Source: Phycicoccus elongatus Lp2 (GTDB lineage Bacteria > Actinomycetota > Actinomycetes > Actinomycetales > Dermatophilaceae). From it: DNA of 44,355 bases. Within the stretch, counting starts at the first letter, position 1, and every line of letters begins with the position of its first letter. Below, one piece after another: positions 1-44,355 of the stretch. A model generated the notes under the pieces. The model did not search any database. It had not been told where the DNA came from and worked only from the letters and a program-made list of their open reading frames with translations. The DNA lies in NCBI RefSeq assembly GCF_000367525.1, contig NZ_HF570956.1, forward strand, positions 133,322-177,676, in the 5' to 3' direction. The position numbers and the translations under genes were made by a program.

Positions 1-144
1 AGCCTCGATCCACCGACGTCCTGGGTGGGGTGAGCTGATTTCGCTCTGGGCCGCGGCTCCGGCTTGAGGGCGTGGCTGTTGTCCTGACCTGGCTGTCAGG
101 GTGTTCCACGTCGGTTGTTCGGTCGGGCCGGGGCGGCTGGGTGG

Positions 145-1563
145 TCAGGGATTGACCGGTTCTGGTGGGCCGCAGTTCTGGGTGAACAGGCGGGTCCACG
201 CTTCCTGCCAGGGCCAGGCGGTCGGTAGGTGCAGGGTGACCCGTCGGGCCGAGGACGCCACCCGGGCGGGGACGGTGATCAGCTTGCGGCGGATGGTGGC
301 GGTGGTGGCTCTGGCGAGGTCGGCGCTGGCGATGGTGGCTGCGGTGCGGGTGAGGTTGAACGCGATGACGGCCAGCACGAGCCAGGCGGCGTTGGCGGTG
401 AATTTGCCTGAGGGCAGGTGCGCCAGGGCGGAGTTCTTGAGGTCGGCGTGGACCTGCTCGATGATCGCGTGTCCGCGGTGGGTCTTATCCGCGGCGACGG
501 TGTCCAGGTCGGTGGGGTCGGTGGTGGTGAAGAAGGCGTGGAAGCGCCAGGTGTCGAACAGGGTGCCCTGCCCGGTTGCGTTCTTCTTGTCAGCGTTGAC
601 GTCGGGGATGCGGCGCACCACCAGGCGCCCGGGAACCTGATCGGCCGCCTTCTTGGAGGAGAACGCGGTGAAGGGCACCTCGGCGACCTCAGCCCGCGAC
701 ACCCAGGTGCCGCTGGCCTCGTCGTAGATGGCGTCGGTGTACTCGATCGGGGTCCACGCGTGTTCGCTGATGGTGGTGATCGCGGCCTTGACCTTGGGGT
801 CCAGGCGTACGGTGACCGACACCTGCGCCCCGGCGCGGACCGCGGCACCGACGGTGGGCGCCCCGTAGAACGCCGAGTCCGCCCGCAGCAACGGCTTGCC
901 CTGACCGGGGTGCAGCGTGCGCACGGTCTTGAGCGCGTCGGCGACCAACCGTTTGGCTCCGCGCGGGGACCCGCACGAGCCTTTCCGTAGCCGCTGCGCC
1001 ACGACCACCGGTGCCGACCCAGTGGTGGTGACCGTGGCCAGCAACGCGTTCAGCCCGCGGACCCCGGAGTAGCCGAACCCGGCTCCCTGTTTGGCGTGGC
1101 CGTGCACCTGAATGATCGTGTCGTCGATATCGACCAACACCCGGCCACCGGTGCCGTCGCCGACGACCTGCGCGGCTCGCTCGCCTTGAGCTGCCAGGCG
1201 TGTGAGGAACCTCGAGGCGAGCGCGTCGAGCTGGCGGACGTGACCGAACGTGAACGAGCGCAGGAACGACCCCAACGTCGACGGCGCGTACGCCCGGGCG
1301 AAGACCCGGCCCATCCCACCGTGCCGCAGCAGCGCCATGTCGTCGATGCTGTCGGCGCCAGCGACCATCCCCGCGACCAGCGAGGCGACCTTCAACCCGG
1401 CGTTGGCGCCCTTGTCACCCGGCACGCTCAGATGCTCATCCGCAAGGCGTCGCAGCCCCGCCCGATCAGCCAGGGCCAAGACCGGAACCAACCCGGCGGC
1501 CGACACAAGATTCGGGTCGTCGAAGACCGCCGAGGTCGCTGGGAGGGTGTGAGAGAGTTTCAC
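145..1563 (-). CDS. IS1380 family transposase
   Basis: This 472-aa protein has the usual length for IS1380 transposases and looks intact. DDE-type catalytic residues can be placed in three conserved blocks: VDIDDT at residues 144-149, RADSAFYG around D229, and IEQVHADLKN around E369, followed by the hydrophobic AAWLVLAVIAFNLTR segment typical of the family C-terminus. It would cut and rejoin DNA at the terminal repeats of the element. The ATG at 1563 sits about 120 nt inside the right terminal repeat. Family assignment is by recognition of the motif set and overall sequence. Confidence 0.93.
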   Translation of the reverse strand: MKLSHTLPATSAVFDDPNLVSAAGLVPVLALADRAGLRRLADEHLSVPGDKGANAGLKVASLVAGMVAGADSIDDMALLRHGGMGRVFARAYAPSTLGSFLRSFTFGHVRQLDALASRFLTRLAAQGERAAQVVGDGTGGRVLVDIDDTIIQVHGHAKQGAGFGYSGVRGLNALLATVTTTGSAPVVVAQRLRKGSCGSPRGAKRLVADALKTVRTLHPGQGKPLLRADSAFYGAPTVGAAVRAGAQVSVTVRLDPKVKAAITTISEHAWTPIEYTDAIYDEASGTWVSRAEVAEVPFTAFSSKKAADQVPGRLVVRRIPDVNADKKNATGQGTLFDTWRFHAFFTTTDPTDLDTVAADKTHRGHAIIEQVHADLKNSALAHLPSGKFTANAAWLVLAVIAFNLTRTAATIASADLARATTATIRRKLITVPARVASSARRVTLHLPTAWPWQEAWTRLFTQNCGPPEPVNP

Positions 1564-1681
1564 CTACGAGATGCCCCTTGCGTGTGTGACGAACTGAAGC
1601 GTGAAGAACTCCAATTCTGTTGCCACACAGGGGCATTCTCATGTCCCGACACGCCTCCTCAGCCCACTACCACCCTGCCCA

Positions 1682-1697
1682 TCGGTGGATCGAGGCT
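1682..1697. repeat. right terminal inverted repeat of the IS (partner 1-16)
   Basis: TCGGTGGATCGAGGCT is the exact reverse complement of bases 1-16. It marks the right boundary of the IS1380-family element. Confidence 0.88.
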
Positions 1698-1699
1698 TA

Positions 1700-1742
1700 G
1701 AGGGAGTCACTCTCTGGACAGATTCCAGAAAAGCGGTAGGGT
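1700..1742 (+). promoter_or_regulatory. furA promoter with adjacent imperfect dyad
   Basis: A TGGACA -35 (1715-1720), a 16-nt spacer and a TAGGGT -10 (1737-1742) lie 6 nt before the furA ATG, which implies a leaderless furA-katG transcript. An imperfect 17-bp dyad, AGAGGGAGTCACTCTCT (1700-1716), touches the -35 and could be an operator, for example for FurA autoregulation. That role is inference. The promoter lies just outside the IS, so it appears spared by the insertion. Confidence 0.5.
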
Positions 1743-1748
1743 CGAGTC

Positions 1749-2174
1749 ATGCCGACGACGGACTTCCCCCAGCAGTTGCGCGAGGTCGCGCTGCGGGTGA
1801 CGCGTCCACGGCTGGCCGTCCTGGGAGTGCTCGCGCAGCATCCGCACGCGGATGCGAGCGGCGTCATCACGCACGTGCGCTCCGACCTGCCGAGCGTCTC
1901 CAGCCAGGCCGTTTACGACTGCCTCAATGCGCTCACCGACGCCGGGCTCGTCCGCCGCATCCAGCCGGCCGGTTCGACCGCGCGCTACGAGTTGCGCGTC
2001 GGCGACAACCACCACCATTTGGTATGCCGCGGGTGCGGCCGCGTCGTCGACGTCGAGTGCGCCACGGGGTCGGCGCCCTGCCTGGACACCGGCGTCGACC
2101 ACGGATTCGCCATTGACGAAGCCGAAGTGAACTTCTGGGGGCTGTGCCCTCAGTGTCAGATCAAGACCGACTGA
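1749..2174 (+). CDS. furA: Fur-family transcriptional regulator FurA
   Basis: This 141-aa Fur-family repressor has an N-terminal winged helix (about residues 8-80, with VSSQAVYDCLNAL as the recognition-helix region). Its C-terminal metal-binding domain carries NHHHLVCRGCG (H88-H90, C93, C96) and the second zinc pair CPQC (C133, C136). It lies 24 nt upstream of katG, the classic actinobacterial furA-katG arrangement in which FurA represses its own promoter and katG and is released by peroxide or metal change. The ATG start is supported by a TAGGGT -10 box 6 nt upstream (leaderless). One GTATGCCGC word lies inside the gene at 2022. Confidence 0.93.
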   Translation: MPTTDFPQQLREVALRVTRPRLAVLGVLAQHPHADASGVITHVRSDLPSVSSQAVYDCLNALTDAGLVRRIQPAGSTARYELRVGDNHHHLVCRGCGRVVDVECATGSAPCLDTGVDHGFAIDEAEVNFWGLCPQCQIKTD

Positions 2175-4459
<2,285 letters not shown>

Positions 4460-4460
<1 letters not shown>

Positions 4461-4530
4461 GACAGTTCGAGAGTCACCAAGGGTCGCTTCCCATCCCGGG
4501 AGGCGACCCTTTGGTGATTCTCGACTGTCT
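4460..4530. terminator. long hairpin terminator after katG
   Basis: Arms 4460-4487 and 4503-4530 pair almost completely over 28 nt with two single-base bulges and a short loop around 4488-4502. The stem core is CACCAAGGGTCGC / GCGACCCTTTGGTG. It lies immediately after the katG stop and before the next promoter. There is no long U tract, as is common in actinobacteria. Confidence 0.8.
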
Positions 4531-4576
4531 GCCGGGCCGACGCCCGACGCTCTGTGGGGCCGATAAATTGGCCGGT

Positions 4577-5350
4577 ATGCCGTACTGGGAGCGACTGTCC
4601 GAGACCGCCTTCCGTGCCACCCACCTGACCAGCGGCGCGTGGAACATCCAGGAGCAGCACATCGCGCCGGCCATGGGGCTTCTCGCGCACCTGGTGGAGC
4701 GTGATCGTGACCATCGGCGACCGGATGTTGCCCTGCTCCCGGCCAGACTGTCCTATGACATCCTCGGCACGTTGCCGGTCGACACCTGCGAGACCGAGGT
4801 GCGCGTGCTGCGACCCGGGCGCACCGTCGAACTCGTCGAGGCGACCCTCTCGCACGATGGCCGAGCGGCATTGGTCCTGCGGGCGTGGCTGCTCGCGACC
4901 CGCGACACGACGGCTCTCGCAGGGCATTCGCTGGCGCCGATCCCCAGACCGCAGGACCTGACCCCATGGGTGCCCGGCGAGGACTGGCCCGGTGACTTCA
5001 TCGGCTCCGTCGAGATTCGCCGCGACCTGGCCGAGCCGGGCCGTGGCTGCTTCTGGGCCCGCACCAACACCCCCCTGCTGGGCGGTGAGCCGGTGTCGGC
5101 ACTCGCCCGCCTCGCGGGACTCTTCGACATCGCCAACGGGATGACGGTCCGCCTCGACCCGCGCGAGGTGCTCTTCCCCAACCTCGACCTCTGCGCCAGA
5201 TTCACCCGCGAACCCGCAGGAGAGTGGTTCGGCTTCGACAACAGCGTCATGGTCGATCGTGACGGCGTCGGGATGACCACGTGCATCCTGCACGACGCCC
5301 ACGGCCCGCTGGGTGCGCTCGGCCAGACGACGACGGTTCGCCCCCGCTGA
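4577..5350 (+). CDS. TesB-like acyl-CoA thioesterase family protein
   Basis: This 257-aa protein resembles actinobacterial thioesterase-family proteins built from two hotdog folds. An N-terminal half (residues 15-115) runs HLTSGAWNIQEQHIAPAMG, and a C-terminal half carries LGGEPVSALARLAGLFDIANG. Such enzymes hydrolyse acyl-CoA thioesters; the substrate is unknown. I chose ATG 4577 because a TAAATT -10-like box lies 7 nt upstream and the protein alignment starts there. The in-frame GTG at 4511 falls inside the katG terminator. The ATG itself lies within a GTATGCCG word. Confidence 0.7.
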   Translation: MPYWERLSETAFRATHLTSGAWNIQEQHIAPAMGLLAHLVERDRDHRRPDVALLPARLSYDILGTLPVDTCETEVRVLRPGRTVELVEATLSHDGRAALVLRAWLLATRDTTALAGHSLAPIPRPQDLTPWVPGEDWPGDFIGSVEIRRDLAEPGRGCFWARTNTPLLGGEPVSALARLAGLFDIANGMTVRLDPREVLFPNLDLCARFTREPAGEWFGFDNSVMVDRDGVGMTTCILHDAHGPLGALGQTTTVRPR

Positions 5351-5351
5351 C

Positions 5352-5741
5352 TCAGGTCAGCAGGTGGATGGCGCTGGCGATCACGGCCAGCGCGGGGAAC
5401 AGGCCCTGCCGCAGCGCGGCAGACCGGTGTGCCGCCGAGGCCGAGGCCAACACCAGGGCAGCGGCCAGCATCGACGCCGTCCCCACGATGACCAGGGTGA
5501 GGCCGACGACGTGGGAGCCCGCGGCAAACCCGACGATGCCGGCGATCGTCGTGATTGCGAGGAAGAGGTTGTAGTAGCCCTGGTTGAAGGCAAGGAACTT
5601 GGTGGCCTCGGCTTCCTCCGGCGTCGTGCCGAAGACCTTGCGCGCCGCCGGCGTCGTCCACGCCATCGACTCCAGCCACCAGATGTAGACATGCAGCGCG
5701 GCCGCGAGCGCGGCGAGGACGAGAGCGATGACGACGAGCAT
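5352..5741 (-). CDS. DUF1304 family membrane protein
   Basis: This 129-aa protein has four hydrophobic segments (about residues 2-22, 53-72, 76-97, 108-128) and the family landmarks HVYIWWLESMAW near the N-terminus and NQGYYNLFLA mid-protein. DUF1304 proteins are small integral membrane proteins of unknown function. It converges with the thioesterase gene, whose stop lies one base from its own. The start has a TACGCT -10 box exactly 6 nt upstream on its strand, so the mRNA is probably leaderless. Confidence 0.85.
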   Translation of the reverse strand: MLVVIALVLAALAAALHVYIWWLESMAWTTPAARKVFGTTPEEAEATKFLAFNQGYYNLFLAITTIAGIVGFAAGSHVVGLTLVIVGTASMLAAALVLASASAAHRSAALRQGLFPALAVIASAIHLLT

Positions 5742-5775
5742 GCCGGAAGCGTAGGGCCTCTAGGCTGAGGTGATG
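5739..5775. promoter_or_regulatory. overlapping divergent leaderless promoters
   Basis: Minus-strand -10 TACGCT (5753-5748) serves the DUF1304 gene at 5741. Plus-strand -10 TAGGCT (5761-5766) serves the start at 5773. Each is 6 nt from its start codon and only 7 bp lie between the two boxes. The -35 region of each promoter therefore falls at the other gene's first codons, and the two promoters should compete. Confidence 0.5.
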
Positions 5776-6026
5776 GGCGACCTGACGATCACGACGACCC
5801 TTGAGCCCTTCGGCCCGGCCACAGCGATCATCCTCACCGACGACCAGGTTGCCGCCCTCGGCGCCGGCAAGCGCGCCCCACTGCGGCACAGGCGTTCGCG
5901 AAGCTCGCATTCACCTACCGCAAGGAGTATGCCGTGTGGGTCGCCGAGGCCAAGCGCGAGGGGACCCGTGAGCGACGGGTCGGTCAGGCGCTCGAGATGC
6001 TGAAGGCGGGGAAGACCCGCTCGTGA
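5773..6026 (+). pseudogene. DUF1905/YdeI-like protein remnant with internal deletion and frameshift
   Basis: The first part (GDLTITTTLEPFGPATAIILTDDQVAALGAGKRAP in pieces, from 5773 to about 5880) matches the start of DUF1905-domain proteins. The last part (AFAKLAFTYRKEY and EAKREGTRERRVGQALEMLKAGK, about 5893-6023, another frame) matches their YdeI/OmpD-associated C-terminus. In intact relatives roughly 60-80 residues separate these blocks. Here they are joined directly and out of frame, so the centre is deleted. A GTG at 5770 is an alternative start. The promoter upstream still looks good. Confidence 0.75.
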
Positions 6027-6036
6027 AGCGGCGTTG

Positions 6037-7515
6037 ATGCACGGCATGGACTGGGGCTTCGACAACACCTTCGCCCGGGAGCTCGACTGGCTCGGCGCGC
6101 CCATCGATCCCGTGCCCGTCGCCGCGCCCACCCTGCTCACCGTCAACGACTCCCTCGCGCTCGAGCTCGGCCTTGACCCGCACTGGCTCGCGTCGACGGA
6201 CGGCGTGGCCCACCTCGCCGGCAATGCCGTGCCCGAGGGTGCGCAACCGCGGGCCCAGGCCTATGCGGGCCACCAGTTCGGGCAGTTCTCGCCGCTGCTC
6301 GGGGACGGCCGGGCCCACCTGCTCGGCGAGGTCGTCGACGCGCATGGGGCTCGGCGCGACCTCGGGCTCAAGGGCTCGGGGCGCACTCCCTTCTCTCGGG
6401 GCGGTGACGGGCGCGCGGCCTTGGGGCCGGTGCTCCGCGAACTCATCGTCAGCGAGGCCATGCACGCCCTTGGCATCCCCACCACCCGCGTGCTCGCGGC
6501 GGTCGCGACCGGCGAGCAGATCCTGCGCGCCGACGGACCCACCCCCGGAGCCGTGCTCACAAGGGTTGCGGCCTCCCACCTGCGCGTCGGCACGGCCGAG
6601 CTCGTCCGGATGCGCGCCAGTGATGCCCAGCAACTCGCCTTCGCCGATTACGTCCGTCGCCGTCACCACCCGCAGGTCGCTGAAGGGGACCACCTCGGCC
6701 TGATCGATGCCGTCGTCGAGGCCCAGGCCGCCCTCATCGCCCGGTGGATGTCCGTCGGCTTCATCCACGGCGTCATGAACACCGACAACATGACCCTCTC
6801 CGGAGAGACCATCGACTACGGCCCCTGCGCCTTCCTCGAAGCCCATGACCCGAACGCCGTCTTCAGCTCGATCGACACGATGGGCCGCTATCGCTTCGGC
6901 GCCCAACCCTCGATCGCCCAGTGGAATCTCGCCCGCTACGCCGAGACCCTCCTGCCGCTCCTGGCCCCCGATCCGTCCACCGAGAGCGACCTCATCGAGG
7001 CAGCGACCGAGCGGATCCGCGCCTTCGAGACGCGCTTCCGTGGGCACTGGCTCCGCCTCCACCGGGGCAAGCTCGGGCTGCCGGATGCGTTGTCCGACAG
7101 CGCAACTGCTGCCCTGACCGACGACCTGCTCGCCATCATGATCGCCGAGCGACTCGACCACACCCACACCTTCCGGCTCCTGGCCACCGTCCTGCGCGGG
7201 GCCGACCGCGCTGTCGCCGATCTCGTCGACGACAGCGTCCGCTGGCTCGACTGGCAGTCCCGCTGGCTGGCGGACATCACCACCGATCCCCAGTCGACCG
7301 CCGATGCCATGGACCGCGTCAACCCCGCCTACCTCGCCCGAAACCACCTCGTCGAGGAGGCCCTCGCGGCGGCGGCGACCGGGGACCTCGCTCCCACCGA
7401 GGCGCTGCTCGACGTCCTGCGCGATCCCTTCACCGTGCGCCCCGGCCTCGACCGGTATGCCGCGCCCGCCCCGGCGTCCTTCACCGCGGCATACGTCACC
7501 TTCTGTGGCACGTAA
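6037..7515 (+). CDS. selO: SelO/YdiU family protein adenylyltransferase (AMPylator)
   Basis: This 492-aa pseudokinase-fold enzyme belongs to the SelO family, which transfers AMP from ATP to Ser/Thr/Tyr of target proteins in redox homeostasis. Visible landmarks are YAGHQFGQFSPLLGDGRA, LGLKGSGRTPFSRGGDGRA (nucleotide-binding lysine and arginine) and HGVMNTDNM with the metal-binding N and D, followed by IDYGPCAFL. Length is normal. There is no selenocysteine; the bacterial form lacks the Sec C-terminus. TTG 6034 and ATG 6046 are alternative starts. It carries two GTATGCCGC words close together near its 3' end (7455 and 7486). Confidence 0.93.
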   Translation: MHGMDWGFDNTFARELDWLGAPIDPVPVAAPTLLTVNDSLALELGLDPHWLASTDGVAHLAGNAVPEGAQPRAQAYAGHQFGQFSPLLGDGRAHLLGEVVDAHGARRDLGLKGSGRTPFSRGGDGRAALGPVLRELIVSEAMHALGIPTTRVLAAVATGEQILRADGPTPGAVLTRVAASHLRVGTAELVRMRASDAQQLAFADYVRRRHHPQVAEGDHLGLIDAVVEAQAALIARWMSVGFIHGVMNTDNMTLSGETIDYGPCAFLEAHDPNAVFSSIDTMGRYRFGAQPSIAQWNLARYAETLLPLLAPDPSTESDLIEAATERIRAFETRFRGHWLRLHRGKLGLPDALSDSATAALTDDLLAIMIAERLDHTHTFRLLATVLRGADRAVADLVDDSVRWLDWQSRWLADITTDPQSTADAMDRVNPAYLARNHLVEEALAAAATGDLAPTEALLDVLRDPFTVRPGLDRYAAPAPASFTAAYVTFCGT

Positions 7516-7524
7516 AGTGTTGGG

Positions 7525-8439
7525 GTGCTGCGGATCTCGACCTTCAACGTCAACGGGATCCGCGCCGCTCATCGCCGCGGCTTCCTCGAGTGGTATGCCG
7601 CGCGCTCACCGGACGTGATCGCCCTTCAGGAGGTGCGGTGCCCCCTCGGCGCCCTGCCCGAGGGCGCCTTCGCGGGGATGCATGCGGCCTACGACCCGGG
7701 GACGCTGGCCGGCCGCAACGGCGTCGCCGTCCTGACCCGGGTTCCACCTGCCGCCGTGCGCGCCTGGGGCCCGACCACCCATCTCCTCGCGCCCGACGGC
7801 ATGATCGAGGACGCGAGCACCGGGCTCGAGCCGCTGGCGCGACCCCTCAGGGAGTTCACCGCCGAGGGCCGCTATGTCGAGGTCGATCTGGCCGATCGGC
7901 CGGTCACCGTCGCCTCGCTCTACCTGCCCAAGGGAGGCCTGCCCGCACACCTGCAGAAGCCCGGCTCGATGCGCGAGGCCCCCGACGGAGGCGCCCGCTA
8001 CGACCGGAAGATGCGTTTCCTCACCGGCTTCGCCCGCCAGGTCGACGCCTCCCGTCGGCGGGCGCTCGCCGCCGGGCGCGACTACCTGCTCATGGGCGAC
8101 TTCAACATCGCCCACGCCCCGCTCGACGTCGTCAACTGGAAGCGCCAGCACCGCAGCGAGGGCTTCCTCCCCGAGGAGCGCGCCTGGCTCGACACCCTCA
8201 TCCGGCCGCGCCGGCTCCACGATGTCGTCCGCCGCCTCCACCCGGACACCCAGGGCCCCTATTCGTGGTGGTCCTGGCTCGGCGAGTCCTTCACCAAGGA
8301 CACCGGGTGGCGGATCGACCTCCACCTGGCCACTCCGCGCCTGGCGCGCACCGCCCTCACCGGCTGCACCGACCGTGACGCGGCTCGTGACGCTCGCGTG
8401 AGTGACCACGCCCCGGTGACGGTCGACTACGACGTCTGA
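7525..8439 (+). CDS. xth: exodeoxyribonuclease III (Xth family AP endonuclease)
   Basis: This 304-aa member of the exonuclease-endonuclease-phosphatase fold repairs abasic sites and degrades 3' ends. It shows the family motifs in order: ISTFNVNGIRAA at the N-terminus, LQEVR with metal-binding E36, GDFNIAHAPLDV, WRIDLHLAT and the C-terminal SDHAPVTVDY with catalytic H295. I chose GTG 7525 because TAAAGT lies exactly 6 nt upstream, overlapping the selO TAA stop. The gene thus seems to have its own leaderless promoter rather than being a simple selO operon member. Confidence 0.95.
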   Translation: MLRISTFNVNGIRAAHRRGFLEWYAARSPDVIALQEVRCPLGALPEGAFAGMHAAYDPGTLAGRNGVAVLTRVPPAAVRAWGPTTHLLAPDGMIEDASTGLEPLARPLREFTAEGRYVEVDLADRPVTVASLYLPKGGLPAHLQKPGSMREAPDGGARYDRKMRFLTGFARQVDASRRRALAAGRDYLLMGDFNIAHAPLDVVNWKRQHRSEGFLPEERAWLDTLIRPRRLHDVVRRLHPDTQGPYSWWSWLGESFTKDTGWRIDLHLATPRLARTALTGCTDRDAARDARVSDHAPVTVDYDV

Positions 8440-8460
8440 GCCACGCGGCATGCTCGGGCC

Positions 8461-8505
8461 ATGGCCTACGAGGAGGCGTTGGCGGCGCGCATCTGTGAGG
8501 CATGA
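8461..8505 (+). pseudogene. possible 5' remnant of a TfoX N-terminal domain gene
   Basis: ATG GCC TAC GAG begins a 14-codon frame reading MAYEEALAARICEA then TGA. TfoX N-domain proteins characteristically start MAYDE.LA.R(V/I)RE.L, so this may be the first codons of a truncated gene. The piece is too short to be certain. Confidence 0.3.
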
Positions 8506-8527
8506 GCGGCCGCCGACGTGAGCCCAC

Positions 8528-9364
8528 TCAGCCGAGGTGACGCCCGCTGACGAGGGCGAAATTCATGGCGACCATCGCGACCAGGGCCGCGACGCCGGCC
8601 ACCGAGATCCCGCTCGTGATCACGGTGCGCGGCTGGTCGGGAGACCTGTTCTGGAAGATGAAGGACATCGGTCCGAGGACCAACAGGGAACCGCTCGCGG
8701 AGAGGATGGCGATCACTTCGCCGTCGGCGAGGTCGGCCGACGACAGGGCGAGGTATGCCGCGGTGAGCCCGAGCGACACCAAGGTCCCGATCCACCACGG
8801 GTGGAAGGCGATCGCCCACGAGAGCGTCCGATCGCGCCCCGACATCCGGACGACGTGGGGCGCGAGCATCCTGGCCCCGAGGAACATCAGCGCGACCCCG
8901 AGGGCTGCCGCGAGGAAGCCGACCCAGAGCGGGAGGTCGAGAGCGGCGAGGGTTGCCGCCGTGTCACCGGCACCCATCGGCGTGATGACCAGATAGCCGG
9001 CGCCTTCCATGAACGACGTCGCCCCGAGCCAGAAGAGGAAGAGCTGGCCGAACCGCGAGGTGGCCGGCCGGGGCAGGGCCGCGATCACCGCGGCGCCGAT
9101 GACCAGGCTGGCGATCGGCGCCGAGATCGCGGTCAGGGCCGTCTCGGTGTCCGTCAGGGAGCCGTCGTGGCTGGCCCCGAAGGGATAGAGCGTGCCCCCG
9201 TGCCCGAGCACGATCCCGGTGACGAGGTGCACGAGTTCGTGGACGAAGATCGTCACGGCAGTGGCCAGCACGGCAGCCACGGTGCTGTTGACGATCACGT
9301 CCCTCGTCCTGCCCGGCGTCGCCGCCGACCCTGCTCGTTCGCCCCGGCCCACGTCTGTCGTCAT
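8528..9364 (-). CDS. membrane protein with HExxH zinc-protease-like motif
   Basis: This 278-aa multi-pass membrane protein has about six hydrophobic segments. The first contains HELVH (H42, E43, H46), the HExxH motif of zinc metallopeptidases, placed inside a membrane helix as in M50-type site-2 proteases. A clear second-site NPDG motif is not visible, so the enzyme role is uncertain. The start is ATG 9364, preceded by a GGTTGGAG ribosome site; ten in-frame codons upstream are ignored. It is last in a same-strand run after two PAP2 genes and a lipid kinase, 31 nt after the kinase stop, and may join that operon or use a TAGGAT box at 9398-9393. Confidence 0.7.
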   Translation of the reverse strand: MTTDVGRGERAGSAATPGRTRDVIVNSTVAAVLATAVTIFVHELVHLVTGIVLGHGGTLYPFGASHDGSLTDTETALTAISAPIASLVIGAAVIAALPRPATSRFGQLFLFWLGATSFMEGAGYLVITPMGAGDTAATLAALDLPLWVGFLAAALGVALMFLGARMLAPHVVRMSGRDRTLSWAIAFHPWWIGTLVSLGLTAAYLALSSADLADGEVIAILSASGSLLVLGPMSFIFQNRSPDQPRTVITSGISVAGVAALVAMVAMNFALVSGRHLG

Positions 9365-9395
9365 GCTCCAACCCCCTGGTCTTCGTGCTCGCATC

Positions 9396-10328
9396 CTAGG
9401 GGTGGCGCCCCGTTGCGGACCGTGGAACGCGGACGATCAGAGTGGCGGGATCGATGCTGATCGTGACCCGGGTGCCCTTCTCGAGCACGTCCCCGTCGAC
9501 TTCGACGAGTTGGGCCGGCTGCGCGGTCAACTCCACCTGCCGGCCCTGTCGGCGTTCGATCGAGGGACCGTCGGCCTCCTTCCCGACCAGGACGCGGCCG
9601 GCCAGCGCGGTCCAGTCGGCCAGACTCTGGGGCGTGAGGATGGCGACATCGAGCACGCCGTCGTCGATGACCGCGTCGGGCAGCAGCACGATCCCTCCGG
9701 TCAGCGTCCCGCAGTTGCCGACGATGACGGTGCGCGCGTCGCAACTCTCCGGCGCCCCTGCGTCGATGGCGGCGGAGGCCTGAAAGCTATTGTCGCCCAA
9801 GTGCTTCGAGGCAGACATGACATATGCGGCCCAGCCGACGCGGGCCTTCACGCCCTCCGGGGCGTCGTCCATGATCTTGGCGTCGAAGCCCAGACCGGCC
9901 ATGACGGTGAAGGCATGGCGGTCGCCGTCGAGGTCGAGCCAGCCGAGGTCGATGACCCGGTCCACGCCGTCCAGGACCACCTCCATCGCCTCGCTGATGC
10001 CGGAGACGGGCACGTCGAGGTTGCGGGCCAGGAGGTTGCCGGTGCCGCCGGGGAGGAGGCCGAGGGGGACGCCGGTCCCGGCGAGCTCCTGCGCCACCGC
10101 GCGCACCGTGCCGTCGCCACCGAGGGCGCACACCACCGCTGCGCCCTGGTCGAGGGCTGTGCGCGTCTGCCCGAAGCCCGGATCGTCCTCGGTCGTCTCG
10201 ACCACCCGGATCTCGACCTCGTGCTCGGTCCCCAACCTGCTCAGCTCCTGCCGGACCTCGCCGAGGCCGTCGAACTTGGTCGGGTTGACCACGACGACGA
10301 TCGGGCCGGGCCGGCTCACCGTGCTCAC
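9396..10328 (-). CDS. diacylglycerol/lipid kinase family protein
   Basis: This 310-aa protein has a DAGK catalytic domain. VVVNPTK is at residues 12-18, the ATP-binding GGDGT loop at 70-74, and PLGLLPGGTGNLLARNL follows. The family phosphorylates diacylglycerol or related lipids at the inner membrane face. The GTG start (10328) overlaps the stop of the upstream PAP2 gene by four bases (GTGA), which supports co-translation. Placing a lipid kinase next to two PAP2 phosphatases suggests a lipid phosphorylation-dephosphorylation module. The lipid substrate cannot be read from sequence. Confidence 0.9.
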   Translation of the reverse strand: MSTVSRPGPIVVVVNPTKFDGLGEVRQELSRLGTEHEVEIRVVETTEDDPGFGQTRTALDQGAAVVCALGGDGTVRAVAQELAGTGVPLGLLPGGTGNLLARNLDVPVSGISEAMEVVLDGVDRVIDLGWLDLDGDRHAFTVMAGLGFDAKIMDDAPEGVKARVGWAAYVMSASKHLGDNSFQASAAIDAGAPESCDARTVIVGNCGTLTGGIVLLPDAVIDDGVLDVAILTPQSLADWTALAGRVLVGKEADGPSIERRQGRQVELTAQPAQLVEVDGDVLEKGTRVTISIDPATLIVRVPRSATGRHP

Positions 10329-11023
10329 GAGTCACTCCTTCCCCGACCACGCCTGATCCAGTGCCACGCCAGCAGCGCCGCGCAGATCCCCAGCCCGGCG
10401 CCCGCAGCGACATCGCTGGCATGGTGCATGCCGCGATACATCCGCGAGAACCCGACGAGCAGGGGGGCCAGAGCGCACACGATCATGACGAGCCAGCGCA
10501 ACCAGGCGCGCTCGATCCGCGTCGCCATGAGCAGGAAGCTGACATAGAGGGCCGTTGAGGCACCCTGGTGACCGCTGGGGAAACTCGACGTGGGCGGTGC
10601 CGGGTCCAGCTTGGGCACCGGTGGGCGGGGACGACCGACGATCGCGGTGGCAGTGACGAAGATCGTCGCCTGGAGGGAGATCGCGATGACCGGCACCACG
10701 GCATACCACCACTGCTTGGTCCGCCACCACACGATGAGGGCGACGATGACGCAGACGCCAATGACGTATTCGGTGTTGCCGATGTGCGACCAGTAGTTCG
10801 TGATCGCGTTCCAGAGCGAGTCCCGCTCGGCCGCGAGACTGCGGTTGACCAACTTCTCCTCGGCGTCGGTGTAGGCCTTCGAGGCAACGATGAGCTTGCC
10901 CAGGCCGATGACCACCCCGAAGAGCACGAGCCCCGGCGCCAGGACGCGCACGGCGAGATCCCGCAGGGCCTCCCTGACGGTCGGCGCGCTCGCGTCGTCC
11001 TCGTAACGGGTGAGGAAGGACAT
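10325..11023 (-). CDS. PAP2 superfamily phosphatase, copy 1
   Basis: This 232-aa membrane phosphatase has several hydrophobic helices and the three PAP2 signatures: GRPRPPVP, SSFPSGHQGAS and SRMYRGMHHASD with the catalytic histidines. Such enzymes dephosphorylate phosphatidate, undecaprenyl pyrophosphate or similar lipids at the outer face. Its ATG (11023) overlaps the stop of the upstream PAP2 gene (TGATG), and its stop overlaps the kinase start, so it is the middle of a tightly coupled operon. A long in-frame upstream extension is ignored because it only overlaps the preceding gene. Confidence 0.9.
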   Translation of the reverse strand: MSFLTRYEDDASAPTVREALRDLAVRVLAPGLVLFGVVIGLGKLIVASKAYTDAEEKLVNRSLAAERDSLWNAITNYWSHIGNTEYVIGVCVIVALIVWWRTKQWWYAVVPVIAISLQATIFVTATAIVGRPRPPVPKLDPAPPTSSFPSGHQGASTALYVSFLLMATRIERAWLRWLVMIVCALAPLLVGFSRMYRGMHHASDVAAGAGLGICAALLAWHWIRRGRGRSDS

Positions 11024-11736
11024 CAGGGTGCCTCCTTGCGGTGGGGGTGGAGTGAGTCGTGCAGCGGGTGATCGGGCGGTTGCCACCCGAGCAGCCCGAG
11101 CCAGGAGGCGAGCACCAGACCGCAGCCCAGGAGCACTCCGGCGGTCACGTCGGAGGGGTAGTGGACCCCGAGGAAGACGCGGTCGAGGCACACCGAGAGC
11201 ACGAAGGTGGCGGCCACGACGAGGAGGATCACCCGGCCGCCCCGGCGCAGGAGCGGCCAGCAGAGGAGCACGACGACGGTGGCCACGATGGCGGCGTTGG
11301 CTGCGTGACCGGAGGGGAAGGAGTAGCCGGGGGAGTGTGACACCGGGTCGTCGACCACCGGTCGGGCGCGTTGGACGACGTACTTGAGCACGAGAGCCAG
11401 ATTCCAGCCGAGCATCATCGTGACGAAGGCCCACCAGGCCAAGGTGGTGCGGCGGCGGGCCAGCCACACCCACAGACAGACCGCCGTCATGACGATGTAG
11501 AGGTGGATCGGCTGGGTGATCTCCTGCCACGCGAGCAGGGCGCTGCGCAGGGCCGGGCGCTCGCGGGTGTAGGCGGTCGCCGTCCGGATCGCGCCCTCGT
11601 CGAGGCGCACCAAGGGGTCGAACTTCTCGCGGACGAGGAAGGCGATGAGGGTGACGAGGAGCGCGACGGCCAGACCCGACGCGATCGCGCGGACGAGTCT
11701 GCGGGCGCGGTGGGCGGTCGCCGAAGTCGTCGCCAT
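11023..11736 (-). CDS. PAP2 superfamily phosphatase, copy 2
   Basis: This 237-aa integral membrane protein has the PAP2 signatures KYVVQRARP, YSFPSGHAAN and DRVFLGVHYPSD. It differs clearly from the next gene's product, so this is an old duplication or two distinct subfamilies. It is first in the operon PAP2-PAP2-lipid kinase-(HExxH protein). A TAGACA box lies exactly 6 nt upstream of the ATG, consistent with a leaderless start although its last base is not T. The divergent neighbour is the DUF1206 gene about 105 nt away. Confidence 0.9.
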   Translation of the reverse strand: MATTSATAHRARRLVRAIASGLAVALLVTLIAFLVREKFDPLVRLDEGAIRTATAYTRERPALRSALLAWQEITQPIHLYIVMTAVCLWVWLARRRTTLAWWAFVTMMLGWNLALVLKYVVQRARPVVDDPVSHSPGYSFPSGHAANAAIVATVVVLLCWPLLRRGGRVILLVVAATFVLSVCLDRVFLGVHYPSDVTAGVLLGCGLVLASWLGLLGWQPPDHPLHDSLHPHRKEAP

Positions 11737-11840
11737 GGCGTGTGTCTACACCCGTGAGAGCGGTCGTGGGTGGTCTGGGGGAGCAAAGCCGACACCGAGC
11801 AGACCCCCGCCGCGGGGTTCGGCGGGACGATACTCACGGC

Positions 11841-12626
11841 ATGGACACCCACGAGGTGAAGCAGACCGCGCGACAGGTCGGGGACAACCGTGCGGTCGAG
11901 TTGCTCGCGCGCACCGGGTATGCCGCGAGCGGGGTCATGCACCTCGTCCTCGCCTTCGTGGCGCTCAAGGTGGCGTGGGCCAGCTCGGGCGAGAACGCGG
12001 ACCAGTCGGGAGCGCTTGCCCTGCTCGCGCAGAACGCCTTGGGCAAGGCCCTTCTCTGGGTGCTCGTCGTCGGTTTCGCCGGGCTGGCGCTGTGGCAGCT
12101 CACCGAGGCCATCGCGGGAGGCGGTGAGGCGGCTGATCGCGCCAAGGCAGTCGGCAAACTCGTCCTCTATGCCGCGCTCTCGTGGTCCGCGCTCGGCTTC
12201 GCCAAGGGATCGGGCACATCGAGCAAGCAGCAGTCGCAGGACTTCACAGCCACGTTGATGAGCCACACCGGTGGGCGAATCCTGGTGGGACTCATCGGCC
12301 TTGGCGTCATCGGCGTCGCGGCCTACCACGTCCACAAGGGGTGGACCGAGAAGTTCCTCCAGGACCTTGTCGAGCATCCGGGCAACTTCGCGACCCAGGC
12401 GGGCAAGTGGGGCTATGTCGCCAAGGGCATCGCCCTACTGGTCGTGGGCGGACTCTTCGTCCTCGCGGCCTGGCACGAGAACAGTGGCGAGGCCAGCGGC
12501 CTCGACGGCGCGATGCGCACCCTGCAGCAGCAGCCCTTCGGGCAGTGGCTGCTCACCCTCATCGCCCTCGGCCTGGCCGCCTACGGCGTCTACTCCTTCG
12601 CGAGAGCCCGCTACGCGAAGGTCTGA
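11841..12626 (+). CDS. DUF1206 domain membrane protein
   Basis: This 261-aa protein has three similar internal units, each beginning with an aromatic-glycine motif (TGYAASGVMHL, GGRILVGLIGLGVI, WGYVAKGIALLVVG) followed by a second helix, giving six membrane segments. This triple-repeat layout is that of DUF1206 proteins, which have no established function. ATG 11841 was chosen because GATACT lies 6 nt upstream and the MDTHEVKQTARQ start suits the family; the frame stays open upstream to 11742. Confidence 0.85.
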   Translation: MDTHEVKQTARQVGDNRAVELLARTGYAASGVMHLVLAFVALKVAWASSGENADQSGALALLAQNALGKALLWVLVVGFAGLALWQLTEAIAGGGEAADRAKAVGKLVLYAALSWSALGFAKGSGTSSKQQSQDFTATLMSHTGGRILVGLIGLGVIGVAAYHVHKGWTEKFLQDLVEHPGNFATQAGKWGYVAKGIALLVVGGLFVLAAWHENSGEASGLDGAMRTLQQQPFGQWLLTLIALGLAAYGVYSFARARYAKV

Positions 12627-12666
12627 CGGGGGAGGGCGTGGCGCCCTGCTCACGTAGGGGTATGCC

Positions 12667-12837
12667 GTGCCGCGCCTCGCCGGGCTCCTTGTCCTCGCGA
12701 GCGGTTTCGAGATCGGCATCCACAACAGCACCTTGGCCATCGCGGTCGCGCTCACCGTCCTGGAGAGCACGGCGATGGCGATCCCCTCGGCGATCCACGG
12801 GATCGTCATGTTCCCGATCGCCGCAGCCTGCGACGCA
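12667..12837 (+). pseudogene. C-terminal remnant of a bile acid:sodium symporter (BASS) family transporter
   Basis: About 57 codons from 12667 read LVLASGFEIGIHNSTLAIAVAL, then TAMAIPSAIHGIVMF in pieces. This matches the last two helices of BASS-family symporters, where FEIGIHN.TLAI is highly characteristic. The preceding 200-250 residues of the family are missing: the DUF1206 gene ends 40 nt earlier. The remnant is not a plausible transporter. A GTATGCCG word lies at its left edge. Confidence 0.7.
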
Positions 12838-12926
12838 CGGGAGGGTGTCATGGCAGAGGTCAATGCCGCACCGGCGACCGGGGACCCCCATGGCGCGCGC
12901 AGGTGGCGGCACGGCAGGATGTGGTC

Positions 12927-13823
12927 ATGGCCCAGAAGATGGCTCTGCGTGAATACATCGACTCGTTGCGCGACCAGGGCTACACGGTCCAGGGCAGCAC
13001 CGAGGAGGACCCCACTCTCCTCGCCCCTGACGGCAGGGCCGTGGAGACCTGGCGCGAGGACTATCCGTATGACGAGTTGATCGACACGGAGGTCTACGAG
13101 GAGGAGAAGTACAAACTCCAGGTCGAGCTCCTCAAGTTCCAGTACTGGAGCCAGGACGAGGGCCACAAGCATGTGCTGGTCTTCGAGGGCCGAGACGCGG
13201 CCGGCAAGGGCGGCACCATCAAGCGGTTCATGGAGCACCTCAACCCGCGGGCCGCGCGCGTCGTCGCCCTCAACAAGCCGAGCTCCGACGAGGCCGGGCA
13301 GTGGTACTTCCAGCGCTACATCCGCCACCTGCCGACCGCCGGTGAGATCGTCCTCTTCGACCGCAGTTGGTACAACCGCGCGGGCGTCGAGCGGGTCATG
13401 GGCTTCTGCACCGAGGACCAGTACCAGGTCTTCATGAAGCAGGCCCCTGCCTTCGAGCGGATGCTCGTCGAGTCGGGCACCACGGTCACCAAGTTGTGGT
13501 TCTCGGTCACCCAACAGGAGCAGCGCACCCGCTTCGCGATCCGCCAGCTGGACCCCGTGCGCCAGTGGAAACTCTCCCCGATGGACCTGGAGAGCCTGGA
13601 CCGGTGGGAGGCCTACACCGCCGCCAAGGAGGCGATGTTCGAGCTCACCGACAAGAAGACCGCGCCGTGGATCACGGTGAAGTCCAATGACAAGAAGCGC
13701 GGCCGGATCAACGCGCTGCGCGCCTTCCTCAACCAGTTCGACTACGAGGGCAAGGACAAGAGCGTCGTCTTCGCGCCGGACGACAAGATCGTCAAGCGAG
13801 CTCGTCACGCCGAGGGCGACTGA
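12927..13823 (+). CDS. ppk2: polyphosphate kinase 2 (PPK2)
   Basis: This 298-aa P-loop kinase transfers phosphate between polyphosphate and nucleotides. The Walker A segment is FEGRDAAGKGGTIKR (residues 87-100). The Walker B/catalytic DRSWYNRAGVERVMGF follows at 145-160, and the lid region is QQEQRTRFAIRQLDP. The N-terminal extension before residue 60 is as in single-domain class I PPK2. Class I enzymes mainly use polyP to make GTP/ATP from NDPs, but the class is inferred. ATG 12927 is the start; an in-frame upstream start at 12903 is possible. It is monocistronic, with its stop abutting a convergent LysR remnant. Confidence 0.95.
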   Translation: MAQKMALREYIDSLRDQGYTVQGSTEEDPTLLAPDGRAVETWREDYPYDELIDTEVYEEEKYKLQVELLKFQYWSQDEGHKHVLVFEGRDAAGKGGTIKRFMEHLNPRAARVVALNKPSSDEAGQWYFQRYIRHLPTAGEIVLFDRSWYNRAGVERVMGFCTEDQYQVFMKQAPAFERMLVESGTTVTKLWFSVTQQEQRTRFAIRQLDPVRQWKLSPMDLESLDRWEAYTAAKEAMFELTDKKTAPWITVKSNDKKRGRINALRAFLNQFDYEGKDKSVVFAPDDKIVKRARHAEGD

Positions 13824-13985
13824 TCAGTCCCACGTCGGCTTGCAGAGGCTGTTTGCCTGGTCGCTGAGGGCGTCGAGCGTTGCCCGCAGCGCCGGTGAGC
13901 GGCTGCCGGAGCGGACGAGGGTGAAGAGCTGACGCCGAACCTCGCCCTCGGCGATGTCGCGCACCGCGAGCGCCGGGTCGTCATG
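13824..13985 (-). pseudogene. C-terminal remnant of a LysR-family regulator
   Basis: Read on the minus strand, about 50 codons give DPALAVRDIAEGEVRRQLFTL, then VRSGSRSPALRATLDAL, ending ...LCKPTWD and TGA at 13826-13824. This is the end of a LysR substrate-binding domain. The N-terminal helix-turn-helix and most of the sensor domain are absent. The remnant abuts an EamA remnant on the other strand at about 13985, as if the shared middle of a divergent pair had been removed. Confidence 0.65.
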
Positions 13986-14351
13986 ACCGGAGCCACGGTG
14001 ACGACGGGCCTGCGAGTCGCGCTCACCGGGGGGATCGACTTCGCCTTCCCCCCGATCACGTGGATCTGGATCGCTGGGATCGTCCTGGTCTCAACCGTCG
14101 GGGCCATGGTCCTCTTCGTCATGGGGCTCCAGCGCACCGGCCCCACCAATGCGGCCATCCTCTCGACCTTCGAGCCGGTCGTCACGGCCGGCCTGGCTGC
14201 CGCGCTGCTCGGCGAGCAGCTCACTCCCGTCCAGTTGGCCGGAGCCGGGCTGGTGCTCGCGGCGGCGGTGGTGCTCCAACTCCGGCGGCGCCCCGCGCCC
14301 GTCGTGCCTGGATGTCGCGATCGTGCCCGAGGTGATGGACTCTGCTCATGA
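13983..14351 (+). pseudogene. C-terminal remnant of an EamA (DMT superfamily) transporter
   Basis: The frame reads ITWIWIAGIVLVSTVGAMVLF, MGLQRTGPTNAAILSTFEPV and LLGEQLTPVQLAGAGLVLAAA. This is the second half of the second EamA domain (three to four helices of ten). The first two thirds are gone. The original stop survives and overlaps the next gene's ATG (ATGA at 14348-14351), so this was the first gene of an operon with the B3/4 protein. An ATG at 13983 could still allow expression of a fragment and translational coupling, but not transport. Confidence 0.75.
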
Positions 14352-15064
14352 GCCGGTCGCCACGCACCGCTGACCTCCTCGCCGGAGTCACCATCGCCCC
14401 CGAGGTCCACGACCTCGTTCCTGACTATCGCGCGCTCATCGTCATGGCCGAGGGCCTGACCCCCGGCCCGAGCGACGAGACCAGCGAGGCGATTCTCGCC
14501 GCGGCCGAGAAGCGCGCACGAGAGTTGTTGGGAGACAACTCACCCGAGCACCTGCCGCACGTCGAGGAGTGGCGCGCGGCATACAGGGCCTTCGGCGCCA
14601 AGCCGCAACGCACCCGACCCAGCGTCGACGCCCTCCTGCGCCGGGTCGCCGGTGGTCTCCCACGGATCAACCGGCTCACCGATGCCTACAACGCCGTGTC
14701 GATCGCCCATGTGCTCCCGCTCGGTGGTGAGGATCTGTCGGCGTATGCCGGCAGCCCGGCTCTCGTGCGCGCCTCCGGTGACGAGGCGTTCGAGACGGTC
14801 GCCGCGGGCGAGGCGGTCGTCGAGCACCCGGCCCCCGGTGAGGTGGTGTGGCGCGACGAGCGCGGAGTGACGTGCCGGATGTGGAACTGGCGGCAGTGCC
14901 GCCGCACCCTGCTCACCGAGGAGACGACGGAGGCAGTCTTCATCCTCGACGGGCTGGGTGCGCTGGGAGCCGACGGTCTCGAAGCCGCCGGCGATGCGTT
15001 GATCGAGCACCTGACCATGCTGTCTCCGGGGGCGAGTTTCGGGCGGCGCACGCTGTCCCGTTGA
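14348..15064 (+). CDS. B3/B4 tRNA-binding-domain protein
   Basis: This 238-aa protein is a stand-alone B3/B4 domain, the editing-site fold of phenylalanyl-tRNA synthetase beta. Recognisable blocks are VEEWRAAYRAFGAKPQRTRPS, LPRINRLTDAYNAVSIAHVLP and WRDERGVTCRMWNWRQCRRT. Related proteins are often found beside LysR and EamA genes, as here, where both neighbours are broken. Its function is unproven; aminoacyl-tRNA or amino-acid handling is the usual suggestion. The ATG overlaps the EamA stop. With the upstream promoter deleted, its expression may depend on read-through. Confidence 0.8.
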   Translation: MSRSPRTADLLAGVTIAPEVHDLVPDYRALIVMAEGLTPGPSDETSEAILAAAEKRARELLGDNSPEHLPHVEEWRAAYRAFGAKPQRTRPSVDALLRRVAGGLPRINRLTDAYNAVSIAHVLPLGGEDLSAYAGSPALVRASGDEAFETVAAGEAVVEHPAPGEVVWRDERGVTCRMWNWRQCRRTLLTEETTEAVFILDGLGALGADGLEAAGDALIEHLTMLSPGASFGRRTLSR

Positions 15065-15182
15065 GCGCCACCGATTGTGCGACCGGGGTGGGCGCGGCAG
15101 GCTCAGCCGTATACCGCGTCCTCACCTCTCCGTGCGCCCCACCGCGATCGCCTCCTCGGTCCTGGCCCTCCTGACCTGCCCG

Positions 15183-15334
15183 TCGGTGCGTGCTATGGCG
15201 AGAACGGCGCGTCCTATGTCAACGACAAGGTGCTGCAGAGCAACCTCGACCCGTTCAACCCCTCGAACAGCTCGTTCCACCCCAGCGCCAAGGGCTACAA
15301 CGGCTACTTCCAGGCGCTGATCAACAACCAGTGA
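15183..15334 (+). pseudogene. C-terminal remnant of an SGNH/GDSL hydrolase
   Basis: About 50 codons read YGENGASYVNDKVLQSNLDPF, then SSFHPSAKGYNGYFQAL, ending INNQ and TGA. F/S-HP-(N/S)xxGhxxYxxal is the catalytic Asp/His block at the end of secreted SGNH hydrolases; here SFHPSAKG keeps the His. The N-terminal GDSL block and oxyanion residues are absent, so it is a fragment. The breakpoint is near 15183, about 120 nt after the B3/4 gene. Confidence 0.65.
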
Positions 15335-15363
15335 TCCCGTCGGCCGCTCAGCGACGAACTATC

Positions 15364-16578
15364 GTGGCGCGGGTGGCCGAGCAAGAGCGCGTGAGCGACG
15401 TCTGGGCCGACCCGACCGGTCGGTGGCGCCGGCTCGACCTGCTCAACGCGGGCCTGTTCGCCCTTGTCTGCGTTCCGCTGCACCTCCGTGTCGGCCTGGC
15501 GGCTTCCGTGACCGCGCTCGTGCTCGCGGGGGCCCTCGCCGTGCGGCATCGTTCGTGGGTGGCGATGAGCGGGCTCGCCCTGGCGGCCGGGATGATCCAA
15601 CTCCTGGCCGGACAGACGGCCTACGTCGCCGATCTCGCCTACGCACCGCTCTTCTTCATCCTCGGCCGGCAGGCGGACCGACGGGTCCGGCTGACTGCGC
15701 TCGGGGTGGCGGTGCTCGCCTCCGTGGCCGGTGCTACCAACGTCGTCCTCGCCGGCCAACAAGCCCCACCGGACACCGCCATCGGGCTGGCCCTCAGCCT
15801 CATGGGCACCACTGCTCTGGCGGCGATCATCTGCGTCGGCGGCTGGGTGGCCGGCTTCATCCGCTGGCAGCAGCGACAGGCGGTGCAGGCCCGGATCGAC
15901 GCCCGGCTCGCGGCGGCCGAGCAGCGCCGGATCGCGCAGTTGTACGACCTCGAGCAGGAACGCCGCCGGATCGCGACCGACATGCACGACGTCGTCGCGC
16001 ACTCGTGGGCCGTCGTGGCTGCCCAGGCCGACGGTGCGAGATATGCGCTTGCGCAGGATCCGCAGCGTGCGGAGCAGTCGCTCGAAGTCATTGCCGACAC
16101 CGCGCGTCATGCGATCGGTGATTTGCGTTCGCTCGTCGCACGACTCCGTGACCCGGCGACGGCCACGGACCACGCTGCCGGCGACACGGCATACGGGCTG
16201 GCGAGCGCAGGACCGGAGCGGCAGGCGGACCTCCTCGCCCGCATGCGTGCCTCAGGAATGACCCTCGACGTGATCGAGCACGGGTCGCCTGGCCCGTCGG
16301 ACCTGGTGGGCCTCACCGCGCATCGACTCCTCGCGGAGTCGCTGACCAACGCACTCAAGCATGGAGATCTCCGCAAACCCGTTGCCGTGGAGCAGGATTG
16401 GCGCAGCGGCTATCGTCTGCGCGTGACCAATGCCGTCGGTGAGCGCAGCGATCACGGCACTGGTCACGGCATCCTGGGGATGATCGAGCGGTGCGGTCTG
16501 GCAGGGGGCGTCGCGACGTCGCGTCGGGTCGGCGACCTGTGGGTTGTCGACGTCGAGATCCCGGAGGTCGGTGCATGA
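15364..16578 (+). CDS. sensor histidine kinase (HisKA_3, NarL-type system)
   Basis: This is a membrane histidine kinase of about 404 aa. Five to six hydrophobic segments (roughly the first 165 residues) are followed by a dimerisation/phosphoacceptor helix RRIATDMHDVVAHSWAVVAAQ with the autophosphorylated His. The ATPase domain contains LAESLTNALKHG (N box) and GHGILGMIERCGLAGG (G box). Its stop overlaps the response regulator start (ATGA). No long extracytoplasmic sensor is visible, typical of kinases that sense within the membrane or through a partner ABC transporter. Start uncertain: GTG 15331, 15364, 15373 or 15391 are all possible. Confidence 0.9.
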   Translation: MARVAEQERVSDVWADPTGRWRRLDLLNAGLFALVCVPLHLRVGLAASVTALVLAGALAVRHRSWVAMSGLALAAGMIQLLAGQTAYVADLAYAPLFFILGRQADRRVRLTALGVAVLASVAGATNVVLAGQQAPPDTAIGLALSLMGTTALAAIICVGGWVAGFIRWQQRQAVQARIDARLAAAEQRRIAQLYDLEQERRRIATDMHDVVAHSWAVVAAQADGARYALAQDPQRAEQSLEVIADTARHAIGDLRSLVARLRDPATATDHAAGDTAYGLASAGPERQADLLARMRASGMTLDVIEHGSPGPSDLVGLTAHRLLAESLTNALKHGDLRKPVAVEQDWRSGYRLRVTNAVGERSDHGTGHGILGMIERCGLAGGVATSRRVGDLWVVDVEIPEVGA

Positions 16579-17240
16579 GCGGCCAGCCGCAGCGATTGCT
16601 TCGCCTCGTGCTCGTCGACGACCAGGCGCTCTTCCGGGCCGGGATCTCGATGGTCATCAACAGCCAACCCGACCTGGAGGTCGTGGGCGAGGCCGAGGAC
16701 GGTGAGGCGGCCGTCGCAGCGGTCACCTCCCTTCGTCCCGACGTCGTCCTGATGGACGTGCGTATGCCGCGCCTGAACGGGGTGGCCGCGACCCGTCGCA
16801 TCGTGGCCGGGCTGGGTGAGCAGGCGCCACGGATCCTTGTGCTCACGACCTTAGACCAGGACGCGCTCGCTGCCGACGCGATCGAGGCGGGGGCGAGTGG
16901 CTTCCTTCTCAAGGAGGCTCAGCCCGAACTCCTGCTCGCCGCGATCCGGGCCGTCGCTGACGGCAACCAGGTGGTGGCAGCCGGGGCGACCCGGGCCATT
17001 TTCGAGAGGTTCCGGCAGCGAGCGACGACGGCACCCGGGGTGGAGTACGACCGGCTCACCGAGCGGGAACGCGAGATCATGCTCCGGGCAGCGCAGGGCC
17101 TCTCGAATGCGGAGATCGCCGAGGTGGAGGTCCTGTCCGAGGCGACGGTGAAGACGCACATCTCGCGCATCCTCACCAAGATGGGGTTGCGTGATCGGGT
17201 GCAACTCGTCGTCTACGCCTATGAGCACGACCTGATCTGA
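16575..17240 (+). CDS. NarL/LuxR-family response regulator
   Basis: This 221-aa protein has a receiver domain (residues about 10-125) with acidic pair D15-D16, phosphoacceptor D61 in VVLMDVRMPRLNG and the conserved K in GFLLKEA. A C-terminal LuxR helix-turn-helix, LTEREREIMLRAAQGLSNAEIA and then SEATVKTHISRILTKMGLRD, completes it. It is partner of the preceding kinase through ATGA coupling. The ABC transporter pair 95 nt downstream is its likely target, as in many two-component/ABC modules. That target is inference. Confidence 0.95.
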   Translation: MSGQPQRLLRLVLVDDQALFRAGISMVINSQPDLEVVGEAEDGEAAVAAVTSLRPDVVLMDVRMPRLNGVAATRRIVAGLGEQAPRILVLTTLDQDALAADAIEAGASGFLLKEAQPELLLAAIRAVADGNQVVAAGATRAIFERFRQRATTAPGVEYDRLTEREREIMLRAAQGLSNAEIAEVEVLSEATVKTHISRILTKMGLRDRVQLVVYAYEHDLI

Positions 17241-17321
17241 GTGGTCGCTCGACGGTGGCATACATCGCAGGATGTACGTGAGTTGGTCCTGGCGCCGGAT
17301 GTGGCGGGATGCGCGAATTCC

Positions 17322-17337
17322 TAGCGTGATGGGTATG
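17322..17337 (+). promoter_or_regulatory. leaderless promoter of the ABC exporter operon
   Basis: TAGCGT (17322-17327) lies 7 nt before ATG 17335, the layout seen at other leaderless genes in this window. It supports ATG 17335 over the upstream in-frame ATG 17329 and GTG 17326. Confidence 0.45.
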
Positions 17338-18084
17338 CCTTCGATCACCAACGCCCAGCCCGTCGTCCGCCTGCGCGACGTGACCCGCACCTATGGTCAG
17401 GTCGTCGCTCTCGCCGGGATCAGCCTCGACATCCACCGTGGCCGCTTCACCGCCATCATGGGACCGTCCGGATCAGGCAAGTCGACCCTGATGAACGTCG
17501 CTGCCGGCCTCGACGACGCGACCTCCGGTGAAGTCCTGCTCGCCGGGGCCAACCTGCGCGCGATGGACGATGACGCCCGGACCCGGTTGCGCCGCGAGCA
17601 GGTCGGCTTCGTCTTCCAGGCCTTCAACCTCGTGCCGACCCTGTCGGCCCGGGAGAACATCGTGCTGCCCTTCGAGTTGGCCGGTCGACGGATCGACGCC
17701 GAGACGGCCGCGTGGGTCGACCACCTCATCGGGGCTCTCGGCCTCGCCGACCGGATCACCCATCGCCCCAGCGAACTCTCCGGTGGGCAGCAACAACGCG
17801 TCGCGATCGCGCGGGCGCTCGCCTCACGACCGGCGATCATCTTCGCCGACGAGCCGACCGGCAACCTCGACTCGAGATCCTCCCGAGAGGTCCTCACCCT
17901 GCTGCGCACCGCAGCCCAGGAGTACGGCCAGACGATCGCCATGGTCAGCCACGACCCGGTCGCCGCGTCGTACGCCGACCGGGTCCTGGTCATTGCCGAC
18001 GGCCGGGTCGTCGGTGACCACGACCGGCTCACCCCGCAGCAAATCTCAGACCTGCTCATCGGCTTCGAGGTCGGTGCGGCATGA
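17335..18084 (+). CDS. ABC transporter ATP-binding protein (MacB/LolD type)
   Basis: This 249-aa ATPase has Walker A GPSGSGKST, Q-loop FVFQAFNLVPTLSARENI, signature LSGGQQQRVAIARAL, Walker B IIFADEPTGNLD and the H-loop VSHDPVA. The NLVPTLSARENI stretch is typical of the LolD/MacB/FtsE class that works with FtsX-fold permeases rather than importers. It is coupled to the permease gene by an ATGA overlap and follows a two-component system, suggesting inducible export or resistance to envelope-active compounds. The substrate is unknown. Confidence 0.93.
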   Translation: MPSITNAQPVVRLRDVTRTYGQVVALAGISLDIHRGRFTAIMGPSGSGKSTLMNVAAGLDDATSGEVLLAGANLRAMDDDARTRLRREQVGFVFQAFNLVPTLSARENIVLPFELAGRRIDAETAAWVDHLIGALGLADRITHRPSELSGGQQQRVAIARALASRPAIIFADEPTGNLDSRSSREVLTLLRTAAQEYGQTIAMVSHDPVAASYADRVLVIADGRVVGDHDRLTPQQISDLLIGFEVGAA

Positions 18085-19475
18085 GTCGGCCCAACCTGGT
18101 CCTCGGCTCGCTGCGCGAACTCAGCACGGTCAGCCTCGTCGCCGGTCTCTGTGGCGCCTACGCCGGGGTGCTCATGACGACGAGCACGGTGCTTGCCGCG
18201 ACAGGTCGAGAGTTCGGTGGGACCGTCGGGGTCCTGCTGTCGATCGTCTCCGGGGTGTTCGTCCTCATTGCGCTCTATGTCGGCGTCATTGTCATCATCA
18301 ACGCCGTCGACACCGTCATCGCCGGACGGCTTCGCCAGATCGCGCTGCTTCGGCTGCTCGGATCGCGCGGGAGGGACCTGCGCCGGGCGGTGACGCGCGG
18401 AACGGCCGTCGTGGGGTCGGTCGGTGCGGCGCTCGGGTTGGCGATCGGCGTCGTCCTGTCCCACGGCATACGACTCGTCCTCGTGTCCCAAGGGACGCTC
18501 CCGGACACGGTCTATCCGATCGCCACGACCAACCTTGTCTGGGCCTTTGTCGCGATCGCGGCCGCCGCGGCCCTTGCCGGGTGGCTCGGCGCGCGACCCG
18601 TCCTCGGGGTCTCGCCGGCTGCCGCGATGTCCGGCGCAGCAGTCCCTGCCCCGCCACGTCGACGCGTCTCGGTGATGCGGGCGATCCTCGCCGCGATCGG
18701 CGTCCTCGGTGGAGCACTCTTCCTCGCGGGAGCCGGCTGGCTCGGTGAGACCCAGCCCCAGATCGGCTTCCCGATGGCCTTCCTCGGGGCGCTGGTATCG
18801 GGCACGGGGCTGCTCATCGGCGCGCGTTTCGTCATCCCGGCCGCCGTCGCGATGCTGTGCCGCCTGCTGGGGCGAGACCCGGCGAGCGTCGTCGCCCGTC
18901 GAAACGCCCTCCTCGACCCGCTGCGCACGACCCGCTCGACCATGGGCCTGGTGATCGGGGTCGCCCTGGTCACGACGATCGCCTCGGGGATGGACGCCCT
19001 GGGCCAATCGGTCGCGTCGTGGCAGTTGGGGCCCGAGCAGCGCGTCCAGGCCGAGCAGGTGCTCGCGATGACGTCGACGATCCTCATCTGCATCGTCGTC
19101 ATCTCGTCGATCATCGCCGCCGCCGGTTTTGTCAGCACCATGTCGCTCACCGTCATCCAGCGCCACCGCGAGATCGGCCTGCTCCGCTCGCTCGGCTTCA
19201 CCCAGCGTCAGGTGCGGACGATGATCACCAAGGAATCCGTGGCGCTGTCGGCCGCCGCCGTCGTGCTCGGGCTCGTCATCGGCCTTCTCTTCGGCACCGT
19301 CGGCGCGCAGTCACTCATCGGTGGCCTGACGACCGGCCTGGTGTGGGGGGCGCCGCCGATCACGCTGGCCGCGATCGCCGCAGCCGGTCTGGTCCTCGTG
19401 CTGGTGACCTCGCAAGGGCCGGCGCGGCGAGCCGTGCGGGTGGCTCCGGTCGAGGCCCTGCGCATCGACTCCTGA
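18081..19475 (+). CDS. ABC transporter permease with two FtsX-like domains
   Basis: This 464-aa permease has an N-terminal helix (about residues 15-40), a first FtsX-like bundle with [21 protein letters not shown] then [20 protein letters not shown], and a second with [28 protein letters not shown] near the C-terminus. The repeated R.I.LLR.LG coupling motif is the contact to the ATPase. Its start overlaps the ATPase stop. Together they form an exporter or mechanotransmission complex of the BceAB/MacB kind, although the large extracytoplasmic domain is small here. Confidence 0.92.
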
Positions 19476-19508
19476 GCCGGACACCCACATGGTTGTCCCT
19501 TCTCTCCC

Positions 19509-19594
19509 GGAACAAACGCGGCATCCGGGAACAACGCCGGTGGCTGGGGAAGCAGGTGCTGGGAACAATCGCGGCATTCGGGAACAACGCCGGT
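19509..19594. repeat. two direct 33-bp repeats
   Basis: Copies at 19509-19541 and 19562-19594 agree at 31 of 33 positions. Each contains two sub-units of the form GGGAACAA..CGC.GG (GGAACAAACGCGG/GGAACAATCGCGG and GGGAACAACGCCGG). The period is 53 bp. The second copy ends on the stop codon of the rimK remnant. It could be a terminator-like element or a dispersed intergenic repeat. Confidence 0.7.
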
Positions 19595-20335
19595 CAGGAC
19601 TCGCGACTCGGCACCTTGGGCAGCTTGCGGACCCGGGTCGGGCGCTTCTTGCGCTGCGGGATGAGGTCGCGCATCTCCTCGAGCCGCCCGAAGCAGAGCA
19701 GGCGGGTCGCCGTCCTCGAGCTTGCGGTTGCTGTGCGGGTTGGGCATCACGGTCGTCCCGCGGTGCAGGGTGAGCACCGAGATGTCGCGGTCGCGCAGGC
19801 CGGACTCGCCGAGGGTCTTGCCGACGAGGTCGGCACCTGGGTGGACGACGAGCTCGGCCACCCCGTAGCCGGTCGACACCGTCAGCCGTTGGCGCACGTC
19901 GATCTCGGGGAAGCCGGTCTGGTTCGCGATGTGGTCGATGATCGCGCCGGCGACGTCGAGGTTGGTCGCGGCCTCGATGCCCTGCAGGCCGGGCGAGGAG
20001 TTGACCTCCATGACGAGCGGCCCGTCGTTGCCCTCGAGCATGTCGACGCCGGCGACCCGCAGGCCCATGATCTGCGCGGCCCGCACCGCCGTCTCCTCAT
20101 AGGTCGCGTCCAACTCGACCGGCTCCACGCGCCCACCGCGGTGGACATTGGACCGGAACTCATCGCCCTGCGCCACCCGCCGCATCGCCGCGACGACACG
20201 GTCGCCGACGACGATCGCCCGGATGTCGCGACCCTTGCTCTCCTGACGAAGGCCTGGATGAGCACCTGCTGGTTCGTGCCGTGCAGGGTCTCGATGATCG
20301 CCTCGGCGACCTTGGCCGGGACCACGTCTCGTTCA
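19594..20335 (-). pseudogene. rimK: rimK-type alpha-L-glutamate ligase, truncated and frameshifted
   Basis: The minus strand encodes the C-terminal part of a RimK ATP-grasp ligase: [23 protein letters not shown], then in the next frame [25 protein letters not shown] and [14 protein letters not shown], followed by an RCK_C-like tail ([21 protein letters not shown]). The N-terminal half before GVVPA is missing. One base is lacking near 20242 (AGGAG for AGGGAG) and one is extra near 19704 (a CCC run); correcting both gives a continuous frame ending at TGA 19596-19594. RimK enzymes add glutamate to proteins or peptides. This copy should be inactive. Confidence 0.85.
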
Positions 20336-20640
20336 CGATCCACCCGTGGCAAGCGACCGACGAGGATGCCGTCGGGCTCACGCTGCCCGTGCACGACCGA
20401 CGTTCGGTGCGGTCGTCCTCCGGCCATGCCGAGGACCGGATCGTCGTCCTCATGCGTCTCACTCTGGCGCGCCGCCGGATCACCGCCGAGGTGACCCTCA
20501 CCGACCGTGACGAGATGGGCTTTCGGATGCTCGTGGGCCGGCAGGCCCTTGAGCAGGCCTTCCTCGTGGACTCGCGACTCTCGTATGCCGGTGGGCGTCC
20601 GGCGCGCGCGACCCGCCGCAAGAACTGGGGCAGGGCATGA
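20323..20640 (+). pseudogene. C-terminal remnant of a RimB-like retropepsin (ATP-dependent zinc protease family)
   Basis: The frame reads [16 protein letters not shown], then RSVRSSSGHAEDRIVV, EVTLTDRDEMGFRMLVGRQALEQ and ends KNWGRA. RSSSGHxxxR and M.FRMLlGR.AL belong to the retropepsin-like domain found beside RimK. The N-terminal part with the catalytic D-T-G-A block is missing. The break lies at about 20318-20323, directly against the RimK break on the other strand. The original stop overlaps the next ATG (ATGA), so it was co-translated with the AstE-like hydrolase. Confidence 0.75.
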
Positions 20641-21650
20641 GCCGCCGGCGCCCCCGCGCCTCCTTCGCGATCGGCACTGTCAAGGTGCGAGCCGGCCACG
20701 CCCGCGAGGTCGGTCTGCCGATCACCCGGCTGGTCACCGGCGCCGACGTCAGCCTGCCCGTCCACGTCGTCCACGGCCGTGACGACGGGCCGACGGTCTG
20801 GATCAATGCCGCCATCCACGGCGACGAGGTCATCGGCGTCGAGGTGATCCGCCGGGTGCTCACCAAGGTCTCGCCGAAGACGATCCGCGGCACGCTGCTG
20901 GCGGTCCCGATCGTCAACGTCCTGGGCTTCATGAACGGCGACCGCTACCTACCCGACCGGCGTGACCTCAACCGATCTTTTCCCGGGTCGGCTCGGGGGT
21001 CGCTCGCGGGCCGGATCGCCAACCTGCTGATGACCGAGGTCGTCGCCAAGTGCGAGGTCGGCATCGACATGCACACCGGCTCGGACCGCCGCTCCAACCT
21101 CCCCCAGATCCGGTGCGACGTCGACGACCCGCACACCCTGGACCTGGCGCGCGCCTTCGGCGCCCCGGTCATCTTCCACGCCAAGTTGCGCGACGGTTCA
21201 CTGAGGTATGCCGCCCGCGAACGGGGCGCTCGCGTCCTGCTCTTCGAGGGCGGCGAGGCCTGGCGCTTCGACGAATGGGCCATCGAGGCGGGTGTCCGGG
21301 GGGTGCTCCGGGTGCTTGCGCACCTGGGCATGATCGAGCCGGTCGAGGATGAACCCCCTCCGCTGAGCCTGATCTGTCGTCGCTCCGGCTGGGTGCGCGC
21401 CCGGCGCACCGGGATTCTCCAGATGGAGGCCAACCTGGGCCAGGTCGTCACCGATGACGAGCGCCTCGGTGGCCTCTCGGACTCCTTCGGTCGTCGGTTG
21501 CGGCTGGTGCGCGCCAATCGGGCCGGTGTCGTCATCGGCCGCACCGAGGCGCCGCTGGTCAATCGCGGCGACGCGCTCATCCACATCGCCGAGATCGAGC
21601 AGGAGAACGAGACGCCCGGACAGGCTGAACTGGCCGAGCCGTCCGAGTAG
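20637..21650 (+). CDS. succinylglutamate desuccinylase/aspartoacylase family zinc hydrolase
   Basis: This 337-aa M14-fold deacylase has zinc ligands H61 and E64 in INAAIHGDEVIG and H146 in DMHTGSDRR, and a later FEGGEAWRFDE carrying the likely catalytic Glu. The C-terminal third (WVRARRTGILQ) resembles the barrel-sandwich domain of the family. It normally accompanies RimK and RimB-like genes, suggesting that the trio adds and removes N-linked glutamyl groups; here both partners are broken and only this gene is intact. The ATG overlaps the RimB remnant's stop. Confidence 0.85.
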   Translation: MSRRRPRASFAIGTVKVRAGHAREVGLPITRLVTGADVSLPVHVVHGRDDGPTVWINAAIHGDEVIGVEVIRRVLTKVSPKTIRGTLLAVPIVNVLGFMNGDRYLPDRRDLNRSFPGSARGSLAGRIANLLMTEVVAKCEVGIDMHTGSDRRSNLPQIRCDVDDPHTLDLARAFGAPVIFHAKLRDGSLRYAARERGARVLLFEGGEAWRFDEWAIEAGVRGVLRVLAHLGMIEPVEDEPPPLSLICRRSGWVRARRTGILQMEANLGQVVTDDERLGGLSDSFGRRLRLVRANRAGVVIGRTEAPLVNRGDALIHIAEIEQENETPGQAELAEPSE

Positions 21651-21756
21651 ACCGAGCAAGCCGAGCCGCCCGCCGCTGCGGAATAGGTGCGGTCCGAGGA
21701 CCGTTGAGCGCGGCATACCGGCGTTGCTCCCGGCAGCGCGCCGAGAGGAGATGACG

Positions 21757-22128
21757 ATGGCGACCTTCGTGACGGCCATGCTGGACGGCCGCGAGCCCTA
21801 TGACATCTACCGGTGGGCGGAGCAACTCTTCGCCGACCGCGATCACCTCGCAGCGATCGAGGCACTCGAGTACCTCATGGATCGCGCCCCGGACAGCGAA
21901 CTCGGTTCTGCCCGAGAGCTTCTCGCGCGCTTCTACTACCACTCGGCCCAGCTCGACCGGGCCGCGGACGCGGCTCGCGACATCCTCGCCAAGGATCCCG
22001 ACCACGGGTATGCCGCGTTGCTGCTCTACCGCTCGCTGGTGCGGGCGGGGAAGCGCGACGAGGCTGAGCGGGCGCGGCTGTTGGCCACCGCCCTGGGCAT
22101 GGACGTGTCCGGTCGCCGGACCACCTGA
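21757..22128 (+). CDS. small tetratricopeptide-repeat protein
   Basis: This 123-aa, probably soluble protein is all helical. Its pattern (LFADRDHLAAIEALEYLMDRAPDS, LLARFYYHSAQLDRAADAARDILAKDPDH, LLLYRSLVRAGKRDEAERARLLAT in pieces) fits three TPR units. It probably acts as an interaction module; no partner is evident. A GAGAGGAG ribosome site directly abuts ATG 21751, so ATG 21757, 6 nt away, is the better start. A GTATGCCGCG word lies within TPR 3. Confidence 0.75.
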   Translation: MATFVTAMLDGREPYDIYRWAEQLFADRDHLAAIEALEYLMDRAPDSELGSARELLARFYYHSAQLDRAADAARDILAKDPDHGYAALLLYRSLVRAGKRDEAERARLLATALGMDVSGRRTT

Positions 22129-22137
22129 GCTCCGCTT

Positions 22138-22180
22138 GCGTCCGGCAACTTGGTTGATATCCCGTCAATCTGCCGGACGC
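22138..22180. terminator. bidirectional hairpin between convergent TPR and ASCH genes
   Basis: GCGTCCGGCA (22138-22147) pairs perfectly with TGCCGGACGC (22171-22180) across a 23-nt A/T-richer loop. The right arm overlaps the last codons of the ASCH gene. Confidence 0.6.
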
Positions 22181-22689
22181 TGGCGTGAGTGCAGGATCTC
22201 GAAGCGCTGGCACACGATCGGCATGTCCGACGCAAAACCGTGGTCGTGGGCGGCGTGCTCGGTGAAGAAGTCCTCGTGGACCGCTCGCCAGTGGTCCAGT
22301 GACTGATCCCCCTCGCCCTCCAGTCGAGCGTGCTCGGCGTCCACCTCGTCGAAGGGCACGATCTCGACCGCGGTTGTGACGATGAGCGCGCGGGGGTGTC
22401 CGGAGCCATCGAGGACGATCTCGAGATCACCACGCCGGGGCAGGTCATCGCCGTCGGCCTCCCAGTCCCAAACGGCACTCGAGGTGGCCGTCTTGGTGCC
22501 GGCGACGATGAGGTCGGCAAGCTTGTCGGCAACCTCCCGCGAGCCGCCGAACGACGACGCCGGAGGCTGCAGCGAATCCAGCTCTGTCGGACCGCAATAC
22601 ACCTCGAGCCGGTTGAGATTGGCGCGCATCCTGGCCTCGGTCCAGAAGGCATCGATCTCGTCCTGGCGGGGGTCGGCGATCGTGGTCAT
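22165..22689 (-). CDS. ASCH domain protein
   Basis: This 174-aa protein of the ASCH/PUA-like fold has PASSFGGSREVADKLADLIVAG, TKTATSSAVWDWEADGDDLP and VEIVPFDEVDAEHARLEGEGD, then LDHWRAVHEDFF. These are the family's conserved G-KT-T, D-E-DA and W...H..FF blocks. ASCH proteins are proposed to bind RNA, and some cleave RNA or deacetylate nucleosides; the role here is unknown. The start at 22689 is supported by TACCGT exactly 6 nt upstream, inside the 3' end of the tspO gene, indicating its own leaderless promoter. Confidence 0.85.
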   Translation of the reverse strand: MTTIADPRQDEIDAFWTEARMRANLNRLEVYCGPTELDSLQPPASSFGGSREVADKLADLIVAGTKTATSSAVWDWEADGDDLPRRGDLEIVLDGSGHPRALIVTTAVEIVPFDEVDAEHARLEGEGDQSLDHWRAVHEDFFTEHAAHDHGFASDMPIVCQRFEILHSRQRPAD

Positions 22690-22693
22690 GACC

Positions 22694-23491
22694 TCACGGT
22701 ACGGCGATGATCGGCCGAGGTCGATGCCGGTGGCTGGCCGCAGCCACCACGACGAGGGCTGCGGCGAGTGCGGCCAGACCGACCGTCGGCGACTTGGGTT
22801 GGTCGGTGATCCGACCGACGCCGATCCAACCCAGGCCCCACGCCATGGCGAGGGCCACGGAATACCGGCCGCCGAGCCGTGTTGCGAGCAGGACTCCGAT
22901 GCCGGCTGCGGCGGCCAGCACCGCCAGGGCAGAGAACGTCGAAGTCGGCCGGGCTGGGTCGACTCCGCTCGCGACGAGCGCGGCCGTGACATTGGCGCAC
23001 GTCGCGACGGCGACCCATCCCAGGTAGAGACCCATCGTGCCGTCGACGACGACGAGCTCGGCGCGCGAGGTGGCCGCCGTCTCGTCGAGCCGCCGCAGGA
23101 GCACCCCGAGGGTCACGACGAGTGCAGCAATGACCGCGACGCTGGCCCACAGCCAGCCCTGCTGGGTGACGAGCAGCCACGCGGCATTGAGGAGCATCGA
23201 CAAGGCGACCAGCCAGCCGCTGCGCCGGGCGCGGATGTTGGCCGTGTTCGCGGGAAGCCACTGCCAGATCGTGTAGGCGGCCAGACCCACGTAGATGACC
23301 GACCAGATCGAGAAAGCCGGACTGGCCGGAGCGAGAAGCGTGGCGTCGGCGGCGAGCGCACCACCGGAGGACTCCTCGACCCGGGTGCCGAGGACGCCGA
23401 CCCCGACGAGGGTGCCGAGGATGCAGCCGATCTCGGCCACCGTCACGGCGACCTGACGGAGTCGGTCACTGGTTGCCCTGGAGGCCGTCAT
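22694..23491 (-). CDS. TspO/MBR family tryptophan-rich membrane protein
   Basis: This 265-aa protein has about seven to eight hydrophobic helices. It includes ASPAFSIWSVIYVGLAAYTIWQWLP, LNAAWLLVTQQGWLWASV and VVDGTMGLYLGWVAVATCANV in pieces. The Trp-rich second helix and NAAW motif are typical of actinobacterial TspO/MBR-related proteins, which are longer than the canonical 160-aa TspO. Porphyrin or stress-related roles are known for the short family, not shown for this type. TACGTT lies 7 nt before ATG 23491. Confidence 0.75.
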   Translation of the reverse strand: MTASRATSDRLRQVAVTVAEIGCILGTLVGVGVLGTRVEESSGGALAADATLLAPASPAFSIWSVIYVGLAAYTIWQWLPANTANIRARRSGWLVALSMLLNAAWLLVTQQGWLWASVAVIAALVVTLGVLLRRLDETAATSRAELVVVDGTMGLYLGWVAVATCANVTAALVASGVDPARPTSTFSALAVLAAAAGIGVLLATRLGGRYSVALAMAWGLGWIGVGRITDQPKSPTVGLAALAAALVVVAAASHRHRPRPIIAVP

Positions 23492-23498
23492 GGTTCTC

Positions 23499-23549
23499 AA
23501 CGTAGGGATTCTGTCGAATGTTTGTCAAAGGTTGGATAGAGTGACGGGC
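23499..23549. promoter_or_regulatory. divergent leaderless promoters of tspO-like and DUF2177 genes
   Basis: Minus-strand TACGTT (23504-23499) lies 7 nt from ATG 23491. Plus-strand TAGAGT (23537-23542) lies 7 nt from ATG 23550. The intervening DNA is unusually A/T-rich for the window (ATTCTGTCGAATGTTTGTCA). Confidence 0.5.
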
Positions 23550-23969
23550 ATGAAGTGGATCAGTGCATACGTCGTGGCCGGCCTCGTCTTCGGGGCGTTG
23601 GACCTGCTCTGGCTGGGCAAGGTGGGGCGCCCGCTCTATGACGCCCGCCTCGGGGACCTGCTCGCGGCGCGCCCGAACGTCCCGGCCGCACTGCTCTTCT
23701 ATGCGATCTACCTCTTCGGGCTCACCTGGTTCGTCCTGGTGCCGGCGCTCGAGTCGGGTTCGTCGGGCAAGGCCGCGCTCGGCGGCTTCCTCTTCGGCCT
23801 GGTGGCCTACGCAACGTGGAACCTCACGAATCTGGCTGTCCTCAAGGGGTTTCCGGCCTCCATCGTCCCCATCGACATGGCCTGGGGATCACTCGCGACG
23901 ATGGCGACCTCGGCTCTGACCGTTCTCCTGGTGCGTGCGCTTCCGTGGGTCGGGACTCCGGCCCCCTGA
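23550..23969 (+). CDS. DUF2177 family membrane protein
   Basis: This 139-aa protein has four hydrophobic segments and the family hallmarks ALDLLWLGKVGRPLYDARLGDLLA, PAALLFYAIYLFG and GLVAYATWNLTNLAVLKGFP, then DMAWGS. DUF2177 proteins are widespread small membrane proteins of unknown function. ATG 23550 is chosen from the family start (MKW.) and the TAGAGT box 7 nt upstream. Confidence 0.88.
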   Translation: MKWISAYVVAGLVFGALDLLWLGKVGRPLYDARLGDLLAARPNVPAALLFYAIYLFGLTWFVLVPALESGSSGKAALGGFLFGLVAYATWNLTNLAVLKGFPASIVPIDMAWGSLATMATSALTVLLVRALPWVGTPAP

Positions 23970-24001
23970 GCCGGCCGCGCGGCATACAGGAAGATGGTCT
24001 G

Positions 24002-25762
24002 ATGGACGGAATGGGCGCCATCGTCGGCGACGGAGTGATCGGTTTCCGGGTGTGGGCACCCCACGCGGACGAGGTGCACGTCGTCGGCGACTTCAATGGC
24101 TGGGACGAGGACGCGACGCCGATGGCGTCGGAGGACAACGGCCATTGGTATGCCGAGGTGCCCGGCGCGCACCCCGGTCAGGAGTACAAGTACTTGTTGC
24201 GCGTGGGTGAGGATCGCTTCCATCGCGTGGACCCACAGGCGCGGCAGGTCACCAATTCGGTCGGCAATGGTGTGATCTACGACCCGTGGGCCTTCGAGTG
24301 GCAGGGGGACGAGTTCTCGATGCCGGCCCACAACGAGTCGGTGATCTATGAACTCCACGTCGGATCCTTCGCACGCGACCCCGATGGGCGGCCGGGCGAC
24401 CTGTATCGCGCGGCCGAGCGGCTGGATCACCTGGTTGACCTCGGGGTCAATGTCGTGCAGCTCATGCCGGTCGCCGAGTTCGCGGGTGACCAGTCCTGGG
24501 GCTACAACCCCGCCCATGTCTTCGCCGTCGAGTCCTCCTATGGGGGGCCGGATGCGCTGAAGACCTTTGTGCGTGAGGCTCATCGCCGAGGGATCGCTGT
24601 CATCCTCGACGTCGTCTACAACCACTTCGGCCCCAGTGATCTGGCGACGTGGCAGTTCGACGGGTGGAGCGAGGACGGCAAGGGCGGGATCTACTTCTAC
24701 AACGATTGGCGATCGGCGACCCCGTGGGGCGACACCCGACCGGACTACGGGCGCGGCGAGGTGCGGCAATTCATCCACGACAACGCCTTGATGTGGCTGC
24801 GGGAGTATCGCGTCGACGGCCTGCGCTACGACATGACGCCCTACATCCGCTCTGTCTCGGGCTCCGGCGACGACCTGCCGGAGGGGTATTCGTTGCTCAA
24901 GTGGGTCAATGAGGCGATCCGTGCCGAGTTCCCCGGGAAGCTGCTCATTGCCGAGGACATGCATCGTGACGAGCGGATCACCCAGGTCGATGCCGACGGG
25001 GCGGCCTTCCATGCCCAATGGGACTCGTCCTTCGTCCACCCCGTCCGTGAAGCCGTGATCACGGCGGATGACGCCGACCGGTCGATGGCGGAGGTGATCG
25101 CGGCCGTCGGCCAGCGCTACAACGACGATGCCTTCCACCGGGTGATCTACACCGAGTCCCACGACGAGGTCGCCAACGGCCAGACGCGGGTGCCCTCGGA
25201 GATCGCCGAGGGGGACCCCACGGGCTGGTATGCCCAGAAGCGGTCCACCGTCGGGGCGGCCCTGGTGTTGACCTCGCCCGGCATCCCAATGATCTTCCAG
25301 GGCCAGGAGTTTCTCGAGGCCGCGTGGTTCCACGACGATGTGCCGCTGGACTGGGCGCAGAACCAGCAGTTCCACGGCGTGGTGCGGCTCTATCGCGACC
25401 TGATCATGCTGCGCCGCAACGCCACTGGCGTGACCAAGGGTCTCACTGGTCACCACACGGAGTTGCTCCACGGCGACGAGGAGCGCAACACCCTGGCCTA
25501 TCACCGCTGGGCCAACGGTGGCCCGCACGACTCGACCGTCGTGCTCATCAACCTCTCGCACGAGGCCGTCGAAGGACTGCCGGTGCGGTTGCCCGCGGCC
25601 GGGCGGTGGACGCTCCGCCTCAACTCCGACGCTGGAATCTACAGCGAACGCTTCGGCGACGGCGCGGCATACGACCTCGACGCCGTCGACGAGGCCGGCT
25701 TCGGGATCTTCGCGAACGTCGCGATCCCGGCCTACTCGGTCCTCATCTATTCCCAGGACTGA
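24002..25762 (+). CDS. GH13 alpha-glucan enzyme, branching-enzyme-like (GlgB/TreZ-type architecture)
   Basis: This 586-aa enzyme has an N-terminal CBM48-like beta domain (residues 12-95, VWAPHADEVHVVGDFNGWD), a GH13 barrel and a C-terminal beta domain. Catalytic residues are D277 (DGLRYDMT), E318 (LLIAEDMH) and D388 (YTESHDEVANG), with conserved region I DVVYNH at 203-208. Order and motifs fit 1,4-alpha-glucan branching enzymes, though it is shorter than classical GlgB (about 700 aa), so another GH13 transferase or hydrolase is possible. It is probably glycogen or maltooligosaccharide related. An AGGAAG ribosome site lies 8 nt before ATG 24002. Confidence 0.82.
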   Translation: MDGMGAIVGDGVIGFRVWAPHADEVHVVGDFNGWDEDATPMASEDNGHWYAEVPGAHPGQEYKYLLRVGEDRFHRVDPQARQVTNSVGNGVIYDPWAFEWQGDEFSMPAHNESVIYELHVGSFARDPDGRPGDLYRAAERLDHLVDLGVNVVQLMPVAEFAGDQSWGYNPAHVFAVESSYGGPDALKTFVREAHRRGIAVILDVVYNHFGPSDLATWQFDGWSEDGKGGIYFYNDWRSATPWGDTRPDYGRGEVRQFIHDNALMWLREYRVDGLRYDMTPYIRSVSGSGDDLPEGYSLLKWVNEAIRAEFPGKLLIAEDMHRDERITQVDADGAAFHAQWDSSFVHPVREAVITADDADRSMAEVIAAVGQRYNDDAFHRVIYTESHDEVANGQTRVPSEIAEGDPTGWYAQKRSTVGAALVLTSPGIPMIFQGQEFLEAAWFHDDVPLDWAQNQQFHGVVRLYRDLIMLRRNATGVTKGLTGHHTELLHGDEERNTLAYHRWANGGPHDSTVVLINLSHEAVEGLPVRLPAAGRWTLRLNSDAGIYSERFGDGAAYDLDAVDEAGFGIFANVAIPAYSVLIYSQD

Positions 25763-25794
25763 GCCGAGACTGCCCAGCCACGGTCGATCGCACC

Positions 25795-25859
25795 CAGTCG
25801 AGAGGGAGCAAAACGCGGGCGGCGGACTCTCGCACCCGCGTTTTGCTCCCTCTCGACTG
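25795..25859. terminator. perfect 25-bp hairpin after the GH13 gene
   Basis: Arms 25795-25819 and 25835-25859 are exact reverse complements over 25 nt with a 15-nt loop. The stem core is GGGAGCAAAACGCGGG / CCCGCGTTTTGCTCCC. It lies 32 nt after the stop codon and the second arm supplies a TTTT run. It may be a strong terminator or a mobile or structural intergenic repeat. Confidence 0.8.
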
Positions 25860-25892
25860 CAGAGATCAGGCGAGGTTGGGGGCGCCACCCCG

Positions 25893-26037
25893 CCCTGGTC
25901 GCCGGGGTCCGCGACCGGCTCCGCGCCATACCCGGCCTTGCCGTCGACGTGCTCGTGCGCGAGGTGGAGGAGGCCCCCTCGTCGGTGCGCGCCTGACGGC
26001 ACTGGCCGACCTGCGGGCCGCGCTCGTCCCGGAGTGA
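25893..26037 (+). pseudogene. possible C-terminal remnant of a sugar kinase (BadF/ROK-like)
   Basis: A short frame reads VAGVRDRLRAIPGLAVDVLV, then, after adding one C to the CCCCC run at 25974-25978, EAPLVGARLTALADLRAAL ending VPE and TGA. (D/E)xP(L/V)VGAxxxALxxxR is the usual end of BadF/BcrA-type N-acetylglucosamine kinases and some ROK kinases. Everything upstream is missing. The identification rests on one motif and an assumed frameshift. Confidence 0.35.
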
Positions 26038-26049
26038 CGAAGGGGCAGG

Positions 26050-27798
26050 TCAGTCCTCGGCCGGGGCCCGGGTGACCAGCCGGCGCAGGCTCTCCCGCCG
26101 GCCCAGCGTCCCGTCCGGGTCGACGACGTTGGTCAGGAGGTTGGCGATCGTCCGTTGTGGCGCTGTGAGCTCTGGCTCGGTCAGCAGCCGCAGCTGGCCC
26201 GGTGGCCGTTGCGCGAGGCCGGTGCTGCGCTCCAGAATGTCCGCCGCCGCACGCGCCGCCCGGTCGCGACCGCGCCTGCGCGACCACGGAGTTCGCCGCC
26301 TCCGGCCGTGAACCCGCGCCACTGTCCGACGTATGCCGTGGGGCTGGTCACCGGCGCCCGCGGCATACCACTTATCGAGGGCGGTCGCCGAGTCGACCAG
26401 AAGGTCGAAGAGTTCGTGGGGGTCGTCGGGGACGTCGTCCTCCTCGATGCCCAGGTGCTCGGCACAGAGCAGCCGGCGCAGGCGGAGCGGGAAGACGTCG
26501 TCGGGAGCCGGCGCGTCGGTGGCCAGGGACTCGGTGCGCTCGTCCGTGACGAAACACGCGATCTCGCTGTCGCTGGACCAGGACCGGCGGTTGAGGTTGT
26601 CCGAGCCGACACTGGCCCACCGGTCGTCGATGATGCAGACCTTGGAGTGGACGTAGATCGGCAGTCCGTCGTCGTTGGTCAGCCCGAAGACGACCACCCG
26701 GTCGCCCCCCGCCTCGCGGATGGGGTCGAGCGCGGCGCGGCGGGCGTGCCATTGGGTCATCCGCGACACGGTGCCGTCGAGGTCGGGCAGGACCGGCAGG
26801 ACGATGACCAGGCGCAGGTCGGGATTGTCGCGCAAGGCGTCAGCGAAGTGAGCCCCGACTTCGGGACCCCAGAGGTACTGGTCCTCGACGTAGACCAGCC
26901 GTCGAGCATTGCTCATCGCCTTGGCGTTGCCCAGGGCGATCGATCGCTCCCCATCGGGCGCGAAGTCGTGGGGCACCGGGAGGAGCGGCGGGTAGGTGCG
27001 CGCGATCTGGACGACGTCCGTCGCTCCCGCGACCGGAGGAGGAGGCGGCCACTGCTCCCCGAGGGGATCGGGATCCTGGTCCTCGGCCTGCAGCCAGGAC
27101 GTGAACCTGCGCCCGGGGTTGGAGGTCAGCGGAGCATCGTCCTCCCAGCGCTCCCGGAAGGTCGTCTCGACGTCGTGGACCGCGGGGCCCCGGACGGCGA
27201 CCTGGACGTCGTGCCACGCCGGGTTCGGGCCGTACTCGGGAGCAATCTGCAACGGCTGGGGGTCTCCGCCATGGGTGTCGTCATCCCGACGAGAGTGGCA
27301 GAGGTCGATGCCCCCGGCGTAGGCGACGTCCCGGGTCGGGTCGTCGCGGTGCCGCAGCACCACGAACTTCTGGTGGTGGGCACCGCCGGTGCGAACTCGC
27401 ATGTCCCGCAGGCATTCCCCGCCGTGCGCCTCCAAGGTCTTGCCCAGCTCGAAGGCCCGCTCCGAGTGGAAGCCGAACTTGCGCCAGTGGGACCGCCACA
27501 GCAGCCCGCGCACGTCGACCCCGCGCCCCAGCGCCGCGACCAGGACGTCGACGAGGGTGTCGCCGGCGTCTTTGAGCTGCTCGTCGGGGTCGCCGCGCCA
27601 GTCCACGAAGTAGATCCGGTCCCCCTCACCCATCGCCGCGATCCGGTCGGCGAGGTCGGCGAAGTAGGTCGCCCCGTGCACCAGCGGGGTCACCTCGTTG
27701 CCGAGGCTCCACGCGGTCCCGTCCGAGCGCACGTCGTCGATACGGGCGTGCGGATTGCCTCGCTCCGAAGCGATGAGCAACCAGTCGCCTAGGGCCAT
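26050..27798 (-). CDS. phospholipase D-like family protein
   Basis: This 582-aa PLD-superfamily protein has two catalytic-type repeats. The first, GGAHHQKFVVLRHRDD followed by AYAGGIDLCHSR, keeps H and K but lacks the canonical Asp spacing. The second, IYVHSKVCIIDDRWASVGSDNLN, is a full HxKx4D motif. No clear signal peptide is seen. The family hydrolyses or transfers phosphodiester headgroups. ATG 27798 (MALGDWLL) is preferred to an upstream in-frame ATG at 27816. The tail is Arg-rich and probably disordered. Confidence 0.85.
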   Translation of the reverse strand: MALGDWLLIASERGNPHARIDDVRSDGTAWSLGNEVTPLVHGATYFADLADRIAAMGEGDRIYFVDWRGDPDEQLKDAGDTLVDVLVAALGRGVDVRGLLWRSHWRKFGFHSERAFELGKTLEAHGGECLRDMRVRTGGAHHQKFVVLRHRDDPTRDVAYAGGIDLCHSRRDDDTHGGDPQPLQIAPEYGPNPAWHDVQVAVRGPAVHDVETTFRERWEDDAPLTSNPGRRFTSWLQAEDQDPDPLGEQWPPPPPVAGATDVVQIARTYPPLLPVPHDFAPDGERSIALGNAKAMSNARRLVYVEDQYLWGPEVGAHFADALRDNPDLRLVIVLPVLPDLDGTVSRMTQWHARRAALDPIREAGGDRVVVFGLTNDDGLPIYVHSKVCIIDDRWASVGSDNLNRRSWSSDSEIACFVTDERTESLATDAPAPDDVFPLRLRRLLCAEHLGIEEDDVPDDPHELFDLLVDSATALDKWYAAGAGDQPHGIRRTVARVHGRRRRTPWSRRRGRDRAARAAADILERSTGLAQRPPGQLRLLTEPELTAPQRTIANLLTNVVDPDGTLGRRESLRRLVTRAPAED

Positions 27799-27857
27799 GA
27801 CGCCATGATGCTGCACCGGCCGGACCCGTGTGGCAGGTGGGGGAGGATCGGTCGGCC

Positions 27858-27872
27858 TAGAGTCGGTGCATG
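27858..27872 (+). promoter_or_regulatory. leaderless promoter of the SIMPL-epimerase unit
   Basis: TAGAGT (27858-27863) lies exactly 6 nt before ATG 27870, so the transcript should start at or next to the start codon. Confidence 0.45.
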
Positions 27873-28536
27873 GAGATCACCGTCAGCGGCACCGGCCGCT
27901 CGTCGCTGCGGCCCGAGCGGGCCACCTTGCACCTGACCGCCGGCTTCGAGAGCGGTGACAAGGCCGAGGCGATGTCGGAGGCGACCCGCGTCGTCAACGA
28001 GCTGAGCGCGGACCTGCGCCGCCTCAAGGAGCTCGACCCCTCCCCGACGACCTGGTCGGCGGTCCTGCCCATCGGCACCCGGTCGTGGCGGCCCGTGGAC
28101 CGACAGCGGTCAACTCGTGCCCATGCGCCACTCCGCGCACGCCCGGATCATGGTCAAGTTCCGGGACTTCCCGACGCTGGCCGGTTTTGCCGATCACTGG
28201 GGTGGACGCCCGGGCGTGACGTTGGGACACATCGAGTGGACCCTCACCGAGACCCGGCAGAAGGAGACCGAGCGCTCCGTGCTGGCCCAGGCGGTCGAGG
28301 TCGCCCGGGAGCGAGCGCAGGTGCTCGCCACGGCGGCCGGTGCCGGCGAGGTGCGCTGCCTCGAGGTCTCGGACCCCGGCATGCTCGGGCACCGGACCGA
28401 GGGCGAGCCGATGATGCTCGCGGCCAGTCGAAGCGCCTATGCCAAGGACGCCGGCGGTGGCGGCGAGGGGATCGAGATCGCACCCGAGGATGTCGACATC
28501 GAAGCCACGGTCCACGCCAGGTTCACGGCGGACTGA
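27870..28536 (+). pseudogene. SIMPL domain (DUF541) protein with a single-base frameshift
   Basis: The 5' frame reads MEITVSGTGRSSLRPERATL and, later, PTTWSAVLPIGTRSW. The 3' part continues the same protein one frame away from about 28097 (DSGQLVPMRHSAHARIMVKF, then TETRQKETERSVLAQAVEVA) to TGA 28534. One extra base in CGGCCCGTGG explains it; without it the frame is continuous and the length (about 221 aa) is normal for DUF541. It may be a recent mutation or a sequencing error, since both halves look conserved. The next gene starts 3 nt after the stop. Confidence 0.8.
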
Positions 28537-28539
28537 GCC

Positions 28540-29925
28540 ATGGCGACCTTCACCCACGACAGCACGTACCCGCATCCGCGCGAGGAGGTCTTCGCGTGGC
28601 ACGAACGTCCGGGAGCCTTCACCCGACTGTCGGCGCCGGGGCAGATCCGCGCGGGCGCCGAACCAGCCGTGGGCTTGCAGCCGGGGACGCGTCAGACCTT
28701 CTCCCTGCTGGTGCCGGGGACCCTGGGGAAGGTGGGCCCCACCTGGGTGGCCGAGCACACGGCATACGAGGTGGGGGAGAGGTTCGAGGACGTGATGGTC
28801 CGCGGGCCCCTCAAGTCCTGGCGTCATCGACATCTTTTCTCGGACACCGCAACTGGCGACACGCTGATCCGGGACCACGTCGACTACGAACTGCCGCTCG
28901 GCCTGCCGGATGTGGTCGCGCGGCTGGTGGAGCCTCAATTGCGCGGAAGTTTCGGTTTCCGAGAGCGGCAATTGCGTGACGACCTCGACTTCCACGCGCG
29001 CCATCGGGAGTCGAAGGTGATCGCCGTGTCCGGCGCCACCGGGCTGGTGGGACGGCAGCTGGTGGCGCTACTGGGCGGCGGCGGCCATGATGTGCGACGC
29101 ATGGTGCGTGGAAAGTCATTGGGGGACAGGGACATACGCTGGTCTCCGGAAGATTCGGATGGACTCGACCCGGAAGCGCTCCGAGACGTCGACATCGTCG
29201 TGCACCTCGCGGGGGAGCCGATCGGGAAACGCTTCACGGCACACCACAAGGCGCGCGTCTTCGACTCCCGAGTCCGCTCCACCGACCTGCTCGCGCGCGC
29301 CCTCGCGACCCTTTCGTCGGACGGGCGCGAACGCGCGCTCGTGGTGGCCTCTGCGGCGGGCTACTACGGCGCCGATCGCGGCGATGAGGTGCTGACCGAG
29401 GTGTCAGCGCCCGGCGATGACTTCCTGGCGCTCGTCTGTCAGGCCTGGGAGGCGGCGGCCGATCCGGCTCGTGCTGCCGGGGTGCGCGTGGTGCACGTGC
29501 GCACGGGTTATGTGCAGTCGGCCGGTGGCGGACAACTGGCCCTGCAACTCCCGCTCTTCCAGGCCGGTCTCGGAGGGCGACTCGGCGACGGTCGACAGTG
29601 GATGCCGTGGATCACCGTCGACGACCTCGTCCGCCTCTACGGCCACGTCGCGCTCACTCCGGGGTTGTCCGGTCCCGTGAACGCCGCCGCTCCCAGCCCG
29701 GTCCGCGCCGGGGAGTATGCCGCGACGCTGGCTCGCGTGCTGCGCCGCCCGTCGCTGCTGCCGGTGCCGTCAGTCGGCCCTGCGGTGTTGCTCGGCGCCG
29801 AGGGCGCACGGGAACTGGCGCTGGCCGGTCAGCGAATGGACGCGTCCCGGGCGGTGGAATGGGGCGTCGAGTTCCGACAGCCGGAGCTGGCCGGGGGCTT
29901 GCGGCACGTCCTGGCGCTCGCCTGA
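28540..29925 (+). CDS. TIGR01777 family epimerase with N-terminal SRPBCC domain
   Basis: This 461-aa fusion has residues 1-155 as a START/SRPBCC-like lipid-binding domain (STYPHPREEVFAWHERPGAF, RDHVDYELPLG). From about 165 there is an NAD(P)-binding extended SDR of the TIGR01777 type, with SGATGLVGRQLVALL as the glycine-rich loop, LAGEPIGKRF, VVASAAGYYGADRGDEVLTE (active-site region) and WMPWITVDDLVRL. The fusion is common in actinobacteria; its substrate is unknown. It lies 3 nt downstream of the SIMPL gene and is probably co-transcribed with it. Confidence 0.9.
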   Translation: MATFTHDSTYPHPREEVFAWHERPGAFTRLSAPGQIRAGAEPAVGLQPGTRQTFSLLVPGTLGKVGPTWVAEHTAYEVGERFEDVMVRGPLKSWRHRHLFSDTATGDTLIRDHVDYELPLGLPDVVARLVEPQLRGSFGFRERQLRDDLDFHARHRESKVIAVSGATGLVGRQLVALLGGGGHDVRRMVRGKSLGDRDIRWSPEDSDGLDPEALRDVDIVVHLAGEPIGKRFTAHHKARVFDSRVRSTDLLARALATLSSDGRERALVVASAAGYYGADRGDEVLTEVSAPGDDFLALVCQAWEAAADPARAAGVRVVHVRTGYVQSAGGGQLALQLPLFQAGLGGRLGDGRQWMPWITVDDLVRLYGHVALTPGLSGPVNAAAPSPVRAGEYAATLARVLRRPSLLPVPSVGPAVLLGAEGARELALAGQRMDASRAVEWGVEFRQPELAGGLRHVLALA

Positions 29926-30130
29926 CGGATCGTCTGCTGCCCCGCGTCGGTGGCTTTGCTCAGGCGACTTGAAGCTGGGCGATCTGGCGACGCAGCGTGT
30001 CCCGGTGATCGATGAGCAGTGGCCGGAGTGGTCGCTCCCGACGGTCAGAAGGCCTATGCGTTTGTCGTAGCGCAGCGGATCCGGGCGACTCAATTCTGCT
30101 GTGGGAGAACATGAATAGGCTGCCCAAGGG

Positions 30131-30164
30131 TTGACTATCGAACATATGTACGAGAGAATGAGGG
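30131..30164 (+). promoter_or_regulatory. SOS (LexA) box inside a -35/-10 promoter
   Basis: TTGACT (-35, 30131-30136) and GAGAAT (-10, 30154-30159) are separated by exactly 17 nt. The spacer contains TCGAACATATGTACGA (30138-30153), which fits the actinobacterial LexA operator TCGAAC-N4-GTTCGA with one mismatch. The -10 lies 5 nt before ATG 30165, so the gene should be leaderless. A LexA dimer on this site would sit between the two promoter elements and block transcription until DNA damage. Confidence 0.8.
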
Positions 30165-31829
30165 ATGACCGAACACCCACTTCGCGAGGCCGCCCAGGCC
30201 TATCTCGCGGTTGTGCGAGCTCACGCGGCCAGCATGAGCGAGACGGAGTTGGTCGAGGCGCTGACGGGGTTGCAGGAGGCCCGCAACATTCAGGACGCGA
30301 CGGAAACCATGCTGCTGGCTGAGCTGTCGCGGATCGAGCACGTGTGGGCCGAGGACGGCACTCTGCAGGAGCGTCGCCATCCCTTCGGGCGGCAGGATCT
30401 CGGCACCGTCGACCTGGTGGCGCCCTGTATAGGGGTGTCGCACCACGTGGCGGCCAGCCGGCTGACCGACATGTCGCGCATCGTGCGTACGCCACTCCTC
30501 ATGGAGGAGATGGCTGCCGGCCGACTTGATCGCTTCCGGGCGAGCATCGTTGCCGACGAACTGGTCGATGCCTCAACCGAGGTGGCCCACGAGGTCGTGG
30601 AGCTGCTCGTGGCACGGTTCACGCGGCTGGGCGGTTGGGTCGAGACCGCCGGGCCACTGCGGCGTCGCACGGCCGCCGTCCTCGAGCGGGTTGATTCCAC
30701 GGTCATCGCCGAGCGTGATGCCTTCGAGCTCCGCCGACGTGGGTTGTTCCGTCGGGTCGAGTCGACACGGCTCGATCGCTGGGATGGGGTGTATCCGGTG
30801 GAGGACTCGCGGCGAGCTTTCGCTCTCGTTGATGAGCGGGCGCGGGCCATCCTTGCCGCCGGGGGTGCCGAGACACTGGCGCAGGCCCGTGCCGATGCTC
30901 ATGTGCAGTTGATTCTCGGGCAGTCCAAGGTCGTCCTGCACGTCCACGTGGCGACGTCGTCGGAGATGGCGGTCGAGCCGGCCGCCGGGAGTCAGGGCTT
31001 CGCCGGAAACGCGATCCAGGATGTTGCGGACGAGTCGGTGGTGCTGCACGGCTTCGGTGTGAGCGGCGAGACGGTCGTTCCGCGCAGCTGGTTGCAGAAG
31101 ATGGTGGCCACTGGGGAGGCCGTCCGCTCCACCGATCTGACCTGTGACCCGGTGACCGGTGCGTTGATCGGGGGTCGGGTGCCCAAGGGCTTGGTGGCTC
31201 ATGCCCGTCCGGTGGTGGAGGGACCACCCCGTGTGACCGGGAGCACCGAGAGGAGCCAGGCAGCGAGCGCGGCATACCGACCGTCCGCTGAGCTTCGGCG
31301 CCTGGTGAGTCTGCGTGATGGTCACTGCCGGTTCCCCGGCTGTTCGGTCACCATCCGCCAGTGCGATCTCGACCACGTTCGACCCTGGCCGACCGGCCTG
31401 ACGACACAGGGCAATCTCATGGCCCTTTGTCGTCGGCATCATCGACTCAAGCAGTCACCGGGCTGGCAGGTCAGGCTCCTTCCCGACGCCAGAGTGGAGT
31501 GGACTGATCCGATCGGCCGGGTGCGGACGTCGTGGCCGATCGATCACCTCGGAGCCACCCTGCCAGAACGAAGACCAGCGCCCCCGTCGTCCGCCGCAGA
31601 GCCCGGGCCGCTCATCCCAGCCCGTGGCTGGCACTCCACGCTGCCGGATCTCTCGACGGAGGACCTGCCCTACGACATGGTGGACCACTCCCCCCTCGTC
31701 GAGTGGCTCGAGCGCCTGCTCAAGGAGGCGGCAGCCGACCCCAGCCTCTGCGACCCATCGCTGATTCCGCCCAGGGCCACCGACGCCCCACGGCCGCGTT
31801 CTTGGGATCTCACCGAGGCGCCCTTCTGA
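30165..31829 (+). CDS. DUF222/13E12-repeat family HNH endonuclease-like protein
   Basis: This 554-aa protein has an N-terminal DUF222 helical region (about residues 30-330) and a C-terminal HNH motif: CRFPGCSVTIRQCDLDHVRPW, then GNLMALCRRHHRLKQSPGW. It keeps the paired cysteines, the DH of the first beta strand, the N and the final HH. Such genes are multicopy in actinobacteria, and some 13E12 proteins of M. tuberculosis are LexA-regulated. A strong SOS-boxed promoter precedes this one. A nuclease role is inferred from the motif. The GTATGCCGC word at 31269 lies in the linker before the HNH. Confidence 0.92.
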   Translation: MTEHPLREAAQAYLAVVRAHAASMSETELVEALTGLQEARNIQDATETMLLAELSRIEHVWAEDGTLQERRHPFGRQDLGTVDLVAPCIGVSHHVAASRLTDMSRIVRTPLLMEEMAAGRLDRFRASIVADELVDASTEVAHEVVELLVARFTRLGGWVETAGPLRRRTAAVLERVDSTVIAERDAFELRRRGLFRRVESTRLDRWDGVYPVEDSRRAFALVDERARAILAAGGAETLAQARADAHVQLILGQSKVVLHVHVATSSEMAVEPAAGSQGFAGNAIQDVADESVVLHGFGVSGETVVPRSWLQKMVATGEAVRSTDLTCDPVTGALIGGRVPKGLVAHARPVVEGPPRVTGSTERSQAASAAYRPSAELRRLVSLRDGHCRFPGCSVTIRQCDLDHVRPWPTGLTTQGNLMALCRRHHRLKQSPGWQVRLLPDARVEWTDPIGRVRTSWPIDHLGATLPERRPAPPSSAAEPGPLIPARGWHSTLPDLSTEDLPYDMVDHSPLVEWLERLLKEAAADPSLCDPSLIPPRATDAPRPRSWDLTEAPF

Positions 31830-31857
31830 CCGCACGAGAAGATCGAGCGCCGAGGAA

Positions 31858-31882
31858 GCCACCAAGGGCGGCCCTTGTGGTG
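31858..31882. terminator. hairpin between convergent HNH and acyltransferase genes
   Basis: GCCACCAAGGG (31858-31868) pairs with CCCTTGTGGTG (31872-31882) with a two-base bulge and a 3-nt loop. It shares the CACCAAGGG seed with the katG terminator. Confidence 0.5.
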
Positions 31883-31896
31883 ACGTCGCCTGCCAC

Positions 31897-32934
31897 TCAG
31901 TGGTGCGTGCGCGGCTGGTTCTCACCGATCCACGCATCGATGCGGGCCCACTCCTCGAAGAGCCACTCCGAGATGCCGTCGGGATCCGAGGGAATGTGCG
32001 CGCGGGGTACACGCCACCAGCGCAGGGTGAGCTCCTTGTCCATCGGCAGTTCGCGCCAGATGTCGCCGACGGTCGCGAGGTGGTCCAGGCCGGTGTGCGC
32101 GCAGAGAAGCACGTCGACTCCGGGCGCGGCACCGAGCGCCGCCGCGACCCCACCGGGTCGCGGTGCCAGCACATGGGTCCATTTCTCGGCCCGCACCGCC
32201 ATCTGCTCCAGACCCAGATGGCGCAGGCGTGCGATCGCCCGCGTGCGACGGCCGGGTGTGAAGTTGCCGCCCTCGGGGAAGATCAGCAACGCGTCGTCAC
32301 TGTCGAGGCCGCGCGCGAGATCGGCGATCTGGCTGCGCAGGTCCTGACCGGGGCGTGGGTCCGGTCGCACGAAGCGATTGGGTAGGCGATGCATGAGAAT
32401 GCCGATCGTCGGCTCCCACATGAGCGTGTTCTTCAGGACGATCCGCGGCTCCCGGTCATAGGTGTTCATCAACGCGTTGACGATCGTGAAGGAGTCGCCC
32501 GGCCCGGCGTGGCGGGACAGGACGAGCAGCGGGTCACCGGGAAAGGCCTCGGGCGTCGGCCCGACCGTCACGATCCGCAGCCGCAGAACACGGGTCGCCT
32601 CACGGAAGAGGTTGCGCAGGTACCACTGCATGCAGTCGTAGTGCGCCCACTGCCAGAACGGCCGGCGCATCCACAGGCCGAAGCCGGACCCGATCCAGAG
32701 CCCGAGGAGCGACACCAGGACGAGCGACTCCAGCGTCAGGGCCAGCATCGCCAACCAGAGCAGCCGGAGCGCACGCCAACGACCGGGCAACCGGCCGGAC
32801 AGGAACGCCGCGACAATCAGCCACAAGGGCAACCAGATCCACGCCCCGATCGTCAGCGCCACGATGGCGGCGCCGCCGACCAGACCGAAGACCCTCCACC
32901 ACAACCAGATCCGAAAGCGTGGTCGCTCAGCCAT
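31897..32934 (-). CDS. 1-acyl-glycerol-3-phosphate acyltransferase-like (PlsC) membrane protein
   Basis: This 345-aa protein has two to three hydrophobic segments in the first 90 residues and a PlsC domain with the catalytic H142xxxxD147 (LSRHAGPGDS) and the substrate-binding FPEGGNFTPGRR (E221). It transfers acyl chains in phospholipid or related lipid synthesis at the membrane. Its start lies inside the end of the patatin gene (overlap about 8 nt, or 14 nt if ATG 32940 is used), so the two are coupled: one lipase-like, one acyltransferase, suggesting a lipid-remodelling pair. Confidence 0.88.
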   Translation of the reverse strand: MAERPRFRIWLWWRVFGLVGGAAIVALTIGAWIWLPLWLIVAAFLSGRLPGRWRALRLLWLAMLALTLESLVLVSLLGLWIGSGFGLWMRRPFWQWAHYDCMQWYLRNLFREATRVLRLRIVTVGPTPEAFPGDPLLVLSRHAGPGDSFTIVNALMNTYDREPRIVLKNTLMWEPTIGILMHRLPNRFVRPDPRPGQDLRSQIADLARGLDSDDALLIFPEGGNFTPGRRTRAIARLRHLGLEQMAVRAEKWTHVLAPRPGGVAAALGAAPGVDVLLCAHTGLDHLATVGDIWRELPMDKELTLRWWRVPRAHIPSDPDGISEWLFEEWARIDAWIGENQPRTHH

Positions 32935-33790
32935 GGTCATCGACCGCGAGGTGTCGGCCGGCGAGAAAGTCGCGGCTCGCGGCATACGAGGCGGTGATCC
33001 GGCGTTCGACGGCATCGAAACTGCGGAAGGCCGTGAAGGAGTCGTCGCGCGAGGATCCAGCGCCGCTCGGCAGCACCCAGGTGCGCACCCCCTCGGGCAT
33101 CCGGGCCATCTCGCGGTGGAAACGGTGGCGTCGTGCGATCTCGAAGGACACCCTGGCCACCTCGATCGGACCCTCCGGCACGGAGAGCGGGCGCTCGACG
33201 CGACCGACCTGGAGCACGTAGACGTCCTGTGCTCCGAGTTCGACGGCCCGTCCCACCGGCACCGAATTGACGATGCCCCCGTCGAGGAAGTGCTCTCCGT
33301 CGATCTGCGCCGGCGGGAAGAAACCGGGGACTGCCGCCGACGCCATGACCGCCGGAGCGACAGGGCCACGGGTGAACCAGTGCTCGGCAGCGCGCTCGAT
33401 GCTCGACGCGCAGCACTCGAAGTGCACCGGAAGGTCCTCGAATCGAGCACCACCGAGTTCCTGTTCCAGTCGTTCTCGCAGCGGCTGCGGCGAGAAGACA
33501 TGGGTGCGTGACCGCAAAGCCCGCCGCATCTGCGTGACCGGCCTGTCGCCGTAGACCTCGCGGGTCGAGGCAGCGGCCCGCCACAGTCCCTCCAGTCGCT
33601 CGATGACCCCCAGGGACGGCTCGGTCGCGAGGAGGGCGCCATTGAGGGCTCCGATAGAGGTCCCGACGATGAGGTCGGGCGTGATGCCCGCTTCGAGCAG
33701 GGCACGCAGCATGCCGACCTCGACCGCACCCAGCACTCCGCCGCCACCGAGCACGAAGGCGGTATGCCGGGTGGTCGCCGCATCGGTCAC
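32927..33790 (-). CDS. patatin-like phospholipase
   Basis: This 287-aa esterase has oxyanion loop GGGGVLGA (residues 15-22), nucleophile S45 in GTSIG and catalytic D170 in FLDGG, the Ser-Asp dyad of patatins. No signal peptide is seen, so it is probably cytoplasmic or membrane-associated. It cleaves acyl chains from phospholipids or similar esters. The GTG start at 33790 is supported by TAGGTT exactly 6 nt upstream on its strand. Its promoter overlaps that of pgi. Confidence 0.92.
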   Translation of the reverse strand: MTDAATTRHTAFVLGGGGVLGAVEVGMLRALLEAGITPDLIVGTSIGALNGALLATEPSLGVIERLEGLWRAAASTREVYGDRPVTQMRRALRSRTHVFSPQPLRERLEQELGGARFEDLPVHFECCASSIERAAEHWFTRGPVAPAVMASAAVPGFFPPAQIDGEHFLDGGIVNSVPVGRAVELGAQDVYVLQVGRVERPLSVPEGPIEVARVSFEIARRHRFHREMARMPEGVRTWVLPSGAGSSRDDSFTAFRSFDAVERRITASYAASRDFLAGRHLAVDDHG

Positions 33791-33823
33791 CGCTCCAACC
33801 TAGCGCGGTCCTAGTCTGGACCC

Positions 33824-33826
<3 letters not shown>
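33788..33826. promoter_or_regulatory. overlapping divergent leaderless promoters of patatin and pgi
   Basis: Minus-strand TAGGTT (33802-33797) is 6 nt from GTG 33790. Plus-strand TAGTCT (33812-33817) is 6 nt from ATG 33824. Only 9 bp lie between the two -10 boxes and 33 bp between the start codons, so the two polymerase footprints must overlap. Confidence 0.55.
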
Positions 33827-35494
<1,668 letters not shown>

Positions 35495-35497
35495 CGC

Positions 35498-35532
35498 AGG
35501 TATGCCGCGGGGCTGGGCCCCGCGGCATACCT
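35498..35532. terminator. pgi terminator made of two inverted GGTATGCCGCGG words
   Basis: Arms AGGTATGCCGCGGGGC (35498-35513) and its exact reverse complement (35517-35532) flank a TGG loop, giving a perfect 16-bp stem four bases after the pgi stop. Each arm contains the full extended form of the window-wide octamer GTATGCCG. Confidence 0.85.
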
Positions 35533-35540
35533 CCCCGATG

Positions 35541-35622
35541 CCAAAAGTCCACCAAGTTCGTCGCCTGCGTGCCGGAGAACCGTTGTGCGGGCTTGATTCG
35601 ACGAACTTGGTGGACCTTTTGT
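35541..35622. repeat. second long hairpin between pgi and the VOC gene
   Basis: CCAAAAGTCCACCAAGTTCG (from 35541) continues to 35563 and pairs with 35599-35622 with a single C bulge, leaving a 35-nt loop. The stem carries CCACCAAG/CTTGGTGG as in the HNH hairpin. It serves the convergent pgi and VOC genes, or is a dispersed intergenic repeat. Confidence 0.7.
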
Positions 35623-35636
35623 CGGACGTGGTCCGC

Positions 35637-36050
35637 TCAGGCTCGGTAGGCCGTGGCGTGGCGCGGCTGGTAGATCAGGATCGAGTCCGTGCCGGGCACG
35701 GCGACCTCGACTCCGACGCCCCACCCGAAGTCCTGCGGCCCTGACTCGATCACGCCGCCGCGCTCGCGAAGGGTCGCAGCGGTGGCCTCGATGTCATCGA
35801 CCATGAGGCTCATCTGGTGGTGCCGAGGAGCCCGGACCCGATCGCCAGTGGTCGGGGTGTCCGTCGGGTGGACGCCGAGCTCGCTCGGACCGGTGCGGAA
35901 GATGAGCCACGACTGCTCGGTCGTGGGGTCGGCACCCTCGTCACTGCTGCCGGCGTCGCTGACCCAGGGCAGTTCGAGCACGTCACGGAAGAACGCGCGC
36001 GTCGCTGCGGGATCGTCGCTGTAGATGAGGGTGTGGACCGCGGTGATCAT
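35637..36050 (-). CDS. VOC (glyoxalase/bleomycin-resistance) family protein
   Basis: This 137-aa protein has the beta-alpha-beta-beta-beta repeat. It includes MITAVHTLIYSDDPAATRAFF (first metal His region), WLIFRTGPSELGVHP, HHQMSLMVDDIEATAATLRERGG and GVGVEVAVPGTDSILIYQP in pieces. VOC members include dioxygenases, isomerases and binding proteins, so the activity cannot be read. Its ATG overlaps the FadR gene's stop (ATGA), making it the second gene of the regulator's operon. It need not act in the adjacent sugar pathway. Confidence 0.85.
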   Translation of the reverse strand: MITAVHTLIYSDDPAATRAFFRDVLELPWVSDAGSSDEGADPTTEQSWLIFRTGPSELGVHPTDTPTTGDRVRAPRHHQMSLMVDDIEATAATLRERGGVIESGPQDFGWGVGVEVAVPGTDSILIYQPRHATAYRA

Positions 36051-36784
36051 GGGGCCACTGTAGGCACCGCACCGGGCGAGTCCGCAGTGGCCTTCTCGAT
36101 CGCCCGCGTGAGGGGCGCATAGTGGTCGAGCACGGCTGCCCGGTAGGCGGCCGTGTCACCGGCCTCCAGCGCGTCGATGATGGCGTCGTGGGCCTCCACC
36201 GTGTGCTCGATCTCGGTGTTCGGGGGGAAGCCGAGCAGCGGCACGACCTTGGTGTGTACCTCCCAGAAGGCTGCGGCCAATTCGCTGACCAGTGAGTTGC
36301 CCACCTGGGAGAGCAGCCGGGAGTGGAAGGCGCCGTCCGCCTCGGGGAAGGGCAGGCCGGCGGCGGTGCGGGTCCGCATCTCCTCGACATACCCGCGAAG
36401 TTCCGGGTTGGTCGTGCTCGCGTGCTGGGCGCACAACTCGTCGGCGACGCCGAGGTCGAGGGCGATGCGCAGCGAGACGACGTCGCGCAGGGTGGCGAAC
36501 GAGTTGTCGGTGTTGAGAACGCTGCGGAAGATCAGCCCGGTCACCAGTGGGGACAGGGACAACTGCCCGACGTAGGTCCCGTGGCCGTGGCGCACCTCGA
36601 CGATGTCGAGTGATTGCAACGTGCGCATCGCCTCGCGCACCGACGAGCGGGAAATGCCGAGGTCCTCACAGAGTGTGGCCTCGGTCGGCATCGGATCGCC
36701 GGGCCGCAACTCGAGGTCGAGAATCATGTCCTGGATCTGCTCGACGACGGACTTGCGCCGTGTCGGTGCCATTGATGTAGCCAT
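36047..36784 (-). CDS. FadR/GntR-family transcriptional regulator (NanR-like role)
   Basis: This 245-aa protein has an N-terminal winged helix (MPTEATLCEDLGISRSSVREAMRTLQ, with VRHGHGTYV as the wing) and a C-terminal all-helical FCD effector domain (residues about 90-225, with metal-binding-type D and H residues). It is transcribed away from the ABC-aldolase-kinase operon, with a 21-bp dyad in the shared intergenic region, so it is the likely repressor of that operon. The effector is unknown; sialic acid or a derivative is inferred from the targets. A GGAGGG site precedes ATG 36784; ATG 36772 is possible. Confidence 0.9.
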   Translation of the reverse strand: MATSMAPTRRKSVVEQIQDMILDLELRPGDPMPTEATLCEDLGISRSSVREAMRTLQSLDIVEVRHGHGTYVGQLSLSPLVTGLIFRSVLNTDNSFATLRDVVSLRIALDLGVADELCAQHASTTNPELRGYVEEMRTRTAAGLPFPEADGAFHSRLLSQVGNSLVSELAAAFWEVHTKVVPLLGFPPNTEIEHTVEAHDAIIDALEAGDTAAYRAAVLDHYAPLTRAIEKATADSPGAVPTVAP

Positions 36785-36915
36785 CCCGCCCTCCCTCTTT
36801 GCGCGTTCGGTTCGTGTCCTCGACCCGGCCCATGGTCACGATCCGGTGTCGGCCGAGACCGCCACCGGCGGCCGCCGGTTGACGGACCACAGTCTTGCAC
36901 ACTAATGTCCATCAC

Positions 36916-36946
36916 ATCGGACGTCAGACGTCCTATGTCCTACACT
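36916..36946 (+). promoter_or_regulatory. operator dyad and -10 box of the sugar-acid operon
   Basis: ATCGGACGTCAGACGTCCTAT (positions 36916-36936) contains perfect half-sites GGACGT and ACGTCC around a 3-bp centre, extended by AT at both ends. It is followed by TACACT (-10, 36941-36946). The dyad covers the expected -35/spacer region, a good place for repression by the divergent FadR-type protein. The start codon is 43 nt downstream, with a GAAAGG ribosome site. Confidence 0.6.
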
Positions 36947-36989
36947 GAAGAGACCTACCGCCGGGCCACCCGAAAGGCAGCGATCAACG

Positions 36990-38621
36990 ATGAACGCTCT
37001 GGAAAGCACCACCTCCCGCCGAGGATTCGTTGGCCTGGCCAGCGCCTTCGGCCTCGCCGCCGGATTCAGCACTGCCCTCGCGGCCTGCGCCCCGGCCGAC
37101 AAGAACTCCACCTCGGGCAGCTCCGCCGAGCCCTCGTCGACGGTCAAGGCCAACGAGAACGGCACCATCCTCGGCGCCATCTCCTACGAGCTGGGCACCA
37201 ACGCCTACGACCCGATGACGACCACGGCCGCCCTGACGGTCGCCGTCAACTGGCATACCCTCGAGGGCCTGACCGAGATCGACCCCGCCTCCCGCGAGAC
37301 GTATGCCGCGCTGGCCGCCGAGCTGCCCAAGGCGCCGACCGGCACCAGCGTCGAGGTCAAGCTGCGCGACGGCGCGAAGTTCCACAACGGTGACGCGGTC
37401 ACCGCCGAGGACGTCGCCTTCTCCTTCACCCGGGTGCTCGACCCGGCGAACAAGTCGCTCTACGCCTCCTTCATCCCCTTCATCGACAAGGTCGAGGCCA
37501 AGGACGCCAGCACGGTGCTGTTCACCCTGAAGTACCCGGCCGGCGTCTTCGCCGACCGCCGCCTCTCGGTGGTCAAGATCGTCCCGAAGAAGGCCGTCGA
37601 GGCCGACGCGGCCGCCTTCGGCGCCAACCCGGTCGGCAGCGGCCCCTGGAAGATGACCGACAACGGGGCGACCTCGAAGTCGATCCAGTTCGAGCGCTTC
37701 GCCGACTACAACGGCTCGCGCAAGGCCCGCGCGGCGAAGATGACCTGGCAGATCATCCCGGACCCGGCGACCCGCACCAACGCGCTGCAGTCCAAGACGG
37801 TCCAGGCCATCGACTCGGTCCCCTACCTCTCGATCGACCAGCTCAAGGCGGTCGCGAACGTCGAGTCGGTCCAGGGCTTCGGCCTGCTCTTCGCGATGTT
37901 CAACCAGTCGGCCGGCAACAAGTTCGCCAACAAGGCGGCCCGCCAGGCGTTCTTCTACGCCATCGACATGAAGAAGGTCATCGAGACCGGCCTGCTCGGC
38001 CAGGCCACGCCGGCGACCTGCTTCGTCCAGGAGGACCACCCGGCATACAAGAAGGCGAAGGTGACCTACGCCCTCGACGCGGCCAAGGCCAAGTCGCTCT
38101 TCGCCGAGGCCGGCGTGACCTCCTTCCGGATGCTCTGCACCGACCACGACTGGGTGCAGAAGTGCACGCCGATCATCCAGGAGAGCCTCAAGGCGGTCGG
38201 CGTCGACGTCGCGTTCGAGCAGAAGAAGTCCTCGGACGTCTACAACACGATCGACGGCAAGCCCGACGCCTACGACGTCGTTATCGCCCCCGGTGACCCC
38301 TCGGTCTTCGGCAACGACGCGGACCTGTTGCTTCGCTGGTGGTACGCCGGCAAGACCTGGACCGACTCGCGCATGCACTGGGCGGGCACCCCGTCGCACA
38401 CCCAGGTGCAGGATCTGCTTGACAAGGGCATCAAGCAGGCCGACGAGAGCGCCCGCAAGTCCACCGCCGGCGAGATCTTCGACATCGTCTCGGACGAGGT
38501 CCCGCTCTACCCGCTGTTCCACCGCAAGGCTCCGACCGCCTGGGACAAGGACACCCTCGTGGACTTCAAGCCGATCTCGCTGACCGGCCTGAGCTTCCTC
38601 GAGACCGGCTCGACCAAGTGA
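36990..38621 (+). CDS. family-5 ABC transporter substrate-binding lipoprotein
   Basis: This 543-aa solute-binding protein of the SBP_bac_5 (peptide/nickel/oligosaccharide) class has a Tat-like start, SRRGFVGLASAFG (R10-R11). A lipobox LAAC gives lipidated C33, followed by a Ser/Thr-rich linker. The mature domain shows VAVNWHTLEGLTEI and KLRDGAKFHNGDAVTAEDVAF, then FTRVLDP, as expected. It heads an operon with permease, permease-ATPase fusion, ATPase, aldolase and kinase genes; in Corynebacterium and Bifidobacterium similar clusters import sialic acid. The ligand here is inferred from context. Confidence 0.92.
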   Translation: MNALESTTSRRGFVGLASAFGLAAGFSTALAACAPADKNSTSGSSAEPSSTVKANENGTILGAISYELGTNAYDPMTTTAALTVAVNWHTLEGLTEIDPASRETYAALAAELPKAPTGTSVEVKLRDGAKFHNGDAVTAEDVAFSFTRVLDPANKSLYASFIPFIDKVEAKDASTVLFTLKYPAGVFADRRLSVVKIVPKKAVEADAAAFGANPVGSGPWKMTDNGATSKSIQFERFADYNGSRKARAAKMTWQIIPDPATRTNALQSKTVQAIDSVPYLSIDQLKAVANVESVQGFGLLFAMFNQSAGNKFANKAARQAFFYAIDMKKVIETGLLGQATPATCFVQEDHPAYKKAKVTYALDAAKAKSLFAEAGVTSFRMLCTDHDWVQKCTPIIQESLKAVGVDVAFEQKKSSDVYNTIDGKPDAYDVVIAPGDPSVFGNDADLLLRWWYAGKTWTDSRMHWAGTPSHTQVQDLLDKGIKQADESARKSTAGEIFDIVSDEVPLYPLFHRKAPTAWDKDTLVDFKPISLTGLSFLETGSTK

Positions 38622-38627
38622 TCTCGG

Positions 38628-38661
38628 CCCGGCGGGGGAATCCCTGACCTCCCCCGCCGGG
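38628..38661 (+). terminator. intra-operon hairpin after the binding-protein gene
   Basis: CCCGGCGGGGG (38628-38638) pairs perfectly with CCCCCGCCGGG (38651-38661) around a 12-nt loop, 7 nt after the stop. Partial termination or mRNA protection here would give more binding protein than permease, a common arrangement in ABC importer operons. Confidence 0.7.
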
Positions 38662-38734
38662 TCCGGCCATTCGGCCAGCTGTTCCCCTCCACCCCGTTCG
38701 CCCACCCAATGACGTTTGTGCGGAAGGCTCGACC

Positions 38735-39700
38735 ATGACCAATCTGCTCCGCCTGATCGGACGCCGGCTCGCGGCCTTCCCGATCATGGTCCTGGGCGTG
38801 ACCTTCCTCGTCTTCGCGGTCATGTCGTTCTCCCCGGCCGACCCGGCCCGACTGGCCCTCGGCGAGTCGGCATCAGCCGACGCGCTGGAGGCCTACCGCG
38901 AGACGCACGGATTGAACGACCCGCTCCTGACCCGCTACTTCTCCTTCCTCGGTGGCCTGTTCAAGGGCGACCTGGGCACCACCACGGGCAACACCCCGGT
39001 GACCGATGTCGTCCTCAAGGCGTTCCCGATCACGCTTCAGTTGACCTTCATCGGGCTGATCATCGCCGTCGTCATCGCCCTGGTGTTCGGGGTCCTCGCC
39101 GCCGTCCACCGCGATGGCTGGGTTGACCACGCCATCCGGATCCTGTCGATCGCGGCCCTGGCCACCCCGTCCTTCTGGTTGGCCATCCTGCTCATCCAGT
39201 GGCTCGGCACCATCCCCGGAGCCTGGGGGGTCTTCCCCGCACTGATCACCTCGTGGACGTCGTTCTTCACCGACCCGGCCACCTATGTCAACAACCTCAC
39301 CCTGCCGGCCCTGGCCCTGGCCGTGCCGGTCGCGGGGTCCTTGACCCGCGTCGTGCGCACGGCGATGGTCGAGGAGTTGGACAAGGACTACGTCCGCACC
39401 GCCATCGGCGGCGGCATCCCGCGCGGCACCGTCATCGCCCGCAACGTCCTGCGCAATGCCCTCATCACGCCGATCACGGTCCTGGGCCTGCGCGTGGGCT
39501 ACCTCATGGGTGGCGCGGTCATCATCGAGATCATCTTCAACATCCAGGCGATGGGCCAGTTGATCCTCGACGGCGTCACCCGCAATGACGTCTACCTGGT
39601 GCAGGGCGTCACGCTCACCGTCGCCATCGCCTTCATCGTCGTCAACGTGATCGTCGACTTGCTCTACGTCATCGTCAACCCGCGGATCAGGAGCATCTGA
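38735..39700 (+). CDS. ABC transporter permease, DppB type
   Basis: This 321-aa permease has six hydrophobic segments. Its N-terminal LLRLIGRRLAAFPIMVLGVTF is typical of DppB/OppB proteins, and the EAA loop near the C-terminus is DYVRTAIGGGIPRGTVIARNVLRNALITP. The stop overlaps the start of the fusion gene (TGATG at 39698-39702), so the two membrane subunits are co-translated. A GGAAGG ribosome site precedes the ATG. Confidence 0.93.
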   Translation: MTNLLRLIGRRLAAFPIMVLGVTFLVFAVMSFSPADPARLALGESASADALEAYRETHGLNDPLLTRYFSFLGGLFKGDLGTTTGNTPVTDVVLKAFPITLQLTFIGLIIAVVIALVFGVLAAVHRDGWVDHAIRILSIAALATPSFWLAILLIQWLGTIPGAWGVFPALITSWTSFFTDPATYVNNLTLPALALAVPVAGSLTRVVRTAMVEELDKDYVRTAIGGGIPRGTVIARNVLRNALITPITVLGLRVGYLMGGAVIIEIIFNIQAMGQLILDGVTRNDVYLVQGVTLTVAIAFIVVNVIVDLLYVIVNPRIRSI

Positions 39701-41862
39701 TGTTGCGTCCCGGACTCACCCGCCGCCTCGAGGGCTCGGCCGGCGCCCGCCTCGGCGCGATTCGCGACCTGCCGATCGCCAGCAAGATCGTCCTCACCTT
39801 CCTCCTCCTGCTCGGCCTGGTCGCCGTTTTCGCGCCCCTGGTCGCCACCCAGTCCCCGCTCGCGACCGGCACCCCGGTGCAGCCGCCGAGTGGCGCGCAC
39901 TGGTTCGGCACCGACGCCATCGGCCGCGACATCTTCTCCCGGGTCGTCCACGGAGCCCGGACCTCGCTGCTCATCGGCCTGTGCGCCACCGCCGGCGCCC
40001 TGCTCGCCGCGGCCGTCCTCGGCTCGATCGCCGCCACCGCGGGCAAGGTCGTGTCCGAGGTGCTCATGCGCATCCTCGACATCGTCATGAGCTTCCCGGG
40101 CATCGCGCTCGCGGCCGTCTTCGTCGCCGTCTTCGGCAACTCGGTGCCCGTGCTCATCGGCACGATCGGCTTCCTCTACGTCCCGCAGCTCTCGCGCGTC
40201 ATCCGCGCCAACGTGCTCGCACAGTTCGGCGAGGACTATGTCGCCGCCTCGCGGGTCATGGGTGCCCGGACCCCCTGGATCCTCGTCAAGCACGTGGCGC
40301 GCAACTGCCTTGCCCCGATCATGGTCTTCGCCACCGTGCTCGTCGCCGACGCCATCGTCTTCGAGGCGTCACTGTCCTTCATCAACGCCGGTGTGAAGCC
40401 GCCGGACCCGTCCTGGGGCAACATCCTCGCGGACGGCAAGCAGGTCCTCCTGTCGGGCTACTGGTGGCCGACCTTCTTCCCCGGCCTGATGATCCTGCTC
40501 ACCGTCCTGTGCCTCAACGTCCTCTCCGAGGGGCTGACCGACACCCTTGCCAGCCCCCGAGCCAAGGTCCGCGCCGACGTCGAGGCCGACGAGGCCCAGG
40601 TCGAGGCCGCCCAGCGGGCCCTCGGCGGCGCGACCGCCAGCGGCACGGCATACGTGACCCCGACGACGGAGAACGCCGTGGCCTACCCCAGCGAGCGCGG
40701 GGAGCACGACGCGAGCGTGCTCGACGAGGCCGTTGCCGGTGGCCTGCTCGACCCGCAGGCGGGCAAGGTGCTCGGCAAGGTCGACCCACTCGAGGCCGAG
40801 CGCCTGCTCGCGGCGAATCTCGCCACCCTTGCCGTCAAGGAGCGGGATCTCGACCGACGCCTGGTCTTCACCGATGACGCGGCCCCCCTGTTGGAGGTCA
40901 AGGACCTCTCGATCGGGTTCCCGTCCGCCCACGGCGATGTCGACATCGTCGACAAGGTGAGCTTCGACGTCCGTCCCAACGAGACCATGGGCCTGGTCGG
41001 CGAATCCGGTTGCGGCAAGTCGATCACGACCCTGGCGATCATGGGCCTGCTCCCGCCGACCGCCCGCGTCACCGGCTCGATCCGCTTTGACGGCCGCGAG
41101 TTGCTCACCATGTCGGCCAAGGAGCGCAATGCGCTGCGCGGTCACGACATGGCGATGATCTACCAGGACGCGCTCTCCTCGCTCAACCCCTCGATGCTCA
41201 TCAAGAGCCAGCTCGAGCAACTCATCCACCGCGGTGGGAAGCGAACTGCCGCAGACCTGCTCGAGCTGGTCGGCCTCGATCCGCAACGCACGCTCAAGTC
41301 CTATCCGCACGAGCTCTCCGGTGGCCAGCGCCAACGCGTGCTCATCGCCATGGCGCTCACCCGCAATCCCCGCCTGGTCATCGCCGACGAGCCGACCACG
41401 GCTCTTGACGTGACCGTCCAGCAGCAGGTCGTCGACCTGCTCAACGACCTGCGCAGCGAGATCGGCTTCGCGACCGTCTTCGTCAGCCATGACCTGGCGC
41501 TGGTCGCCCAGCTCGCGCACCGCATCACGGTGATGTATGCCGGTCAGGTCGTCGAGCAGGGCGACACCAAGGACCTGCTGGTCGACCCCCGCCACGAGTA
41601 CACCCGCGGCCTGCTCGGTGCCGTCCTGTCGATCGAGACCCGGGCCACCCGCCTGCACCAGGTGCAGGGCACCGTCCCCTCGCCGCGCGACTTCGTCGTC
41701 GGTGACCGATTCGCGCCACGTTCGGTGCATCGCGACATCGGGAGCGAGGAGCGGCCGACCTTGCGCACCGTTCCCGGCACCACCCATCGGTATGCCGCGA
41801 CCCAGGCTCTCGAGACGGCGCTTGCTGCCGCTTCGGCCGGCCCCGAAGGAGGCAACCGATGA
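39700..41862 (+). CDS. fused ABC permease (DppC type) and ATP-binding protein (DppD type)
   Basis: This 720-aa fusion has a DppC-like permease at residues 1-285 (HWFGTDAIGRDIFSRVVHGAR, EAA loop DYVAASRVMGARTPWILVKHV). A charged linker of about 110 residues follows, and then an ATPase with Walker A GESGCGKS, YQDALSSLNPSM, LSGGQRQRVLIAMAL, VIADEPTTALD and the OppD-type C-terminal domain (about residues 395-720). The reading frame is continuous with no sign of a lost stop codon. Such permease/ATPase fusions are known in actinobacterial family-5 importers. It overlaps both neighbours by stop-start coupling. Confidence 0.93.
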   Translation: MLRPGLTRRLEGSAGARLGAIRDLPIASKIVLTFLLLLGLVAVFAPLVATQSPLATGTPVQPPSGAHWFGTDAIGRDIFSRVVHGARTSLLIGLCATAGALLAAAVLGSIAATAGKVVSEVLMRILDIVMSFPGIALAAVFVAVFGNSVPVLIGTIGFLYVPQLSRVIRANVLAQFGEDYVAASRVMGARTPWILVKHVARNCLAPIMVFATVLVADAIVFEASLSFINAGVKPPDPSWGNILADGKQVLLSGYWWPTFFPGLMILLTVLCLNVLSEGLTDTLASPRAKVRADVEADEAQVEAAQRALGGATASGTAYVTPTTENAVAYPSERGEHDASVLDEAVAGGLLDPQAGKVLGKVDPLEAERLLAANLATLAVKERDLDRRLVFTDDAAPLLEVKDLSIGFPSAHGDVDIVDKVSFDVRPNETMGLVGESGCGKSITTLAIMGLLPPTARVTGSIRFDGRELLTMSAKERNALRGHDMAMIYQDALSSLNPSMLIKSQLEQLIHRGGKRTAADLLELVGLDPQRTLKSYPHELSGGQRQRVLIAMALTRNPRLVIADEPTTALDVTVQQQVVDLLNDLRSEIGFATVFVSHDLALVAQLAHRITVMYAGQVVEQGDTKDLLVDPRHEYTRGLLGAVLSIETRATRLHQVQGTVPSPRDFVVGDRFAPRSVHRDIGSEERPTLRTVPGTTHRYAATQALETALAAASAGPEGGNR

Positions 41863-42647
41863 GTGCCACTCCCGTCATCGAACTCAAGGACGTCCACGTC
41901 GTCCACAAGTCCCGCACCGGCAAGCTCTTCCGCCCCGACAAGGTGCACGCCGTCCGCGGCGTCTCCGTCGCCGTCGCCAAGGGAGAGGTCCTCGGCCTCG
42001 TCGGCGAATCCGGTTGTGGCAAGTCCACCCTCGCTCGCGTGATGGTCGGCCTGCAGAAGCCCACGGAGGGCGAGGTCCTCTTCCGCGGGAAGCCGTTGCA
42101 GCACAGCGCTGCTGCGCGCAAGGAGCTCGGTCGCGCCGTTTCGGTCGTCTTCCAGGACCCCGCGACCGCCCTCAACCCACGGATGATCGTGCGGGACCAA
42201 CTCACCGACCCGCTCCGGGTGCACGGCATCGGCGACGCGCGGTCACGCGAGGCGACGGTGCGCGAGACCCTGCAGCTGGTCGGCCTCCCGCTGTCGGCCC
42301 TCGACGTGCTGCCCCGGCAGATCTCCGGCGGCCAGCGCCAGCGCGTCGCGATCGCACGCGCTCTCGTTCTGCAGCCGGACCTCATCGTCGCCGACGAACC
42401 CACCTCCGCCCTCGACGTGTCGGTGCGGGCGCAGGTGCTCAACCTGCTCACCGACCTCAAGGCCGAACTCGGCCTGGGCCTGGTCTTCATCTCGCACGAC
42501 ATCAACACCGTGCGCTATGTCTCCGACCGGATCATCGTCATGAACGCCGGGCGCGCCGTCGAGACCGGCACTGCCGAGGAGATCTTCACTTCTGCCAAGG
42601 ACGACTACACCCGCACCCTGCTGTCCGCCACCCCCTCCCTGCTCTGA
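41859..42647 (+). CDS. ABC transporter ATP-binding protein, DppF/OppF type
   Basis: This 262-aa ATPase is the second nucleotide-binding subunit of the importer. It has Walker A GESGCGKST, Q-loop VFQDPATALNPRM, signature ISGGQRQRVAIARAL, Walker B LIVADEPTSALD and H-loop ISHDINTV. It lacks most of the OppF C-terminal zinc/peptide extension, being shorter than usual (about 300 aa or more). ATG overlaps the fusion gene's stop (ATGA). Confidence 0.94.
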   Translation: MSATPVIELKDVHVVHKSRTGKLFRPDKVHAVRGVSVAVAKGEVLGLVGESGCGKSTLARVMVGLQKPTEGEVLFRGKPLQHSAAARKELGRAVSVVFQDPATALNPRMIVRDQLTDPLRVHGIGDARSREATVRETLQLVGLPLSALDVLPRQISGGQRQRVAIARALVLQPDLIVADEPTSALDVSVRAQVLNLLTDLKAELGLGLVFISHDINTVRYVSDRIIVMNAGRAVETGTAEEIFTSAKDDYTRTLLSATPSLL

Positions 42648-42684
42648 CCAGCCACAGACCATCGACTCCCCAAGGAGCACGCTC

Positions 42685-43623
42685 ATGACCACCGCACCCG
42701 TCACCGCGACCGGCGCCCTCACCGGGGTCATCCCACCGCTGCTGACGCCGTTGTCGGCCGATGGCACCGTCGACGTGCCGAGCCTGGAACGCCTGGTGGC
42801 CCGTCACCTCGACGGCGGTGTCGACGGGCTCTTCGCGCTCGGCTCGTCCGGCGAGGTCGCCTTCTTCGACGACGCGATGCGCAAGACCGTGCTCGAGACC
42901 GTCGTCGGGATCGTCGCCGGCCAGGTGCCCGTGCTCGCGGGCGTCATCGACATGCAGACCAGCCGCGTCCTGGCGCACGTGCACGCTGCCGAGAAGCTCG
43001 GTGTGGCAGGACTGGTCGCGACCGCACCCTTCTATGCCGTGACCGGTCCGGACGAGATCGACACCCACTTCCGCACCATCGCCGCCGCGACGAGCGTGCC
43101 GCTGTGGGCCTACGACCTGCCGATCTGCGTCCACACCAAGCTCTCCGTCGACCAGATGGTGCAGTGGGGCAACGATGGTGTCATCGTCGGCGTCAAGGAC
43201 TCCTCGGGCGACGACGTGGCCTTCCGCCGACTCGCCATCCACGTCGCGCGCTCCGGCTCCGGCATCTCCCTGCTCACCGGCCACGAGGTCGTCGTCGACG
43301 GGTCCTACCTGGCCGGTGGCCACGGAGCGGTCCCCGGCCTGGCCAACGTCGACCCGGCCGGCTACGTCCGCATGGACCGCGCCGCCCGCGTCGAGGACTG
43401 GGCCACCGTCCGGGTCGAGCAGGACCGGCTGGCCGACCTCTTCGAGATCGTCTTCCAGCCCCGTGGCAAGGTCGGCCCCGCCGCGGGTGTCGGATCCTTC
43501 AAGACCGCCCTGCGCGAGCTCGGTGTCTTCAGCACCAATGTCATGTCGAGCCCGATGTCGCCGATCGGCGACGAGGACGCCGCCCGGATCCGCTCGATCC
43601 TGCAGGACGTGGGCCTGACGTGA
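42685..43623 (+). CDS. dihydrodipicolinate synthase family aldolase (NanA-like)
   Basis: This 312-aa class I aldolase TIM barrel has Schiff-base lysine K171 (VGVKDSSGD), catalytic Tyr143 (WAYDLPICVH) and carboxylate-binding loop GSSGE (53-57). The LAGVIDMQTSRV and TAPFYAVTGPDE stretches match actinobacterial NanA/KDG-type members rather than DapA. Between an ABC importer and a ROK kinase it most plausibly splits N-acetylneuraminate to ManNAc and pyruvate; another 2-keto-3-deoxy sugar acid is possible. An AAGGAG site precedes ATG 42685. It overlaps the kinase start (GTGA). Confidence 0.88.
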   Translation: MTTAPVTATGALTGVIPPLLTPLSADGTVDVPSLERLVARHLDGGVDGLFALGSSGEVAFFDDAMRKTVLETVVGIVAGQVPVLAGVIDMQTSRVLAHVHAAEKLGVAGLVATAPFYAVTGPDEIDTHFRTIAAATSVPLWAYDLPICVHTKLSVDQMVQWGNDGVIVGVKDSSGDDVAFRRLAIHVARSGSGISLLTGHEVVVDGSYLAGGHGAVPGLANVDPAGYVRMDRAARVEDWATVRVEQDRLADLFEIVFQPRGKVGPAAGVGSFKTALRELGVFSTNVMSSPMSPIGDEDAARIRSILQDVGLT

Positions 43624-44355
43624 GAGTCCTGACCCTCGACATCGGGGGCACGAAAACTGCTGCGGCCGTCGTCACGCTGGGTGCGCCGGACAGCAGCAAG
43701 GCCTCGGCCGGCGACCGCGTCGTCGTCCCCACGCCGGCCACTGAGGGAACTGCCGCCGTTCTCGACGCCGCCGTGGCCGCCGGCCGGGCCGCACTCTCCA
43801 CCTCGCCCGACGAGCTCGCCATCGACGCCGTCGGCGTCTCGAGCGCTGGCGTCATCGACATCGAGCAGGGCGTGGTCACCCACGCAACGGATCTCATCCG
43901 CGGCTGGGCCGGCACTCGGCTCGCCGACCACCTCGCGGCTGCCTTCGGGGCGCCCACCCGCTGCCTCAACGATGTCCATGCCCATGCGCTCGGCGAGGCC
44001 CGCCACGGCGCCGGACAGGGGCACGGATCGATGCTGATGGTGGCCGTGGGCACCGGGCTCGGTGGTGCCCACGTCGTCGACGGGCATGTCGTGCACGGAG
44101 CCCGAGGCGCGGCCGGGCATCTCGGCCACGTCGGATCCCCCGACGCCGCCGGTATGCCGTGCAGCTGCGGCGGCGTCGGTCACCTCGAGGCCGTCGCCTC
44201 GGGCAGTGGCTGCTTCGCGGCATACCGGGCCCTGGGTGGGCGGGAGGTCACCGCGGCAGGTTTCGCCGCGGCCGGCCTGGCCGACGACGCCGACGGGGAC
44301 ATCGCCCGCGATGTGCTCCGCGTCTCGGCGCGCGCCACCGGCCGTGCCCTCGGGG
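43620..44355 (+). CDS. ROK family sugar kinase, truncated by window end (NanK-like)
   Basis: About 245 residues are visible. They include the N-terminal phosphate loop LTLDIGGTKTAA (residues 7-13 DIGGTKT), catalytic RCLNDVHAHALGEARHG (D), VGTGLGGAHV and GARGAAGHLGHV. The zinc motif is GMPCSCGGVGHLE, where the usual third Cys (GC.E) is His. The partner is probably the aldolase product ManNAc, giving ManNAc-6-P; this is inferred from gene order. The GTG start at 43620 overlaps the aldolase stop. The gene continues beyond 44355, where a nanE-like epimerase might follow. Confidence 0.9.
   Translation, partial: MRVLTLDIGGTKTAAAVVTLGAPDSSKASAGDRVVVPTPATEGTAAVLDAAVAAGRAALSTSPDELAIDAVGVSSAGVIDIEQGVVTHATDLIRGWAGTRLADHLAAAFGAPTRCLNDVHAHALGEARHGAGQGHGSMLMVAVGTGLGGAHVVDGHVVHGARGAAGHLGHVGSPDAAGMPCSCGGVGHLEAVASGSGCFAAYRALGGREVTAAGFAAAGLADDADGDIARDVLRVSARATGRALG

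Follow-up and report, generated by a model that had tools for sequence, protein, structure and literature searches.

As far as the available portions of PMC11957791 and PMC12239564 go, RimK of Pseudomonas extends the C-terminus of S6 with glutamates, which RimB, a retropepsin-like protein, removes. The available portions of the literature on RimK and RimB contain no description of an AstE partner of the two proteins, which is not proof that such a partner is unpublished. Iyer et al. are said to have dealt with amidoligase neighbourhoods in 2009. Here we describe a locus of a high-GC actinobacterium in which rimK and rimB are both truncated next to an intact gene for an AstE-family hydrolase, and which can be regarded as a natural knock-out snapshot of the patchily distributed rimK-rimB-astE module.

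The window, by which we mean the whole stretch of 44,355 nucleotides that was analysed, corresponds to G000:C1:133322-177676 of a 3.17-Mb single-contig genome with a completeness of 99.89%. The Pfam scan of the window comprised 39 sequences, with 8 further ORFs left out, and that of the flanks comprised 38 short ORFs (<190 aa) from 213 kb, where genes were called at a stricter threshold than for the window. A set of 36 named loci was retrieved via AstE, and RimK and RimB pieces were sought within the fetched flanks; Intrasporangium, Serinicoccus, Ornithinimicrobium, Phycicoccus and Nocardioides are among the named records that have a related locus. In addition, 119 genomes of the family were surveyed, with the RimK piece and AstE counted at E <= 1e-30 and RimB counted by PF05618.

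The rimK, rimB and astE genes

The features of the locus are the following.

19594..20316 (approximate), minus strand: rimK remnant consisting of the C-terminal part of the ATP-grasp domain and TrkA_C (Pfam, blastn, alignment)
20314..20321, no strand: putative deletion junction (codon comparison with relatives, blastn)
~20317..20640, plus strand: rimB remnant (PF05618, retropepsin-like) that has lost the catalytic DTG portion and reads open as far as its own stop
20637..21650, plus strand: intact gene for an AstE/AspA-family zinc hydrolase (PF24827 1-192/192)

The ATP-grasp domain (PF08443) of a complete RimK ligase is only partly present in the window, where the Pfam match covers positions 84-188 of 188 and is followed by a TrkA_C domain. 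The loss at the 5' end amounts to ~158 of ~398 codons (medians over relatives), i.e., 40% of the gene and not the N-terminal half reported in the first-pass annotation; the two single-base frameshifts reported along with it are borne out by alignment with four intact relatives, in which the window lacks a base near 20245 and has an extra one near 19706. These frameshifts may be later than the deletion discussed below, or they may be read errors. A close second RimK compensating from elsewhere in the genome was considered and rejected, because a search with the RimK piece returned only one match at E <= 1e-30. Two further PF08443 matches, which lie above the cut-off and are much weaker (E = 9.4e-9 and 6.4e-6), belong to open reading frames that are 551 and 1116 aa long.

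The truncation of RimB is likewise real, with a smaller part lost than the N-terminal half initially proposed: in the Intrasporangium oryzae ORF of 158 residues the F of FTIHPWQ is number 58, which puts the missing portion at about one third. The PF05618 match begins at position 42 or 48, depending on which of two scans is used, and extends to position 134 of 138. Of 42 relatives, 41 have a DTG[AS] motif upstream of the portion that is retained here, and the window frame has none. A second, compensating RimB was also rejected, since the profile search detected no other PF05618 match in the genome. As neither another RimB nor a second close RimK was detected, a working pathway is unlikely in this organism, the two weaker ATP-grasp matches notwithstanding.

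The astE gene is intact, as originally stated. The PF24827 match is complete, and five conserved residues, which we take to be probable active-site residues, are identical in all 45 sequences compared, including the one from the window; H61, E64 and H146, probably metal ligands in an HxxE...H pattern, are among the residues identical in all 45. The ATG of astE overlaps the stop of rimB as ATGA, which suggests co-translation with rimB; the earlier flat statement that the two were co-translated goes further than an overlap can demonstrate. The closest solved relatives of AstE are PDB 3cdx and the N-acetyl-diaminobutyrate deacetylases 6twl and 6twm, and by analogy with these structures AstE may hydrolyse an amide that is made or trimmed by RimK and RimB. 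The RimK piece of the window is nearest to that of G022 (88%) and its AstE is nearest to that of Intrasporangium oryzae (79%), a possible mosaic.

Several repeats were recorded in the window. Just beyond the rimK stop lie two copies of a 27-bp dispersed repeat (19508-19534 and 19561-19587, plus strand), one of which scores as terminator-like on the rimK strand; allowing <=2 mismatches, the repeat has 13 matches in this genome, whereas 8 relatives, both sister species among them, have none. A short dispersed repeat at 22130-22180 recurs in four other places of the genome among the matches listed, and a REP-like palindromic repeat of ~66 bp at 25794-25860 has many matches in the genome on both strands and none listed in the sister species. 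Near the left end of the window, positions 148-1551 contain a nearly full-length gene for a DDE transposase (PF13701 12-427/435).

The rimK-rimB junction and the module in relatives

Related genomes, comparison with which had been suggested as a check, hold the intact module in the layout rimK<- ->rimB-astE, and their loci confirm that both genes in the window lost their 5' parts together with the shared promoter region. Homology to these relatives runs up to the junction on both sides. By blastn against seven of them, rimK homology stops at 20313-20317 and rimB homology starts at 20326-20339, in agreement with the earlier observation that the breaks meet near 20318-20335; when compared by codon, rimB homology starts slightly earlier, at ~20317 (GGC CGG GAC). 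The sequence GGCCGG (20316-20321) suits both the rimK side and the rimB side, and the exact junction, as placed by reference to the relatives, is possibly a short microhomology join.

The spacing between conserved positions on the two sides of the junction carries the main argument. From a fixed rimK codon (VAEA) to a fixed rimB codon (IHPWQ) there are 28 bases in the window compared to 675-754 in 33 relatives, i.e., 647-726 bp (median 658) are missing relative to each of the 33 that could be measured among 41 relatives with both genes (the motif patterns failed for the other 8, and some of the 33 are closely related to each other). Both genes are intact and adjacent in these relatives, and the extra length lies solely at the junction. 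Judging from this comparison, we consider it highly probable that one deletion of ~650 bp took the 5' end of rimK, the 5' end of rimB and the intergenic promoter region together. Two independent head losses were rejected as an explanation because, given the spacing, one deletion accounts for both. Since rimK and rimB diverge from one control region, a single deletion removes both heads at once, and the finding that the two genes were beheaded in the same way, described in the first-pass annotation as an odd coincidence, loses that character in view of the length present in the intact relatives.

Comparison with the relatives shows that a block of ~650 bp, extending from just N-terminal of VAEAIIE in rimK to just N-terminal of IHPWQ in rimB, is absent as a unit, and with it the N-terminal parts of both proteins, the catalytic aspartate of RimB and the intergenic region. 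We propose on this basis that the locus is a decaying copy of the conserved module, whose rimK encodes a glutamate-ligase-like ATP-grasp protein. Both rimK and rimB would be dead, and astE, left without its native promoter, would persist because too little time has elapsed. On this account an accessory module that is missing from many genomes of the family would have been caught in the middle of its loss.

Of the 36 named loci, 34 contain the RimK piece and 33 the RimB piece, with astE located some kilobases away from rimB in L058, L066 and L076. In two loci from Acidimicrobiales (L083 and L084) rimK and astE are close together and the fetched flanks gave no RimB match, and in L043 (G022:C40:173000-187000) rimB and astE are separated by a gene that was recognized by eye as GNAT-like. 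The family survey detected RimB in 34 of 119 genomes, where the match covers nearly the whole profile in 33 and starts at position 42 in the genome studied here alone. The RimK piece is also present in 34 genomes, and the two occur together in 33, the exceptions being G103 (RimB only, at E <= 1e-30) and G072 (RimK only). An AstE orthologue was found in 29 genomes, all 29 with RimB, and the 85 genomes that gave no RimB match gave none to AstE either; RimB without an AstE match occurs in G082, G091, G108, G115 and G126. The module is an accessory one, which most sampled family genomes are without. Because AstE accompanies RimB in 29 of 29 cases and is never found apart from it in this survey, the lone AstE of the window is most simply explained as a leftover, and probably is one, without counterpart in the sample of 119 genomes. 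That AstE remains as the sole intact member is indeed seen at the locus; the idea that this is a meaningful outcome finds no support in its distribution.

The survey also shows other states of the module. In G103 rimB is full, rimK is gapped and astE is split, a state that may be due to read error. G072, which belongs to another genus, has a headless rimK (L098, G072:C1:2265000-2272000, ~3198-4061, minus strand) behind a gene that by eye resembles nrdB, and the family survey found no match to rimB or astE there; this is another loss, in another genus, in which rimK likewise lost its head. Neither of the two sister species, G001 and G002, has a match to AstE, RimB or RimK, although the missing module is weak evidence for G001, whose genome has a completeness of only 82%. 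G002 retains the flanking genes, and there a different gene, cupin-like by eye, is located between those for the B3/4-domain and TPR proteins; the segment is species-variable.

Neighbouring remnants and alternative readings

Further partial genes are found to the left of the locus.

5889-6026: fragment of an OmdA/YdeI-family gene (PF13376 21-60/60)
13824..13982, minus strand: possible C-terminal remnant of a LysR regulator (PF03466, E = 0.017, below the cut-off)
13986..14351, plus strand: C-terminal remnant of an EamA transporter (PF00892 51-133/135)
15173-15334: C-terminal fragment resembling an SGNH hydrolase (by eye; no Pfam match)

The first-pass annotation counted rimK/rimB as the second divergent pair within 7 kb whose heads were lost; the other would be the LysR and EamA remnants. 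The remnant is clear for EamA and only suggestive for LysR, with the E value given above and no tblastn match of the tail in the loci of 11 relatives. At 39-46% identity, even the three nearest relatives of EamA are distant; among these, EamA is found head to head with a LysR-like gene, as judged by eye, in G065 and G017 and not in G056. The two remnants are likely the result of a second, separate single deletion ~6 kb from rimK/rimB. Divergent neighbours make up 35 of 222 gene pairs in 258 kb of the genome, so that two such deletions in 7 kb are not a tiny chance; the coincidence is weak and only mildly notable, the pairs having been chosen after the fact and fusions of tandem genes being harder to see. 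The OmdA and SGNH-like fragments suggest that the segment from 5.7 to 20.6 kb is decaying generally.

A reading that would also be compatible with a single deletion is that promoter-removing deletions are favoured by selection or by a local process, silencing useless genes while their 3' ends are kept. We consider this very improbable, and we attach little belief to the broader claim that deletions in the variable segments of this genome prefer promoters and 5' ends, taking divergent control regions first and letting 3' halves persist. If it were true, rimK/rimB, LysR/EamA and the headless rimK of G072 would all be instances of promoter-first gene death. The 5' part is indeed missing from RimK, RimB, EamA, OmdA and the possible LysR, the rimK of G072 is headless as well, and no clear N-terminal-only fragment was found among the 39 scanned window sequences, where the B3/4 match (2-125/174) covers the first part of the profile only and its G002 counterpart ends similarly, as seen by eye. 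However, the events are few, and a remnant of the 3' end is more readily noticed, since it retains the stop. The SIMPL-family (DUF541) gene at ~27870-28533, whose part at 28096-28533 was examined as a further beheaded gene, was rejected as such: it has a one-base frameshift near 28093 and its G002 homologue is a single open frame. A search for other head-to-head pairs with lost heads, as the first-pass annotation had suggested, yielded none in the 38 short ORFs of the 213-kb flanks, where 12 of the 38 have no Pfam match and the rest are mostly full length; the partial matches comprise one without its start (DUF3995, 37-124/124) and two without their end (acylphosphatase, 2-63/85; carbonic anhydrase, 2-73/156). 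When 258 kb of the genome were compared with contig C7 of G002, only 35 of the 111 genes called in G002 were matched, and the four split rows consist of the frameshifted SIMPL gene, one internal gap and two PAP2-like neighbours matching each other.

The age of the decay bears on two other readings. Changes at near-invariant sites number 0 of 90 in the RimK remnant, 2 of 27 in RimB and 3 of 100 in AstE; among 43 sequences no share exceeds that of RimB, which L079 equals, and AstE takes rank 5 of 45. Comparison of the RimK piece with that of G022 gives dN 0.082 and dS 0.440, which together with the unchanged RimK sites indicates that most of the rimK divergence arose under selection. These data fit a very recent decay and also one that is partly sequence or assembly error, while the deletion itself is probably not an artefact. 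There is only a small chance that the strain has intact rimK and rimB and that the ~650-bp gap and the one-base indels came from assembly. The lack of change in RimK would agree with that, as would the further one-base frameshift in the SIMPL-family gene, which points to small indel errors or very fresh mutations; yet the genome is a nearly complete single contig, family matches in the scanned window and flank ORFs are mostly full length, a 650-bp loss is unlike a base-calling error, and the EamA and OmdA remnants in the same segment resemble real decay. We give very little credence, too, to the notion that astE has become independent of the module and is retained for a separate function, with translation perhaps coupled to the open rimB remnant, which a single deletion would also allow. 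The intact gene with its five retained probable active-site residues and a rimB remnant still open into the ATGA overlap are what one would expect in that case, but AstE is missing from all 85 RimB-less genomes of the family, a recent deletion explains the intactness without selection, and no sigma-70-like promoter was detected in a scan upstream of astE, a weak test, with none expected in shuffled sequences either. The reading that we prefer is ordinary gene decay following the single deletion, which is most likely and involves no special mechanism.

Comparison with known systems

The S6 protein of E. coli has an acidic C-terminal tail. S6 was inspected in six genomes, namely three with the module intact (G010, G022 and G023), two with it broken (G000, the genome of the window, and G072) and one with none (G002), and in 6 of 6 it ends in RPGA, RPTA or RPTV, without an acidic tail. 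Consequently, the substrate of the rimK-rimB-astE module in this clade may be a molecule other than S6. The form of S6 in these six genomes and the occurrence of AstE solely with RimB (29 of 29 genomes) provide testable leads.

With the deletion pseudogenes of reductive bacterial genome evolution the locus shares partial genes that derive from a clean deletion and a location in a species-variable segment; it differs only by the accident of a divergent pair, where one deletion affects two 5' ends. With the AstE/AspA-family zinc hydrolases (3cdx, 6twl/6twm) the window protein shares the complete PF24827 domain and the probable metal ligands, whereas its subfamily occurs only with RimB among the 119 family genomes. 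The features shared with Pseudomonas RimABK, as covered in the available portions of PMC11957791, PMC12239564, PMC4741518 and PMC7343187, are an ATP-grasp RimK and a DTG retropepsin-like RimB that are encoded together. In contrast to that system, relatives of the window locus have rimK divergent from rimB and an AstE-family hydrolase gene adjoining rimB, RimK includes a TrkA_C domain, as is visible from the window remnant, S6 is without the acidic tail in the six genomes checked, and both rimK and rimB are broken in the genome described here.
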